Source of the DNA: Oscillospiraceae bacterium | GTDB taxonomy: Bacteria > Bacillota > Clostridia > Oscillospirales > Ruminococcaceae | Length of the DNA: 56,952 bases | Assembly (NCBI GenBank): GCA_022508885.1 | Contig: JAFLUG010000004.1 | Span: 3,901 to 60,852 of the forward strand | Direction of reading: 5' to 3' | Shown: positions 1-56,952 of the stretch, piece after piece | Layout of the letters: the number at the start of each line of letters is the position of its first letter | Numbering within the stretch: the first letter of the stretch is position 1 | Made by a program: the position numbers and the translations under genes | The notes under the pieces: generated by a model | The model's database searches: none | Told to the model about the DNA's origin: nothing | What the model saw: only the letters and a program-made list of their open reading frames with translations

Positions 1-2
1 CT

Positions 3-242
3 GCTCCTCCCGAGACCTCGGGCGGCAAGATGTCTCAGGACGATATCGAGAAAATGTTAGCGGCGGCGGCAAGTGCCGAGCCCGAGCCTGAGCCTGTCGC
101 AGAGCCCGCTGAGACTGCCGAGACCGTCGCACAGTCCGAGACTGTCACACAGCCCGAGGCTGCGTCAGGCTCCGGCGGACAGATGTCTCAGTCGGAAATT
201 GAGGCTCTGCTCAGCGGAATGGCGGACGACGCGAAGAAATAA
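3..242 (+). CDS. C-terminal part of a protein with repeated FliM-like MSQ peptides
   Basis: The reading frame is open from the window edge, so the true start lies outside; this is the last 79 residues. It contains two copies of a short peptide, MSQDDIEKML (near residues 10-19 of the fragment) and MSQSEIEALL (near 61-70), joined by a Pro/Glu/Ala/Thr-rich, probably disordered linker and ending in a stop at 240-242. The peptide resembles the N-terminal LSQDEIDALL of the flagellar switch proteins FliM/FliY, which binds phosphorylated CheY. That similarity is short, so a link to motility is inference only, although a late flagellar operon lies 8 kb downstream. The folded part of the protein is not visible, so no function is assigned. 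Confidence 0.6.
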   Translation, partial: APPETSGGKMSQDDIEKMLAAAASAEPEPEPVAEPAETAETVAQSETVTQPEAASGSGGQMSQSEIEALLSGMADDAKK

Positions 243-265
243 TTTCACGGAAAGTTCATGTTGTT

Positions 266-297
266 TTTACATATTTTTAAACAACGGCCTGTATAAT
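266..297 (+). promoter_or_regulatory. Weak candidate promoter upstream of the alarmone synthetase gene
   Basis: TATAAT occurs at 292-297. The best -35 match, TTTACA at 266-271, is 20 bp away, which is longer than the preferred 17. Transcription from here is possible but the spacing makes it doubtful. Confidence 0.3.
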
Positions 298-313
298 TTT
301 TCACATACAGGGG

Positions 314-1024
314 GTGTTTTATCTGACAACAAAAAAGCGCGCCGCTTTACAGGAGACAGACGAAGAGCTTGTACCCGTAAAGCAGTTTTTGAGTGAAAAT
401 CAACAGCAGATAGTACAGGAGTTTTACTATCAGTTCATTGAAATGGAACACCTGTACGAATCCGCTATACGCGAAGTAAAGACCAAGCTCGAAATTCTCG
501 ACAGCGAGTTTCGCACGAAATATTCGTACAATCCCATTCATCACATCGAGGACAGGCTGAAATCGCCCGAAAGCATTTTCAAGAAAATGCAGAACAAGGG
601 CATAAAGTTTTCCTGCGAGGGAATACGCGAAAACCTCAACGACATTGCCGGCGTAAGGGTGATATGCAACTATATTGAGGACATCTACCACGTCGCCGAG
701 CTTCTCACGGCACAGGACGACGTTCAGCTCATACAGATCAAGGACTATATACGTTCTCCTAAACCGAACGGCTACCGCAGTCTGCACCTTGTTATACAGA
801 CTCCCGTTTACCTTTCGGACAGGAAAGAGCTTGTAAATGTGGAGGTCCAGATAAGAACGATAGCGATGGACTTCTGGGCAAGTCTCGAGCACGAGCTTAA
901 ATACAAATCGGACGTTCGGGTGTCAGCCGAGCTTGCGGAACAGCTCAAAGACTGCGCCGAGCAGATCTCCGACATCGACTCGCGAATGCAGGATATATAC
1001 AGGACGCTCAAAGAGATAGATTGA
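314..1024 (+). CDS. relQ: Small alarmone (p)ppGpp synthetase, RelQ-like
   Basis: A 236-residue single-domain synthetase that transfers pyrophosphate from ATP to GDP or GTP to make (p)ppGpp in the cytoplasm. The family motifs are in order: RLKSPESIFKKM (81-92), the Asp of NDIAGVRVIC (109-118), the GTP-binding stretch KDYIRSPKPNGYRSLH (143-158), the catalytic Glu in VEVQIRT (176-182) and HELKYK (193-198). No hydrolase HD domain or C-terminal regulatory domain is present, so it is a stand-alone synthetase like B. subtilis YjbM. The start is uncertain. GTG at 314 overlaps the AGGGGG ribosome site (309-314), while an in-frame CTG at 323 has ideal spacing to it. The next gene follows after a 350-bp palindromic spacer. 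Confidence 0.9.
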   Translation: MFYLTTKKRAALQETDEELVPVKQFLSENQQQIVQEFYYQFIEMEHLYESAIREVKTKLEILDSEFRTKYSYNPIHHIEDRLKSPESIFKKMQNKGIKFSCEGIRENLNDIAGVRVICNYIEDIYHVAELLTAQDDVQLIQIKDYIRSPKPNGYRSLHLVIQTPVYLSDRKELVNVEVQIRTIAMDFWASLEHELKYKSDVRVSAELAEQLKDCAEQISDIDSRMQDIYRTLKEID

Positions 1025-1057
1025 TATAATGTTGTCTTGACGGAGTTTATTTAAAAA

Positions 1058-1352
1058 GAATTTCAAAATTCATGACTTGGCGGCACGCTGCGCTTAGCCG
1101 CCAAGTCAGAACCGCATTAAATTTTTCTGCGAAAAATTTAATGCTTTTTGAAATTCGCTCTCGGCTATAACGCGGTTGTGGCGGTGTATCTCTCGGTTAA
1201 AACGCGGTCTTGGCGTTTTATCTCCCAGTTAAAACAAGTTGATCCCGAAGGACGAATTTCAAAAAGATCAAAATTTTTTCTTGTGAAAAAATTTTGACCG
1301 GTTCTCACTTTGCGGCGGCACCGCCGACGCAAAGTGATGAATTTTGAAATTC
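1058..1352. repeat. 295-bp nested palindromic element with 16-bp terminal inverted repeats
   Basis: The outer arms GAATTTCAAAATTCAT (1058-1073) and its reverse complement (1337-1352) match perfectly. Nested inside are perfect or near-perfect hairpins: 1074-1084/1097-1107 (GACTTGGCGGC), 1114-1127/1131-1144 (14 bp, 3-nt loop), 1144-1157/1253-1266 (14 bp, enclosing the 32-bp repeats), 1268-1280/1285-1297 (13 bp) and 1305-1314/1328-1337 (10 bp plus a GC-rich inner stem). It ends just before the ribosome site of the next gene. It holds no coding sequence. It looks like a MITE-like or compound palindromic element. As RNA it could also fold into a multibranched leader for the following gene. Confidence 0.85.
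1158..1247 (+). repeat. 2.5 tandem copies of a 32-bp unit inside the palindrome
   Basis: Units start at 1158, 1190 and 1222. Each begins CTCTCGGYTAWAACGCGGT or a close variant and continues TTGGCG..TTTATC; the third copy is truncated. Related single units occur at 35307-35370 and 46375-46405, so the unit belongs to a dispersed family. Confidence 0.7.
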
Positions 1353-1374
1353 AAATTAAAAGGAGGTTGTTATT

Positions 1375-1971
1375 ATGAGCAAAAAGATCGTTACCATCAC
1401 ACGGCAGTACGCCAGTGGCGGACGGGAAATCGGAATGAAGCTTGCCGAGAAGATAGGCGCGGAGTTTTGCGACAAAAAGCTGCTTGAAGAAGCGGCAAAG
1501 TCCAGCGGGATACACCAGAGCCACTTTGAGGAAAACGACGAAAAACGCACGAGCAGTTTTCTGTATCTTCTGTCCACGACCTACGGACAAAGCGGAGTTC
1601 CGTTTGACGACACGCTTTTCTTCGCCCAGCTCAACGCCATTCAGAAAATAGCCTCACAGCAGTCCTGCGTTATTATCGGGCGCTGTGCGGATTATGCGCT
1701 GAGAGATTTTGAAAACGTTGCTCATATACTTATTTCCGCCCCCGAAGAATGGCGGGTAAAGCGGGCTGTAGAGGTCTACGGAATTGAGGAAAAACACGCG
1801 AAGGACTATGTAAAGCGTATCGACAAACAGCGCATAGCCTATTACAATTACTATACCGACAAGCGCTGGGGCGTTCCGCAGAACTATCATCTGTGCGTGG
1901 ACAGCTCCGCCCTCGGGATAGACGGCACAGTAAATCTGCTTAAGACTTTCCTTGACGAATTTTATTCGTAA
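1375..1971 (+). CDS. Cytidylate kinase-like family protein
   Basis: A 198-residue P-loop-like nucleoside kinase of the cytidylate-kinase-like family, common in Clostridia beside the true Cmk. The N-terminal ITRQYASGGREIG (7-19) is the family's atypical nucleotide-binding loop, followed by the IGxRFCDKKLL-type stretch (27-36). CVIIGRCADY (near 98-107) and the Arg/Lys-rich lid with YYNYYTDKRWG (near 160-170) are typical of the family. The substrate is not established for this clade, so phosphorylation of CMP is inference. The start is the ATG 9 bases after AAAAGGAGG (1357-1365), which lies at the edge of the palindromic element. It may be cotranscribed with the alarmone synthetase, as no separate promoter is obvious. 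Confidence 0.8.
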   Translation: MSKKIVTITRQYASGGREIGMKLAEKIGAEFCDKKLLEEAAKSSGIHQSHFEENDEKRTSSFLYLLSTTYGQSGVPFDDTLFFAQLNAIQKIASQQSCVIIGRCADYALRDFENVAHILISAPEEWRVKRAVEVYGIEEKHAKDYVKRIDKQRIAYYNYYTDKRWGVPQNYHLCVDSSALGIDGTVNLLKTFLDEFYS

Positions 1972-1992
1972 ACCGCCTCTTACATAAAAATC

Positions 1993-2025
1993 AACCGCGC
2001 CGTTTGCATACCGGCGCGGTTTTTT
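1993..2025. terminator. Bidirectional rho-independent terminator between convergent genes
   Basis: The stem AACCGCGCCG (1993-2002) pairs with CGGCGCGGTT (2012-2021), followed by a T run (2020-2025). An alternative outer pairing AAATCAACCG (1988-1997)/CGGTTGATTT (2031-2040) also exists. It separates the plus-strand kinase-like gene from the minus-strand gene ending at 2048. Confidence 0.85.
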
Positions 2026-2047
2026 ATTTTCGGTTGATTTCCAAAAC

Positions 2048-4630
2048 TCAGGCTTGTGTCTGTGCCGCGGTAATGTACAGCTCTTCGAGCGCGTACCTCT
2101 CGCTTTCGATAGCGTCAAACCTTGCTTTGAACGCCGCGTACTCGTCCGCGGTCAGTGAGTAGTTTTCATAATAAACATTCGAAACGTCCATATACAGGTA
2201 ATAGTAATCCTGATAAAGAGCCGTTACGCTGCTGTAAAGGTCTTTGTCATCAACGCCATATATCTCGGGAAGGCTGAGCAAAGCGCTTGACGAGTATGAG
2301 ATATCGGACAGAAGCTCGTCTACGTCAGACATGTTCACGTTGTTGGCGGACGCTATAAGCTCGTCAAGGGCGTCTGCCATGGTATCGCCAAGCTCGCCGC
2401 CGTTCTGGTTTCTCAGAGCGTCGCGAATGCTTTCGAGATACGCTATCATCTCGGTCTTAAACGCTTCGTCGGGCTCAGAGCCGTCAACGTAGGGAGTGAG
2501 ATCCAAAACAGACGAAGGCTTGTTTAAGTCAGACGTGTTGTTTTCCGCTGTTACGGCATAGGTAAAGGAAACCTTTCCGAGCTTGTTTGACTCAACTCCG
2601 AAGGACGAAGTGTAGGTGCTTCCGTCTACCTTAGCGCTCAAAACAAGCTTTGAGTCGACCAGAAGCTCAGAGTAATTTGCCTCAACGGCGCTTTCTTCCT
2701 CGAAATTCTTCGGGAGCGAAACGCTTATCTCATAGGTTCCTGTCAGAACGTCGTCCTTGCAGAACTTGACGGTCTTGGCATCCTTATACTTTACCTTGAG
2801 GGTAACGCTTTCGCCGTCGTTTGTTATCTTAACGGTCGCTGTACCGTCTGTGTCGCTTTCCTTCACAACCTTTACGGAGAGCGAAACGTCAGTGCCGTCT
2901 GTAGTATACTCGAAATCGTATTCGGGAATATAATGGGTCGTGGACTCGGTCTTATACTTGAACTCACACGCGGACTCGCTGCCGTTTTCCGCGTAAGCTA
3001 TTTCCATCTTGCCGTCGTCGGCTGTCAGCTTATACGATTTTCCGAGAACATTTCCCGCGTTGTCGATAACGGTTGTTATCTTGAGCTTTGCGGAGCGGTC
3101 CACATCAAGATCGGATATGGAGTCGAGGATATTCTTTTCATACTCGTCCTCGGTAATTTCAATTCCGCAGCCGTTGAGATATTCAACTATCCTGCTCTTG
3201 AAATACCCATCGTTCGCTATCTTCTCAACGATATTCTCAACAAGCTCCTCAAGCATCTCGCTGTCAAACTCGGCAGTGATGACCTTTCCAGAAACCGAAA
3301 CGCCCGAAACGGAGATATCTCCGTTTTCCATTTCTACCTCGGCTTTTCTGTAGCTTTCAAGATATATCTCGACAATTTCGTTTATAAAGCGCTCTATCTC
3401 GCTTTCCTCAAGCTCAAGAACGATGTTTGCCGAGCCGGAGCTTGTGATATCGATACGGTCTTCGGCCATTTCTCCCACCTTGACCATAAGCGCTTTTTCC
3501 GAAGCGAACGGCAGAACAATGTATGCCTCTCCGTCCGAGTTCATCAGCACTTTGACGTCGAGTCTGAGGTTTTTGATATCGGCGGCCGCCTTAAACGCGT
3601 AGGAGCTGTCCGATGTCGTTACTCCCGCGGAGACCGTTGTGCCGTTTATGTATCCGAGCAGCTCGTCAAGCTCTTCGTCGGAAATATAAAACTCTTTTTT
3701 AAGCTCTTCCTTCGCTGTATCTGTAAGCTCGGCGTCCGCCGCAAACGAGAACATAACGGAGTTTGCGCCGTAAGCCTCGACCAGAGAGCTGTTGAGCGCC
3801 TCGAAAAGCGACGCGAGGTCTACCGACGGAATGTCGCTTGCAGAAACTCTGCTCATCAGCGGCACCGTGGCAGTATCGCTTGCGCCGACGGTGTTAAGCG
3901 CGCTGAAAGAAGAGAAAATTCCCGATGCGGTCTTGATATTGTTTGAAAGCGAAGCCTTGTCAAACAGCTCAGCCGTCTGCTTTATAGAGTTGCCCTCTAC
4001 CATAGCCGCGTAGTTCGCCTTACCCATAAAGGTACTCAGAACCGTCGCCTTGTTCATAAAGCAGAATATACCGCCGCCGATAAGCGCCGCCACAAGAACC
4101 GCCACTATCGAAATGATAACGGGCTTTTTGACGCTCTTTTTCTTGACTGCCGCCGCGGCGGGAGCGTTTGAAACTACCGTGGGCGTCTGAACGCTTCCGT
4201 AAGCCGTATTCTGCTGAGGCGCGGGAGTGTATGTAGGAACAGGGTTTGTGCTGAAAGCCGCGTCCGACATGCTCTTAAACGAGGGCGCGCCGTCCTGAGC
4301 CGAGCCTGCGTACGAACTGCCCGACGGAGTGTAAACAGGCTGAGGAACAGTCTGAGAAACGGGCTGAGGAACAGGTTGTTCTTCAATAACCGGAATGACC
4401 GGCTCTGTCATATCCAACACATCATCAAGCTTAGCCGTATCCGCCGCTGTCATATCCCGCGCGGCGGTCTCCGAGCCAACAGGCGTACCGCAGGAAGGAC
4501 AGAACTTTGTGTTTTCCGAAAGCTCTGTGCCGCACTTCGTGCAGAACTTTTTCCGAACAACGGGCGTTCCGCAGGTCTGGCAAAATTTCGAGCCCTCGGG
4601 GAGCTCACTGTTACATTTGCTGCAAATCAT
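2048..4630 (-). CDS. Large membrane protein with two zinc ribbons and an exported domain
   Basis: An 860-residue protein. Two zinc ribbons are at the cytoplasmic N-terminus (Cys 3, 6, 17, 20 and Cys 30, 33, 44, 47). They are followed by a Pro/Gln/Ser-rich linker (about 75-165), one transmembrane helix (171-192) after a Lys-rich stop-transfer stretch, and about 660 residues outside the cell. The outer part is rich in Asp, Glu and beta-prone segments and resembles no enzyme I recognise. Zinc-ribbon single-pass proteins of this shape are frequent in Clostridia with unknown roles; surface sensing or adhesion is a guess. The ribosome site is GAAAGGATA before the ATG, and it has its own strong sigma-A promoter. 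Confidence 0.75.
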   Translation of the reverse strand: MICSKCNSELPEGSKFCQTCGTPVVRKKFCTKCGTELSENTKFCPSCGTPVGSETAARDMTAADTAKLDDVLDMTEPVIPVIEEQPVPQPVSQTVPQPVYTPSGSSYAGSAQDGAPSFKSMSDAAFSTNPVPTYTPAPQQNTAYGSVQTPTVVSNAPAAAAVKKKSVKKPVIISIVAVLVAALIGGGIFCFMNKATVLSTFMGKANYAAMVEGNSIKQTAELFDKASLSNNIKTASGIFSSFSALNTVGASDTATVPLMSRVSASDIPSVDLASLFEALNSSLVEAYGANSVMFSFAADAELTDTAKEELKKEFYISDEELDELLGYINGTTVSAGVTTSDSSYAFKAAADIKNLRLDVKVLMNSDGEAYIVLPFASEKALMVKVGEMAEDRIDITSSGSANIVLELEESEIERFINEIVEIYLESYRKAEVEMENGDISVSGVSVSGKVITAEFDSEMLEELVENIVEKIANDGYFKSRIVEYLNGCGIEITEDEYEKNILDSISDLDVDRSAKLKITTVIDNAGNVLGKSYKLTADDGKMEIAYAENGSESACEFKYKTESTTHYIPEYDFEYTTDGTDVSLSVKVVKESDTDGTATVKITNDGESVTLKVKYKDAKTVKFCKDDVLTGTYEISVSLPKNFEEESAVEANYSELLVDSKLVLSAKVDGSTYTSSFGVESNKLGKVSFTYAVTAENNTSDLNKPSSVLDLTPYVDGSEPDEAFKTEMIAYLESIRDALRNQNGGELGDTMADALDELIASANNVNMSDVDELLSDISYSSSALLSLPEIYGVDDKDLYSSVTALYQDYYYLYMDVSNVYYENYSLTADEYAAFKARFDAIESERYALEELYITAAQTQA

Positions 4631-4695
4631 AGATATTATCCTTTCACAATCGAAAACAAGGCAAAAACACCTTATATATACTTCCCGATAATAAT

Positions 4696-4724
4696 ATTAT
4701 AGCCTTTTTAAAATATGCCGTCAA
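4696..4724 (-). promoter_or_regulatory. Sigma-A promoter of the zinc-ribbon membrane protein gene
   Basis: On the minus strand TTGACG (4719-4724) and TATAAT (4696-4701) are separated by 17 bp. Transcription would start near 4689, giving a leader of about 60 nt. Confidence 0.85.
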
Positions 4725-4825
4725 CGGTTATTCACACAAAATTACACGCGTTTTGAGAATCAATTTTGTGCAACCTAACACAATTCGGTTGAGAATTGAC
4801 CGTACACTGTTTGGAAGTAAATGTA

Positions 4826-4929
4826 AGACTGCCGAAAAGCCCGCGCTTAATAAGCGCAGGCTCAAATCGTATAAAAAGCCGAATTTCTTCAGACTGTTGA
4901 CGACGCAGTTGGGGCTTTATCGGCAGTCT
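4826..4929. repeat. Interspersed repeat copy 1 (AGACTGCCGA...TCGGCAGTCT)
   Basis: Terminal inverted repeats AGACTGCCGA (4826-4835) and TCGGCAGTCT (4920-4929) enclose 84 bp, including the inner palindrome GCGCTTAATAAGCGC (4843-4857). It sits directly after the stop of the 3D-domain gene. On the minus strand its inner hairpin followed by CTTTTC may terminate that transcript. Other copies are at 7065, 41170 and 52790. Confidence 0.85.
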
Positions 4930-4936
4930 GACCGAT

Positions 4937-6028
4937 TTACCTTTCGCTGGCGCTGATATATCTGTTGTCGCCCATGGAGAGCACATAAACGTCCACATAG
5001 ACCGCGCCCCATTTGCACGAGTCCTCATAGCTTCCCATGAAAACGTCTACCGTAACTCTTCCGTCCATAAGTCCGAGTCCCGTATCGGCGGCTATAGCGT
5101 AGCCGTAAACGCGGCTTCCGTCCTGAGCGACGATATAAAGCTCGCTTCCGTAAGGAATTACGTTGGGATTTACCGCGACAGTTCCTACGACAGCGTAGCG
5201 GTTGCTCGCGGTGAGAGAGCCGGCTCTCGCGGAATAAGCCGTAGCCTTGCCCGAAACCACCTTTACATAGTCCTCGGGAAGTCCGTTTACAAGCGTAAGC
5301 TTATCCTCGTCGGCAAGCTTAGCGTAAGGGACCTGAAGAGAAGTACCCTTTGCGATGATCTCGTTTACAGGCTCTTTGGTAACCTGCTCGCCGAGCTTCT
5401 GAGAGGATACATACTCCCCGTCGATATACATATCCCTGTAGTTATATGTCAGAACGCCGTTATGACCGGCGGATAAAACGCCCTCGGTACCTATCTTGAA
5501 GTTTGAGGACTCCGTATACTCGGTGCCGTAGGGGATATCAACGTCAGCGCTTCTGTTTACAAATTTAACGCGCGATACCTTTATCTCCATTCCCGCGTAA
5601 AGCTCTTCGTCAAGTCCGGCGTTTACAAGGTCGTTTTCGCCCATTGTGACGCCCGCCGCCTTAACAGCGTCGGAAACAGTGCCGTTTGTAAGTCTCAGCT
5701 CGTGAGTTTTTCCGTCCGCGATAACAGCAACGTCAAACGCGCGTTCTATCGTAATATAGATCTTATCATCGGACTTCTTTTCCAAAAGCGTTATATCTCC
5801 GTCGTAAAGCTCTATTCCCGCGTCTGTGAGAATGCCCTCGATGCTGGTCTCGTTTGTCTTTATCTCTTTTAAAACTCCGTTATCGGTGATGTAAACCGAG
5901 CTTCTGAAGTAGAGCGCGCCTGTGATGAGCGCAAGTATCATTACTATCGAAACAAGTACCATAAGCTTTACCGCTTTTCCCCGGCTCGCGAACAGTTTCA
6001 TCTTCTCTCTTATTACCTGTGATTTCAT
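4937..6028 (-). CDS. YabE/Rpf-like cell-wall protein with G5 and 3D domains
   Basis: A 363-residue membrane-anchored exported protein. It has one transmembrane segment (about 20-41), ubiquitin-like DUF348 repeats (about 44-155), a G5 domain (about 155-235) and a C-terminal 3D domain (258-355). The three name-giving aspartates are visible as D315 (AADTG), D322 and D328 (MDGRVTVDVF), along with the double-psi barrel pattern GTVAVNPNVIPYGSELYI. Family members such as B. subtilis YabE and YocH and the Rpf-like proteins cleave or remodel peptidoglycan, often at spore outgrowth or growth resumption. Lytic transglycosylase activity is therefore likely by homology. The start is the ATG 6 bases after TAAGGAGG. 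A near-consensus promoter and a short structured leader precede it. Confidence 0.88.
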   Translation of the reverse strand: MKSQVIREKMKLFASRGKAVKLMVLVSIVMILALITGALYFRSSVYITDNGVLKEIKTNETSIEGILTDAGIELYDGDITLLEKKSDDKIYITIERAFDVAVIADGKTHELRLTNGTVSDAVKAAGVTMGENDLVNAGLDEELYAGMEIKVSRVKFVNRSADVDIPYGTEYTESSNFKIGTEGVLSAGHNGVLTYNYRDMYIDGEYVSSQKLGEQVTKEPVNEIIAKGTSLQVPYAKLADEDKLTLVNGLPEDYVKVVSGKATAYSARAGSLTASNRYAVVGTVAVNPNVIPYGSELYIVAQDGSRVYGYAIAADTGLGLMDGRVTVDVFMGSYEDSCKWGAVYVDVYVLSMGDNRYISASER

Positions 6029-6084
6029 TTTTCCTCCTTAAAATCACCTCTGCGCACGGAACGAATTTCCCGGGCGCGTTTCAA

Positions 6085-6125
6085 AAACATCAGCCGTACA
6101 CATTCATTTAGTGTACCCGATGTTT
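6085..6125 (-). promoter_or_regulatory. Leader hairpin upstream of the 3D-domain gene
   Basis: In the minus-strand transcript the arms AAACATC/GATGTTT and GTACAC/GTGTAC form an interrupted stem about 40 nt long, beginning about 10 nt after the predicted start site. Its role is unknown; it does not match the c-di-AMP riboswitch often found before this gene family. Confidence 0.5.
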
Positions 6126-6139
6126 CTTTCGTTTTTTCC

Positions 6140-6168
6140 ATTATAGCAGTATTCTTCGTTAATGTCAA
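6140..6168 (-). promoter_or_regulatory. Consensus sigma-A promoter of the 3D-domain gene
   Basis: On the minus strand TTGACA (6163-6168), 17 bp, TATAAT (6140-6145): a perfect consensus match. The start site would be near 6133, so the leader is about 105 nt. Confidence 0.92.
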
Positions 6169-6380
6169 ACATAAAACCCATGTTGATTTTGTGCAAAAGT
6201 TATAAAATAATACTGAAATCAAAATGTAACATGAAAAAACATCGACGGTAATTTGGAAGATAATGTCAAATCTTAAAATTCTTGTTGTTAAATTAACTAA
6301 AATAATCAAGGCAATTTATTCATACGTTTTTTACAAAATTTCGTTATACGGAGTTTTCTGTTTATGCAAATTAGATATAA
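6169..6380. other. AT-rich spacer with no recognisable gene
   Basis: About 210 bp between the 3D-gene promoter and the HPr-operon terminator. It is very AT-rich, and no coding frame with a ribosome site, repeat or RNA is recognised in it. Confidence 0.5.
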
Positions 6381-6408
6381 AGACCGGAGCGCGCCTGCGC
6401 TCCGGTCT
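6381..6408 (-). terminator. Terminator of the twin HPr-like operon
   Basis: A perfect 12-bp stem AGACCGGAGCGC (6381-6392)/GCGCTCCGGTCT (6397-6408) with a GCCT loop, followed on the minus strand by the modest T-rich stretch TTATATC. It lies 24 bp past the end of the second HPr-like gene. Confidence 0.75.
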
Positions 6409-6431
6409 CTTCTATAATGTGGCCGTGTTTT

Positions 6432-6662
6432 TTACCCTACGATAAACTCCTTGATGTCGTCAAGGAACTCGCCGCAGTCGTCGCTGTGTACTCTCAGCTC
6501 GAGGTCGTTGGAAAGGTCAAGGCTGAAAATACCCATAATGCTCTTTGCGTCTATCGCGTATCTTCCGCTTACGATATCGACCTCATACGGGCATCCGATA
6601 ACGATGGAGCAGAACTTCTTTACGTCCGCGATGGTGTTTATTCTGATTGTTTTTGTTGTCAT
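6432..6662 (-). CDS. HPr-like regulatory protein lacking the catalytic histidine (second copy)
   Basis: A 76-residue HPr-fold protein. The Ser-46 region is conserved (KSIMGIFSLDL), but the usual GIHARPA loop with His-15 is replaced by TIADVKK, so it cannot carry phosphate in the sugar phosphotransferase system. That makes it Crh-like: a possible target of HPr kinase, acting in regulation. The start is the inner ATG at 6662, because a perfect AAAGGAGGAT lies between it and an upstream in-frame ATG at 6686. It is the second gene of a two-gene operon, 31 bp after its paralogue. Paralogy is plain: both share VSGRYA-DAKSIMGIFSLDL. Confidence 0.8.
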   Translation of the reverse strand: MTTKTIRINTIADVKKFCSIVIGCPYEVDIVSGRYAIDAKSIMGIFSLDLSNDLELRVHSDDCGEFLDDIKEFIVG

Positions 6663-6693
6663 AATTATCCTCCTTTTGTCTGCCATAAAATTG

Positions 6694-6930
6694 TCAGTCT
6701 GCCATAAACTTCTTTACTTCATCCGCGAAATCCTCGCACTGTTTGTCGTTTCCGTGAACGGTAACGGTGAGGGTCTTCTCCAGATCAAGGCTGAAGATGC
6801 CCATAATGCTCTTTGCGTCTACGGCGTATCTTCCCGAAATGACATCTATCTCAAACGGGCAGTCGTTTGTAATCGACACAAACTCTTTCACGTCGTTTAT
6901 CGACGAAAGCAATATCTTGTACTCTTTCAT
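6694..6930 (-). CDS. HPr-like regulatory protein lacking the catalytic histidine (first copy)
   Basis: A 78-residue paralogue of the next gene with the same HPr-type SIMGIFSLDL around Ser-46 and no histidine where His-15 should be (SINDVKEF instead). An upstream in-frame ATG at 6963 exists, but AAAGGGAGA lies just before the ATG at 6930, so the shorter form is chosen. It is first in the operon behind a strong promoter. A regulatory, Crh-like role in carbon control is inferred from the intact serine motif; both copies could also have drifted to an unrelated binding task. Confidence 0.8.
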   Translation of the reverse strand: MKEYKILLSSINDVKEFVSITNDCPFEIDVISGRYAVDAKSIMGIFSLDLEKTLTVTVHGNDKQCEDFADEVKKFMAD

Positions 6931-6963
6931 TTCTTCATCTCCCTTTCTTTGTTTTACAAACAC

Positions 6964-6992
6964 AATATATCAAGTTTTTGAAAATTTGTCAA
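6964..6992 (-). promoter_or_regulatory. Sigma-A promoter of the twin HPr-like operon
   Basis: On the minus strand TTGACA (6987-6992), 17 bp, TATATT (6964-6969). Its -35 lies only 7 bp from the -35 of the divergent mtaB promoter. Confidence 0.9.
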
Positions 6993-6999
6993 TACCTTA

Positions 7000-7028
7000 T
7001 TGCAAAATTTGTGTTTTTAAAGTATAAT
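7000..7028 (+). promoter_or_regulatory. Sigma-A promoter of mtaB
   Basis: TTGCAA (7000-7005), 17 bp, TATAAT (7023-7028). Transcription would start near 7035, so the mRNA leader is about 190 nt and includes a whole interspersed repeat. Confidence 0.85.
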
Positions 7029-7064
7029 GTAATTAGGTCGAGAAAACATTTTGGTGATATTGAC

Positions 7065-7188
7065 AGACTGCCGATAAACCTCCATCTGCTTTATCAGCCA
7101 TGTCACGACAGCCACAAAGGCTAATCGCGACGCGGCTTAGGGAGATTGCTTGCAATATCCCGTGCATCCGGAGGCTTCTCGACAGTCT
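7065..7188. repeat. Interspersed repeat copy 2, in the mtaB leader
   Basis: Ends AGACTGCCGA (7065-7074) and TCGACAGTCT (7179-7188). The interior is closely related to copy 4 (52790-52922) in the opposite orientation, sharing ATGCACGGGATATTGCAAGC and ATCCCTAAGCCG when read on the minus strand. Chance frames through it encode an MHGILQA-type peptide that is not a real protein. Confidence 0.88.
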
Positions 7189-7221
7189 TTGACTGGATAG
7201 TAAATATAAGGAGAGTGTGTT

Positions 7222-8508
7222 GTGGACAGTAAAAAAACTTTTGAAATAACAACGCTCGGCTGTAAGGTAAATTCCTGCGAGAGCGCCGCGATAGAAAAAA
7301 ATATGCTTTGCCGCGGCTTTGAAAAGGCAGAAGACGGCAAGGCGGATATATACATTATAAATAGCTGCGCCGTTACGGGAACGAGTGTTGAAAAGGCGCG
7401 CCACCTCTGCGAAAGCATTAAGAAGAAAAACCCCGGGTGCGTTGCGGTGATGTGCGGCTGTTTTCCGCAGAGCTTTCCCGAAAGAGCGGCTTTAAACACC
7501 GCGGCGGATATCGTCACAGGCAACTCAGCGAAGCATAAGATACCAGAAATGATAGAAGAATTTCTCAAAACAAAGACCAAGATAGTCAGGATCGACGCGC
7601 TTTCAAGGGATTACGACGAAAACTCGTCAGTTCCAGATGAAAACCGCACGCGCGCTTTTATCAAGATAGAGGACGGCTGTGACAGGTTCTGTTCTTACTG
7701 CATAATCCCTGCGGCGAGAGGGAGAGTGCGCTCTCTGCCTCTCGGGGAAATTGAAAAACAGGCGGCACAGTGCGTAAACAACGGACACAAGGAGCTTGTG
7801 CTTACGGGGATAAACCTCTGCTGTTACGGTCAGGAGCTGGGGCTTTCGCTTGCGGACGCTGTTGAAGCGGCGGCAAAAAGCGGCGCGGAAAGGCTGAGAC
7901 TAAGCTCGCTCGAGCCGGAGATGATGTCCGATGAAGTTATAGAGCGTCTCAAGGGCGTGTCCTCGCTTTGTCCGCATTTTCATCTTTCCGTTCAGTCGGG
8001 CAGCGACGATATTCTCAAGAAAATGAACAGAAAATACACGACCGCGCAATTCGCCGAGGTCGTTGAAAAGCTTCGCACAGCGTTTCCCGACTGCGCCATA
8101 ACCACGGATATCATCACGGGCTTTCCCACGGAGACCGACGAGGATTTTCAGAAGAGCGTTGAATTCGCGAAGGAAATGAAGTTCGCGAAGGTCCATGTTT
8201 TCCCCTACTCCGTGAGAACAGGCACAATAGCGGCGGAAATGCCTCAGCTGAACCCAAGGACGATTACTCAGCGCGCGAAAACCCTTATCGCTCAGGCGGA
8301 TATCATCGAGCGTGAGTTTCTCAAAAAACAGGTCGGCACAGAACAGACAGTTCTCATTGAAAAGCCGAAGACCGACCTGTACAGCCACGGCTTTACCGAG
8401 CGTTATGTTCAGGTGAGGATAGCGGGAAAGGAAATTCCGCGGCATACGCTCGTCCGCGTGAAGATAACAGGCGCGCGCGACGGCTATTGTGTGGGGAAGT
8501 GTATATAG
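7222..8508 (+). CDS. mtaB: tRNA t6A37 methylthiotransferase
   Basis: A 428-residue radical-SAM enzyme that adds a methylthio group to N6-threonylcarbamoyladenosine at position 37 of tRNAs reading ANN codons, giving ms2t6A. The N-terminal UPF0004 domain carries the auxiliary-cluster cysteines (C14, C49, C80). The radical-SAM motif is C153-x3-C157-x2-C160, and a TRAM domain occupies about 370-428. GCKVNSCES near the N-terminus and SLEPEMM in the middle are typical of MtaB (B. subtilis YqeV) rather than MiaB. The start is a GTG after AAGGAGAG. It is transcribed alone, with strong hairpins following it. Confidence 0.93.
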   Translation: MDSKKTFEITTLGCKVNSCESAAIEKNMLCRGFEKAEDGKADIYIINSCAVTGTSVEKARHLCESIKKKNPGCVAVMCGCFPQSFPERAALNTAADIVTGNSAKHKIPEMIEEFLKTKTKIVRIDALSRDYDENSSVPDENRTRAFIKIEDGCDRFCSYCIIPAARGRVRSLPLGEIEKQAAQCVNNGHKELVLTGINLCCYGQELGLSLADAVEAAAKSGAERLRLSSLEPEMMSDEVIERLKGVSSLCPHFHLSVQSGSDDILKKMNRKYTTAQFAEVVEKLRTAFPDCAITTDIITGFPTETDEDFQKSVEFAKEMKFAKVHVFPYSVRTGTIAAEMPQLNPRTITQRAKTLIAQADIIEREFLKKQVGTEQTVLIEKPKTDLYSHGFTERYVQVRIAGKEIPRHTLVRVKITGARDGYCVGKCI

Positions 8509-8521
8509 TCTTAGATTATAC

Positions 8522-8552
8522 AAGGGGGACCCTTTTAAAAAGGGTCCCCCTT
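8522..8552 (+). terminator. Long hairpin after mtaB
   Basis: AAGGGGGACCCTTTT (8522-8536) pairs with AAAAGGGTCCCCCTT (8538-8552). There is no clean T run, so it may act with the next hairpin as terminator or as a 3' protector. It looks like a mobile palindromic unit. Confidence 0.6.
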
Positions 8553-8614
8553 GACCCCTCCCAAAACTTTTTTGTTCCGCCGCTTTGCGGCGGTTGTGAT
8601 CACAACAAGCAAAA

Positions 8615-8634
8615 CCCTCCGCAAAGGCGGAGGG
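8615..8634. terminator. Bidirectional terminator between mtaB and the flagellar operon
   Basis: CCCTCCGC (8615-8622)/GCGGAGGG (8627-8634), loop AAAG. The plus-strand side is followed by CTTTGTGTTTT and the minus-strand side by TTTTGCTT, so it can end both the mtaB and the flgM-fliT transcripts. Confidence 0.85.
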
Positions 8635-8643
8635 CTTTGTGTT

Positions 8644-9129
8644 TTATAAATTCCTGTTCAGCGACTGTCCGGTTGCTCTTCCGACAACCGCGCTGTTGTA
8701 ATAACCGATCTTTTTCTTGGTCTCTTTAAGCGCCTCAAGCTCGCGGCGCGAGTCGATATGCTGGTTTTTAAACTGTTCGGAAATGACCTTGTCTTTTCCC
8801 AAAATTCGCTGCTTAGCGAGAATGATATTCCGCTGAAGTACCTGAATCTTCTTGTGCTGTTCGTCAAGAGGAACGTTTACAAAGCTTCCGTTTATAAGCA
8901 TTTTCAAAAGCTTTGATTCCTCGGGAGACTCAAACTCGAGCACAGTATCAAGGTCAGCCTTAAGCTCGTCAAGATCTTCAATAAGCTCGTTTCTGGCAAT
9001 AAGCCCCTGCTGAATGATCTCGAGGTCGGCGTTTACCATAGTATCGGTTTGTTTTTCGTATTCCTGCAGGGTGGAAAGAATCTTTTCCATTATCTCCTGC
9101 ACTTTTTCACAGCCAAAAAGCTCTGCCAT
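8644..9129 (-). CDS. Putative FliT/FlgN-like flagellar export chaperone
   Basis: A 161-residue, almost entirely helical protein at the end of the flagellar operon, directly after fliS where FliT-type chaperones are usually found. It is rich in Leu/Glu/Lys heptads (about 10-70 and 85-140), the length is right, and no signal peptide or membrane helix is present. Sequence identity to characterised FliT is not evident by eye, so the name rests on position, size and helical character. It would bind late export substrates such as FliD in the cytoplasm. Ribosome site AGGGGAGGGG precedes the start. Confidence 0.55.
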   Translation of the reverse strand: MAELFGCEKVQEIMEKILSTLQEYEKQTDTMVNADLEIIQQGLIARNELIEDLDELKADLDTVLEFESPEESKLLKMLINGSFVNVPLDEQHKKIQVLQRNIILAKQRILGKDKVISEQFKNQHIDSRRELEALKETKKKIGYYNSAVVGRATGQSLNRNL

Positions 9130-9164
9130 ATAGATTCCCCTCCCCTGTTGCTTAGTTTTTCAGA

Positions 9165-9210
9165 CCCGCGGCGGTTCTCCCGAGTTTCCCCGGAAAAGCC
9201 GCCCCGCGGA
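9165..9210 (-). other. GC-rich intercistronic hairpin between fliS and the fliT-like gene
   Basis: CCGCGG (9166-9171) pairs with CCGCGG (9204-9209), with GGCGG/CCGCC inside. No T run follows, so it more likely tunes mRNA stability or downstream expression than ends transcription. Confidence 0.5.
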
Positions 9211-9252
9211 TCCACTGTTTTAATTTTATGAGCAAATTCGGTTTTTTGCTAT

Positions 9253-9675
9253 TCAGCCTACGCCCTTTTTCTTGTTATTGGCTTCTTTTTGCGCCTCGAT
9301 CTCCTGTCTTGTCATCTGGCTTATCTGCGTAAACGCGTCTCTCAGCTCGGCTACAAGCGGGATTATCTTCTTTACCTCCGAGGCGTCCTTGTGGATATCC
9401 GCGTTTACTATCGTCTTGTAAAAGAAGATATAGTAGCTCTCAAGCTCCTGTGAAATAGGAATTGACATATCAAGAGTCTCGCGCAGGGCGTCTATACAGT
9501 TTCCCGCTTTGATAAAAGCGTCGTGTGCCTTCTGGTATTCGTGCCTGTCGTTTTTCTCAACGCTGTTTACCGCTATCGCAAGCTGGCGCTCTATCTCGCT
9601 GTAAAGCTTTATAACTACCTCAACGGGCGTAAGAGTTTCAACGGTCTTCTTTTTATATGCCGAATAAGGATCCAT
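9253..9675 (-). CDS. fliS: Flagellin export chaperone FliS
   Basis: A 140-residue four-helix protein that binds the C-terminus of flagellin in the cytoplasm and keeps it unfolded for export. The N-terminal MDPYSAYKKKTVETLTPVEVV is characteristic (family pattern: NPYxxYxxxxVxTAxPxxLVxxLYDG), and KLYSEIERQL follows. It sits after fliD as in Bacillus and Clostridium operons. The C-terminus is slightly long and Lys/Asn-rich. It probably also interacts with FliW in flagellin homeostasis. Confidence 0.92.
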   Translation of the reverse strand: MDPYSAYKKKTVETLTPVEVVIKLYSEIERQLAIAVNSVEKNDRHEYQKAHDAFIKAGNCIDALRETLDMSIPISQELESYYIFFYKTIVNADIHKDASEVKKIIPLVAELRDAFTQISQMTRQEIEAQKEANNKKKGVG

Positions 9676-9711
9676 TGCTTCATCTCTCCTTAAAGCTGTT
9701 CTTACAAAACA

Positions 9712-12162
9712 TCAAAATCTGCCTGAGTTGTTGCCGTATCCGCTGAGATAGCTTGACAGATAAGAGGACTGGTCGTTCATATCAGCCATTACCTTTTCGA
9801 GGTTTGTAAATATCTTCCACCAATATTCCTCTTTTGAGTCATATCTTTTCTGAAGCGTATTGATACGCTGCTGAACAGACTGCATCTGGCGGTAGATATA
9901 GTTATCCTTCGATGTCGTGCCGGTCGCAAGACCCGCCTTGTTGATAAGAGTTCCCTTGGCCGTGCCTGTCGTTCTTACGGCGTTGTCGAGGATGTTGTTT
10001 ACCTTGGACATAACGCCCGTCTCGGGATCGGTAAACAGCTTCTGAACAGCCTCAACGTTGTTGATAAACGCCGCCTCGAGCGCGTCCTCGTCAAGAGTGA
10101 GCTTTCCGCGCTGAACGTCCTCGGTGCTTGAATCGAGGTAGGAAACGGTCTTGATGCCCATATTGAACAGACCGAACTTTGTGCCGTCCTCAAGAGTAAC
10201 GGTATTGTAAAGCGCGCTTCTGAGCTGAGTCATAATGGTCGAAACCGTAGAATCCTGGTAAAGAACGCCCTTCTTGGCCTGCTCTTCCCACTTCTTGATC
10301 TCTTCCTCGCTCATCTCCGCTTTCTCCGCGTCGGTAAGCGGCTCGTAGAGATTGTTCTTGCTGTCTCTCGCGGGAGATGTGCCGATATAGTTGTAAACAT
10401 CGTCGATAAGCTGGTTATAGTCGTTTACAAAATCCCTTATAGCCTGCTTGAGGTCGTCGTAGCTCTTGGTGATGTTTACTTCATATTGCTCGCCGATGGT
10501 AACGTTATCGTCGAAAACGAAGGTAGTACCGTCAAGCGTGTAGGTGTTGGAGTTGTGGTAAACATCAACGCCGTTGATATTTATAAGCGCGTTTTTACCC
10601 GTTTCAACCGAGTCATTGGTAAGACCCAGCTCCTGAAGTATTCTGTTCGGCTCGCCGTTTTCAAGCGTTCCGAACTCGATAGTGCCTGTAGCTCCGAGAG
10701 TGTTGGACTTTATCTCAAAGCTGCCGGTAAGGTTCGAATAGGACATTGTAACGCCCGCGCCGCTGGAGTTTACGGCCTCGACAAGATCGCTGATGGCAGC
10801 GTCCGCGCTAAGCTGAATCTTCTTTCCGTTTATCTCAAAGGAATAATTCTTTACAGTCTCTCCGGTATTGCCGTTAATAACAATGTCATTTCCGGTGATG
10901 CCCAGGTCAACGAGCTTCGTCGAATAGGCCACCTTGTTTGAAACGGTACCCTTATCGAGACCGAGCGTTCCGCCTTCTACGGAGGTCATCGAAAACTCAA
11001 AATTTACGCCGTTGCGCGTCGCGGTTACATTTCCCTTTTCATCAATAATGAAGGTAGCGGAATAAAAATTGTCGTTAAGCGCCTCTTCAAGCGCCGCGGT
11101 ATTCTTATCCCTTGCCGCCTGCGCGCTTGTGTAGGTAAACGAGTCGAGGTCTGCCTGGCTTACAGGCGTAGACGAAGAAAGCTTCTTCGCGTTTCTGTAA
11201 GCGGCAAGCTTAAGCTCGTTGTACTCTGCGAGTATCTTCTCATTTCCCTTTTCGTCTCTGCTGTCAAAATATGTATCCGAAACACCCTCGAACGAAACCT
11301 TTTTCGACTCGCCGTTAACGCTTACGGAAACGGTATTTGTACCAGTGACAGCGCTCATTGCCGAAATGGTAATGGACTTTGAGAACTTTGCGAGACCGAA
11401 GCTTCCTTCCTTTTCTGTAACGCTTACATTTACGTTTCCGTTTATGTCAAAGCCGAGGGTCCCGTCTTCGTTGGCCTTTACCTGAACAAAGTAATCGTCG
11501 ATGCCGTCCTCGTCGTTCGTATCGGCGCCCGTTCTTCCGAACTGCTTCTGAAGCTCGGCGTTGAGGCTTTCGGTGACTGCCTTGGAGAACGACTCCATAT
11601 CAACTTTTCCGTCTGCGCCGAGCGCGATATTCTCCGCACTGAACTCGATGGTCTTGGAAGCATCGCCGACCTTGAAATCAAGACTGAAATTATAAGTCCT
11701 TGTTCCGTCCTCGTTTTCGGTATATGTAGAGTTTTTAGCCGCCGTTTCGAGGTCGAGCTTGAAATTCTGAGGAACTACCGTCTTGCCCTTTGCCGTTGTG
11801 GCGGTAGCAAGCTGGCTTACGGTTATCTTGTAGCTGCCCTCTGCCGAACTTGAGCTTGTAGTCGCGCTTATTCCCCTTGCAGAGTCTCCAAGCGTTTTTC
11901 CCGCTATGGTCGCTTTAAATTTACTGAAAGAAGTCGGGCTTAAAAGATACGAATCCTTTTTGAGGATATCGAAATACTTGTTCTTAAAACCGGTGACTTT
12001 GCTGATGATATCGCGGTACGCGTCCTGCTGCCATGTAAGCTTTGTAAGCTTTTTGTTCTGAATGTCGATCTTAGACTGGTAGCTTGTGAGCATCTGCTCG
12101 ATCATGGCCTCGGTATCATATCCCGAGTTTATTCCGCTTAAACGCAAATTACTTATAGCCAT
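9712..12162 (-). CDS. fliD: Flagellar hook-associated protein 2 (filament cap)
   Basis: An 816-residue filament cap protein that sits at the flagellum tip and folds incoming flagellin. The N-terminal FliD domain is clear (LSGINSGYDTEAMIEQML, then KLTKLTWQQDAYRDI) and the C-terminal FliD domain occupies the last 280 residues with a terminal coiled coil (QSVQQRINTLQKRYD). At 816 residues it is much longer than the roughly 480-680 of well-known FliD proteins. The extra length lies in the surface-exposed middle (about 100-480), likely additional D2/D3 domains that face the environment and vary between species. The ribosome site AGGAGGAGAATTAAG overlaps the csrA end. Confidence 0.93.
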   Translation of the reverse strand: MAISNLRLSGINSGYDTEAMIEQMLTSYQSKIDIQNKKLTKLTWQQDAYRDIISKVTGFKNKYFDILKKDSYLLSPTSFSKFKATIAGKTLGDSARGISATTSSSSAEGSYKITVSQLATATTAKGKTVVPQNFKLDLETAAKNSTYTENEDGTRTYNFSLDFKVGDASKTIEFSAENIALGADGKVDMESFSKAVTESLNAELQKQFGRTGADTNDEDGIDDYFVQVKANEDGTLGFDINGNVNVSVTEKEGSFGLAKFSKSITISAMSAVTGTNTVSVSVNGESKKVSFEGVSDTYFDSRDEKGNEKILAEYNELKLAAYRNAKKLSSSTPVSQADLDSFTYTSAQAARDKNTAALEEALNDNFYSATFIIDEKGNVTATRNGVNFEFSMTSVEGGTLGLDKGTVSNKVAYSTKLVDLGITGNDIVINGNTGETVKNYSFEINGKKIQLSADAAISDLVEAVNSSGAGVTMSYSNLTGSFEIKSNTLGATGTIEFGTLENGEPNRILQELGLTNDSVETGKNALININGVDVYHNSNTYTLDGTTFVFDDNVTIGEQYEVNITKSYDDLKQAIRDFVNDYNQLIDDVYNYIGTSPARDSKNNLYEPLTDAEKAEMSEEEIKKWEEQAKKGVLYQDSTVSTIMTQLRSALYNTVTLEDGTKFGLFNMGIKTVSYLDSSTEDVQRGKLTLDEDALEAAFINNVEAVQKLFTDPETGVMSKVNNILDNAVRTTGTAKGTLINKAGLATGTTSKDNYIYRQMQSVQQRINTLQKRYDSKEEYWWKIFTNLEKVMADMNDQSSYLSSYLSGYGNNSGRF

Positions 12163-12163
12163 C

Positions 12164-12394
12164 TTAATTCTCCTCCTGTTTGCCTTTGTTTAAAAGCTGT
12201 TTCAAGCCCGCCGAAGCCTCGGCAGACTGAACGTTTGTTTCTTTTGCGATCTTCAGCTCGCTTCTGATGATCTTTATCTCGCGCGGAGCGTTTATTCCAA
12301 GCTTGACTTTATCTCCGACGACCTCAAGGACCGAAACCTCGACTTTATCGGAAATAATTATGCTTTCGCCAACTTTTCTGGTTATAACAAGCAT
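12164..12394 (-). CDS. csrA: Carbon storage regulator CsrA
   Basis: A 76-residue dimeric RNA-binding repressor of translation. MLVITRKVGESIIISD and VKLGINAPREIKIIR are hallmark sequences, and the C-terminal tail is longer than in E. coli as is usual in Firmicutes. The ATG at 12394 is chosen over an upstream in-frame start because AGGAGGCG lies directly before it. That ribosome site is inside the last codons of fliW, so the two are translationally coupled. In Bacillus CsrA blocks flagellin translation and is held off by FliW, and the same circuit is expected here. Confidence 0.96.
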   Translation of the reverse strand: MLVITRKVGESIIISDKVEVSVLEVVGDKVKLGINAPREIKIIRSELKIAKETNVQSAEASAGLKQLLNKGKQEEN

Positions 12395-12395
12395 A

Positions 12396-12824
12396 TTACG
12401 CCTCCTCGGAATAAACAGGACACTTGAAATCGTACTCGTCAAGCATTATCTGCATGGCTATGTTGTCATTGGTGTTTACAACTATAGGGCAGCGCAGATT
12501 TATGGTCGTTTTGCGGTAATCGTCCGGTACGATAGCCACAGCAAGGCATCTGTACGGGCTGTCCGCGGTGATCTTAAGAAGCTCCTGCTCTTCATCGGAA
12601 ATCGCAAAGCTGTAATCGGAATAGATAAGCATCGGGTCATAGACCACAAAGCACGGCGTCTTTGAGTCTACTGCCTGAAGCCACATCGGAAAAGTATCCT
12701 CTCCGAGAGGACTTAAAAGCGTATATCTTTTTGTGTCCTCAAAACCGATTATCCCGTTTGGAATGGTGTAGATCTTGCTTTCGTCGATCTCAACTTCTCC
12801 GAAATCTCTCGTTTCAATTTTCAT
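12396..12824 (-). CDS. fliW: Flagellar assembly factor FliW
   Basis: A 142-residue cytoplasmic protein that binds flagellin or CsrA in turn, relieving CsrA repression when flagellin is exported. Typical stretches are visible: FGEVEIDESKIYTIPNGIIGFE near the N-terminus, then a conserved LCPIVVN-type strand (RCPIVVNTND). It lies between the yviE-like gene and csrA, the standard Firmicutes order. Confidence 0.95.
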   Translation of the reverse strand: MKIETRDFGEVEIDESKIYTIPNGIIGFEDTKRYTLLSPLGEDTFPMWLQAVDSKTPCFVVYDPMLIYSDYSFAISDEEQELLKITADSPYRCLAVAIVPDDYRKTTINLRCPIVVNTNDNIAMQIMLDEYDFKCPVYSEEA

Positions 12825-12838
12825 TATACATTATTCCT

Positions 12839-13462
12839 TTACAGCATATCGTATGGAGGCGGCTCGTAATTCGGGTTTGAGCTCGGCGGAACATAGATCG
12901 GGTCGCCTATATACTCGATCTCTACGCGCGGTCTGTCGCGAACGATAAGCTCCACGCTTCCGGGTATAAACTCCATAGGCTTGCCGGTCGCGATATTCCA
13001 GTCGAAATCCTGCGAGCCCATCTGATATTCAATGTTAAGCGTTCCCTCGTCAAAGGTTATGTCCGCGCCTACCTTTGGCAAAAATTCCATAATGGTCTCT
13101 ACCGTCGCGCCCGCGCGGGCGTTGTTTATCGCGATCTCTGAGGGAGAAACTCCTCTCGCAAGCTGGTCGCCCTCCTGGACAACGTTCGCAGTACCCTGAA
13201 ACGCTATGGAAAATCCGTCCTGAGCTTTCTGCTTAAGCATGTCCCCGTCATTCATGTGGCCGTAGCCGAGACTTTTTCTCGCCTCATAAGTATCGATCTT
13301 AAGCTTGATCGGTTCTGCCTGCATAACATAACCGCCGTTTTTGGTGGTGATATTCACCTTGGGTTGTTTGTCGCCTTCCGTCGCTTTAAATTGCCCATTT
13401 GTAACCTTTATCTCGATCTTTATCGGGATAGTGGTTATCTGAAGCAGGTTTGAGTTCATCAT
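12839..13462 (-). CDS. YviE-like flagellar-operon protein (DUF6470)
   Basis: About 207 residues. It matches the family found between flgL and fliW in Bacillus and Clostridium (YviE): an N-terminal beta strand region (LLQITTIPIKIEIK), a helical AGATVETIMEF stretch and a Pro-rich tail (PPSSNPNYEPPPYDML). Function is unknown; strict linkage to flagellar genes implies a role in assembly or envelope passage. A GTG at 13468 overlaps the ribosome site AAAGGAGGTG, so the ATG at 13462 (or 13459) is the more likely start. Confidence 0.8.
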   Translation of the reverse strand: MMNSNLLQITTIPIKIEIKVTNGQFKATEGDKQPKVNITTKNGGYVMQAEPIKLKIDTYEARKSLGYGHMNDGDMLKQKAQDGFSIAFQGTANVVQEGDQLARGVSPSEIAINNARAGATVETIMEFLPKVGADITFDEGTLNIEYQMGSQDFDWNIATGKPMEFIPGSVELIVRDRPRVEIEYIGDPIYVPPSSNPNYEPPPYDML

Positions 13463-13505
13463 GAACACCTCCTTTAAAATTAAGCTGCTTTATTTAATCC
13501 CGAGA

Positions 13506-15149
13506 TCATCTCATATAACTGAAGATACTCATCGGAACAACTTCCGAAGCAAGCTGTAAGCAAGCGTTGTACATCGCCGTATAGGTCTTCAGCAGCGTGG
13601 TCTCTTCCTCAAGATCCGTCGCCTCAAGCTCTTCCTGGCGGTCGTAGAGATTGTATTCTCTCGTGGTCATTCTGTCAAGGCTGAACTCGATGAAATCCTC
13701 ATTTGCGCCGAGATTCGCGATCTCAACCAGCAGACTTTCATTTGCCTTTACCACTCTGTCGATGCAGGCGTTGGCGTATTCTATATCGCCAAATCTCAGA
13801 GCCGCCGCCGCGTCGAGCGTAAGCTGGATATAATTATTTGAGAATGACATCTTTCTTTCAAACGAGGGCACCTCAGCATCCGCTTCAGTAACCGCGGCGT
13901 TGAGCATTACGGTATTTCCCTCGGAAGTTATCGATCCGTCCTCGGCGATATGTACTATCTGGTTTCCCTTGTCGTCAACTCCGAACATATCGGTAAGTGC
14001 GGTCTGTATTATCTGCTGATTCGCAGCCGCAAGGTCCTTCAGATACGTTTCCTCGTCAAAATTCCCTTCGGCGTCCGTGTAATCATCGCGGTCAAGCTCC
14101 GCTGACGTAAACGTAACGATCTTCGCCTCGTTGCCGACTATTACGTTTATGCTGTACTCCTTGCTTGGTTCAAGCTCGTCAAGGTTTATCTTAAAGCGCT
14201 TTGAATAACCGTAGTTGTTGGTGTATTCAAGCTTATTCACGGCGTCCTTGCTGTTTATGATGCTGACGATGCCGCCGCTTGTTGTATTTGTGATAACGCC
14301 CTGCTCGGACACATCGAATTTTATATGGTCCTTCATGAATTGCTTGTTGAGCTCTTCACGGATATTCGCCGCGGTCTCGGCATAATCCGCGCCGCCCTTA
14401 AAGACTATCGTCTTTTTGATGTTGTCGGTGTAGACGTCGATAGAATATTCCTTGCCCTGTCTTATCGACGACATATCAATGTCGGCTATTCCGCCGTCCG
14501 TTCCGCATCCCGAAACCTCCGGGCCGTTGAACGAAATTCTAAGCCCCGTCTGAGGGTCGATATAATGCGACTTCTGATTTACCGAAAGACCGAGACCGAT
14601 ATCGGCAAGCACCTCGCTCGAATAGGGGAATTTCAGATAGCTGTCATAGGCGTTTACGGGAACATTATGATAAGTAACTATCCCATATCCGCTGTCGTCA
14701 TATGTAATTCTAAAGGGCAGTCCGTCGTCGCTCGAACCTCCGAAGATCGCTCTGCCGGCGGAATCCGTGTTAAAGATCTCGCAAAGCTGAGTTCCGAAAA
14801 TATCGAGCTGCTGAGCGTAAATGTTATATTCGTCTATACTTCTTATGCCGGAGTTGCACGCTTCGACAAGCATCTCGCGGATCTCCTGAAGCTTTTCCGA
14901 AGCGCCGAGCAGCGACGTTTCCGCCTCCGTGTAGAACTTATCCGCAACCTTGAGGTTTTCCATATACTGGTCAGAATAGTAAAGCGACTTTCTTACGTTG
15001 AGAGCCTTTGCGGCATTGAGAGGACTTTCGCTTGCCCTGCTGAACTTTCTGCCGGACATGATGCGACCCATAGAGTCGTTTTTTAACGTTCCGACTCTGT
15101 TGAGGTCGCGGTTGAATCCTCTCATAATGGTGTTATTTGTTATTCTCAT
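13506..15149 (-). CDS. flgL: Flagellar hook-associated protein 3 (FlgL)
   Basis: A 547-residue hook-filament junction protein. The flagellin-like N-terminus (MRITNNTIMRGFNRDLNRVG, then SGRKFSRASESPLNAAKAL) and the C-terminal helical domain (AANACIDR-type helix and a final LLKTYTAMYNACLQLASEVVPMS-like helix) form the coiled-coil core. The family is often near 300 residues, so the extra 250 residues between (about 150-430) are an inserted surface domain. Ribosome site GGGAGGAT. The gene follows flgK by 20 bp. Confidence 0.92.
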   Translation of the reverse strand: MRITNNTIMRGFNRDLNRVGTLKNDSMGRIMSGRKFSRASESPLNAAKALNVRKSLYYSDQYMENLKVADKFYTEAETSLLGASEKLQEIREMLVEACNSGIRSIDEYNIYAQQLDIFGTQLCEIFNTDSAGRAIFGGSSDDGLPFRITYDDSGYGIVTYHNVPVNAYDSYLKFPYSSEVLADIGLGLSVNQKSHYIDPQTGLRISFNGPEVSGCGTDGGIADIDMSSIRQGKEYSIDVYTDNIKKTIVFKGGADYAETAANIREELNKQFMKDHIKFDVSEQGVITNTTSGGIVSIINSKDAVNKLEYTNNYGYSKRFKINLDELEPSKEYSINVIVGNEAKIVTFTSAELDRDDYTDAEGNFDEETYLKDLAAANQQIIQTALTDMFGVDDKGNQIVHIAEDGSITSEGNTVMLNAAVTEADAEVPSFERKMSFSNNYIQLTLDAAAALRFGDIEYANACIDRVVKANESLLVEIANLGANEDFIEFSLDRMTTREYNLYDRQEELEATDLEEETTLLKTYTAMYNACLQLASEVVPMSIFSYMR

Positions 15150-15169
15150 CTAACAGATCCTCCCGTCAA

Positions 15170-16720
15170 TTAAAGTCCGACTCTGCCTGTGCCGTTTATC
15201 AGCTTGTCAAGCATATCATCAAGCGTTGTGGTAAGTCTCGAAGAAGCGCTGAACCATTTCTGATAGTTCATCATATCAACGCCCTCTTCGTCAAAGTCCG
15301 GCGCGGAAACCGAATCTCTCGCGTCAAGAAGCGCGTCGACCGTTATTACCGCCGCGTCATACCGGCTTGACTCATATCTTATCGTTTCCGCCAGGCGGTT
15401 TGAAATAAACGAAATATACTCGTAAACGCTTCCCGAAAAGTCGTGGGCCGTTCCGAACTTTATATCGTGGTTGTCAAACTGTGAGATAAGGTACAAAACG
15501 TTGCTGTTCTGAAGCGTGACCTCTCCCGTTTCCTCGTCTACGATCTCATCATAGCCGTATCCGTAGAGTCCCGTGCTCGGGTCAAAGTATCTGGTTTTTC
15601 CTATCATTGTCGGATCGCGGAGCCAGCTTTCCGAAACGCGGATATTTCCCGCCGTGATAAGCGCGCCCTCTTTGTCCGCGCTGAACATATTTCTCGAGGA
15701 ATCCTCGTCGCCGCCGTTCGCGGTGTTGAATATGGTAGCTACCGTTCTCGCAAACTCGTTGATAGCGCTCTTAAAGTACGCTATGCCGTGGTAGCCGTTC
15801 TGACGTCCGGTGGCATAAACGCCGTTTCCGTTGAGCATATCCACATAGCCCTTAAGCGCGCCCGACTCAAGATTAAGCTCCTCGCCGCTTTCAAAGAACA
15901 AGATCGCCGTTCCGTGGGTCTCATAGTCCTTCATCATTATGTGGTTTGTCTTGCCCTTTGGGCCGTTGAGTATCTCCACACCGCCCATGCTTACGGAAAA
16001 GGTTCCGTTTGCATGCTGCTTTACTTCTATGTTTCCGTATGTGGCAAGCTCGTCTATGTAGAGGTTCATCTCGTCGTAAAGCTCGTTGGGTCCGTACTCG
16101 TCGTTATAATGAAGCTTTTCCTTCTCGATCTTGTCGTTGAGCTTTCTCATTTCCTCGAGCATCTCGTTGATATGCAGAACGGTATCCTTCAGCTCGCCCG
16201 AGTATGTATTCTCGACCTGCTTTATCTCGTTTGAATAGGTGTTGAGCAGTTTGCAGAGATTTGTCGCGTTATTTACGCACAGCGTCGCTATTTCGGTGCT
16301 ATCGGGCTTTTCCATTGAGTAAGCCTGAAGCGCGTTGAAGAACTGCTGTGTAAAATACTGCAGACCGTCTGTCTCAAAGTCGTCGAGTATGTCCTCGATG
16401 TCGGAAAGTATCTTGGTCATCTTTTCCGTTTCGGACTCGGTAGCAACGTTCGCGCGGTATCTCTTGTCGATGTAGATGTCGCGTATCTGGCTTACTCCGT
16501 AGGAGTTTACGCCCTGACCCGCTATCGAGAGCGTCTGGCTCGGGCTGTTCCAGCCGAGATTGGGAAATCCCGAAATATACATCGAGTAGAGGTCTACTCG
16601 CTGTCTGGTATAACCCGGCGTGTTTATGTTTGAAATGTTGTTGCCGACGATATCGATACACTTCTGTGCCATTTGAAGAGTGCGCTTCTGTGCTTCAAAA
16701 CCCAAGAAAGTAGGACGCAT
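15170..16720 (-). CDS. flgK: Flagellar hook-associated protein 1 (FlgK)
   Basis: A 516-residue protein that caps the hook and joins FlgL. The rod/hook-family N-terminal signature is complete: FLGFEAQKRTLQMAQKCIDIVGNN-type helix followed by ISNINTPGYTRQRVDL. The C-terminal DUF1078-type helix (DEEGVDMMNYQKWFSASSRL, with final TTLDDMLDKLIN) is typical. The exported substrate is carried by FlgN, encoded directly upstream. Ribosome site GAGGTGG. Confidence 0.94.
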   Translation of the reverse strand: MRPTFLGFEAQKRTLQMAQKCIDIVGNNISNINTPGYTRQRVDLYSMYISGFPNLGWNSPSQTLSIAGQGVNSYGVSQIRDIYIDKRYRANVATESETEKMTKILSDIEDILDDFETDGLQYFTQQFFNALQAYSMEKPDSTEIATLCVNNATNLCKLLNTYSNEIKQVENTYSGELKDTVLHINEMLEEMRKLNDKIEKEKLHYNDEYGPNELYDEMNLYIDELATYGNIEVKQHANGTFSVSMGGVEILNGPKGKTNHIMMKDYETHGTAILFFESGEELNLESGALKGYVDMLNGNGVYATGRQNGYHGIAYFKSAINEFARTVATIFNTANGGDEDSSRNMFSADKEGALITAGNIRVSESWLRDPTMIGKTRYFDPSTGLYGYGYDEIVDEETGEVTLQNSNVLYLISQFDNHDIKFGTAHDFSGSVYEYISFISNRLAETIRYESSRYDAAVITVDALLDARDSVSAPDFDEEGVDMMNYQKWFSASSRLTTTLDDMLDKLINGTGRVGL

Positions 16721-16742
16721 ATTTCCACCTCGTATTAATTAT

Positions 16743-17228
16743 TTAGACCTGTCGGATCGTTTTGGACGGCGAGGATTTTCCCCCCGCTACCTTGGAAGCG
16801 TTTTTGTTGTATGTCTCGGGACGCTCTAAAAATCCCGCGCGCTCTACAAACTCACGCTCGTTGTCGAGCTTTCTTTTTACAAGCTCGGTCGTTTCATCGT
16901 TTATCTGCTTTATGTTGTTTACAAGCTCTCTGAGCTGATTCGCGAGCATCGTCATCTTCGGCTTGTACTCTTCGGGAGCCTCCGCCGAAAGCTCGCTAAG
17001 ACTTTTTCCGCCGATGCCGAGCCCCTCGAAAAGCGCTAACCTTTTCTCCTCGAGAGAACGGCTTTTCATGACATAAGCCTGCTCGTCGTTGAGAGAATCC
17101 GTAAGCCAATCGAGATCGTCCGCGAGAATTTTAGTGTGCTTTTTCATGAGAAACACCGTAAGCTCGCGGTAAAAATCGGTGTTTATCTCAAGGCACTTGA
17201 TAACAGCCTTTGCTGTAGTGGAATTCAT
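16743..17228 (-). CDS. flgN: FlgN-like chaperone for FlgK and FlgL
   Basis: A 161-residue helical cytoplasmic protein between flgM and flgK, the usual place of FlgN. It has long amphipathic helices, a conserved-looking LxxLxxLLxxE-type start (DFYRELTVFLMKKHTKILADDL) and the central loop with LGIGGKSLSELSAEAP, as in Firmicutes FlgN. The C-terminus is basic and probably disordered. The start lies 4 nt after the flgM stop, indicating coupled translation. Confidence 0.8.
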   Translation of the reverse strand: MNSTTAKAVIKCLEINTDFYRELTVFLMKKHTKILADDLDWLTDSLNDEQAYVMKSRSLEEKRLALFEGLGIGGKSLSELSAEAPEEYKPKMTMLANQLRELVNNIKQINDETTELVKRKLDNEREFVERAGFLERPETYNKNASKVAGGKSSPSKTIRQV

Positions 17229-17232
17229 ATTT

Positions 17233-17505
17233 TCACCCCATAAGAATCAAAGCCGCAAGCTCGCTCGCCGCGCTGCTGCTGTTGTTGTTTTCAGCCTCAG
17301 CCGCCGCCTCGACAAGCTCCGCGGGCGTTGCGTCCGCCTTTATTTCCGCGGCTATCTGCGCCTTGGCTGTGGCGATGGCGCTTTCAAAGCCGAACAAGAT
17401 CTTGTCGGTGTTTGTCACGGCAGACTTTGCAGTCGGCTTTTTCGGCGCGGAAGTTTTATTTGCGGCGTAGGTTGAAATAATTCCGTTCACCCTTTTGATC
17501 TCCAT
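17233..17505 (-). CDS. flgM: Anti-sigma-D factor FlgM (divergent)
   Basis: A 90-residue small protein at the head of the late flagellar operon. It is disordered at the N-terminus (Lys/Pro/Thr-rich) and helical after residue 32 (DKILFGFESAIATAKAQIA). Position before flgN-flgK and size fit FlgM, which holds sigma-D until the hook is finished; residue identity with known FlgM is weak, so the call rests largely on context. Ribosome site AAGGAGGTCGGC. It is behind a sigma-D-type promoter, which would give the usual negative feedback. Confidence 0.65.
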   Translation of the reverse strand: MEIKRVNGIISTYAANKTSAPKKPTAKSAVTNTDKILFGFESAIATAKAQIAAEIKADATPAELVEAAAEAENNNSSSAASELAALILMG

Positions 17506-17521
17506 AAATGCCGACCTCCTT

Positions 17522-17563
17522 ATCTGAATTATTACGCATCTGATTTATTATGCATCTGATTTA
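17522..17563 (-). repeat. Three tandem 16-bp repeats in the flgM leader
   Basis: On the plus strand ATCTGAATTATTACGC (17522-17537), ATCTGATTTATTATGC (17538-17553) and ATCTGATTTA (17554-17563, third copy diverging after 10 bases). They lie between the start site and the flgM ribosome site. Their role is unknown; a repeat-length change here would alter leader length. Confidence 0.75.
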
Positions 17564-17571
17564 CCGGTGCG

Positions 17572-17607
17572 TTTCGCGGATATCCGCGAAAGGGTACAGA
17601 ATACCCT
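17572..17607 (-). promoter_or_regulatory. Two hairpins near the 5' end of the flagellar mRNA
   Basis: The perfect palindrome TTTCGCGGATATCCGCGAAA (17572-17591) and GGGTACAGAATACCC (17593-17607) follow the sigma-D-type promoter within about 40 nt. They may stabilise the mRNA or bind a regulator. Confidence 0.6.
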
Positions 17608-17615
17608 CAATTTAT

Positions 17616-17642
17616 ATATCGTCACAAATGTTCAGAACTTTA
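17616..17642 (-). promoter_or_regulatory. Sigma-D (sigma-28) type promoter of the flgM-fliT operon
   Basis: On the minus strand TAAA (17639-17642), 15 bp, GACGATAT (17616-17623), against the consensus TAAA-N15-GCCGATAT (one mismatch in the -10). The operon content (flgM, flgN, flgK, flgL, fliD, fliS) is exactly the class usually read by this sigma factor. Confidence 0.8.
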
Positions 17643-17662
17643 GCCTTTTACGACATTTTTTT

Positions 17663-17730
17663 AAAAAAATATCCGCGCAGGGCGAGCCGCACGATGTTTT
17701 GCGTCGTGCGATCCCCAATACCGCGGATAT
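17663..17730 (-). terminator. Terminator of the pilin operon
   Basis: On the minus strand a long stem formed by the 9-bp arms ATATCCGCG/CGCGGATAT (17722-17730 with 17669-17677) encloses a second hairpin CGCACGA/TCGTGCG (17688-17694/17704-17710) and is followed by seven Ts (17663-17669). It isolates the pilin genes from the flagellar operon. Confidence 0.85.
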
Positions 17731-17741
17731 CAGATCGTCAA

Positions 17742-18524
17742 TTAAAGAGCAAAATATGTTCCGTAATCTCCTATGTAATCGTTTGAGCCGGGCATCTTCC
17801 TGCTCGACTGAATGCCGAAATAATCGCCGGTCGAAATCATACCAAGATCGGTTACAAGGAGATTTGCCTGCTTATAAGCCTCAAAACCGCCGGCGCCCGT
17901 GTCGACGTCGCCGTTTTCATAGCGCGGGAGCTGATAGTCGCCGTAACCCGCGAAAACCACCTTGAGAAGGTTACTGCCGAGATTGGTGCTCTGCTGTAAG
18001 GTGGTATCATACTCGATAAGCGCGTAATAGCTGCCGTCCGCGGCCTGAAAAGCCGTCTGAAGCTCGGGCGTTATCTTATCAAGAAAAGCCTTGCCGTTGC
18101 CCGAAGCGATCTCGTTCGGGTTTGTGCTTCTGTGCTCCTGCGTAAGAACATAAGCCATAGCCACGGCGGGGCTGTTATCCGAGCACGCGTCAATGGATAC
18201 TATCTTGCCGTTGAGATACTCGGCGTAAATGAAAACATATTTCCGGATAGGTCTGTTTCCGCCGAAGTTTCTGTCATAGCACATGATAAAGGTGCCGTCG
18301 GTGTCGCTCGGGCTTTTTCCGGTTATGTCGATCTCCTGCTTGGCGTATTTTGAAAACACATGCTGAATGGCGACATAGAAATCCTTCGCGCCGTTTGCCA
18401 CGCGTATTTTATTCGACTCTCTCGACGACAGAGTGGGTATTATCATAGCCGTAAGCACGGCGATTATGGCGATAACTACCACAAGCTCTACCATCGTAAA
18501 ACCTTTTTTGCGTCTGAATCTCAT
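17742..18524 (-). CDS. Type IV pilin-like protein (minor pilin)
   Basis: A 260-residue class III signal protein. An 8-residue basic leader MRFRRKKG is cut by PilD before F; the mature N-terminus FTMVELVVVIAIIAVL has the essential Glu-5 and the hydrophobic assembly helix. The rest is a soluble pilin head with no clear subtype. It ends the operon of three pilin genes and lies just before the terminator. Its length is above that of the major pilin, suggesting a minor or variant subunit. Ribosome site AGGAGGGA. Confidence 0.85.
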   Translation of the reverse strand: MRFRRKKGFTMVELVVVIAIIAVLTAMIIPTLSSRESNKIRVANGAKDFYVAIQHVFSKYAKQEIDITGKSPSDTDGTFIMCYDRNFGGNRPIRKYVFIYAEYLNGKIVSIDACSDNSPAVAMAYVLTQEHRSTNPNEIASGNGKAFLDKITPELQTAFQAADGSYYALIEYDTTLQQSTNLGSNLLKVVFAGYGDYQLPRYENGDVDTGAGGFEAYKQANLLVTDLGMISTGDYFGIQSSRKMPGSNDYIGDYGTYFAL

Positions 18525-18604
18525 AATTATCCCTCCTGCCGGGTTCTTGTTTTTGTGTAATCTGTAATCGGCTGAATTATCTTAAATATCACAAAAACAA
18601 GAAA

Positions 18605-19177
18605 TCAGCCGTTTAAAATCTGCGGGGAAGTTCCGATAACGGTCCCGTCTGCCGCTATGCCGTTTGTGCCCGTCCAATAGTCTGTTCGCGAGAAATCGGC
18701 GAACTCGGGCATATCCTGCGTCGACTCATTTACGTTTACGCAGTACGCCAGCGCCGCGATAGCGCCGTTATGTAAATAGCCTATCGCCACAAGCTCGTGA
18801 TAGCCGAGGTTATGTATCAGGTGGTCGTTAAGCGAGTCTATAAGCTCCTGTTCGTTCTCGCTCTTCGGCCAGAAGGTGTCCGAAAACTCTATGTCGTAGA
18901 TGCCTCTGTCGGCTGTTATGGTTATGTACGGATCGTTGTTGATATTCTGGGTCTTGTTTATGGTATGCCCCTTTGCGTCCATCATAGTAAGCCAGATGTT
19001 GACTGACTTTCTTATATCGGTCGCTGAGGTATTTGCCGAGGCGACATTTGCGCTTCTGACAGCGCCGACAATAACGGGAATAAGTATCCCCGCCAATACG
19101 CCGATTATGGCTATTACCACAACAAGCTCTATAAGCGTAAACGCCTTTTTGCTTTTTAAATAAGCGAGTCTTTTCAT
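18605..19177 (-). CDS. Type IV pilin-like protein, paralogue of the major pilin
   Basis: About 190 residues. The leader MKRLAYLKSKKA is cut before FTLIELVVVIAIIGVLAGILIP; the residue at -1 is Ala instead of the usual Gly. An upstream TTG at 19213 is open in frame, but the ATG at 19177 gives a leader of the same length and shape as the major pilin's MIKKLQALKAKKG, so it is preferred. The C-terminus shares an IGTSP motif with the major pilin, supporting duplication. It lies downstream of a hairpin that may lower its expression relative to the major pilin. Confidence 0.82.
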   Translation of the reverse strand: MKRLAYLKSKKAFTLIELVVVIAIIGVLAGILIPVIVGAVRSANVASANTSATDIRKSVNIWLTMMDAKGHTINKTQNINNDPYITITADRGIYDIEFSDTFWPKSENEQELIDSLNDHLIHNLGYHELVAIGYLHNGAIAALAYCVNVNESTQDMPEFADFSRTDYWTGTNGIAADGTVIGTSPQILNG

Positions 19178-19217
19178 ATAACGCCCACCACTCAACCTGT
19201 CCGAAATACGCAATATC

Positions 19218-19239
19218 CCTCGGCGGAAAACCGCCGAGG
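19218..19239 (-). other. Intercistronic hairpin after the major pilin gene
   Basis: CCTCGGCGG (19218-19226)/CCGCCGAGG (19231-19239) with an AAAA loop. There is no T run on the minus strand, so it likely stabilises the 3' end of the abundant pilin mRNA and allows partial read-through. Confidence 0.6.
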
Positions 19240-19281
19240 AATTTTGTGTTTAGTTTTGCTTAGTACTACTGACCGTTAATA

Positions 19282-19929
19282 TCAGGTACCAGCTGCTGCT
19301 GCGCCCATACCGATCTTGGGAGAAGTACCGATGATAGCGCTGCCGGTAGCTACGCCAGCCTTGTTAGCCCAAGAAGAGATCTCCTTAACCTGGCCAGCAA
19401 CGAGAACGTTTGCGATATCGGAAGAAACGCTCAGAACGCCTGCGCCGGACTCATCGCCCTGCTCAACAGCCGCGCCTACGCAAGCGCCGTTAGCAAAGTA
19501 GATTACAGCATAACCGCTTGTGAAGTCACGAAGGGTGTCGCCGAGGTAAAGAGCAAGATCCATATCAGTGTTGGTTCCGTTGCTGAAGGTGTACTTAGCG
19601 GGGGTAGCGTTACCGAACGAGAGAGGATTGGATCCGCTTAAAGTCCATGTTGCGCTCGAGATGCTGAACTCGAGAGCGGTAACAGTACCGTCATCAGCGG
19701 TGCCCTTGAGACCCTGCTTAGCTGTATCAGCCTTTGTGCAGAAAGTCTGGGTGTTGGAGTAGATCTGCTTAGCAAGAGTGTCAGCAGAAGTAATGTTCGC
19801 GTCCTGAACAACGCCGATCATTACAGGAATAAGAATTGCAGCAAGAACGCCGATGATAGCGATTACTACAACGAGCTCTACGAGAGTAAAGCCCTTTTTG
19901 GCCTTGAGAGCCTGAAGCTTCTTTATCAT
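19282..19929 (-). CDS. pilA: Major type IV pilin
   Basis: A 215-residue pilin. The 13-residue leader ends in KKG, followed by FTLVELVVVIAIIGVLAAILIP with Glu-5. The head is Gly/Ala/Ser/Thr-rich with few charges. Three points mark it as the main subunit: it has its own strong promoter and structured leader, a perfect AGGAGG ribosome site, and codons biased to GCT/GCA/GTA/ACA unlike the GCG/GCC-rich neighbours. Only two well-separated cysteines are visible, so the Gram-negative pilin disulfide loop is not obvious. PilD, PilB, PilT and PilC are encoded around it. Confidence 0.88.
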   Translation of the reverse strand: MIKKLQALKAKKGFTLVELVVVIAIIGVLAAILIPVMIGVVQDANITSADTLAKQIYSNTQTFCTKADTAKQGLKGTADDGTVTALEFSISSATWTLSGSNPLSFGNATPAKYTFSNGTNTDMDLALYLGDTLRDFTSGYAVIYFANGACVGAAVEQGDESGAGVLSVSSDIANVLVAGQVKEISSWANKAGVATGSAIIGTSPKIGMGAAAAGT

Positions 19930-19999
19930 AGTAAAGACCTCCTATTATAAAAGATTTTTTATGTATAACCCCGGCGGGGCTATATCCGTGTGAAAACGT

Positions 20000-20040
20000 T
20001 TACAAAAGCTGTTGGTTTTTTACTGTATTTGCTTTTGTAA
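20000..20040 (-). promoter_or_regulatory. 5'-end hairpin of the major pilin mRNA
   Basis: TTACAAAAGC (20000-20009) and GCTTTTGTAA (20031-20040) form a perfect 10-bp stem that begins at the predicted transcription start. A hairpin right at the 5' end commonly protects mRNA from RNase attack, which would suit a highly expressed gene. Confidence 0.6.
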
Positions 20041-20045
20041 TTCAT

Positions 20046-20074
20046 ATTATACATTATCCCTCGGGAAATTGCAA
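20046..20074 (-). promoter_or_regulatory. Sigma-A promoter of the major pilin gene
   Basis: On the minus strand TTGCAA (20069-20074), 17 bp, TATAAT (20046-20051), with TG at the -14 region (AATGTATAAT). The start site is near 20039; the leader is about 110 nt. It makes pilin expression independent of pilB-pilT. Confidence 0.88.
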
Positions 20075-20203
20075 GTGTTTTTTTGAAAAAAATCGCTCAG
20101 AAAGCCATTTTCGTGAATTATACGTTAATTCGGTTGATAACTTTTGTGCGTTTCGACGGAATGAATGTTGATAATGTTGAAAAACATTGTTGAAAAATAC
20201 GAG

Positions 20204-21283
20204 TTAAACGCCCATATCGAGATAACGCTTATACTCGTTTACATCCTGACAGCGTCCTCTTGCTACCGAGTCCTCTATCTTTCCCGAGCGTACAAGGCGC
20301 GCGAGGTCCTGGTCGAGCGTAAACATTCCCTGTTTCTTACCCGTTGCTATTGCCGTAGGTATCTGGAATATCTTGCCCTCGCGTATCATCGCGCGTACAG
20401 CGTCGGTCGCCGCGAGTATCTCAAGCGCCGCGCAGCGTCCCTTTCCGTCGGCGGTAGGCACAAGCGTCTGGGAGACAACTCCCACAATGGCGTTTGCGAG
20501 CTGTGAGCGTATCTGACCCTGAGAGTGAGGCGGGTAAACGTCGATTATACGGTCGATGGTCTCAGCCGCGCCCGTCGTATGAAGCGTCGACAGAACGAGG
20601 TGTCCTGTTTCCGCCGCTTCTACCGCCGCGCTTATCGTCTCAAAGTCACGCATTTCTCCAATGAGTATAACGTCGGGGTCTTCACGCAGCGCCGCGCGGA
20701 GCGACATCGCGAAGCTCTCAACGTCCTGTCCTATCTCGCGCTGGTTTACCATGCACTGCTTGTGCTCGTGGATATACTCTATCGGGTCTTCTACCGTTAT
20801 GATATGGCAGTTTTTACGGAGATTTACATGGTCTATCATCGCCGCGAGGGTGGTGGATTTACCCGAGCCGGTAGGGCCTGTTACAAGCACAAGACCTCTC
20901 GGAGACAGCGCAAATTCGCCGAGGATAGCCGGCAGATTTAAATCCGCGAGCGTGGGGATATCGTCTCTCAGCAGACGTATGGCTACCGCGTGATAGCCGC
21001 GCTGTCTGTACACGTTTACTCTGTGTCTGAACTTCGACGCCGAAACGTACGAAAAGTCCGTGTCGAGTCCCTTTGAGATAGAAGCCTTCTGCTTGGGCTT
21101 GGTTATCTGGTTTATAACGCTTACTATCATATCCTCGGTGCATTCTTCATACCCAGAGAGCTTTCTGATAGAGCCGTGAAGACGAACTATCGGAGGAAGT
21201 CCTTTCGTAAAATGAAGGTCCGAGCAGCCTAAATCCCTCGCCTCGTCAAGTATTCTGTTAATGTCAAGCACACTGTTATCCAT
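20204..21283 (-). CDS. pilT: Type IV pilus retraction ATPase
   Basis: A 359-residue hexameric motor that depolymerises pili and powers twitching. Walker A GPTGSGKST (136-144), the Asp box around TVEDPIEY (163-170), Walker B DPDVILIGEMRD (202-213), the His box GHLVLSTLHT (227-236) and the retraction-specific AIRNLIRE-like stretch (AVRAMIREGK, 295-304) are all present. Cytoplasmic, at the pilus base. It follows pilB by 21 bp in the same operon. Presence of PilT means the pili are retractile rather than static. Confidence 0.96.
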   Translation of the reverse strand: MDNSVLDINRILDEARDLGCSDLHFTKGLPPIVRLHGSIRKLSGYEECTEDMIVSVINQITKPKQKASISKGLDTDFSYVSASKFRHRVNVYRQRGYHAVAIRLLRDDIPTLADLNLPAILGEFALSPRGLVLVTGPTGSGKSTTLAAMIDHVNLRKNCHIITVEDPIEYIHEHKQCMVNQREIGQDVESFAMSLRAALREDPDVILIGEMRDFETISAAVEAAETGHLVLSTLHTTGAAETIDRIIDVYPPHSQGQIRSQLANAIVGVVSQTLVPTADGKGRCAALEILAATDAVRAMIREGKIFQIPTAIATGKKQGMFTLDQDLARLVRSGKIEDSVARGRCQDVNEYKRYLDMGV

Positions 21284-21304
21284 GCTTTTTCCTCCTGTTC
21301 GTTA

Positions 21305-23014
21305 TTATACGGTATAGGTTGCCTTTACAAGCTCGTCCATAGAGGTCTTGCCTGCTAAAACCATCTGTGAAACGTTGTCTCTCAGAAGAAGCGTTCCGTT
21401 TTTCGTAGCCGCCGCGCCGATCTCCTCTGCGGTAGCTCCCGCGGAGATAAGCTCCTTTATGTCGGGGGTTGTTACGATTATCTCGTGGATAGCGGTTCTT
21501 CCCATATATCCGGTGTTGTGACACGTCCTGCAGCCTCCGACGTGCGGTCTGCAAATTGTGACCGGCTCTTTCTTGTTCATCAGCTTAAGCTCGTCGGGGT
21601 CGCTGAGGGTGAATTTCTCCTTGCAGTCGTTGCACAACAGCTTTACAAGTCGCTGTGCGATTATTCCTACCAGCGAACTTGCAACCATGTACGGCGCAAC
21701 TCCCATATCCACCAGACGGACGATAGTAGACGCCGCGTCGTTTGTATGCAATGTGGATAAAACGAAGTGTCCCGTGATAGCCGCTCTTATGGCGATATCG
21801 GCGGTCTCGCCGTCACGGATCTCTCCGACCATTATTATGTCGGGGTCCTGACGGAGTATCGAACGCAGAGCCGCCGCGAAGGTCATTCCCGCTTTTGCGT
21901 TTATCTGACACTGGTTTACGCCGTCTATCTTCTTTTCGACAGGATCCTCGACCGTTACGATGTTTACGTTAGGCTGAGAAAGCTCGCCGAGCGTCGCGTA
22001 AAGGGTCGTGGATTTACCCGAACCCGTAGGACCCGTAACCAGCATAACGCCGTTGGGGCATCTGATTATCTGCTTGAACATCTGGTAGTTATAGTCCGTC
22101 ATGCCGAGGTCGGTTATCTTTCTCGTTTTCTCATCGGCAGTGGACAACAGACGTATAACGCACTTTTCGCCGTATACGCAGGGAATGGTCGAGATACGGA
22201 CGTCGAGGTTTACTCCGTCGATTCGCGTTCCGTAACGTCCGTCAAGCGGTATACGTTTTTCGGCGATGTTCATTCCGCCGAGAATTTTTATACGCGTTAT
22301 TACCGAGTTGTGAAGCGCGGGCGGGATCCTCATCTGCTGTTCTACAAGCTCGCCGTCTATTCTGAAGCGGACTCTTGTTCTGTCCTTGAACGCCTCGATA
22401 TGGATATCCGACGTGTTTGTTCTAAACGCGCTTTCTATCATCATGTTTACGAGCTTAACGATAGGCGCGTTGTCGATTCTTCCGTCGGACTCCGCTTTCG
22501 CGAGATTTTCAGCGAGGTCCTCGTCGGACATATTCTCGCTTTCAAGCTCGCTCATCGTGCTGTCGAGAGCCTGCGTCGAGTAGTACTTCGTGATAGCGTA
22601 CTCTATCTGCGCGCGCGTGGAAATTCTCGCGACAACGTCCATGCCCGTCTGTATCCTCAGGTCGTCAAGAACCATAAAGTTTACAGGGTCGTCGGTCGCG
22701 ACATACAGGCGGTTGTTCTGGAACTGATACGCGAAAACGTTGTGATCCTTCGCCATATCCTCGGAAATTTTATTTACCGCGTCCTTGTTTATCTGTATGG
22801 TCGTAAGGTCTACATACTGAACGTGCAGACTTTCGGCAAGCGCCTTCGCGAGGTCTACGTCCTTTACATAGCCAAGCTCTACGATGATAGTACCGAGTCT
22901 TTTTCCGTTTCCTTTTTCCTTCTGGTACTTAACGGCGGCTTCGATCTTATCCGGAGTTACAAGATTTTTTTCTACAAGCAGGTCTCCTATACGGACACTT
23001 CTCATGGGTGGCAT
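21305..23014 (-). CDS. pilB: Type IV pilus extension ATPase (PilB/GspE family)
   Basis: A 569-residue assembly motor. The N-terminal MshEN/GspE_N domain (about 1-155; RIGDLLVEKNLVTPDKIEAA) binds c-di-GMP in some relatives. The ATPase core has Walker A GPTGSGKST (328-336), Walker B DPDIIMVGEIRD (390-401) and a His box. A zinc-binding four-Cys cluster (C461, C464, C495, C498) is typical of PilB. The ATG at 23014 is chosen over one at 23032 because AAAGGGG lies between them. No clear promoter is seen upstream. Confidence 0.95.
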   Translation of the reverse strand: MPPMRSVRIGDLLVEKNLVTPDKIEAAVKYQKEKGNGKRLGTIIVELGYVKDVDLAKALAESLHVQYVDLTTIQINKDAVNKISEDMAKDHNVFAYQFQNNRLYVATDDPVNFMVLDDLRIQTGMDVVARISTRAQIEYAITKYYSTQALDSTMSELESENMSDEDLAENLAKAESDGRIDNAPIVKLVNMMIESAFRTNTSDIHIEAFKDRTRVRFRIDGELVEQQMRIPPALHNSVITRIKILGGMNIAEKRIPLDGRYGTRIDGVNLDVRISTIPCVYGEKCVIRLLSTADEKTRKITDLGMTDYNYQMFKQIIRCPNGVMLVTGPTGSGKSTTLYATLGELSQPNVNIVTVEDPVEKKIDGVNQCQINAKAGMTFAAALRSILRQDPDIIMVGEIRDGETADIAIRAAITGHFVLSTLHTNDAASTIVRLVDMGVAPYMVASSLVGIIAQRLVKLLCNDCKEKFTLSDPDELKLMNKKEPVTICRPHVGGCRTCHNTGYMGRTAIHEIIVTTPDIKELISAGATAEEIGAAATKNGTLLLRDNVSQMVLAGKTSMDELVKATYTV

Positions 23015-23218
23015 AAATATTTCCCCTTTCATTATTATTTAATATAATAATCGCAGACTAAGGAGCGCGTGATATAGAAGCGCCGCACGATTCGGGCGTC
23101 TGCCTTTGGTAAAGCTTCGCATCTGAAACGAATTTCCAAAGGACGGAAGCCGTTTGCAAGCGGCTCGCCTTAACTGCGTTGATTTTCGGTTTTATTTCTC
23201 CCGGTGTTTAAAATCATC

Positions 23219-23247
23219 TTGAAAATGCCGAAGTTTTATGATACAAT
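23219..23247 (+). promoter_or_regulatory. Sigma-A promoter of pilD
   Basis: TTGAAA (23219-23224), 17 bp, TACAAT (23242-23247). The leader to the pilD start is about 25 nt. The rest of the 265-bp gap between pilB and pilD holds only a short hairpin (23148-23165). Confidence 0.75.
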
Positions 23248-23279
23248 ATAATAAATGATTTTTCAAGGAGGTTCTGACA

Positions 23280-24335
23280 ATGCCTGTTGTATTCAACATT
23301 GTATACGCCGTGCTTGCGTTTATTCTGGGTTCTGTCATCGGAAGCTTTTTAAACGTCGTTATACTTCGCACTCCCGAAAAACAGTCCATAATCACCGAGC
23401 CGTCGCACTGTTTTTCCTGCGGACACCAGCTCGCGTGGTATGATATGTTTCCTATCTTCAGCTACATATTTCTCCGCGGACGCTGCCGCTACTGCGGCGA
23501 GAGCTTTTCTCCGCGCTATATGATAGTAGAACTGATAACCGCCGTTTTCTACTGCTTATCCTATCTTATGTTCGCGGTTTTTCAGCCGGCCGACTGGTGG
23601 AAAATAGCGTTTTCCGCGGTTCTGTTCCCTGTTCTTATCGTACTGTCGATGATAGATATCGACAGATTTGAGATCCCGTATTGGTGCAGCGGCGTAATGG
23701 CTGTCCTCGGGATAGCTTCTATCTTTGTTTTCCCGAATGAGGCTGTGTGGTACGAGCGCCTCATCTGCATGGGCGTGATCCTTATCTTATTTGCCGTGCT
23801 GGTCCTTATAGGAGGAATGGGCGGCGGCGACCTTCAGCTGATGCTCGGAGCGTCGCTGCTGCTTGGTGCTAAAGTTTTCGCGGGACTGCTTGTCGGTATT
23901 CTGTGCGGAGCAGTTTATGGGCTTATCAAAAAGCACCATGACCACAAGGCTGAAAGAGAGATCGTCGGCAAACTTCAGGTCCTTGTCGAAGAGTGGTATG
24001 AAAACCAGCTTTACAACGGCGTCGGTTTTGTAACGGACGGAATGTCCGATATTATTGTCGGCAGTATAAGCGACGGAAATCCCGATATAGAGTGGGAGTT
24101 CCTCGACGAAAAGGTCTGGGTGGGACTGCCGGACAAATCCGAGCTGAGCCGTATGCTCCGTGAAAACGTCACCGACGAGCGTGAAGGCGGATTTAAAATT
24201 TTCATAAACGGCGACAAGATCAAAAAGGTGAAATATTCTCGCCGCATGGTCTTCGGACCGTTCCTGGCGGTAGGTATCGCCGTTTCGTGGCTTGTTGGCA
24301 AATTTATAGTCGGTTGGTACACAAGCCTGCTTTAA
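23280..24335 (+). CDS. pilD: Prepilin peptidase with an inserted soluble domain
   Basis: A 351-residue membrane aspartic protease (A24 family) that cuts leaders from all pilins in this locus and N-methylates the new N-terminus. The methylase/zinc loop has two CxxC pairs (C44/C47, C69/C72) and the catalytic aspartates are D126 (in SMIDIDRFEIP) and D184 (in GGMGGGD). Several membrane helices are clear. It is unusual in carrying about 100 hydrophilic residues (217-318) between the helix after GGGD and the final FGPFLAVGIAVSWLVG helix, a spot where relatives have a short loop. That insert is rich in Asp/Glu/Lys and unidentified. The gene is convergent with the minor-pilin operon. Confidence 0.93.
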   Translation: MPVVFNIVYAVLAFILGSVIGSFLNVVILRTPEKQSIITEPSHCFSCGHQLAWYDMFPIFSYIFLRGRCRYCGESFSPRYMIVELITAVFYCLSYLMFAVFQPADWWKIAFSAVLFPVLIVLSMIDIDRFEIPYWCSGVMAVLGIASIFVFPNEAVWYERLICMGVILILFAVLVLIGGMGGGDLQLMLGASLLLGAKVFAGLLVGILCGAVYGLIKKHHDHKAEREIVGKLQVLVEEWYENQLYNGVGFVTDGMSDIIVGSISDGNPDIEWEFLDEKVWVGLPDKSELSRMLRENVTDEREGGFKIFINGDKIKKVKYSRRMVFGPFLAVGIAVSWLVGKFIVGWYTSLL

Positions 24336-24394
24336 GTCAGCGCGCGGTCTTTTCGCGGTGTTGACTTCGGTTTGGCCGTAAAAATCTGACAAAC

Positions 24395-24420
24395 ATTCGG
24401 GGCGAGCGTTCGCCCCGAAT
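24395..24420. terminator. Bidirectional terminator between pilD and the minor-pilin operon
   Basis: ATTCGGGGCG (24395-24404)/CGCCCCGAAT (24411-24420) with a 6-nt loop, followed by TTGTCTGT on the plus strand and preceded by GACAAA that extends the pairing. Confidence 0.8.
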
Positions 24421-24435
24421 TTGTCTGTCATGCTG

Positions 24436-25158
24436 TCATGAGAGATATTTTCTCGCTACATAGAAGATATAAGTGTCAGGGTGCTCTGACGAACCGCCCT
24501 TGCTCTTGATCTTAAGATAGTCGGTTACTTTGGACGATTCCACGTACATAAGGTTCAAAAGCTGAATATATCCGTCGCCTATCATCGCCTCATTCCCGTC
24601 CGTCATTAAGTCGTTGTTGTAGACGTTGAGAGTTATTTTGATAGTAGGCGCTCCGGAAACCGGTTCAATGATAACTTTCGGGAAAAGCCCTTCATAGAAG
24701 CACTCGTCGAACACCTTGTTGGGGGCGGAAATATCAACGTGATTTCCGCTGCCCGGCGTGACCTTCCAGAGGTTGAGCATGTACTTCTGCTCGTTGGTTC
24801 TTTCGTCGTCCATCCAGTTTATCCCGATACATCTTATCTCATAGGACGGATCGGTGAGATAGCCCTCCAGAGCAGTCAGATTTGGGTCGGTCAAAACATC
24901 CGCTTTGTTGTCCACGTCGGTGAATATCGAGATGTATTTCGCAACCTTTACGCTTCTGTCTATGTACGACTCGATCGTCTCAGCGAGAATATTCGCGCGG
25001 ATATCCGTCTGCGTATCGTTTGAAGCCTGAAGAATAGGACTTACAAAGGCTGTCATGGCAACCAGCAGAATACCAAGAAGACCCACCGAGATAACTACCT
25101 CTATCAGGGTAAAGCCCCCATTGTTGCGCTTTGAAAAAAGCCTTTTGAAATAATTCAT
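24436..25158 (-). CDS. Minor pilin, PilV/GspI-like
   Basis: A 240-residue protein with a class III leader (MNYFKRLFSKRNNGG, cut before F16) and FTLIEVVISVGLLGILLVAM as assembly helix. The head is mixed alpha/beta with no known domain. It is the last gene of the pilC operon. The subtype name follows the FTLIEVxxSVxLLGI pattern and operon position; it most likely belongs to the priming tip complex. Confidence 0.78.
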   Translation of the reverse strand: MNYFKRLFSKRNNGGFTLIEVVISVGLLGILLVAMTAFVSPILQASNDTQTDIRANILAETIESYIDRSVKVAKYISIFTDVDNKADVLTDPNLTALEGYLTDPSYEIRCIGINWMDDERTNEQKYMLNLWKVTPGSGNHVDISAPNKVFDECFYEGLFPKVIIEPVSGAPTIKITLNVYNNDLMTDGNEAMIGDGYIQLLNLMYVESSKVTDYLKIKSKGGSSEHPDTYIFYVARKYLS

Positions 25159-25176
25159 TAGCTCACCTCCGCGCTC

Positions 25177-26337
25177 TTATTTCGGGTATGCGCCGTAAAT
25201 GTTCGAGCCTGTATTAACTTCATCGGTAAGATCGGCGTTGGGTCTGTAAATATATCCGCTGCCGTTGGGTGTGCCGTTGGATCCGAAGGAGGCAGCCGTA
25301 ATTTGGGGGTCCTCTTTAAACACGATAGCTACTCTTGTATGAGAGTCGGGATCGTCCCTGAACTGAACGCCGTTTCCTGTGTAGGGAGCGTTGGGATCGC
25401 GGGGTTCAACATAAGGCACCAGATGCGGGTTACAAGGATCCCAGTCCGATGTTTTGTTGGGGCAATTGCTCCAGCCGTCCCACGAGTTAGCGTACATTGT
25501 GCCGCACTGAGAGCAGACATATGTAGTGGGCTGATCCGAGCCGCCGCCCGCGCCTGACGTAAACGGAGAGCCGATTCTTATGCCGAATGTTCCTGCCAGG
25601 GAAACCATATACTTCTGGCCGCCCGTCGAGGAGCCTACGCCCGTGCTTACCTCTGTATAGCCCGTTACATTGCCCGCCGTTACGCCCGTGTCGGCGTAAT
25701 ACGCCTTAACGATATCCACGGTAGAATTGCTTGTGCCGTTTTTATAGAAATACAGTCTGTACATCGAATAGGGAATGTCGTCCCAGTTCATGTAGCGCCC
25801 GTCAGCGCTGAGGTCGAAGTAGTAAACGTAATTTCCGTCAGCGTCCTGTCCGAGATTTATTACCTCGTTTACGGCAATGTACTCAAAACCCTTTGTTCCG
25901 GAAATTCTCAGATTAACTCTTTCCGCCTGAGAGCCGGTATTGTTGCCGCCTCCGCCGGCTCCGCCTTCGCCGCCGGCTCCGCCGTCACCAGAGCCCTCTT
26001 TGACCTCGGATACAAAGTACGCCAGACCGTCTACAGAGCCGTCGTCGTTGGTGCCGAACATCTGGTATGAAACATCAAACACAGTGTCCGCGCCCGAGCC
26101 GGTAAACGTAATGCTTATGTCTCCGTCGGGGGTATTATACGATTTTTTAGGTTTTGTAACGAGGTATTCTTCCTGCTCGTCTACCGACCTTGCAAACTCG
26201 TTGTTAGATATGCGCTGGAGGGAGATCATATTCAGGATCTGGACTATCATTGTGGACATTATCGCGAACACCGCGAATGCCACAACGATCTCCACAAGCG
26301 TAAAGCCGCTTCTCTTTGACATTAATCTTTTGATCAT
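25177..26337 (-). CDS. Minor pilin, PilW/GspJ-like, with a Gly-rich linker and Cys knuckle
   Basis: A 386-residue protein. Leader MIKRLMSKRSG, then FTLVEIVVAFAVFAIMSTMIVQIL. A Gly-rich low-complexity linker (about 115-133) separates the N-terminal head from a second domain. That second domain carries a zinc-ribbon-like set of cysteines (C275, C278, C292, C302) with several Trp/Asn residues between. Such a knuckle is unexpected on an extracellular pilin. The N-terminal part fits the GspJ/PilW minor-pilin class; the C-terminal part is not recognised. Confidence 0.78.
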   Translation of the reverse strand: MIKRLMSKRSGFTLVEIVVAFAVFAIMSTMIVQILNMISLQRISNNEFARSVDEQEEYLVTKPKKSYNTPDGDISITFTGSGADTVFDVSYQMFGTNDDGSVDGLAYFVSEVKEGSGDGGAGGEGGAGGGGNNTGSQAERVNLRISGTKGFEYIAVNEVINLGQDADGNYVYYFDLSADGRYMNWDDIPYSMYRLYFYKNGTSNSTVDIVKAYYADTGVTAGNVTGYTEVSTGVGSSTGGQKYMVSLAGTFGIRIGSPFTSGAGGGSDQPTTYVCSQCGTMYANSWDGWSNCPNKTSDWDPCNPHLVPYVEPRDPNAPYTGNGVQFRDDPDSHTRVAIVFKEDPQITAASFGSNGTPNGSGYIYRPNADLTDEVNTGSNIYGAYPK

Positions 26338-26356
26338 AATTAAGCGCCTCCTTTGC

Positions 26357-28645
26357 TTAGTGGGATATAAGCTCGATCTTCCAGGACTTGTTGCCCGAAA
26401 TCGCGCTGCCGAAGCTGTCCTTACCCATCAGCTCCATGGGGTTCTTTTCCGGCTTACACATAAGGAATGTCTGCGCTGAGAAGAACACATAATCCGAAAC
26501 CGTCATTCCGCCCATAAACTTTACCGAGTCGTTACCTGTGTCTCCGCCCGCCGCGAAGAATGTCACATACGGCGCGTAAACATAACCTATCATTGTGTTT
26601 TTGGTAACGTCGGAGCCGTCGGGCTTGTGGCCGAAGCGGATGTCCGCGCTCTCCTCGCTGGAGATGAGGTAGATGTTGGTGGTCGGATATATCGGGTTGC
26701 CGCTCGTATCTACGTTAAGCTTGCCGCTGTAGCTGCCGAAAGCTCCGTTAAGAGCGTTTTTGTCCACATGCTGGACGCAGATGTTATAATTTCCGTGTTC
26801 GTCCTCTACAAGCAGGTATTCGCAGGTAGGACAGTATTTTTCCTTGTATCCGTGTTCGGAGCATTCAACGGTTACCTTGGGTTCATTACAGATAACGCCG
26901 CCGACCTTCGATCTTGTACACAGCTCAACATTAGGCAAATAGCTGCTCGCGCTGACGCAGATGTGACCGTTACTGTAAGGCAATCCGCAGCCCGTGCAGA
27001 CAGCGCTGTAATTACAGCTCGAGGTGTTTTTCAGGATGTAATTGTTAAGGATGTCCCATCTGAGCAGGTTTGTAGCGGGCTGAGAGTCGTCGGTGTTGGA
27101 AAGCTCCGAAGGAACCTTACCGCCGCACATTACCCACCAGTTGTAATGGCACATCATAGCGTAGTCCGTATCCTGATAGGTAACGCCCGCGGGAACATCG
27201 ATAACTACCGTGCCGCGTCCCTTTACAAGTATTATCGGTCTTATCGAGTCGCCCTTTTCGCCCGACCACGAGAACAGAGTCTTGTTTCCGTTCGAGTCGG
27301 TTCTGTTCGGCTGAACACGAATGGTATAGGTGTTCGATTCGTCGTCACCCGTATCGATGATAATGTAGAAATATTTGTTGGCGTTTACAATTATATCGTC
27401 GATAACGCAGCCCGTTTTCCACTTCGCGTCCAGATCAGCGTCGTTTCCGTAGGGGTTGTTGGACGAGTTATACGCGTCCTTGTGAACGATATAAACAGGT
27501 TTAACGCCGTTTGAATCCGTTACGATAGTCTGGTGGTTGCCGCCCGAGCCAAGCTTAACCTCCGGGATAGCGTCTTCGTCGATTATCCACTTATAGTAGG
27601 GGTTTGTCTGTGTTCTCCTGTCCAGATCGCCTATCATCTCGTTTACGGTCATGACATTTGGATCAGATGCCGCTTTATCGTCCCAAGTACCCTGACTGCT
27701 TACCTTGTTGTTGTCGTCATATATCGTGCCGTTGCACCAGTAGTTGTTGCTGGGATTGCAGTAGGTGTGAATGTAGATATCGCCGTTTACATAGAACCTC
27801 GCGTTCTGGTTCTCCTCATAGATATGAAGGTCGCCGTTTACAAAAACGCTGTAGTTCTTGATATTCCTGTAAAGGAACATATCGCCGCCGACGTATATCT
27901 TACTGCCGTCGTTTGCTTCCATCGGGTTTCCGCCTTCGATGGTGAGCATATTTCTTACGGCAAATACTATCGGCTCGCTGTCGACCTTCCATGCTTTACC
28001 GTTCTTTACAACAACCGAGCCCGCGCAGTTTATGTCGCCGTTCAAAAACAGCTCGCTTCCGCTGTACGCGCCGAAGTATGTTATCTCGTTATCGAAGTAT
28101 ACGTCGGACTTAAAACGTCCCATGTCGAGATAAACGTCGTTGGGGACATATCCCGTCGCCGCAAACGTCGGCGAAACGCTCGGATTCGGCTTGACGCCGT
28201 CGCCGTCGGGAGGTACGACTATTCTCGACTGAGAGTGTACCGTCTCCGAAATTCCGTTTACGGTCGAGGTAATGATGATATCGAAAATGTGCTCCGTTCC
28301 CGCGGCGCCGAGATTGTTGATCTCAAGCTTTACGACAGTTATCGTAAACTCTCCGCCAAGCTCGCTGAACTCGCCAGAATCGATCGTAGCCGTAATTTCC
28401 TCGTTTACGCCCATATTGACGATCTTTTTGCCGAGATTGCTCATAGAATCGTTTACTATCATCTGGTAGAGCGAAAGCGACGTCTGGTACGACTGTTTCT
28501 GGTTGAATATCGCGTACGTTGTCGAGCGTGACGCCAGAACCGTAAAATACATGGCCATGCAAGTAATCATCAGTGCCGTAAGAGTGCTGATGACCATAAA
28601 CAACGCGCTTCCGCGGTTGCTTATGTATTTTCTGAAAGTATGCAT
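26357..28645 (-). CDS. Large PilX-like pilus tip protein with beta-helix and Cys-rich region
   Basis: A 762-residue protein with an N-terminal hydrophobic helix (12-38) after MHTFRKYISNRGSA, like GspK/PilX proteins that lack a strict Glu-5. Residues 170-295 contain repeated short beta-turn units (VNGDLHIYEEN, YVNGDIYIHT, LFLNGDINC) that predict a right-handed beta-helix, as in polymer-forming bactofilin-like domains. Residues 499-623 hold twelve cysteines, several in CxxC pairs (C550/C553, C605/C608). It lies among minor pilins after pilO, so a tip adhesin or initiation subunit is the best guess. No enzyme motif is seen. Ribosome site AAGGAGG. Confidence 0.7.
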   Translation of the reverse strand: MHTFRKYISNRGSALFMVISTLTALMITCMAMYFTVLASRSTTYAIFNQKQSYQTSLSLYQMIVNDSMSNLGKKIVNMGVNEEITATIDSGEFSELGGEFTITVVKLEINNLGAAGTEHIFDIIITSTVNGISETVHSQSRIVVPPDGDGVKPNPSVSPTFAATGYVPNDVYLDMGRFKSDVYFDNEITYFGAYSGSELFLNGDINCAGSVVVKNGKAWKVDSEPIVFAVRNMLTIEGGNPMEANDGSKIYVGGDMFLYRNIKNYSVFVNGDLHIYEENQNARFYVNGDIYIHTYCNPSNNYWCNGTIYDDNNKVSSQGTWDDKAASDPNVMTVNEMIGDLDRRTQTNPYYKWIIDEDAIPEVKLGSGGNHQTIVTDSNGVKPVYIVHKDAYNSSNNPYGNDADLDAKWKTGCVIDDIIVNANKYFYIIIDTGDDESNTYTIRVQPNRTDSNGNKTLFSWSGEKGDSIRPIILVKGRGTVVIDVPAGVTYQDTDYAMMCHYNWWVMCGGKVPSELSNTDDSQPATNLLRWDILNNYILKNTSSCNYSAVCTGCGLPYSNGHICVSASSYLPNVELCTRSKVGGVICNEPKVTVECSEHGYKEKYCPTCEYLLVEDEHGNYNICVQHVDKNALNGAFGSYSGKLNVDTSGNPIYPTTNIYLISSEESADIRFGHKPDGSDVTKNTMIGYVYAPYVTFFAAGGDTGNDSVKFMGGMTVSDYVFFSAQTFLMCKPEKNPMELMGKDSFGSAISGNKSWKIELISH

Positions 28646-28706
28646 ATATCCTCCTTCTTTCTAAAATAAGGTCTGAAACGCTGTGTTTAACTCCAACAAT
28701 GTACTA

Positions 28707-29648
28707 TCAAGCCGCGTCTGAATCTGTATCCGAAACTATTCCGTCCTGAGCGTCAAGCTGAGGAGCGGGATCCTGCATACGCTCGATGCTGTAGAACGTG
28801 AGAGTGATCTCCAATGTCTTATAGGTATCTTGAATGGTAGTTTCCTTTTCCTCTTCCTCTGCCATTCTTTCATCAAGGTCGAAAGGCTCGTGCGCGAATT
28901 CTTTCTCCTCTCCCGCGTCAAGAGCCGCCTTACCTGCGGCTTCAGCTGCCGCTTCAAGAAGCTCTTCATACTTTTCGTACTTTGCGGTAACATCGTTATA
29001 ATTTACCTTGTACTCGCTTGTGATCATAACGGCTTTTCTCGTCGAAACACCGTTTTCGTCCTTGCAATAGTTGTTTATTTCATCAGCGAACTTCATCAGC
29101 TCTTCATGATTTTCAGCCTTTACCGTAAACTTAACGGTGCTCGCGCCGATAGTCTGAGAGCTTCCAAGCGCGTTCTGAAGAGCGGAAAGCCGTTCTAAAC
29201 GCTTTGTTATAGCCTCATCTACCTTCGCGCCCTGAGTTGCGTTTGTTTTAAGGCTGTATATAACTTCCCTTTCAGTAGGGAAATTGGGGTTAAGAGTGGC
29301 TGTTCCGGGATCGGAAACGGTCATGCCGGTCACGAGTATGTTTGCCTTGGACTGAAGTATGATATTTCTTGCCTCGTTTTCCGCTTCATAAGATCTCATT
29401 TCGGGGAAGAACATATCCGCGATGTGCTCTCCGTCTTCATACTCGTTTAGGATCTGCGTCTTAAGCGTGGGTCTGGTCGCCGCTTTCGCGACTGCCGCGT
29501 CATACTCTGACTGTTTGTTTACGAGGTTCTTCATAGTAACCTCTATTTCCTGTGCCGCGGGTACTATAAATACAAATACGCCAACAGCAATAATAACCAC
29601 TACGAGGATGATAAGTACTCCGATACGTTCTTGTTTACTGAGCTTCAT
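28707..29648 (-). CDS. pilO: PilO-like inner platform protein
   Basis: A 313-residue single-pass membrane protein: a short cytoplasmic start, one helix (about 9-30), then a coiled coil and a ferredoxin-like fold outside. The KQERIGVLIILVVVIIAVGVFVFIVP start and the position directly after pilMN identify it as PilO, which dimerises with PilN and joins PilM to the pilus. An Ala/Glu-rich charged stretch (about 235-275) is inserted before the last strands and is not typical. The start overlaps the end of pilMN. Confidence 0.8.
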   Translation of the reverse strand: MKLSKQERIGVLIILVVVIIAVGVFVFIVPAAQEIEVTMKNLVNKQSEYDAAVAKAATRPTLKTQILNEYEDGEHIADMFFPEMRSYEAENEARNIILQSKANILVTGMTVSDPGTATLNPNFPTEREVIYSLKTNATQGAKVDEAITKRLERLSALQNALGSSQTIGASTVKFTVKAENHEELMKFADEINNYCKDENGVSTRKAVMITSEYKVNYNDVTAKYEKYEELLEAAAEAAGKAALDAGEEKEFAHEPFDLDERMAEEEEKETTIQDTYKTLEITLTFYSIERMQDPAPQLDAQDGIVSDTDSDAA

Positions 29649-29649
29649 T

Positions 29650-31329
29650 TCAGTTCACTCCTTCCTGATTTTCAGCGTTTTCAGCGTTTTCTTCGCCGTT
29701 ATTGTCGCCGTATGTAGCATTTGCTTCATCGCTGCCCATCTGAAGCGACATTATGATCTTGAACGAGAAAACCGTGTCGAACGTTACTTCGCCGTCGCTG
29801 TGGAGATACGCGAAATCAGTCATTTCTGTATCGTTATCTTTAACAAAGCCGACATAGGTCACATTTATAAAGTAAGGCTCGTCATACTTATTTAATACCT
29901 TTTCGGTGAGATACTGGGCGTATCTTGAAGGAATGGTCGACGGATCGCCGTTTGAGCGTCCCCTGAAATCTACCATTACGGTATAACCGAGTATCGAAAT
30001 GGTCTCGATATCAAGCTCCTCGCCCTCTTCAAGAAGCGGGTCATCCTTACTGTCAAGGGGTAAACGAACCTTATCCAAAACAAAGCTCTGAACCTTGGGC
30101 TGATAGTTGAATAGCATAGCCGTGCGGCTTACGGTGTTGTTGTAATCCTGGAAGCCCGCCAGCATTGCGTTTCTCTCATCAACTATCCTGAGGTCGTTTT
30201 GCATAGTGTCGGAGTTTATCTCAGCCTGAAGATCGTCTATCTGCGACTGGTAATTGTTATTTATAACGTTAAGCACCAGAACCGCGCCTGCCACAAGCGC
30301 TACCGAGCCGATAACGACTCCCGCGAGAGAGAGCAGGAATGTGTTTCCCGCCGCCGAGCTCTTCGCCGAGGTAGCCTCGAGAAGGTTGATGAATTCCTTA
30401 TCCTTATTTATGCGGCAGAGAGCGCCGATAGCGTTTACAAACTTCGGGAAGTCGAAAGCCGTGGAAGTCGAAACCATCGAAGGCATCGAGAAAGTGGTGT
30501 TTCTTACGTTATCAAACTGCGCTACCGCGTTGTTTATCTCGCTGAAGCTGTCCCACTCACCGTACAGCATTATTTCCTGAAGGGGTCTGGTGTCGTTGTT
30601 GCGGCTGTCCTTCGAGCGCGTCTTGATAAACTGTATCATTCTGTACAGGTTATCGTAAAGCGCTCTCGAAACATAGTCCGGCGCGTTGTCATAATCCGCG
30701 GGGTCGATGTTGAAGAAACGCGAGAACGCGATCTGCTTGTTTTCGTACAGGTTCATGCTGAGGAAGTGCTTGTCAACCTGAACCGCGAGCAGCGGCATTC
30801 TCTCATCCATCTTGGGAGTGCTCAGAACAAGTCTTGTCGCGGAGTTGTTTGCGACATAAACGCCCTTGAGCTGAAGACCGACGTGCGAGAACAGTCTTAC
30901 ATATCCGTCAACGAGACGCTGAGGACAAGCCGCCGCGATAACGCTGAGCATCTTGTTCTTTTCCTCGTCCTCAAACTCACCCGCTATGGTAAATGATATG
31001 TTGTAATCGTTGGTGATGTTCATGTTTGCCTGGATCATCGCCTCGATTATAGCGGGGTTTTTCATGTTCTTGGGCTTTGCGACCGCCATTTCCTTGTACA
31101 CTATGGAGCTGGAAGTGATCGATACGATCGCCTCTTTCTCCTTTATGTTCTTGGATTTAAGCAGCTCGCTGAGAGCCGCCGCGACCATGGGTACCTCGGA
31201 AATGTAACCGTTTTGTACATAGCCCTCAGACAGATCGCTTATCTCCGCGTCCTGAATTCTTATCTTGGCACCGCTCTGAACGCCTCGTATAAGCTTTATC
31301 TGACTGTCGGTAATTTCAAAAGAAAGCAT
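29650..31329 (-). CDS. PilM-PilN fusion protein
   Basis: A 559-residue fusion. Residues 1-320 resemble the actin-like PilM (LSFEITDSQIKLIRG start, alternating strands and helices, AFSRFFNI region). One transmembrane helix (about 330-352) is followed by a PilN-type coiled coil (INNNYQSQIDDLQAEI) and ferredoxin-like domain. In most bacteria PilM is cytoplasmic and binds the N-terminal tail of separate PilN; here both are one chain, fixing the 1:1 ratio. A Glu/Asn-rich tail ends the protein. The gene follows pilC. Confidence 0.85.
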   Translation of the reverse strand: MLSFEITDSQIKLIRGVQSGAKIRIQDAEISDLSEGYVQNGYISEVPMVAAALSELLKSKNIKEKEAIVSITSSSIVYKEMAVAKPKNMKNPAIIEAMIQANMNITNDYNISFTIAGEFEDEEKNKMLSVIAAACPQRLVDGYVRLFSHVGLQLKGVYVANNSATRLVLSTPKMDERMPLLAVQVDKHFLSMNLYENKQIAFSRFFNIDPADYDNAPDYVSRALYDNLYRMIQFIKTRSKDSRNNDTRPLQEIMLYGEWDSFSEINNAVAQFDNVRNTTFSMPSMVSTSTAFDFPKFVNAIGALCRINKDKEFINLLEATSAKSSAAGNTFLLSLAGVVIGSVALVAGAVLVLNVINNNYQSQIDDLQAEINSDTMQNDLRIVDERNAMLAGFQDYNNTVSRTAMLFNYQPKVQSFVLDKVRLPLDSKDDPLLEEGEELDIETISILGYTVMVDFRGRSNGDPSTIPSRYAQYLTEKVLNKYDEPYFINVTYVGFVKDNDTEMTDFAYLHSDGEVTFDTVFSFKIIMSLQMGSDEANATYGDNNGEENAENAENQEGVN

Positions 31330-31371
31330 ATATTCACCTCATATTTTTTATTTGTTTTTGATAGTCGGTTT

Positions 31372-32568
31372 TTACTGATTTCCTGCGCTGAGCATTCCAC
31401 CGTAGAGCAGCGGGAACATTCCTGCAAGGAACAGACCTATCGCGATACCCATTATGATGATCATAAGCGGTTCCATAAGGCTTACGAGCTTTGTAACCGC
31501 CGCGTCAGCTTCTTCATCGTAATAGTCCGCGGCCTTGGTAAGGATGGTATCGAGAGTACCCGACTCCTCGCCGACAAAGATTATCGAGGTAAACATGCCC
31601 TCGAAAACGCCCGTTTTCTCAATCGCCTTTGACATGCTCTCACCGAGCTTTATGTCGCTGACGACTTCTTCAAATCTCTTCTGAACGTAGCTGTTGTTTA
31701 CGGCGGCGATCGATTTCTCAATACACTCTACCATCTGAAGACCCGCGCCGTAAAGGTCAGCCATGTTTCTCGCGAAACGTCCGGTATACATCGTTGCGAC
31801 AAGCTTTCCGACCTTGGGCAGCTTAAGCAGCATTTCGTCCATTTTAAGCCTCGTGGCGGGAGTTCGCAGAAGAATAAATATCAGCACAACGATTCCCACG
31901 CCGACGATTATGTACATATACCACTGGTTGATAAGCGAATCGGAAAACGCAAGAAGAGCTATAGTAAGCGCCGAATAGTCGTCGGGGTTTCCGAGACTGG
32001 AGAACATCGGCAGAACCTGAGTAAACAGGAGTATGATGACCGCGAGCAGCAATACCAGAAGAACTATCGGGTAAACCATCGCGGACTTCGCCTTGTTCGC
32101 GGTCTTGTTAGCGTTTGCGAAGTGGTCCGACAGTCTCGTCAGCATCTGATCGAGAGTACCCGACGCCTCGCCCGCAGCCACAAGGCTTACGAACATCTCG
32201 GGGAAAACGCCCGGCTTCATTTTCAGAACGTCCGAAAACGAGGTTCCCTTTTGTACCTCCTCGTAGATCTCGAGGAGGACCGCCTTGGCCTTTTTGTTTT
32301 CCTGCTGGTCCTGAAGAATAAACAGCGCCCTGACAAGCGACAAACCCGCCGACGTCATGGAAGCAAGCTGTCTCGAGATAAACGAAACTTCCTTGGTTTT
32401 AAATTTGTACTTGACCTCAACGCTACCCATACCAAGGTCGCGGTAGCTCGTCATATACAGGTTTCGTTCTCTTAGCTTTGACTGCAGCTCCTTAAAATCC
32501 TCAGCCATCTCCTGACCCCTGAACGTCTTACCTCCGGCGTCCGTGGCTACATACGAGAATTTTTTCAC
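31372..32568 (-). CDS. pilC: Type IV pilus platform protein
   Basis: A 398-residue GspF/PilC membrane protein on which PilB and PilT act. It has two GspF repeats (about 65-190 and 268-390; SxxLxxxPxxFPxxxxxxVxxGExxGxL pattern in both halves) and three transmembrane segments (VYPIVLLVLLLAVIILL, YIIVGVGIVVLIFILL, IIIMGIAIGLFLAGMF). The N-terminal KKFSYVATDAGGKTFRGQEMA is family-typical. The start is a GTG after GGAGG. It heads the pilC-pilMN-pilO-minor-pilin operon. Confidence 0.95.
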   Translation of the reverse strand: MKKFSYVATDAGGKTFRGQEMAEDFKELQSKLRERNLYMTSYRDLGMGSVEVKYKFKTKEVSFISRQLASMTSAGLSLVRALFILQDQQENKKAKAVLLEIYEEVQKGTSFSDVLKMKPGVFPEMFVSLVAAGEASGTLDQMLTRLSDHFANANKTANKAKSAMVYPIVLLVLLLAVIILLFTQVLPMFSSLGNPDDYSALTIALLAFSDSLINQWYMYIIVGVGIVVLIFILLRTPATRLKMDEMLLKLPKVGKLVATMYTGRFARNMADLYGAGLQMVECIEKSIAAVNNSYVQKRFEEVVSDIKLGESMSKAIEKTGVFEGMFTSIIFVGEESGTLDTILTKAADYYDEEADAAVTKLVSLMEPLMIIIMGIAIGLFLAGMFPLLYGGMLSAGNQ

Positions 32569-32693
32569 CTGAAAACCTCCGTTTCCTGTCCGAAGCGCCG
32601 CTTCGGGCGTTTAATTCAAAGCGAAATCGCACATCTTTAAAGCCTTTTTTGCAAAAGGACGCAATATGCCCATAACCGCTTATTTGTTCTATC

Positions 32694-32722
32694 ATTATAA
32701 CACAATTTTTCTCTTTTTTCAA
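32694..32722 (-). promoter_or_regulatory. Sigma-A promoter of the pilC operon
   Basis: On the minus strand TTGAAA (32717-32722), 17 bp, TATAAT (32694-32699). The leader of about 118 nt includes CGAAGCGCCGCTTCG (32598-32612) and CCTTTTTTGCAAAAGG (32643-32658) hairpins. Confidence 0.85.
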
Positions 32723-32881
32723 GCACCGCCAAGACATTTACCCCTCAAAAAGCTAAAAATAACCGTAGAATTTAACAGACGCTTTATGTGCAAAATCACA
32801 ACAGTAAAAAAAATCCGCTGTCATTTTCGTTAAATAACACAAGAAGTTTTTGATTAATTGTTGAATTTTAGTAATTACATC
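32723..32881. other. Spacer between divergent pilC and glgP promoters
   Basis: About 160 bp, AT-rich, no repeat, RNA or short gene recognised. Confidence 0.5.
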
Positions 32882-32909
32882 TTGATTTTTCCGAAAAATG
32901 TGGTATAAT
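32882..32909 (+). promoter_or_regulatory. Sigma-A promoter of glgP
   Basis: TTGATT (32882-32887), 16 bp, TATAAT (32904-32909). The leader is about 48 nt and ends in GAAGGAGG. Confidence 0.8.
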
Positions 32910-32963
32910 TTACATGGGTGTATCTTCTCTGTGCAGAAGCACCCTTGAAGGAGGACGACCGAA

Positions 32964-35306
32964 ATGATTGACAAGACCCTGTTAAGAAACGATTTTGACG
33001 ACGCTCTGCGCGGTCAGGAGCGCAGCGGCGAGCATTATTCGCCCGTACAGATCCACCGCGCTCTCGGAAACGCCATAATGCGTCAGGCTGTGCCGATGAT
33101 GAATTACAGCCGTCCCGCGGGCAGAGGCGCAAGCTATCTCTCGGCGGAGTTTCTCGTAGGACGCGCTATCTACAATAACATTCTGTGCCTCGGGCTGAGC
33201 GATTTTGTAAAAGACCTGCTTAAAGAAGCCGGCGAAGGTCTGGCGGGCCTTGAGGAGATAGAGGACGCGGCCCTCGGAAACGGGGGACTCGGCAGACTTG
33301 CGGCGTGCTTTCTCGACAGCGCCGCGACCCTAAAGCTTCCGCTTACGGGCTATGGGATACGCTATAAATACGGACTTTTCAAGCAGAAGATAGAAAACGG
33401 CTTTCAGAAGGAATACGCCGACGACTGGACAAGATTCGGCGACCCGTGGAGCAGGCGCGTTGAAAACGACGCTGTTGTAATACATTTTTCAACCGGCGAC
33501 GTAAAGGCTGTTCCCTATGATATGCCTATCTTCGGATATAAAAACGACTATGCCTGCACGCTTCGTCTGTGGCAGGCGGAGCCTCTCGGAACATTTGATT
33601 TTGAGGCGTTCAACCGTCAGGATTATTTCGAGGCGGCAAGAAACGAGATAGAAGCGGAAAACATTTCCCGCACGCTCTATCCCAACGACGACACCAGAAA
33701 CGGAAAACTGCTGAGACTCAAGCAGGAATATTTCTTCAGCGCGGCTTCTATGGAAGACCTTATCAGAAAGCACCTTGCCGCGGGCAGACCGCTGCTGACC
33801 TTCGCGGATTTCAACTCCGTACAGCTAAACGACACCCACCCCGTTATCGCTATCCCCGAGCTTATCCGCAATCTTCTGGGACGCGGCTGTGAGTTTGAGG
33901 AAGCTCTCGATATCGCGAAGAATACCTTTAACTACACCAACCACACGATAATGGCGGAGGCTCTCGAAAAGTGGGGCAGCGACCTTATAGAAGAACTGCT
34001 CCCCGAAGTTTACTCCATTATCCTGCGCATAAACGAGGCGTTTATCTCCGATATGTACCGCAACAATGTTCCGCGCGCAAAGATCGAATCGATGCAGATG
34101 ATATCGGGCGGAATGGTCCATATGGCGAGAATGGCTATCTACTGTTCTTCTCATGTAAACGGCGTCGCGAAGATACACACCGATATCCTCAAAAACGACG
34201 CGCTGAAGGACTGGTACGAGCTTTATCCCGAGCGTTTCCTCAACGAAACGAACGGCATAACCCCGCGCCGCTGGCTGGCTTTGTGCAATCCCAGACTGTC
34301 GGCGATGATAACCGAGCTGCTCGGAAACGAAAGCTGGATAACAGACCTCGACCAGCTCAAAAACCTGAGAAAATACGCGGACGATTCTTCAATGGTTCAG
34401 CGTTTCGCCGATATAAAGCACGAAAACAAATGCCTGCTCGCAAACTATCTCGCGAAGGCGGAGGGCGTGAGCGTTGATCCGAACAGTATGTTTGACATAC
34501 AGATAAAGCGCCTGCACGAATACAAGCGCCAGCTTATGAACGCCTTCAGCATTCTGTATATCTACTTCGGAATAAAGGACGGAAGCATCTCAAACTTCGC
34601 TCCGACGACATTTATTTTCGGCGCGAAGGCGGCTCCCGGCTACGCGAGAGCAAAGGCGGTCATAAAGTTCATCAACGAGATAGCGACTCTGGTAAACAAC
34701 GACAAGTCGATAAACGGCGCGCTCAAGGTAGTTTTCGTACAGAACTACAACGTTTCCTACGCGGAAAAGCTCGTTATCGCGGCGGACATCTCCGAGCAGA
34801 TATCTACCGCGGGCACGGAGGCTTCGGGCACGGGCAACATGAAGTTTATGCTTAACGGAACAATGACCCTCGGCACCTATGACGGCGCGAACGTTGAGAT
34901 AGCGGAAGAAGCGGGCGAGGAAAACAACTACATCTTCGGCGCGAGAGTTCCCGACTTAGAGCAGATAATGCCGAATTACGACCCGCGCAAGATATACTCC
35001 GAAAACACCCGCGTAGCGAGAGTACTGAACACGCTTATCGACGGAACGTTTTCCGACGGCGGAAGCGGAGCTTTCAGAGAGCTTTACTACTCGCTGCTTG
35101 ACGGCGCTTCGTGGCACAAGCCCGACCACTATTATGTTCTCGGCGACCTCGAAAACTATGTGCAGGCAAAGCTCAAGGCAAACAGCGACTTCCACTTCAA
35201 CCACCCCGAGTTTTCCAAAAAGTGCTTTATCAATATGACCTGCGCGGGCAAGTTCAGCTCCGACAGAACTATCGCGGGATACGCAAAGGATATCTGGAAT
35301 ATTTAA
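32964..35306 (+). CDS. glgP: Glycogen/maltodextrin phosphorylase
   Basis: A 780-residue cytoplasmic enzyme that releases glucose-1-phosphate from alpha-1,4-glucans by phosphorolysis. The pyridoxal-phosphate lysine is K627 in EASGTGNMKFMLNG. Other family blocks are LGNGGLGRLAACFLDSAATL (N-terminal) and DIQIKRLHEYKRQLMN (near 510). At 780 residues it is close to bacterial GlgP; the regulatory N-terminal extension of animal enzymes is absent. It is transcribed alone, suggesting stored glycogen use not tied to a local glg operon. Confidence 0.96.
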   Translation: MIDKTLLRNDFDDALRGQERSGEHYSPVQIHRALGNAIMRQAVPMMNYSRPAGRGASYLSAEFLVGRAIYNNILCLGLSDFVKDLLKEAGEGLAGLEEIEDAALGNGGLGRLAACFLDSAATLKLPLTGYGIRYKYGLFKQKIENGFQKEYADDWTRFGDPWSRRVENDAVVIHFSTGDVKAVPYDMPIFGYKNDYACTLRLWQAEPLGTFDFEAFNRQDYFEAARNEIEAENISRTLYPNDDTRNGKLLRLKQEYFFSAASMEDLIRKHLAAGRPLLTFADFNSVQLNDTHPVIAIPELIRNLLGRGCEFEEALDIAKNTFNYTNHTIMAEALEKWGSDLIEELLPEVYSIILRINEAFISDMYRNNVPRAKIESMQMISGGMVHMARMAIYCSSHVNGVAKIHTDILKNDALKDWYELYPERFLNETNGITPRRWLALCNPRLSAMITELLGNESWITDLDQLKNLRKYADDSSMVQRFADIKHENKCLLANYLAKAEGVSVDPNSMFDIQIKRLHEYKRQLMNAFSILYIYFGIKDGSISNFAPTTFIFGAKAAPGYARAKAVIKFINEIATLVNNDKSINGALKVVFVQNYNVSYAEKLVIAADISEQISTAGTEASGTGNMKFMLNGTMTLGTYDGANVEIAEEAGEENNYIFGARVPDLEQIMPNYDPRKIYSENTRVARVLNTLIDGTFSDGGSGAFRELYYSLLDGASWHKPDHYYVLGDLENYVQAKLKANSDFHFNHPEFSKKCFINMTCAGKFSSDRTIAGYAKDIWNI

Positions 35307-35395
35307 AATAACGCGGTCTTGGCGGATTGATTTATACCTGAAACACTGTTTTGGCGGAGTTTATTTAAATTTGAATTTCAAAATTATTTTTTAAA
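35307..35395 (+). repeat. Partial copy of the palindrome-associated dispersed repeat
   Basis: TAACGCGGTCTTGGCGGATT and CTGTTTTGGCGGAGTTTATT are two related units. They are followed by TTTAAAttGAATTTCAAAATT, which matches 1041-1070 except for two bases. Only the left arm of the 1058-1352 palindrome is present, so this is a relic or a half element. Confidence 0.65.
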
Positions 35396-35400
35396 CCCCC

Positions 35401-35429
35401 TTGACAATTAAAGGAAAACCTGTTATAAT
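35401..35429 (+). promoter_or_regulatory. Consensus sigma-A promoter of rpsF-ssb-rpsR
   Basis: TTGACA (35401-35406), 17 bp, TATAAT (35424-35429): a perfect match, as expected for a ribosomal protein operon. Confidence 0.93.
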
Positions 35430-35436
35430 AATTCAG

Positions 35437-35483
35437 TTATCGCAAAAGCGAATAACCCCTTTCTCGTGTGAGAGCACGGGATC
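35437..35483 (+). promoter_or_regulatory. Structured leader of rpsF
   Basis: The leader contains TTATCGC-AAAA-GCGAATAA, then CCC...GGG around CTC/GAG. Many rpsF leaders carry an S6:S18-binding motif for autoregulation; this one is in the right place, but I cannot confirm the conserved bases. Confidence 0.35.
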
Positions 35484-35507
35484 AAAATCCATAAGGAGGT
35501 GCAATAT

Positions 35508-35804
35508 ATGGCAAAGTTAAGCGAAAAGTATGAGGCGGTCGTTGTTTTCTCCGTAAAGACAAACGACGAGGAGCAGATAAAGGCGGTAGTAAACAAGTTC
35601 TCCGACCTTATCAAGGCTAACGGCACTCTTACAAACGTTGACGAATGGGGCAAGAAAAAGCTCGCTTACGAAATCAACTACGAGGACGAAGGCTATTATG
35701 TTCTCTACAATTTTGAAAGCAAGCCCGATTTCCCCGCTGAATTCGAGCGCGTCATCAATATCACCGACGGCGTTTTGCGCTCGCTCGTAGTCCTTGCTCA
35801 CTGA
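35508..35804 (+). CDS. rpsF: Ribosomal protein S6
   Basis: A 98-residue 30S protein that pairs with S18 on the platform. The bacterial S6 pattern is clear (YEAVVVFSVKTNDEEQ, then VDEWGKKKLAYEINYEDEGYYVLYNF). An upstream GTG at 35499 is in frame but overlaps the AAGGAGGTG ribosome site, so the ATG at 35508 is used. First gene of the conserved rpsF-ssb-rpsR operon. Confidence 0.97.
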   Translation: MAKLSEKYEAVVVFSVKTNDEEQIKAVVNKFSDLIKANGTLTNVDEWGKKKLAYEINYEDEGYYVLYNFESKPDFPAEFERVINITDGVLRSLVVLAH

Positions 35805-35844
35805 TTGAATACCCGGACGTGAAAGATGTTATGGAGGTGCTGTT

Positions 35845-36336
35845 ATGAACAGAGTTATTATGATGGGCAGAATTGTAAACGACCCGGAACTTAAAACTAC
35901 TCCGTCGGGCGTTTCGGTATGCAGATTCCGAATAGCTGTTGACAGAAACTTCCAGAAAAAGGGCGAGGAGAGAAAATCCGACTTCTTTAATGTTACGGCG
36001 TGGCGCGGTACTGCCGAGTTTATCACGAGATTTTTCGGCAAGGGCAGAATGATACTGATAGAGGGGGAACTTCAGACCTCTCAGTACACCGATAAAAACG
36101 GAAACCCTGCGACATGGTATGACATTATAGTCGACAACGCCTATTTCACGGGCGAAAAAGCGAACGCCGGAAACGGCGGGTATGGAGGATATGCCCCGGC
36201 AAACGGCCCGGGATACGGCGAGCCTCCGCCCGAGCGCAGCTCATATTCGTATTCCGAACCGCCAAGCGCGGCGCCCGCGCAGAGCGCTCCCGCTCCTGAT
36301 TTTTCCGCCGCGGACAAGGACGACTATCCATTCTGA
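35845..36336 (+). CDS. ssb: Single-stranded DNA-binding protein
   Basis: A 163-residue SSB with an N-terminal OB fold (MNRVIMMGRIVNDPELKTTPSG..VCRFRIAVDR), a Gly/Pro/Ser-rich disordered linker (about 110-150) and the acidic tip DKDDYPF that recruits replication and repair proteins. It works as a tetramer on single-stranded DNA. Placement between rpsF and rpsR is the standard bacterial order. Confidence 0.97.
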   Translation: MNRVIMMGRIVNDPELKTTPSGVSVCRFRIAVDRNFQKKGEERKSDFFNVTAWRGTAEFITRFFGKGRMILIEGELQTSQYTDKNGNPATWYDIIVDNAYFTGEKANAGNGGYGGYAPANGPGYGEPPPERSSYSYSEPPSAAPAQSAPAPDFSAADKDDYPF

Positions 36337-36377
36337 GAAAATTTAATTTAAAATCTACACACAGGAGGTAGAAAACA

Positions 36378-36626
36378 ATGGCTGAAAGAAACGATAAGCC
36401 TATGCACGGCGCAAAGCGTCCCCACCGCAAGGTTTGCCAGTTCTGCGCTGACAGGACTGAGTTTATTGATTATAAGGATACCGGCAAGCTCCGCAAGTTT
36501 ATGACAGAGCGCGCCAAGATACTCCCCAGCAGAGTTACGGGCTGCTGCGCGTATCACCAGAGAGAGCTTACCACGGCTATCAAGAGAGCAAGACAGCTCG
36601 CTCTTATTCCTTATGTAGCTGACTGA
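36378..36626 (+). CDS. rpsR: Ribosomal protein S18 (zinc-binding type)
   Basis: An 82-residue 30S protein that binds next to S6. This form keeps the zinc ligands (C20, C23, C56 and H60 or C57), unlike the zinc-free paralogue found under zinc starvation. [10 protein letters not shown] and [13 protein letters not shown] fit the family. Ribosome site AGGAGG; terminator follows. Confidence 0.97.
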
Positions 36627-36646
36627 TAAAAGCTGAACAAAACAAG

Positions 36647-36677
36647 AACAGGCTCGGTTTTCGAGCCTGTTTTTTTG
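36647..36677 (+). terminator. Terminator of rpsF-ssb-rpsR
   Basis: AACAGGCTCG (36647-36656)/CGAGCCTGTT (36662-36671), loop GTTTT, eight Ts at 36670-36677. Confidence 0.95.
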
Positions 36678-36691
36678 TTGGATAAAACGGA

Positions 36692-36720
36692 TTGACATTT
36701 TTTGCGGAATGTGGTACAAT
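36692..36720 (+). promoter_or_regulatory. Sigma-A promoter of the leucine-rich lipoprotein gene
   Basis: TTGACA (36692-36697), 17 bp, TACAAT (36715-36720). Confidence 0.88.
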
Positions 36721-36755
36721 AAATCCAATAACTCTCTGAAAGGATGAACATAAAT

Positions 36756-37538
36756 ATGAAGAAATTATTTGCAGTATTAGCCATAGCAATAATGGTACTT
36801 TCTCTCAGTGGGTGTAACAGTTATCCCGCAATAAACGGCTTTGAATACGATGTCAGTCAGAAATATTACGGCTATGCAATCACCGGATATAACGGCAAGG
36901 ATACAGATATAGAAATACCTTCGTCGCTGTTAGGAGTTAAGGTTGCCGAGATTGGTGACCGCGTGTTTCAGTTTATGAACAATATCAATAGCGTTACTGT
37001 TCCGGATGGCGTGATCCAAATAGGAGATTTTGCTTTTGGTGAGTGTGATAATCTTGAAAATGTAAAAATTCCGGATGGAGTAACTAAAATTGGCACAATG
37101 GCTTTTTTTGGGTGTAACGCCCTTAAAAACATAGACATTCCCGACAGCGTTACTGAATTTGGAGAAGACGCGTTTAGTCAATCGGGTCTTGAGAGCATAA
37201 AACTCCCCAAAGGAATAACCGAGGTCAGCAGTTCTTTGTTTATCTACTGTTCAAATCTCAAAAGCATAGATATCCCCAATGGAGTAACCAAAATCGGCGA
37301 TGCGGCATTCAACTTTTGCGAAAGCCTTACAGATGTGACTATACCCGACAGTGTAACTTTCATTGGAAGCTCTTTTCATGAGTGCGAAAGTCTTACCGAC
37401 ATTACGCTTCCGGATAGTGTAACCGAAATCAGCGAAAACGCTTTTGATTGCAGCTACAACATTTCCGTTACCTACAAAGGCAAAACCTACGACTACGCCC
37501 ACATAGGCGACTTATACAAAGCTATAAACGGAAATTAA
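36756..37538 (+). CDS. BspA-like leucine-rich repeat lipoprotein
   Basis: A 260-residue surface lipoprotein. The signal peptide ends in the lipobox LSGC near residue 20. Seven or so BspA-type leucine-rich repeats of about 23 residues follow (IPDSVTEIG..AF..C..L), known from surface adhesins of gut and oral bacteria. The ATG at 36756 is preferred, as the ATG at 36744 touches the AAAGG ribosome site. The gene is visibly more AT-rich than its neighbours and uses different codons, which suggests acquisition. Partner or ligand is not known. Confidence 0.85.
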   Translation: MKKLFAVLAIAIMVLSLSGCNSYPAINGFEYDVSQKYYGYAITGYNGKDTDIEIPSSLLGVKVAEIGDRVFQFMNNINSVTVPDGVIQIGDFAFGECDNLENVKIPDGVTKIGTMAFFGCNALKNIDIPDSVTEFGEDAFSQSGLESIKLPKGITEVSSSLFIYCSNLKSIDIPNGVTKIGDAAFNFCESLTDVTIPDSVTFIGSSFHECESLTDITLPDSVTEISENAFDCSYNISVTYKGKTYDYAHIGDLYKAINGN

Positions 37539-37565
37539 AAAATGCAAAAAGTCTTTGAAAAGGGG

Positions 37566-37603
37566 TTCGGGGGAAAACTTTCTACAGAAAGTTTTCCCCC
37601 GAA
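37566..37603. terminator. Bidirectional terminator between the LRR lipoprotein gene and htpG
   Basis: A 17-bp stem TTCGGGGGAAAACTTTC (37566-37582)/GAAAGTTTTCCCCCGAA (37587-37603) with a TACA loop, then TTGTTTTT. It is preceded by CAAAAAGTCTTTGAAAAG (37545-37562), which recurs inverted at 54485-54502. Confidence 0.9.
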
Positions 37604-37609
37604 TTGTTT

Positions 37610-39586
37610 TTACTTCGCCATTATCTCGCATACTTTGTTTGAAAACTCCACGGGGTTTTCTATCGGCATTCCCTCGATAAGGAGCGCTTGGTTATAAAGC
37701 AAATCGGCGTAATCTCCCGCCTTGTCCTTGTCGTTCTCGTACAGCACTTTGAGCTTTTGGAATATCGCGTGGGCGGGGTTTATCTCGAGAATTTTCTCCG
37801 CCTTTGCGTTTTCGGCATTAGGCATAGCCGAAAGCACCTTCTCCATTTCGACCGACAGCATACCCTCGCTTGTGATGCAGACGGGGTGGTTTTTAAGCCT
37901 CTGCGAGAGCCGAACGGACTTTACCTTTCCGCCGAGCTTTTCGGTCATATAGTCGAACAGCGGCTTGTTGTCCTCCTGCTCCTTTTTTATCTCTTCCTTT
38001 TCCTCTTCGGTCTCGAGACCAAGGTCGTCTGCCGAGACTGACTTGAACTCCTTGCCCTTGTAATCGTGCATCATCTGCAGGCAGAACTCGTCCACGTTGT
38101 CCGTAAGATAAAGTATCTCAAAGCCCTTGTCGCGAACGCGTTCGGTCTGCGGAAGGCTTTCTATCCTCGAAACGCTCGAGCCGCTCGCAAAGTAGATGTA
38201 CTTCTGCTCGTCAGCAGCTTCAGCGGTATTCTCCGCGGGATTTTCGGCTGCTGCTTCGGCTGAATTCTCAGCGTTTTCTTCTTCGGCTTTTACGCCCTTC
38301 ATTCTCGAATAATACTCGGAAAGCGTTGTAGTTCCGCCGTTTGAGGTCTTGAACAACAGCAGGTCCTGAAGCTCGTCCTTGTTCATTCCATAGCTTTCGT
38401 AAATGCCGTATTTAAGCTGTATTCCAAACGCCTCGAAGAATTTTTCGTACTTCTCACGGTCGTTTTTCAGGCACTTTTTCAGCTCGTTCTTTATCGACTT
38501 CTCCACGCTCTTCGCGATTATTTTAAGCTGGCGGTCGTGCTGGAGCATTTCGCGGGAGATGTTCAGCGACAGGTCCTCGCTGTCCACAAGCCCCTTTACA
38601 AAGCTGAAGTAATCGGGAAGCAGGTCGGCGCATTTTTCCATTATCATTACGCCGCTTGAATACAATTGCAAGCCCTTTTCAAAGTTCTTCGAATAATAAT
38701 CATAAGGCACCTTTTCGGGAATATACAAAAGCGCCGAATATGTCGCCGTACCCTCGGTTTTCGTGTGGATATGCAAAAGCGGGTCGGTGTAGTCGTAAAA
38801 CTTGTCCTTGTAAAACTGATTGTACTCCTCGTCCTTAAGCTCGGATTTCGCCTTTTTCCATACAGGTATCTGAGAGTTTAAGGTCTCGGTGACGGTCTCT
38901 TTTTCGTACTCCGCGTCAACGCCGTCCTTGCCCGTGCCTTCTTTGAGCTTTTCGTGCTCCGTGTCCATAACGATAGGATAGCGGATATAATCCGAATAGC
39001 GCTTTACAAGCTCGCGGATCTTATATACCTGAAGATATTCGTCGTAGTTTTCTTCCTCCGCGTTTTCCTTTATCTCAAGCGTTATTGTCGTGCCGTTTTC
39101 GTCCTTTTCGGCTTCGGAGACAGTGTAGCCGTCCGCGCCCTCGCTCTGCCACATAAAAGCCTTGTCCGAACCGTAGGGCTTTGAGATGACAGTCACCTTT
39201 TTCGCCACCATAAACGCCGAATAAAATCCCACGCCGAACTGCCCGATAACGTCAACGTCCTCCGTCTTTTCGTTGTCGCGCTTAAACTCAAACGAACCGC
39301 TCTGCGCGATAGTGCCTAAGTTGTTTTCAAGCTCGTCGGCGGTCATTCCTATGCCGTTGTCGCTGATAGTAAGCGTTCTCGCGTCCTTATCCGCTTCGAG
39401 CTTTATTTTCATATCCGCGCGCGTAAGCCCGAGGTTTTCCTCCATAGACTTGAAATACAGCTTGTCGAGCGCGTCAGAGGCATTGGAAATAAGCTCGCGC
39501 AGAAATATCTCCTTGTGCGTATATATCGAGTTTATCATCATTTCAAGCAGGCGCTTGGACTCGGCTTTAAATTCCTTTTGTTCCAT
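37610..39586 (-). CDS. htpG: Hsp90 chaperone HtpG
   Basis: A 658-residue cytoplasmic ATP-dependent chaperone dimer. The GHKL ATPase domain shows E31/N35 ([13 protein letters not shown]), D76 (SDNGIG) and [12 protein letters not shown] (115-126). Middle domain and C-terminal dimerisation domain follow. It is about 30 residues longer than E. coli HtpG because of an Ala/Glu/Asn-rich insert (434-460) just before the conserved QKYIYF-ASG strand. The promoter is covered by a perfect CIRCE operator, so it is controlled by the heat-shock repressor HrcA. Confidence 0.96.
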
Positions 39587-39611
39587 ATAATTTCACTCCT
39601 GTTTTTAACTT

Positions 39612-39638
39612 TTAGCACTCTCGCTCTTTGAGTGCTAA
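39612..39638 (-). promoter_or_regulatory. CIRCE operator (HrcA binding site) of htpG
   Basis: TTAGCACTC (39612-39620), 9-bp spacer, GAGTGCTAA (39630-39638): a perfect CIRCE. It covers the predicted transcription start, so HrcA binding would block htpG until heat shock. Confidence 0.96.
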
Positions 39639-39642
39639 TTAC

Positions 39643-39670
39643 ATTATACTACTTTTTTGTGAAATGTCAA
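39643..39670 (-). promoter_or_regulatory. Sigma-A promoter of htpG
   Basis: On the minus strand TTGACA (39665-39670), 16 bp, TATAAT (39643-39648). CIRCE lies directly downstream. Confidence 0.9.
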
Positions 39671-39701
39671 GCGTTTTGGAAAATATTTCTTAAATTTTTA
39701 T

Positions 39702-39730
39702 TTGACGGTGATTTCATTTTTCCTTATTTT
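39702..39730 (+). promoter_or_regulatory. Candidate promoter of the small helical protein gene
   Basis: TTGACG (39702-39707), 17 bp, TATTTT (39725-39730). The -10 is poor, so this is tentative. Confidence 0.4.
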
Positions 39731-39790
39731 GTCAGAAATATTTTTCACGGCTTTGACCAAAATAATAAAAACCAAAGGAGTGAAAAGTTA

Positions 39791-40234
39791 ATGCCGAATT
39801 TTAAAAACCGCCAGAGCGCGGAGATATTGAACGCGGTCTACCGCAACGCACAGATGGCTTACGAGGCTTCAAACGACGTGCTTAAGGTATGCAAAAACAA
39901 CAACCTTTTCCTTGAGATACAACAAGAGCAGGCGCGCTATAAGAAAGTAAAGGACAACGCGAGAAGCGAACTTTTAAAGCGCGGAGCGGAGCCCGTCGAG
40001 GTTTCGCCCATGGGGAAAGCGATGTCGAAAATGGGCATAGCCATGAAGACCTTCAACAACCAGAGCGGCTCGAATATCGCGAAAATAATGTTTAACGGAA
40101 CGGCAATGGGAATTATAGATATCCAGCACGCCGTAAACCGCTCGCACGGCGCCGAACCGAAAATACGCGAGAGCGCCGAGCGCCTTCTCGACCGCGAGCG
40201 CGACTACTGCGAAAACCTTCGGAAATATTTATGA
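39791..40234 (+). CDS. Small helical protein of unknown function
   Basis: A 147-residue, mostly helical, basic protein without signal or membrane segment. The start is the ATG after AAAGGAGTG; a longer open frame from 39632 has no ribosome site. The layout (long N-terminal helix with LNAVYRNAQMAYEASNDVL, central GKAMSKMGIAMKTF, and a C-terminal RESAERLLDRERDYCENL helix) recalls ferritin-like DUF2383-type bundles that are common in spore-formers, but metal ligands are not obvious. It is divergent from htpG. Function not assigned. Confidence 0.65.
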   Translation: MPNFKNRQSAEILNAVYRNAQMAYEASNDVLKVCKNNNLFLEIQQEQARYKKVKDNARSELLKRGAEPVEVSPMGKAMSKMGIAMKTFNNQSGSNIAKIMFNGTAMGIIDIQHAVNRSHGAEPKIRESAERLLDRERDYCENLRKYL

Positions 40235-40333
40235 GAACTTTGCCCGAGCATATCCCCTGCGATATAAAAGCGGGACGCGGAAAAGCCGCCCGCGTCCCGA
40301 TAAAGTCCCGTGAAAAAGAGATCGAAAACTAAA

Positions 40334-40375
40334 AGCCTGTTCACATAACCTTTTTTCTGGTCGTGTGAACAGGCT
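40334..40375 (-). terminator. Terminator of the EAL/HDOD-FkbM operon
   Basis: A perfect 12-bp stem AGCCTGTTCACA (40334-40345)/TGTGAACAGGCT (40364-40375); on the minus strand it is followed by TTTTAGTTTT. A second GC-rich hairpin (CGGGACGCGG...CCGCGTCCCG) at about 40270-40300 lies beyond and has no T run. Confidence 0.8.
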
Positions 40376-40392
40376 CAGCTGTTGTATAATCT

Positions 40393-41127
40393 TTATCCCT
40401 CAGCGCTTACAGCTTTGTTATCAACAATGTTGTTCATTACCTCCAGCGCCCTTTCACGCTGAACAGCCGCGGTATTCGGGTCGCCGTTCATCTCACAGCG
40501 GATAAAAAACATTATATCGTCCGGACAGCCCTCAAGTCCCGCCTGACGCGCGAAGCTGAGAGAATTAAGCGAAATGCGGCTCAGCTCACCTTCCATAATA
40601 ACGCCCGTGTCTTTTCCGTATGCCTTGCTTATATACTCCATAAAACCGCCGTCGGAAATGATAAGCTGTCTGTACCTTGTGTCTATCTCAAGCGAGAGCT
40701 GGTCGTTCTGCGCGCGCTCGAAATCTCCTATAGCGTCCACAGAGATATCCGCGACGCTTACATTGACATGAACGCTTCCGTTATTGTCAAAATCGGGGCA
40801 GTACATCTCCAGCGCCTTTTCTATCTCAGCCGCTTTATTTTTCATCGGAGAGTTTTCGTCGGTTATCACAACCAGCACCATAAGGTCCTCCGCCTCGCGC
40901 GAAAACAGCAAAACGCATATTGTTACTATAACCGTAAGCACAAGCACGCCCAACAGTATAAAGCCCTTGTTTAAATCGAAAAACGCCTCGGCCTTCTGCC
41001 AGACGGTTATTTCGGGCGGTTCTTCGGATGTTTCCGGGATAAGCTCGCTTTCGCTTATGATGCCCTGCTTAAGCTTTAAAAGCTCGATCCTCTCCTGTCT
41101 GAGTTTCTCTTCTTCGTCCTTGTTCAT
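40393..41127 (-). CDS. Membrane-anchored protein of unknown function
   Basis: A 244-residue protein: charged cytoplasmic N-terminus (1-50, Glu/Lys-rich), one transmembrane helix (about 55-74), then a 170-residue extracellular alpha/beta domain. No catalytic motif is recognised. It is the last gene of the operon starting at 44414, separated from the previous gene by a repeat that may partly end transcription. Ribosome site GAGGAG. Confidence 0.65.
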   Translation of the reverse strand: MNKDEEEKLRQERIELLKLKQGIISESELIPETSEEPPEITVWQKAEAFFDLNKGFILLGVLVLTVIVTICVLLFSREAEDLMVLVVITDENSPMKNKAAEIEKALEMYCPDFDNNGSVHVNVSVADISVDAIGDFERAQNDQLSLEIDTRYRQLIISDGGFMEYISKAYGKDTGVIMEGELSRISLNSLSFARQAGLEGCPDDIMFFIRCEMNGDPNTAAVQRERALEVMNNIVDNKAVSAEG

Positions 41128-41169
41128 GATCTCCTCAAATATTCCTGCTTGTAAGAAAGCCTTATTTCA

Positions 41170-41211
41170 GGCTGTCAAAAAGCCCCCTGTCGGGGGCTTC
41201 TCGGCAGTCTG
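41170..41211. repeat. Interspersed repeat copy 3 (short form), acting as a terminator
   Basis: Ends AGGCTGTCAA (41170-41179) and TCGGCAGTCT (41202-41211) enclose only GCCCCC-TGTC-GGGGGC. On the minus strand it reads as a GC hairpin followed by TTTTTG, a good terminator for the gene ending at 41216. Confidence 0.8.
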
Positions 41212-41215
41212 ATTA

Positions 41216-41995
41216 TTATTGTTCTCCTACTTTATATACCTTCTCCAGCTTTATTTCGGGCGTAAGTCTGCCGTAGGTGTCATATGCTTCCATAACCGTA
41301 ACGCCCAGCGCGCCGTCGCTTATACTTGTGAAATTGAGCGGATTTGACGCGACGACCTCGTATGTAAAGCCGAGAGTGACAGAGGCTGTCCTGCCCGCGC
41401 TTCTGGTAAACACCACCCTGTATGTGTCGCACTCTCTGAACGCGAAAGCCGCGCCCGCGCCGTTGTCGAGAATTACAGGGTCTACGACATTGTTGCGCTC
41501 GATAAATTCGTATTCCCCGCTTTCGTCTATATCCTGCGAGTAGATGTTCTGAGCCGCGAGGACTACTCCGTTTGAAACGCCCGCGGTAAGGGTAAGGTTT
41601 CTGTAATAAAAATCCGGAACAGCCGGTTTTCCCTCTTCGTCAAGTCCGTTATACACGCTGCCCGTAAGGACAAAGGTGTTTTCGTCCACCTGCTCGAGGT
41701 CGAATAAAAACACAGGCGCGTAAATTATATTCTGATAGGTCGCGAGAATTTCCGTCATTTCCTCCGAGGAAAGCGTGCCGCTTTCACCGTCGTTTACTGC
41801 CGCGACTATCTGCGACAGCGTTTCGTCGGCGTTAAGGTCGGCTGTGTAGATCCGCGTGACCATACGGACATTTCCGCTTTCTCCTTTAAGATCTCCGCAG
41901 TAAATGAGGTCGCTTGAATTCAGCTCGAGGAAAATAAACACTCCCAGCGTCGCTATGATCAGGACCAGTATTATAATCGCCAGAACAACCTTCAT
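41216..41995 (-). CDS. Membrane-anchored protein of unknown function
   Basis: A 259-residue protein with an N-terminal signal-anchor (3-24) and an extracellular, beta-rich domain without cysteine pairs or known motifs. It ends in EIKLEKVYKVGEQ. It sits between the FkbM-like gene and another single-pass protein, so the three may form a surface or envelope unit. No function assigned. Confidence 0.65.
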   Translation of the reverse strand: MKVVLAIIILVLIIATLGVFIFLELNSSDLIYCGDLKGESGNVRMVTRIYTADLNADETLSQIVAAVNDGESGTLSSEEMTEILATYQNIIYAPVFLFDLEQVDENTFVLTGSVYNGLDEEGKPAVPDFYYRNLTLTAGVSNGVVLAAQNIYSQDIDESGEYEFIERNNVVDPVILDNGAGAAFAFRECDTYRVVFTRSAGRTASVTLGFTYEVVASNPLNFTSISDGALGVTVMEAYDTYGRLTPEIKLEKVYKVGEQ

Positions 41996-42049
41996 AGGAA
42001 AACCTGCTTTCTTTGTTTACTGAAAAATCAATAATGCCCCGCGCCTCTG

Positions 42050-43147
42050 TTATCTGCACACCGCGAACAGGTTTGTGTCCCAGTCGGGTATGTAAGGATT
42101 ATGGCGCATATAGAGCTTATATTTTTTGTTTATCGAATTTATAAGCAAAGGGAGCTTGTACATATCCTCGTTTCTATGATAAAGCGCGATATTTAGCTTC
42201 GGCGAGAAATTTACTATAGTTTCCTTTGCGCCCATTATCGCATTTTCCTCCGCGCCCTCCACGTCTATCTTTATGTAGCTGGCGCTCCCGCCCCTGAGCA
42301 TAGAGTCTACCTTTATCATCTTGACCTCGCGGAATCTCGCGGGATTGAGCGGCTCGCCCTTTTTCGGTTCGGCGGTGCTTCCTCTGCCCTTGCGCATGGA
42401 AAAAATAACGGAAGTGTCCTCGTTCCACGCTCCGCAGTTATACGCCTCGATAAGCGCGGAGCCGAGCATATAAAGCCTGCGCTTCATTTTTCGGAAGCTT
42501 TTGCTGTCAGGCTCTACGGCGTAAATTTTCTTGAACTGCATGGTGGTTTCGTTTAAAAACTCTATGACCGTGTCGCCGTCATACGCTCCCAAATCGACAT
42601 AAGTTTCCTCAATGCCGATGTTCAGAATATCAAACTTTTCCGAGGGGTCGGACTCCGCGTCGGTGAGATACTCGAGCTTTCCGCTGAGCTTATAGCGTAT
42701 AATATCCTCAAAGACCTTTTTCGACTGCGCGTCAGCCAACAGGTCGTACACTTTTTTCAACTCGTCGCGGTGTTCTTTGGCGAACTCAAGGTCAAAGACT
42801 CCCTCTCCCGCAACAGGAACATTCGGCGCGTAAAGCTCGTGCTTTTTCGAAATGCCGATGATATGCTCCATGACCTCGGGAATACTCGACCCAAAGCACA
42901 CAAGGATTATCACCTCTCCAAACTCCTCTTCTATTTCGGAGAGCTTTTTCACCTTGTAGCCCATAAAGCTGTGTCCGCGCACAAACTCGTCGCTTGCCAT
43001 TATCGCGTCCACATTTACGCCTATGCCGTCAAGGACGGATTTTATTTTCTCCGCGCCGTCGCCCATTCCGTAAAGCACGATCTTTTTATCCGTACTTTTC
43101 AGATGATCCCATAGGCACTCGTTTATTTCATCAAGAAAAAAAGCCAT
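42050..43147 (-). CDS. FkbM-family methyltransferase with N-terminal Rossmann-like domain
   Basis: A 365-residue protein. The C-terminal half is an SAM-dependent FkbM-type methyltransferase (ETYVDLGAYDGDTVIEFL motif I, then KIYAVEPDSKSFRKMKRR and YIKIDVEGAEENAIMGA). The N-terminal half (KIVLYGMGDGAEKIKSVLDG) looks like the nucleotide-binding fold seen in sugar-modifying enzymes. Such proteins often O-methylate surface glycans. The start has a weak ribosome site (AGGAC) and lies 24 bp after the EAL/HDOD gene. In flagellated bacteria, flagellin glycan methylation is one possibility, but there is no direct link here. Confidence 0.8.
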   Translation of the reverse strand: MAFFLDEINECLWDHLKSTDKKIVLYGMGDGAEKIKSVLDGIGVNVDAIMASDEFVRGHSFMGYKVKKLSEIEEEFGEVIILVCFGSSIPEVMEHIIGISKKHELYAPNVPVAGEGVFDLEFAKEHRDELKKVYDLLADAQSKKVFEDIIRYKLSGKLEYLTDAESDPSEKFDILNIGIEETYVDLGAYDGDTVIEFLNETTMQFKKIYAVEPDSKSFRKMKRRLYMLGSALIEAYNCGAWNEDTSVIFSMRKGRGSTAEPKKGEPLNPARFREVKMIKVDSMLRGGSASYIKIDVEGAEENAIMGAKETIVNFSPKLNIALYHRNEDMYKLPLLINSINKKYKLYMRHNPYIPDWDTNLFAVCR

Positions 43148-43171
43148 TGTGTTTTATCGTCCTTTATCCTA

Positions 43172-44350
43172 TCATCCGAAATCTACCCTGTCAGATTCTT
43201 CTATCGCCGAAACAAACATATCCGCCGCCTTGCGCGGGTCAATTCCGAGCGCTGCCGCGAGCGCCGTAAAATGCTCCCATTTTCCCATACAAAAGTCTAC
43301 CGCCATTCCGAAAACATCTCCGTAAAGTCCGCTCTTCCTCAAAATTCCGTTCTTTATATCATCCGTCAGCGGAAGTTCCGCCAACGCCGACGTAAGCAGT
43401 CTGTCGTTGCTGAATACGAGTACCGACATAAGCCCCATAAGATAAAACGCCTCTGTATCATTTTTCGCGCTGGGTATCTCTCCCGCAAGCATTCTGCAGA
43501 ATTTTGCCGTAATAAGCGCCAGCCTCATAAGCTCGCTGTTTTCGTTCTGCGAAATGTGCTGGATAGCCAGCATATATATCCACTCGCGCAGATAATCAAG
43601 CCCCAGAACTATGATCGCTTGTCCGATGGACGATATCTTATTTGTAACGCCGAAATACGCCGAGTTTATAAGCCTGAGTATTTTCTGACAGACCGCCGTG
43701 TCCTGCGACAAGACCTCTGTTATCTCGTCTACGTTAGACTCGGGCTTTGACATTATCTTCATAGCCTTTACAATGCTTATCGGAAGCGGCTGAAGATTAC
43801 GCAGATCTCTCTGCGGCTTAAGGAAAAAATCTCCCTGAAGATACGAGCAGCCTATTCTCTTGGCGTTTTCAAAATTCCCGTGAGAGCTTATGCTCTTTGC
43901 CAGAATACTCTTGTTTGTAAATCCGCAGATATACGCGGCGCTTTCCTGAGCCGTCAGCGGATTGGCAAAATCGAGCATGACAATGTCGCAAAGCTCTAAT
44001 ACCTCATCAAAGCCTCTTCCGCGCTTAAAATCGTCAAGAGCGAATGAATAGCCTTTCCTTTTCAGGTCGCGGCACGCCTCGACCGCGTCCCGGTCGCTCA
44101 AGATATCGCGCCCCGAGATGACCGCGACAACGCTGTCCGCGGAAAATCCCGCCAAAACGCCGTTTTTTATCTGATCGCGCGAAAGCTCCACAAGCGCCTT
44201 TGCCCCGCCGCAGACCCGCTGAAGATCAACGCCGAAAAAGCCCCCGGAGCCTGAAGACTCTGAGCCTTCAAGCCGTCTGTGTTTTATTTCATACGCGTAA
44301 AGTCCGCCGTCGCCGTGATAAACAGGCACGCGGGTAAGCAAACAATTCAA
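43172..44350 (-). CDS. EAL-HDOD signalling protein (YuxH-like)
   Basis: About 392 residues. The N-terminal part is a degenerate EAL domain: it starts TRVPVYHGDGGLYAYEIKHRR and lacks the EAL/ExLxR and metal-binding motifs, so c-di-GMP cleavage is unlikely. The C-terminal part is an HDOD domain (about 190-385). YuxH/CdgJ-type proteins act in motility and pilus control. The start is taken as TTG at 44350: GTG 44380 and ATG 44368 lie right at the transcription start without ribosome sites, while AAAGGGAG precedes this TTG at 7 nt. Head of a four-gene operon. Confidence 0.78.
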   Translation of the reverse strand: MNCLLTRVPVYHGDGGLYAYEIKHRRLEGSESSGSGGFFGVDLQRVCGGAKALVELSRDQIKNGVLAGFSADSVVAVISGRDILSDRDAVEACRDLKRKGYSFALDDFKRGRGFDEVLELCDIVMLDFANPLTAQESAAYICGFTNKSILAKSISSHGNFENAKRIGCSYLQGDFFLKPQRDLRNLQPLPISIVKAMKIMSKPESNVDEITEVLSQDTAVCQKILRLINSAYFGVTNKISSIGQAIIVLGLDYLREWIYMLAIQHISQNENSELMRLALITAKFCRMLAGEIPSAKNDTEAFYLMGLMSVLVFSNDRLLTSALAELPLTDDIKNGILRKSGLYGDVFGMAVDFCMGKWEHFTALAAALGIDPRKAADMFVSAIEESDRVDFG

Positions 44351-44385
44351 ACAGGCTCTCCCTTTCATACAATTATACACTATAC

Positions 44386-44414
44386 ATTATACAATAAACG
44401 CGGCTTTTTTTCAA
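44386..44414 (-). promoter_or_regulatory. Sigma-A promoter of the EAL/HDOD operon
   Basis: On the minus strand TTGAAA (44409-44414), 17 bp, TATAAT (44386-44391). A second TATAAT (44373-44378 region) lies at the start site. The short leader supports a TTG start at 44350. Confidence 0.85.
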
Positions 44415-44538
44415 GAGAAATAAAAATTTTCACCACATAAAAAGCGCTTTTTGTGAACTTTGCCTAAAACTGTTGGTCTAAAACTTCTTTTTTAAATAAA
44501 TAAAAATTTTGATTTGCGGCAGACGGCGGATATTTTTT

Positions 44539-44567
44539 GTATAAATGACTAAAAAAAGGCAAAACTA
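44539..44567 (+). promoter_or_regulatory. Sigma-F-like (forespore) promoter of the SpoIIQ-like gene
   Basis: GTATA (44539-44543), 14 bp, GGCAAAACTA (44558-44567). This fits the sigma-F consensus GYATA-N15-GGNNANAHTR at every fixed position with one base less spacing. No sigma-A promoter is seen before the gene, and spoIIQ is a classic sigma-F gene. Confidence 0.72.
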
Positions 44568-44624
44568 TCAGCAGGTTCGAGGAAACCGCAAACTCCCAAT
44601 CAACACAAAGGAAGGAAAGAATCT

Positions 44625-45338
44625 ATGAAGAATAAAAGGCAAAGTGAAAGTCAAAAGACAAAATGGCTGGCTATAATGACCGCCGCGGGCTCGGTGGCGG
44701 TATGCGCGGCAGTCATCGCGGCATACAGTGTGGCTATGAACAACCTTGTTCCGACCAACAACCGGACAGACCTTCTGGGCTCTTCGAGCTACAGCTCGTC
44801 TTCAAGCTCAAAGCCTGATACTCCCGTTAATAATCCCTCTGTCACTGTTCCAAAGGACAACAACTCGTCGTCCTCCTCCGCGTCCTCAAAGCCCGATGAC
44901 ACAGAGCCCGCAAACAATCCCGTAAACACGGTAAAAGGCAACATAATGCCGGTTGAAGGAGATGTAGATATCCCCTTCAGCAACGGCGAACTCGTAAAAT
45001 CCCCCACTCTCGGCGTATGGAAAACCCACGACGGCTCAGATATTCTCTGCCCGCTCGGAACAGATGTAAAGTCAATGTCCGACGGAGTTGTAAAGGAAAT
45101 ACGCGACGACGCGCTTATGGGAATTTATGTGGTCATCGAACAGACAAACGGGCTTGAGGTACACTACTGCGGACTCGCCAAGGAGCTTTCCGTAAAAGCG
45201 GGAACAGTCGTAGCCCAAGGGGAGATTATCGGAAAGACCTCCGACACCAACCAGTCCGAAATTCTCCAGCAGCCGCATCTCCACCTTGCCGTAAAGAAGA
45301 GCGGAGAGTGGATAGACCCCATGTCGGTCATAAGCTGA
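44625..45338 (+). CDS. spoIIQ: SpoIIQ-like LytM/M23 protein
   Basis: A 237-residue single-pass membrane protein: short basic cytoplasmic tail, helix (about 14-38), a Ser/Pro/Asn-rich linker (50-105) and an M23 LytM domain (106-237). The zinc ligands H135, D139 (THDGSD) and H220 (HLHL) and the second histidine H180 are intact, as in Clostridium SpoIIQ and unlike B. subtilis. SpoIIQ sits in the forespore membrane and pairs with SpoIIIAH to link both cells during engulfment. The promoter supports forespore expression. An alternative is an ordinary vegetative M23 peptidase. Confidence 0.78.
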   Translation: MKNKRQSESQKTKWLAIMTAAGSVAVCAAVIAAYSVAMNNLVPTNNRTDLLGSSSYSSSSSSKPDTPVNNPSVTVPKDNNSSSSSASSKPDDTEPANNPVNTVKGNIMPVEGDVDIPFSNGELVKSPTLGVWKTHDGSDILCPLGTDVKSMSDGVVKEIRDDALMGIYVVIEQTNGLEVHYCGLAKELSVKAGTVVAQGEIIGKTSDTNQSEILQQPHLHLAVKKSGEWIDPMSVIS

Positions 45339-45354
45339 GATACGGTTAAGAAAA

Positions 45355-45387
45355 CGGGAGAACCAAACCGGTTCTCCCGCTGTTTTT
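45355..45387 (+). terminator. Terminator of the SpoIIQ-like gene
   Basis: CGGGAGAACC (45355-45364)/GGTTCTCCCG (45370-45379), then CTGTTTTT. Confidence 0.92.
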
Positions 45388-45766
45388 ATACTTTCCTCCG
45401 TGTCAGGAAAATCCCGATAACCGACCCTATGAAAATAACCGGCGCCAATCTTGCAAACAGCCATTCAAACGAGTGATATACAGTTCCGACAACGGCGGTT
45501 TCGGGATCACTGTAATCCCAGCTTAAATATGGTCTGTCTAAAATCACTAAGACCGCAAATATTATTACTGTGACCGCGCATAATGAAATAAACAGCCAAT
45601 GAAGCATTTTTCGTCTTGCAGGCTTTCTCTGCGCAAGCTGTAAGTTTATAACCTCCAGTTTTTCGCAAATCGCTTTCAGGTCATCAGCTTTTGACTCGGT
45701 AACGGTTTCTCCAAGCAGAACACTTACGGGTGTTTCAAGTCTCAACCGAGACTTAAATATAAACAT
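45386..45766 (-). pseudogene. C-terminal half of an XRE-family regulator split by an insertion
   Basis: Residues from LETPVSVLLGETV onward form the linker, a helix (ADDLKAICEKLEVINLQLAQRK) and two membrane segments of an XRE transcription regulator with a C-terminal membrane part. The first ten residues (MFIFKSRLRL) come from inserted DNA and no ribosome site precedes the ATG. The matching N-terminal HTH half is at 47481-47657. Joining both at the shared CTTG (45736-45739 and 47498-47501) restores one 169-residue frame reading ...ISEVL|ETPVSVLLGETV... . The gene is therefore interrupted, not two genes. Confidence 0.75.
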
Positions 45767-45777
45767 GGAGGAAGAAA

Positions 45778-46122
45778 ATGATTACGGCAAAAATTCAGAA
45801 CGGCGAAAAAAGCACAGAGATTACCTTTCCGTGCAAGGAGCATATGTTGGCAAAAGCTCTGGACGGGATCGGCATAGACGGAAAGCAGTACGCTCCTACC
45901 CTGCTGATCACGAAAATCGAGCCTAAAGAACTGTCCATGCTTGAGAACGAGATGACAAATCTTGATGAGCTGAACTACCTCGCCAGGCAAATGAATAATT
46001 TTGGTCAATATGAGATGGAACGCTTCCTTGCGGCGGCAAGCTATGAAAACTCAGATGAAAAGCCGGATATGCAAGATATTATCAACCTTGCGTTAAATCA
46101 CGATTTTACACATTGCAACTAG
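45778..46122 (+). CDS. Small acidic protein, possibly ArdA-like (antirestriction)
   Basis: A 114-residue acidic protein 38 bp inside the insertion, with ribosome site GGAGGAAG. The pattern FPCKEHML..AL..IGI and TNLDELNYLARQMNNF resembles small ArdA-like or conjugative-element proteins of Clostridia, where ArdA mimics DNA to block restriction enzymes. The match is short and the last residues (NHDFTHCN) look abnormal, so the gene may be truncated. Its place in an inserted segment supports a mobile origin. Confidence 0.5.
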   Translation: MITAKIQNGEKSTEITFPCKEHMLAKALDGIGIDGKQYAPTLLITKIEPKELSMLENEMTNLDELNYLARQMNNFGQYEMERFLAAASYENSDEKPDMQDIINLALNHDFTHCN

Positions 46123-46148
46123 TAATTGGCGAAATTCTTGTGTTTAAT

Positions 46149-46191
46149 TTATTCTGCTTTTGCCACACTTCTGCAAGCAAAAGCAGAATAA
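46149..46191. terminator. Long hairpin after the ArdA-like gene
   Basis: TTATTCTGCTTTTGC (46149-46163)/GCAAAAGCAGAATAA (46177-46191), 15 perfect base pairs. No T run follows on the plus strand; it may be an end or transfer structure of the element. The next 180 bp hold no recognised gene; GTTATACCA and TGGTATAC near 46206 and 46258 could pair. Confidence 0.55.
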
Positions 46192-46374
46192 AGTGCCAAA
46201 GTAAGTTATACCATAGAAACTATTTTGTTTTCGCAAAGAATCACACAATCTTTTCCGTGGTATACAGTTTCATTTAAGGCGGGTTGGAAAAGTCAAAAAT
46301 ATATCTGATTCCAGCCTCCTTACCATCAACGATCACCATAATCGTTTCTCAAAACAGATTCGCTTGCAACGCCC

Positions 46375-46405
46375 TTGATAAAACGCGTTTTTGGTATTAT
46401 CCCCC
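46375..46405 (+). repeat. Single unit of the dispersed AAAACGCG repeat
   Basis: ATAAAACGCGTTTTTGGTATT followed by ATCCCCCC matches the 32-bp unit at 1190-1221 at about three of four positions. It is 9 bp from the end of the lipoprotein gene. Confidence 0.5.
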
Positions 46406-46413
46406 CAATATTT

Positions 46414-47370
46414 TTATTGAATCACCTCCAAATCAACGAGATTTGCGCTGAATCGTCTGGAGTAATTGAGCTCGTTGCGGAAATAAATGTTGTCTATGGT
46501 AACTTTAACGTCTACAAAAGACCCGTCATCGGGAAATTCTCCGAAATCAAGATTTGAATAATTATCGGCATTTCCGAGAACCATTGAAGAATACTCGCCC
46601 AACCAGCATAAACCGTTGTTCATACCCATGCTGAGCGCTTCGTTGCCGTTTTCATCCTGTGAATAATTCATGATCGGCAGCATATCACTCTGTGCATCCG
46701 GAATAAAATGGATATCCCTCGCGACTTCATATCCTTCGGTCTCGGGGTAAAGAAAGCATTTTCCCGTAAGAGTGATCTCGCCCTCAAATCGAGCTGTCCC
46801 ACCGTTAAAGTACTTTGGCGTCAGGTTAAACCAATCGGGATAAAAGCTTGTTGAAGCCTCGACCAATTTCAGACTGCCGAACATATCACCGACACTGTAT
46901 TTTTCGTATTTATAAGCAACGGTTTCGGGAGCGCCCGCAAAGGTATATTCATTTTCGTCAAAAACATCTGCGTTGTCAATGCTGTTGTAGTATATCCCAA
47001 GCGGTTCTGCGAGATAAACGTAATCGCAAATCACATACTGCCAATTATCGGCAGTCATTTCCGAAAGAGGGATCTCCCCGTTAATGCCGTTCACGACAGC
47101 GTTTTTTAGATCAACGGGATCGCCGCTCGGTAACTCGAACTGCGCGGTAATCTCGTTACCAATAACCGGATCTGATATATTGGTGAAACTGTTTGAATCT
47201 TCCGATGATTTGTCCGAAATAGGCTCGGATTTTTCGCTTGAAATATTCAAGGATGAGTTTTGATTTAAACTGTCGGCTTCACTCGGAAAGTTGATGTCGC
47301 TGCACCCCGCTATGAGCGAAAGAAGCATTACGGACATCGATAATGTTGTGATAGCAATATATTTTTTCAC
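46414..47370 (-). CDS. Lipoprotein of unknown function inside the insertion
   Basis: A 318-residue exported lipoprotein: signal peptide with lipobox LIAGC (cysteine near residue 23), a Ser/Asn/Glu-rich linker (25-65) and a beta-rich C-terminal domain. No homologous domain is recognised. The start is a GTG after TTGGAGGT. A TATAAT upstream near 47390 has no good -35. It is cargo of the segment that splits the XRE gene and is more AT-rich than the neighbouring core genes. Confidence 0.7.
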   Translation of the reverse strand: MKKYIAITTLSMSVMLLSLIAGCSDINFPSEADSLNQNSSLNISSEKSEPISDKSSEDSNSFTNISDPVIGNEITAQFELPSGDPVDLKNAVVNGINGEIPLSEMTADNWQYVICDYVYLAEPLGIYYNSIDNADVFDENEYTFAGAPETVAYKYEKYSVGDMFGSLKLVEASTSFYPDWFNLTPKYFNGGTARFEGEITLTGKCFLYPETEGYEVARDIHFIPDAQSDMLPIMNYSQDENGNEALSMGMNNGLCWLGEYSSMVLGNADNYSNLDFGEFPDDGSFVDVKVTIDNIYFRNELNYSRRFSANLVDLEVIQ

Positions 47371-47480
47371 AGCTAACCTCCAAGATTTAATTATAGATTA
47401 CGCAGTTTTTGTAAGAACGTTTTCAGATGAGCAGAATGTGTAAATTTGCCTGGTCTCACACAGTCCACGAGTTGATAACG

Positions 47481-47657
47481 TCATAAATCCAATTGGACAA
47501 GCACTTCCGATATAGTTATCAACATATCCGAGTCGGGTACCGACAAGCCGTTCTCCCATTTAGAGACAGTTTGCCTGACCACATTCAGCTTGACGGCAAG
47601 TTCTTCCTGTGAAAGACCTTTTGATTTTCTGACCGCTTTAATGTTTTCATTCAACAT
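47481..47657 (-). pseudogene. N-terminal HTH half of the split XRE regulator
   Basis: A 58-residue frame with a full XRE helix-turn-helix (NIKAVRKSKGLSQEELAVKL, then RQTVSKWENGLSVPDSDM). After ISEVL it runs into the insertion, reads VQLDL and stops. It keeps a good ribosome site (AAAGGAGG) and a sigma-A promoter, so a bare DNA-binding domain may still be made. The missing dimerisation and membrane part lies at 45386-45739. Confidence 0.8.
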
Positions 47658-47692
47658 CGTGGATAACCTCCTTTCCTTCAGTCGTTACCCAC

Positions 47693-47721
47693 ATTATACA
47701 AGAACCTGCCCGTTGCCGCAA
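47693..47721 (-). promoter_or_regulatory. Sigma-A promoter of the split XRE regulator
   Basis: On the minus strand TTGCGG (47716-47721), 17 bp, TATAAT (47693-47698). Start near 47686, leader about 30 nt. Confidence 0.8.
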
Positions 47722-47780
47722 GCAACGCATATTAACATCGGAGTATTTTACGGTAGATCGGAATATTTATTATGTCATTT

Positions 47781-48458
47781 TTATGCTCCAAATTCATAAT
47801 CGCTTATAATCAAATCGTAGTAAAGCGGAACCGAATTTATTTTTTCGGCGATGTCAACGGCGCTTTGCTTATCTAAATTGCCGCTTAAAAAAACCGTTTC
47901 GGTCATTATTCTGTCAGCTACACGAGGGGAGGATATCAGTTCGTCATCAAGCCATATCGATATGGGGATATCCGTTCCCGCAAGCTCCTCTGTCGCGCGC
48001 GAAAACACTTCAAACCCATATTCATCAAATTCGATCTGTACGCCGTAATGCCTTTGGGCTGTATCATATATGGCTTCCGCGCTTTTGATATTTTTATTGG
48101 TAAGGATAAGCTCGCCGTCAATACTGTCTCCCTTTCGGAACTCAAGCGAATTTCTGTCCGCAGCCGTTTCAATGAAATGTTCCGCCCATTTTTCCATGTA
48201 ATTAAAATTAAGCCGGACAGTATCGGTATCATATTCGATTATTATCCGATATTCCGGCGCAGGGTCGCTGCTCGTCACTCTGCTTTCAATGATACTTGCT
48301 ATCTCGTCAAGCTCGCTGTCCGTTACATTGCTTGCGGTAAAGCAAATAAAGCTGTCAAAATCAGACGCGTCCGATTCTCCTCTGTTTAGATTTTCTTCAC
48401 ACCCGCTCAACGCGAATATCATCAACGACAGTAATACTGTCAAGACCGTTCTTTTCAT
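47781..48458 (-). CDS. Orphan lipoprotein with a SecD P1-like domain
   Basis: A 225-residue lipoprotein (lipobox ALSGC near residue 20). The domain after residue 90 follows the extracytoplasmic P1 region of SecD: GELILTNKNIKSAEAIY, GVQIEFDEYGFEVFSRAT, ISIWLDDELISSPRV and FLSGNLDKQSAVDIAEKI. The membrane helices of SecD are missing, so this is a stand-alone soluble copy tethered by lipid. The ATG at 48458 follows GGGAGC; an upstream ATG is less likely. It ends the abi-terB-GH25 operon. Its role could be binding of secreted proteins outside the membrane; that is inference. Confidence 0.75.
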   Translation of the reverse strand: MKRTVLTVLLSLMIFALSGCEENLNRGESDASDFDSFICFTASNVTDSELDEIASIIESRVTSSDPAPEYRIIIEYDTDTVRLNFNYMEKWAEHFIETAADRNSLEFRKGDSIDGELILTNKNIKSAEAIYDTAQRHYGVQIEFDEYGFEVFSRATEELAGTDIPISIWLDDELISSPRVADRIMTETVFLSGNLDKQSAVDIAEKINSVPLYYDLIISDYEFGA

Positions 48459-48481
48459 TGTATTGCTCCCGAACATCCCGA

Positions 48482-49879
48482 TTATTTTTTAGAATAGTCG
48501 ATATACGCAATATTTAAATCAACGTCGCCCGAAATTCCCGAGACCCTGCCCTCGCTTGAATACTGCCACACGCCGTAGCTTCCGCGATAGGCGGGTCTGG
48601 TCGTTCCCCAGTGAGCTACCCACACCTCGTATTCCGAAAGCTTTGACATATTCAGCCTGTTGTTGAGCCACGAGGCGCTTGAATATATCATCGGCGTATA
48701 GCCCGCCTTTTTTATCTCCTCGCAGAATACCGCGGCTATCCTTGTAAGCTCGTCTACGCCAAGAGCCTCCTGTGTCCTGTCCTCTATATCCAGCACGATC
48801 GGGAAATCAAGCTTGTACGGCTCGAGCGCCTCAAGGAAGAACCTCGCCTCTGTCCGCGCGCTTTCAACCGTAGTTGCCTTACAGTAATGATAAACCCCGA
48901 CCTTTATCCCCGCGCGCTGAGCTTCGGTTATGTTGTAATAAAATGTCTCGTCGGAATAATAGTCGCTTACGGACGTCCTCAGAAACGCGAAATCGACTCC
49001 CGAAGCCTTTACCCTTTTCCAGTCGATAGCTCCCTGCCAATACGAAACGTCTATTCCCCTGAGCGTTTTAGGAGAGCCTGCCGAGTCTTGCTTGCTTGCT
49101 TCCGGAGCCGCTTCCGGTTCGGCTATTCTTTCGTCAAAAACTCTTCCTGTCTTTCCCGTGACAAACTGACCGTTGAGTATATCAACAGCGCCCTCTTTGA
49201 AGGTAAGCTCGCCGGTATTGTAAATTTTTCCCGAGAGATAGATGTAGCCCTCCGCCAACACTTTAGCGTTGAGAGTTGTGTTGAACGTACCCTTTACAAA
49301 CAGTTTTCCGTTTTTCAAAACGTCGTATTTCCCCGAAATCACCGCGTTTGCGCTGTTTGAAAAGGTCGTCGGGCCGGCGTTTTCGTATCTTCCCGACTTA
49401 TACAGATTTACTTTTCCTCCGAAAACCACGGCAGAGCTTTCGTTGTTGGAAAAATCTCCCGCAAGCATAACGGTAGATTTTCTCGTCGTGACAAATTCTC
49501 CGAAGCATTCTATCCTCGAGCCTTCATAAGCCGTAAATTCTCCCGAAACGGTCACTCTCGCGCCCTGCTCGATTATCAGCGCTCCCTCAAACGTGACGGC
49601 GCCGCCGACATATATCTGAAGCTCCCCGCCTTTTCTGACAGTCAAGATAGACGTCTTGGGAAAGGAGAAGCTTTCCTCTTCGTTTATCTTGACAACGTCG
49701 TCGATATAATAGTTAGCGAACGCTGTCGGCTCGAATTCGCCCGTAAAACGCGTATAGCCGTTTTCATCGACGAGCGGCACGTCCTCCGCGGCTTGGGCGA
49801 AAGCGCGGCCGGCGAAAAACACCGACGCCGTTACGGCAAAGATAAATATCATTGCTGCTTTAAAGAAGAATTTCATCAT
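48482..49879 (-). CDS. GH25 lysozyme fused to a beta-helix wall-binding domain
   Basis: A 465-residue secreted protein. Signal peptide (1-29, AFAQA cleavage), a repeat-rich beta-helix (about 75-240) of the polymer-forming type, a Pro/Ala/Glu linker (250-270), and a GH25 muramidase domain (274-460). Catalytic D277 (RGIDVSYWQG), D364 and E366 (PIVLDIED) are intact. It cuts the MurNAc-GlcNAc bond of peptidoglycan. The order beta-helix before lysozyme is unusual, as wall-binding repeats of GH25 enzymes are usually SH3 or choline types. Ribosome site GGAGAGCGC. Confidence 0.88.
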   Translation of the reverse strand: MMKFFFKAAMIFIFAVTASVFFAGRAFAQAAEDVPLVDENGYTRFTGEFEPTAFANYYIDDVVKINEEESFSFPKTSILTVRKGGELQIYVGGAVTFEGALIIEQGARVTVSGEFTAYEGSRIECFGEFVTTRKSTVMLAGDFSNNESSAVVFGGKVNLYKSGRYENAGPTTFSNSANAVISGKYDVLKNGKLFVKGTFNTTLNAKVLAEGYIYLSGKIYNTGELTFKEGAVDILNGQFVTGKTGRVFDERIAEPEAAPEASKQDSAGSPKTLRGIDVSYWQGAIDWKRVKASGVDFAFLRTSVSDYYSDETFYYNITEAQRAGIKVGVYHYCKATTVESARTEARFFLEALEPYKLDFPIVLDIEDRTQEALGVDELTRIAAVFCEEIKKAGYTPMIYSSASWLNNRLNMSKLSEYEVWVAHWGTTRPAYRGSYGVWQYSSEGRVSGISGDVDLNIAYIDYSKK

Positions 49880-49908
49880 GCGCTCTCCGTTCGTTTTAGT
49901 TTTTCAGC

Positions 49909-51834
49909 TCAGCGGTCAGCAAGAACCTTTTCCGCTATTTCATCGAGGTAATCTGAAACTATCCCGCCGTTTTCGATTATGATATCCCCGACCAATTCAA
50001 TCGCAAGCGCGTTTATTTTCTCGAAAACCGTTTCGGCGAAAAGTCCTTTTTCCCGACAGAATTCCGCGGCGCCGCCGCTTTCGCACATCGCCGCCAGAAG
50101 CCCGCGCTCAGTCTCGGAAAGCTCTTCCGTCAATCTCTCCCAGCCGCTTTTTTCTTCCGAATGACCGCTGAGCTCGCCGGAAAATTCGGAGGTATGATAC
50201 GATATTCTCTCGGAAAACTCGTCGTCCGAAATTCGGTTTGCCATGTCCTCGATCTCGGGAAGGTTTATCTCGTTTTCCTGCTCCGCGGCTTCCTGAACGT
50301 CCGCTTCTCCGACGATAAGCTTTTTGGCTATCTCGTCCGCCTGTTCTCTTATCTCGGAGAGCTTTGATATGTCTATCTCTACCTTTTCCGCCCGATAAAC
50401 AAATTCTTCGTCCGAGCTGGCCGAAAAGTTCTTTGATGTTTTTTTGGCGGCGACAATTCCGTTTTCATCGCAGAATCTGTCCGCCGCGCGTTCGATGGTT
50501 TTCTTAAACTCCTCGTCCAGAACAACTTCCGCGGCTTTCCCGCGGTTTTTTACGTCGTTTGAAAGCATGGCGGGATTGACCTTTATTTTTCTCCCGAAGC
50601 CTGTTTTTTCACGAAGCCGAGCTTCAGCGCTTTTGAGAATAAACCCGATTATTCCCCTCTGCAAAAGCAGAGAATATTCTTCCAGAGCGGGCTCGCCGCG
50701 CTTTATGCAATAGCTTTCCTCGGGGCTTATTTTTACGGGGCGAAAGCCGTCTGTTCTGTCCAGGTTTACGACCGCGCCCGAAAACTGCCGCCACGCGTAG
50801 TCCTTTTTCATCTGACCGCAGATGATCGTATCGAGCGCGATACCTTTCGCGGAGCAATACTCCGCAAGCTCTTTCAGCACAAGCTCCAGCGCCCCGTCAA
50901 TCAGCGGCGCGGTCTTTTCGGAATAAAACGAGCTTTCTTTTATGTTGTAGGCGGAGTTTTCCGCGAGAAAGTCCAACTTGTTTTTATAGTTTCCGCGCGA
51001 AATTTCTATGGCGCTTTTCCTCGCGTTATCCTCCTTGCTGTCTTTAAGAACTTCTCTCAGGTCGGGAAATTCTCCCGAAACGTTGTTGAACGCGTAGAAA
51101 TCCTTGAGCCACCGCGGAAGGACCTCTCCGAGGTATTTCCCGCAATTCAGCTTTCCCGCGTTTTTCCAAAGCTCCAACAGCTTTGAAAACGCCTCGTCGG
51201 AAGAGCTGACGCCTATTTTATTGAGAAGCTCGTAGACGTAAAGGATCACATACGATTTGTCTGTGTCGCGGTAAACTCCGCGCCTTACGTCGCTTCTCCA
51301 TGTAAAATAAGTCCTGAGCTGAGAGTTGGACATCGCCGCGTACATCGGCGTGGTCATTCCGAAAAACGCGTTTCGGGAAAAGTCGTCCTCAACGTCGGCT
51401 ACATATTCCCCCTGAAGCACAAAGGTTATCTCCGCGCACCGCTGAACGATATATCCGTTGTGGGTGGTCTCCTTCTGCTTTCTCATTCCGAGTATCTTTT
51501 CATTTACCGCTATATCGTGCGGGGATAAATTTTCTCCGACGCTCTCGTGAGGATAGGCTATCTCGTCGGCGTCAAGCGCGAAGTCTTGTTTTCTTTCATA
51601 AGCGCCGGTTTTTCTCGGGGGAATTTTCTCCGCCTTTGCCGGATAGTCGAACGCTTCTTTTACCGCGCCGCGAATGGTACTGCGAACCTCTTTCCTTATT
51701 TCTTTCTTTACTTCACGCGTTATATCGCTGACTACGGAATCGGCGGTTTTTGACAGCATTTTGCCTATCTGCTTTTTTATCTCGTCGAGGCTCTTTCCGC
51801 CCGTGTCGATAAACTTCTTAAAATCATTGGGCAT
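49909..51834 (-). CDS. TerB_N/TerB_C-domain protein
   Basis: A 641-residue cytoplasmic protein. The TerB-N domain is recognised around residues 165-300 (MSNSQLRTYFTWRSDVRRGVY, YVILYVYELLNKIG) and a TerB-C-like domain in the last 90 residues (GWERLTEELSETERGLLAAM). The N-terminus has an amphipathic Lys/Glu helix (15-65). TerB-N/C proteins are found in tellurite-resistance-like and phage-defence islands with unclear biochemistry. It lies 21 bp after the Abi gene and 29 bp before the lysozyme gene, so all are in one operon. Confidence 0.78.
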   Translation of the reverse strand: MPNDFKKFIDTGGKSLDEIKKQIGKMLSKTADSVVSDITREVKKEIRKEVRSTIRGAVKEAFDYPAKAEKIPPRKTGAYERKQDFALDADEIAYPHESVGENLSPHDIAVNEKILGMRKQKETTHNGYIVQRCAEITFVLQGEYVADVEDDFSRNAFFGMTTPMYAAMSNSQLRTYFTWRSDVRRGVYRDTDKSYVILYVYELLNKIGVSSSDEAFSKLLELWKNAGKLNCGKYLGEVLPRWLKDFYAFNNVSGEFPDLREVLKDSKEDNARKSAIEISRGNYKNKLDFLAENSAYNIKESSFYSEKTAPLIDGALELVLKELAEYCSAKGIALDTIICGQMKKDYAWRQFSGAVVNLDRTDGFRPVKISPEESYCIKRGEPALEEYSLLLQRGIIGFILKSAEARLREKTGFGRKIKVNPAMLSNDVKNRGKAAEVVLDEEFKKTIERAADRFCDENGIVAAKKTSKNFSASSDEEFVYRAEKVEIDISKLSEIREQADEIAKKLIVGEADVQEAAEQENEINLPEIEDMANRISDDEFSERISYHTSEFSGELSGHSEEKSGWERLTEELSETERGLLAAMCESGGAAEFCREKGLFAETVFEKINALAIELVGDIIIENGGIVSDYLDEIAEKVLADR

Positions 51835-51855
51835 GGAGTCCCTCTTTTCAAAAAA

Positions 51856-52737
51856 CTAATCGCTTTCCTCTTCGCCCACATAAGCGAGCAAGATCTCCCA
51901 ATCCTCGGGAAAGCCCATATCCGAAAGCCTTATATCCCCGGCGTTTTTGTTTATCAGCCTCGATATCGGTCTTGAAACCCGCTCGTTCCAGTTCGCCTTA
52001 TTATGGAAAATCTGCTTCATGATAATGATATATCCAAACACGTCGGGCTTTAACTCTACGGGAAAATCATGGGGTGTTTTCGGCATAACGGGAAAGACAG
52101 TCGCGTAAAGCCTGTTGAAATGCGCGCAGTAGTTTCTCAGCTCGTTTAAGCAGAATATCCAGTTGTCAAGCTCGGACGAAGAACAATTATAATATTCTCC
52201 CGCAAGAGCCTTTTTATCAACATTCTGCATATCCTTGAAAAAAAACGCGAGCGTTCCGAAGGAAAACAGCTCCGCCATTACCCAGAGCGGAAATTTTCCG
52301 CCGTATTTCGCGTTGTAATGTTTTACAAAATCACGGTCGGAGTTTGACTCTACGATATTGTTTATCCTCGAGGTAAACGATTGGTGGTTGTGCTGAACGC
52401 CAAAGCTCGACGGATTAAGATATCCGAGCGCTCCGTATTTCAGAGCGTGGTAGTTTGAGATCACCGCCCGAAGCGATATCTCGACTTCCTCGAGCGCCGC
52501 CAGCAGGATACTGCGCAGCTTTCTGTCCATTTCATAAACGCGCATTATTTTATTGAACGAGGTACCTTCTTCATACTTGTGCTTGCTTACGGAAAAAGGC
52601 TCGAAATAGTTTGAAAGCCGATAGTAGTTTATGTACTTCAGTATTTCGCGCGCTTTCGCCTCGTCCTCGAAAACACAGCCGCGCTGTTTTAAAATTTTTA
52701 TCTGCTCGTTTATGGTTGCGGGTGCCTTTTCGCGCAT
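51856..52737 (-). CDS. Abi_2 (AbiD/F-type) abortive infection protein
   Basis: A 293-residue protein of the Abi_2 family, which stops phage growth by harming the infected cell. Typical stretches are TINEQIKILKQRGCVF (8-23), LKYINYYRLSNYF (33-45), the DRKLRSILLAALEEVEISLR helix (71-90) and the HEPN RNase motif R201-x4-H206 (RNYCAH). It is the first gene of the abi-terB-GH25-SecD-like operon. The trigger is not known. Ribosome site GAGGTG. Confidence 0.88.
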   Translation of the reverse strand: MREKAPATINEQIKILKQRGCVFEDEAKAREILKYINYYRLSNYFEPFSVSKHKYEEGTSFNKIMRVYEMDRKLRSILLAALEEVEISLRAVISNYHALKYGALGYLNPSSFGVQHNHQSFTSRINNIVESNSDRDFVKHYNAKYGGKFPLWVMAELFSFGTLAFFFKDMQNVDKKALAGEYYNCSSSELDNWIFCLNELRNYCAHFNRLYATVFPVMPKTPHDFPVELKPDVFGYIIIMKQIFHNKANWNERVSRPISRLINKNAGDIRLSDMGFPEDWEILLAYVGEEESD

Positions 52738-52789
52738 AAAATCACCTCAGAAGAAAAGTTGGGCTTATAACAAGAAATCGGCGTGTTAC

Positions 52790-52922
52790 AGGCTGTCGAG
52801 AAGTCCCCAGATGCACGGGATATTGCAAGCAAAATCCCTAAGCCGTGCCACGGCTAACCATCTGGTTGCCCATAAATTCAAATGTGCGGCTGACAAAGCA
52901 GAGAGGGGCTTATCGACAGTCT
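52790..52922. repeat. Interspersed repeat copy 4 (133 bp)
   Basis: Ends AGGCTGTCGA (52790-52799) and TCGACAGTCT (52913-52922). The core matches copy 2 (7065-7188) in reverse orientation, including ATGCACGGGATATTGCAAGC. It lies in the gap between gpsA and the Abi gene, 4 bp after the gpsA stop. Confidence 0.88.
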
Positions 52923-52926
52923 GTAA

Positions 52927-53928
52927 TCAGTCTATCCAATACAGCTCGCGCTCATGCTTTGATTCCCTGTTCATAAGCGCCGAAATGCTCTTTTTCGGGT
53001 CGCCGTCCTCAAAGCAAATTTTTACTATCTGCTCGATAATAGGCACGTCTACGTTGTTTTCTCTTGCAAGCCGAAAAGCCGTGCGCGCGTTTGTATAGCC
53101 CTCGACGGTCCCTACCTGAGCTACCGCCTCAGCCGCGGGCATACCTTTTCCTATAAGATTTCCCGCACGGAAATTGCGCGAGTGCTGCGATGTGCAGGTG
53201 ACGATAAGATCGCCGAAACCAGCCATGCCCGTAAAGGTTTTCCAGTTTGCACCGAGAGCCACGCCAAGGCGCGTAATCTCGGTCATTCCGCGCGTCATAA
53301 GGGCGGCCACGGTGTTGTCGCCAAGCCCCATTCCGCGGGCAATTCCGCAGCCGAGCGCTATGGGGTTTTTCAGAACTCCGCCCAGCTCGCACCCGCAGAC
53401 GTCGTCGTTTGTGTAAATTCTGTAACACTCGTTTGAGAGTGTCTGCTGGATATACTCGGCGGTCTCTTTGTCATAGGCCGCGCAGACCTCGGTCGTCGGC
53501 ACAAACCTCGCTATCTCCTCCGCGTGACATGGACCCGTTATAACGGCTATCCTGTTGTTGGGAAGTTCCTCGCGAAGAAGCTGTGAAAGCCGCTTTCCCG
53601 TGCTTTCCTCCAACCCCTTGCTGGCGTTTACAACGACTGTTTCCGGGCGGATATATTCCTTTACCGTGCGTATCGCCTCGCGGTAAAACGCCGAGGGAAT
53701 GCAGACTACGATAATATCCGCACTTGAAACGATTTTCGGGTCGGTAGTCACGCCCAATTCGTCCGGAAGCTTTACTCCCGGCAAGAGCCTTTTATGCTCG
53801 CGCTCGGCGCGGAGCTGTTCCGCTTCTGCCTCGAATTTTGTCCATGTAGTCACGTCATGGCCGTACCTTGTGTACAAAACTCCCAGAGCCGTGCCGTAGC
53901 CGCAGCCTAAAATCGCGATCTTCGCCAT
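52927..53928 (-). CDS. gpsA: Glycerol-3-phosphate dehydrogenase (NAD(P)+)
   Basis: A 333-residue cytoplasmic enzyme making sn-glycerol-3-phosphate from dihydroxyacetone phosphate for phospholipids. N-terminal Rossmann motif GCGYGTALG (8-16), VNASKGLE and ITGPCHAEEIA in the middle, and the substrate-site block LKNPIALGCGIARGMGLGDN with the catalytic lysine. The product is used by PlsY, encoded two genes upstream. Ribosome site AGAGGGAT. Confidence 0.96.
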   Translation of the reverse strand: MAKIAILGCGYGTALGVLYTRYGHDVTTWTKFEAEAEQLRAEREHKRLLPGVKLPDELGVTTDPKIVSSADIIVVCIPSAFYREAIRTVKEYIRPETVVVNASKGLEESTGKRLSQLLREELPNNRIAVITGPCHAEEIARFVPTTEVCAAYDKETAEYIQQTLSNECYRIYTNDDVCGCELGGVLKNPIALGCGIARGMGLGDNTVAALMTRGMTEITRLGVALGANWKTFTGMAGFGDLIVTCTSQHSRNFRAGNLIGKGMPAAEAVAQVGTVEGYTNARTAFRLARENNVDVPIIEQIVKICFEDGDPKKSISALMNRESKHERELYWID

Positions 53929-53963
53929 AATGATCCCTCTTCCACTTCATTATAATTGAAAGT

Positions 53964-54374
53964 TTACACCAAAAGCAGCGTCCCAACGCCTATAAGAATA
54001 CAGCCTATGAGAGACTTTGCCGTGAACTCCTCATGCAGGAAAACAAACGCCAGCACCAGAGTAATTACAACGCTGAGCTTGTCAATAGGCGCGACCTTCG
54101 AGACCTCTCCCATTTGCAGAGCTTTATAATAACACAGCCACGAGGCGCCCGTCGCCAAGCCAGACAGAATAAGAAACAGCCAGCTTTTCTTGCTGATATC
54201 CGCAATACCGTTCTGCGCGTTTGTAAGAAAAACCATACCCCACGCCAACAAAACGACAACGACCGTTCTTATGGCTGTCGCAAGGTTAGAGTCCATTTCC
54301 TCAATGCCGATCTTCGCCAATATCGAGGTAGCCGCCGCGAAAACGGCGGACAGCAGCGCATAGACCCACCACAT
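53964..54374 (-). CDS. Small EamA-type membrane transporter
   Basis: A 136-residue protein with four membrane helices, one EamA/DMT repeat (half the size of a full ten-helix transporter). WWVYALLSAVFAAATSILAKIGI and SVVITLVLAFVFLHEEFTAKSLIGCILIG are typical. It likely works as a dimer; substrate unknown. No clear ribosome site. It lies between plsY and gpsA on the same strand. Confidence 0.82.
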   Translation of the reverse strand: MWWVYALLSAVFAAATSILAKIGIEEMDSNLATAIRTVVVVLLAWGMVFLTNAQNGIADISKKSWLFLILSGLATGASWLCYYKALQMGEVSKVAPIDKLSVVITLVLAFVFLHEEFTAKSLIGCILIGVGTLLLV

Positions 54375-54436
54375 ACAGCAACCAACCCATTCGCTTCAAA
54401 TTATCGTTTACAGAAAAACAAGCCGTAATTTACTCT

Positions 54437-54481
54437 TCTGAGTGCGCATTATGCGCCTACGGCGCATAATGCGCACTCAGA
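54437..54481. terminator. Perfect 21-bp hairpin after plsY
   Basis: The arms 54437-54457 and 54461-54481 (starting TCTGAGTGCGCATTATGCGC) pair without mismatch around a 3-nt TAC loop. There is no T run on the minus strand, so it may be a repetitive palindrome that blocks or stabilises the transcript between plsY and the EamA gene. Confidence 0.7.
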
Positions 54482-54520
54482 CTTCTTTTCAAAGACTTTT
54501 TGTACACTCTGCCAAAACTT

Positions 54521-55183
54521 TTATTTTGCCTTTTCGCCGAGCTTTTTCTCGGTATGGCTCAAAAGCCGTTTTATGTTTTCGCGGTGGCGGAAAACAATAA
54601 GTCCGCCGCAAAACGCGCTGATTATTGTGTTGATGATAAACGCGGGGTCGCCGTCAATAAACATACCGTAGCAGAACGAAACGATAAAATAGCACGAAGA
54701 AGCAATGCAGCTTCCGAGAGAAACATATCTTGTAAACGACACTATGATGATGAATATGCTGAGCAGTATGCAGGCTATTCTCCAATCGTAGACAAAGATC
54801 GCCGAGATCGACGCCAGAACGCCCTTTCCGCCCTTAAACTTATAATACACCGGATAGCAGTGTCCGACAATGGACATAAACACCGCGACATTCTCTACCC
54901 ATGTCATATCAGACGCCCTATCCATTGTGTTTACGCCGCCGACAAACAAGAATATGAGCCTTACGATAAGCACCGCGATCGCCGCTTTAGAAACGTCGCC
55001 CAGCAGAACAACTCCCGCCGCGCCTTTCCCCAGAACCCGCAGAGTGTTTGTAAGTCCCGCGTTTCCGCTGCCCATTTCGCGGATATCCTTTCCTGTTTTG
55101 ACTTTAGCGACGATGATAGAGGTGTTTATGCCGCTCAGGAGATACGGCACGGCTATCATCGCGATATAGCATATCCAGATCAT
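54521..55183 (-). CDS. plsY: Acyl-phosphate:glycerol-3-phosphate acyltransferase
   Basis: A 220-residue multi-pass membrane enzyme that adds the first fatty acyl chain to glycerol-3-phosphate. The motifs GSGNAGLTNTLRVLG (38-52), GHCYPVYYKFKGGKGV (106-121) and a third loop near the C-terminus are present. It works with GpsA, encoded downstream, and begins inside the end of the preceding gene (ATGA overlap). Confidence 0.95.
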   Translation of the reverse strand: MIWICYIAMIAVPYLLSGINTSIIVAKVKTGKDIREMGSGNAGLTNTLRVLGKGAAGVVLLGDVSKAAIAVLIVRLIFLFVGGVNTMDRASDMTWVENVAVFMSIVGHCYPVYYKFKGGKGVLASISAIFVYDWRIACILLSIFIIIVSFTRYVSLGSCIASSCYFIVSFCYGMFIDGDPAFIINTIISAFCGGLIVFRHRENIKRLLSHTEKKLGEKAK

Positions 55184-55728
55184 TTTTCTCTTCCTTTTTC
55201 GTCAATATTTTCTATTGTTTTTCCGTTTATTATAAACCTTATCTGCGGATTTTTACTCTTAAAAGCCGCCGCTATAACAGCCGAGTTTTCGTCGGGATTT
55301 GTTGAAAGAGAAAGCTTTTTCCCGTTTTTAAGAGTAAGCTCCATTTTCATTATGGACTTTATCTCAACGCTCTCTGTCTCGTCAAATCTGACGAGATTTA
55401 TTTTCCGTCTCGAATAAAACAGCAAATGGTTTTCGTAAAACCGTCTGTTTCCGAGAGAAACAAATTTCCCGCCGATAATTTCATCCCTGATTTCTTTCGG
55501 GTATTTTTTCAGCTTCCCCTCAAACACCCTTGGCGCGATCAAAATAACCAATGTCATAACAAGCGCGAAGCCGCCGAACAGCCCGCACACGATAAACGCG
55601 AACCACACCCTGTCGCCTTTAAACGCTCCCGCAACAGCAAACGCCGTCACACATACCGCGGCGATCACCCAAAGCTGGATTATTACCGAGCCGTACAGCT
55701 TAAGATATTCCCTTGAGATCTCTTTCAT
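55180..55728 (-). CDS. Two-helix membrane protein of unknown function
   Basis: A 182-residue protein with two membrane helices (about 14-34 and 42-66) followed by a soluble, PH-like beta domain (85-175). Domain order is like YcxB-type proteins. It resembles the following 230-residue neighbour in layout (two helices then a strand-rich domain) and may be its paralogue. Start overlaps the previous stop (TAATG) and its end overlaps plsY. Confidence 0.7.
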   Translation of the reverse strand: MKEISREYLKLYGSVIIQLWVIAAVCVTAFAVAGAFKGDRVWFAFIVCGLFGGFALVMTLVILIAPRVFEGKLKKYPKEIRDEIIGGKFVSLGNRRFYENHLLFYSRRKINLVRFDETESVEIKSIMKMELTLKNGKKLSLSTNPDENSAVIAAAFKSKNPQIRFIINGKTIENIDEKGREK

Positions 55729-56420
55729 TACCCGGACTCTCCGCTGTCATCTTCATCGGCTTCACCGTTATCCTCAACGACATCTTCGCCGCCGTCCTCG
55801 CCGCTGTCTTCTTCGCTGTCGGAAATTCCCACTATCTCTCTGAGTATTTTCTTGTCAGTCTCGCGCGCTTTGATCTGTTCTTCGTCCGGCTCTTCGTCCT
55901 CAACGACAACATCGTCGGGTATTCTCGACTGAATTTTCTTCGCGACCTCCAAGGCTTCTTCCTTGTTTTTTGCCTTGAGCATAGCCGCCTTTTTTCCCGA
56001 GGCGAGCCATATCGCCTTTCCGATGACCGAGACTTCTCCTATCTTCGCGTAGCGGATTATCCCCCCGCCGTCCGTAAACAAAAGCAGGAAATCGGTGAGG
56101 AAAAATCTTCCGTTTTCGGAATTTGACTCGTCAAATTCGCTGATTATGGCGTTTCGGTCTTTCTCGCTTATCGCGTAGAGATGACGCTCAAGCCGCTCGG
56201 GTCTGGTTTTAAGCGCGGTTATAAGCGTTTTTACTATTACCGCCGCAAAAACGACGTAAAGCACGATAAACAGCCAATCAAACACAAATCTGTCCAAAAA
56301 CAGAATGTTCACTGCCCACATCGCTCCTATAACCGCCGCTGTCGGGATCCCTATCGCAAAAAATTTTTTCAGCCACTGTTTTTTATTGTAGGCGCGGTAT
56401 GCCTTTAATATTTTTCCCAT
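55728..56420 (-). CDS. Two-helix membrane protein with acidic tail
   Basis: A 230-residue protein: two membrane helices (about 20-40 and 46-70), a strand-rich PH-like domain (90-165) and a very acidic, low-complexity C-terminus (170-230, Glu/Asp/Gly). It lies between der and the 182-residue relative in a tightly packed operon. Function unknown. Confidence 0.7.
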   Translation of the reverse strand: MGKILKAYRAYNKKQWLKKFFAIGIPTAAVIGAMWAVNILFLDRFVFDWLFIVLYVVFAAVIVKTLITALKTRPERLERHLYAISEKDRNAIISEFDESNSENGRFFLTDFLLLFTDGGGIIRYAKIGEVSVIGKAIWLASGKKAAMLKAKNKEEALEVAKKIQSRIPDDVVVEDEEPDEEQIKARETDKKILREIVGISDSEEDSGEDGGEDVVEDNGEADEDDSGESG

Positions 56421-56436
56421 TTTATCTCCCCGAAAA

Positions 56437-56952
56437 TTACTCGCCGCGTTCTCTGATGTTTAGCTTTATCGGCGTTTTATCCAGCCCGAAGGTCTCGCGT
56501 ATCTGGTTTTCGATATAACGCTGATACGAATAGTGGAAAAGCTCTTTGTTGTTGCAGAAAACCACAAAGGTCGGCGGATTTGTCGCCGCCTGCGTCATAT
56601 AGTAGAGCTTAAGCCGCTTTCCTTTGTCCGAGGGCGGCTGTACGCGCGAGGTCGCGTAGCTGAGCATATCGTTTAAAACTCCCGTGGAAATTCTTCTCGA
56701 GTGCTGTTCTCTTACTGCTTTTATAAGCTCGAAAAGCTTGTCCAGCCTCGCGCCCGTCTTTGCCGAAATAAACACAAACGGCGCGTAGCTCATAAACGAA
56801 AAATCGACCTCGAGCTTTTTCTCGTATTCGCGCATGGTAGAGTCGGTCTTGTCCTGAACGGCGTCCCACTTGTTTACCGCAATAACGCACGCCTTTCCCT
56901 TGTCGTGGGCATATCCCGCAACCTTGCTGTCCTGCTCGGTAAAGCCCTCGTT
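56437..56952 (-). CDS. der: C-terminal part of the ribosome-assembly GTPase Der
   Basis: The last 171 residues; the frame is open to the window edge and the N-terminus lies outside. It shows the end of the second GTPase domain, with VNKWDAV (G4) and the G5-like ISAKTG, and the KH-like C-terminal domain (LKLYYMTQAATNPPTFVVFCN, then RYIENQIRETFGLDKTPIKL). Der acts in 50S subunit maturation. Der, plsY and gpsA are neighbours in many Firmicutes. Confidence 0.95.
   Translation of the reverse strand, partial: NEGFTEQDSKVAGYAHDKGKACVIAVNKWDAVQDKTDSTMREYEKKLEVDFSFMSYAPFVFISAKTGARLDKLFELIKAVREQHSRRISTGVLNDMLSYATSRVQPPSDKGKRLKLYYMTQAATNPPTFVVFCNNKELFHYSYQRYIENQIRETFGLDKTPIKLNIRERGE

Follow-up and report, generated by a model that had tools for sequence, protein, structure and literature searches.

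The analysed window is a stretch of 56,952 nt, and the locus described here lies well within a 60.9-kb contig of the host assembly (G000; 2.28 Mb in 176 contigs, 90.6% completeness and 3.2% contamination). The remainder of the window appears to be ordinary chromosome, with translations that read as pilus, flagellar and housekeeping-type genes. On the minus strand, positions 45386–47657 contain codons 1–53 of an XRE regulator gene, an inserted segment and the remainder of the regulator, in this order (Table 1). The ORF of the 5′ part consists of the native codons 1–53 followed by VQLDL and a stop codon supplied by the insert. A GGAGG motif is situated 5′ of its ATG and TATAAT at 47698–47693, in agreement with the first-pass annotation, which had placed both halves on the same strand with an intact promoter and ribosome site. 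The HTH half and the intact protein of the related genome G012 reached 56.5 and 57.8 bits with HTH_3, respectively, against a Pfam cut-off of 23 bits, and the gene was thus assigned to the XRE type. In the membrane half, an in-frame ATG was found at 45766, within the insert, and an evident ribosome site is absent from the sequence.

Table 1. Features of the interrupted XRE regulator locus in window coordinates
Feature	Position	Strand	Remarks
XRE 5′ part, HTH domain	47481..47657	-	ORF, 58 codons; PF01381, E 2.9e-15
CTTG, left copy of 4-bp direct repeat	47498..47501	-	CAAG on + strand; single in G012
Inserted segment, 1758 bp	45740..47497		From comparison with G012; G+C 41.8% vs 48.2% in the window
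Lipoprotein gene, 318 aa, LSLIAGCS lipobox (by reading)	46414..47370	-	ORF; large genus family
16-bp perfect inverted repeat, candidate bidirectional terminator	46148..46192		Between the convergent genes
ArdA-like gene, 114 codons	45778..46122	+	First ~107 residues of ~480-aa proteins
Inverted repeat AAGTCTC-AACC-GAGACTT	45737..45754	+	Right junction, upstream of the ArdA-like gene
CTTG, right copy of 4-bp direct repeat	45736..45739	-	CAAG on + strand; single in G012
XRE 3′ part, linker and two hydrophobic segments (by reading)	45386..45739	-	347/354 bases as in G012

The insert carries two convergent genes, for a lipoprotein on the minus strand and for an ArdA-like protein on the plus strand. 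The inverted repeat between them exceeds the loop limit of 8 set in the terminator scan, and hence it is not among the sites of that scan. Eight more small ORFs inside the insert or across its edges gave no Pfam match at 0.01. In the scanned ORFs of the insert, domain searches recognised neither a recombinase nor a transposase, and the first reading had likewise noted that there is no transposase. Rfam returned nothing for the insert and two sub-threshold matches outside it (RF02527, 22.7 bits against 80, and RF01129, 17.6 bits against 45).

The empty site was found in G012, a congener with the same neighbourhood. In a DNA search of 61 genomes, contig C81 of G012 matched query positions 1–160 and 1919–2272 with a four-base overlap. 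This contig is contiguous in comparison with window positions 38380–45739 (94.6% identity) and 47498–51804 (93.4%), and the alignment leaves a gap of 1758 in the window and of −4 in G012, which corresponds to one shared CTTG. The flanking blocks are 93–95% identical, and the 1-kb stretches outward from each junction reach 96.6–96.8% identity. Here the XRE gene is uninterrupted (169 codons, L008 1345–1854), with the same neighbours on either side, and the 3′ half follows the 5′ part in frame. Consequently, the proposal that an XRE gene had been split by an insertion was confirmed, as was the predicted existence of an uninterrupted 169-residue homologue and an empty site. The window halves align end to end with the G012 gene over one CTTG, so the join in frame with no base lost or gained, also predicted, was found as well. 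The 169-residue protein has, in addition, a 100% match in JAFLUF010000049.1 (L118, Oscillospiraceae bacterium isolate HAN072).

CTTG is present at both junctions, as had been noted from the letters (CAAG on the plus strand), that is, twice in the filled site and once in the empty one. This is the pattern of a target-site duplication, and shared microhomology would look alike. The net insert is therefore 1758 bp, and the length of 1762 bp given at first holds when one CTTG copy is counted. The chance of a junction overlap of at least 4 bp is 0.016, and the repeat was therefore probably produced by the insertion process itself, through target duplication or through microhomology. It should be noted that the filled site is known from one assembly.

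Comparison of the halves with the G012 gene revealed 0 differences in 160 bases and 7 in 354, with a single effect on the protein (V59T). Since both halves are free of stop codons and share 168 of 169 residues with G012, the gene has escaped decay, and by this measure the insertion looks recent. Of the seven differences, five are clustered within 10 bp beside the junction, at window 45713–45722 (codons 58–61); under random placement, the chance of such a cluster is 2e-5. At the same codons, the orthologue of G063 (77% protein identity over 168 residues) carries GTAAGCGTTCTGCTTGG, which is one base off the window. A template-switch scar was considered for this cluster and set aside in view of the near-identical G063 allele. 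A short recombination tract or a shared polymorphism would be simpler, and allelic recombination near the site is plausible.

In six more genomes (G029, G033, G045, G050, G049 and G054), both XRE halves lie side by side and the gene is apparently intact; at the joins, the two matches overlap by up to 5 bases or leave up to 21 bases unaligned, and the G054 gene is cut by a contig end. The best 80 of at least 533 XRE relatives, from Oscillospiraceae to Listeria cossartiae, all cover at least 167 of the 169 residues. These 80 were kept by E-value and broken copies would rank lower, so the sample favours intact ones. The XRE-HTH/membrane regulator gene is widespread in Firmicutes.

Other differences between G000 and G012 were found within the window. 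Short palindromic repeats with GACTGTCGA-like ends occupy 7064–7188 and 52747–52928 and are missing at these places in G012, which contains many diverged copies of the 7064–7188 repeat. A 109-bp palindrome-like insertion with AAGGAGCG/GCTCGCCTT ends (23060–23168) is also missing here in G012 and has diverged copies elsewhere in that genome. Near 20197 (L198/L199), G012 has about 610 bp more than the window, a gene-like stretch of a 21-bp tandem repeat (GACAGATTAGACACGATAGAC) which is partly N.

The ArdA-like protein gave full N-terminal matches to relatives at 38–44% identity, and matches were found in 19 of 43 genus genomes, the window's own included. With PF07275 it reached 14.5 bits, below the gathering cut-off of 27, and one of the 13 members of A3 matched this family, with the same E-value (0.055) as the window sequence; a 483-aa relative (L016) matched no Pfam family at 0.1. 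We use the label "ArdA-like" because of this sub-threshold match and the annotation of a related gene on a Monoglobus plasmid (34.9% identical, "antirestriction protein ArdA"). The earlier description of the cargo as an ArdA-like and a lipoprotein gene thus stands as regards the presence of both genes, while the ArdA label stays under the Pfam threshold. A naturally short form was considered, since L057 also stops at 113 codons, but it does so through a frameshift. The ORF is open over 114 codons in spite of about 40% identity to its relatives, and could thus be a functional short gene in its own right, as opposed to a recently truncated version of these relatives.

The inverted repeat upstream of the ArdA-like gene has its outer AAG inside the right CTTG copy. 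Short inverted repeats 5′ of ArdA-like genes were found in ten relatives (L036, L038, L043, L044, L045, L047, L053, L054, L063 and L017), most of them followed by an AAATAT-type box and GGAG. The stem sequence varies between loci, and the complementarity is mostly kept. A script requiring perfect stems of at least 6 bp covered nine distinct hairpin-type loci and flagged seven of them; inspection by eye added L043 and L054, and direct comparison added L017. L058 and L030 were flagged with stems elsewhere and left uncounted. In nine of the ten hairpin-type loci, the 3′ end of a tRNA or tmRNA lies 438–626 bp from the start codon, and in eight of the nine tRNA-adjacent ones, L038 being the exception, a run like ACAAAAAAGATATTATGCCC occurs shortly past the tRNA CCA. 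Among 20 other ArdA-like loci, which were not counted as hairpin-type, a tRNA was present within the fetched stretch in eight. We infer that the region from hairpin and ArdA-like gene to tRNA would represent, in these relatives, the end of a tRNA-integrating element.

The insert resembles the genus ArdA-like genes near tRNA in its hairpin, AAATAT-like box, GGAG and N-terminal ~107 residues. In contrast to them, its gene has 114 codons, is situated inside a regulator gene and is not accompanied by the hairpin-to-tRNA stretch, as the boundary of the insert coincides exactly with the outermost hairpin base. No tRNA was found in the window that could mark an ICE-like attachment end. Based on the missing stretch and the missing tRNA, integration of such an element through its own ends does not account for the insert. 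CTT forms the outer hairpin stem in L053, L063 and L017, and for this reason part of the right CTTG probably came with the inserted DNA, pointing to microhomology at this junction. The hairpin itself may be an operator, a leader hairpin or a single-strand promoter located at the end of a mobile element. According to PMC11541004, Frpo-type single-strand promoters precede leading-region genes, and ArdA is among the early-expressed ones.

The family of the lipoprotein has matches in 30 genomes out of the 43 of the genus (its own included), with up to 12 matches per genome; five matches are present in G000 and none in G012. Members were examined at loci L066–L094, L096 and L097. No model of Pfam, NCBIfam, PHROG or PADLOC matched the window member. 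Its AlphaFold model has a confident beta-rich body at residues ~71–318 (whole-chain mean pLDDT 81.7, pTM 0.72), and in a comparison with the PDB none of 531 matches reached an E-value of 0.001 or better. Contig C140 of G000 carries two tandem paralogues (L096 4223–6286), each missing from the otherwise collinear G012 locus L109. Imperfect repeats with GTCTTGTGCG, which includes CTTG, flank the second paralogue, and in place of the other there are about 20 bp. The stretch shared there is longer than the 4 bp of the insert, and the ends at C140 differ from those of the insert. For the paralogues on C139, the G012 match stops at the end of the G012 contig. The idea that lipoprotein genes travel as one type of cassette was rejected, as BLAST matches were confined to the body of the insert's gene, with no common ends.

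The ends of the insert are TCCAATTGGATTTATG... and ...GGTTGAGA; both start with TC inward, and a 10-bp palindrome, TCCAATTGGA, abuts the left end and a 7-bp hairpin the right one. A search for other copies of these ends had been recommended, and among the 43 genus genomes the left 131 bp and the central 291 bp of the insert matched only G000. The exact left-end 24-mer was absent from the genome contig collection, which may not include the genome of the window itself. DNA searches of phage and plasmid collections gave nothing similar to the insert, and relatives of either cargo protein were not found in viral contigs. The host assembly was searched for a partner enzyme of the Y1 type, with one match, an IS200-like copy. 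This element (L200, about 1270–2010) has a 154-aa Y1 transposase ORF with hairpins on both sides and adjoins a gene that reads like the ribosomal L7/L12 of G000. Of 18 other G000/G012 gaps, 11 were read, one of them a run of N in G012, and none had CTTG at both edges; CTTG as a general target was rejected on these grounds.

Based on the above results, we suggest that a one-off, recent capture of DNA from the mobile pool split and inactivated a widespread XRE regulator gene, with a probability of about 0.72. The segment would be passenger DNA from the mobile gene pool, which may have arrived once via an enzyme or a repair process working in trans. Microhomology could have assisted at the right junction, since both the target CTTG and the hairpin stem of several relatives contain CTT. 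The ArdA-like part would have been severed at the hairpin upstream of it and reduced to the N-terminal ~107 residues. A transposase or a site-specific recombinase also leaves behind a clean 4-bp repeat, with no loss of bases.

One unlikely alternative is a non-autonomous cassette which inserts 3′ of CTTG, ends in CTTG, is moved in trans by a single-strand transposase (IS200/IS605- or IS91-like) and can be excised precisely, its predicted circle junction being GAGACTTGTCCAATTGG. Non-autonomous derivatives of IS200/IS605 insert 3′ of a short target, bear a hairpin near the end and form a seamless junction, and the insert is like them in these respects: it has CTTG at both edges with no base lost, the hairpin at its right end and the palindrome at its left, and the host does possess one Y1 transposase. 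However, the hairpins of the resident IS200-like element, e.g., CCACCGCTTCAAGCGGTGG (by eye), are of other sequence, and movement by it was disfavoured on account of these different ends; the left end occurs in one of 43 genomes, the window's own, and not in the multiple copies of an IS200/IS605 derivative. Moreover, in relatives a hairpin like that at the right end is part of the ArdA-like locus, and there the sequence continues beyond it; the other gaps read were free of paired CTTG. IS91-like rolling-circle elements use CTTG or GTTC as the target tetranucleotide, and the insert shares this target but contains no recognised Y2 transposase. The resemblance to either group appears to rest on general target rules and on one hairpin explained by its gene.

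Somewhat less probable again is an insertion by some DDE transposase with a 4-bp target duplication and degenerate or very short terminal inverted repeats. The flanking direct repeat and the TC at both ends would be consistent with it, but no inverted repeat joining both ends was present among the 25 longest of 50 pairs, no transposase was recognised inside and no other copies were found.

We regard as very unlikely a minimal two-gene cassette with no recombinase of its own, moved in trans into CTTG sites, in which the ArdA-like hairpin serves as a recombination end and precise exit leaves the regulator reversibly inactivated in part of the population. The insert is tidy, with two complete-looking units, a shared terminator-like repeat and closely trimmed ends, which may fit a compact cassette equally well. 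If excision were true, this would be a compact recombinase-less switch. The non-autonomous, possibly excisable element acting as a genetic switch that the first-pass annotation had envisaged is not supported: the left end and the middle had no further copy among the 43 genomes, and the search for a Y1 partner gave none with matching ends.

An assembly artefact is still less probable. A chimeric contig would be conceivable in a fragmented metagenome assembly with the contig number, completeness and contamination given above, and the G+C content of the insert is lower. However, gene halves that abut exactly and a 4-bp repeat, inside a long contig, are an unlikely product of misassembly, and a lipoprotein paralogue with 56% identity is located elsewhere in the same assembly.

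Two Bacillus insertions offer a comparison for a developmental or environmental switch. The skin element interrupts sigK and its removal restores the gene; skin in sigK and SPβ in spsM likewise involve a split gene whose frame is restored by precise removal of the insert. Such a switch is the least probable of all the readings and was rejected: the frame is restored in the empty site and the gene halves are undamaged, but SPβ, according to PMC4191935, carries and needs for excision its own recombinase and helper, sprA and sprB, whereas in the scanned ORFs of this 1.76-kb insert no site-specific recombinase was recognised, there are no other copies, and conservation is lacking, the insert being present in no other genus genome searched.

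Returning to the capture of mobile-pool DNA, what happened at this locus was most likely a neat but ordinary disruption by insertion and not a reversible switch. The regulator gene is most likely non-functional now, and loss of its function is expected, or at most a soluble HTH fragment would be left. The promoter side could still drive the 58-codon HTH fragment, with its last five residues encoded by the insert. Deprived of its membrane half, the regulator would either be inactive or persist as a short DNA-binding fragment.

The locus provides a clean before/after pair that documents the disruption of a gene in an uncultured Oscillospiraceae lineage of gut type. Genes related to the mobile pool have landed here in a conserved regulator, and the insert contains no recognised transposase. 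The conserved hairpin before ArdA-like genes near tRNA genes is perhaps a more useful result than the split gene.
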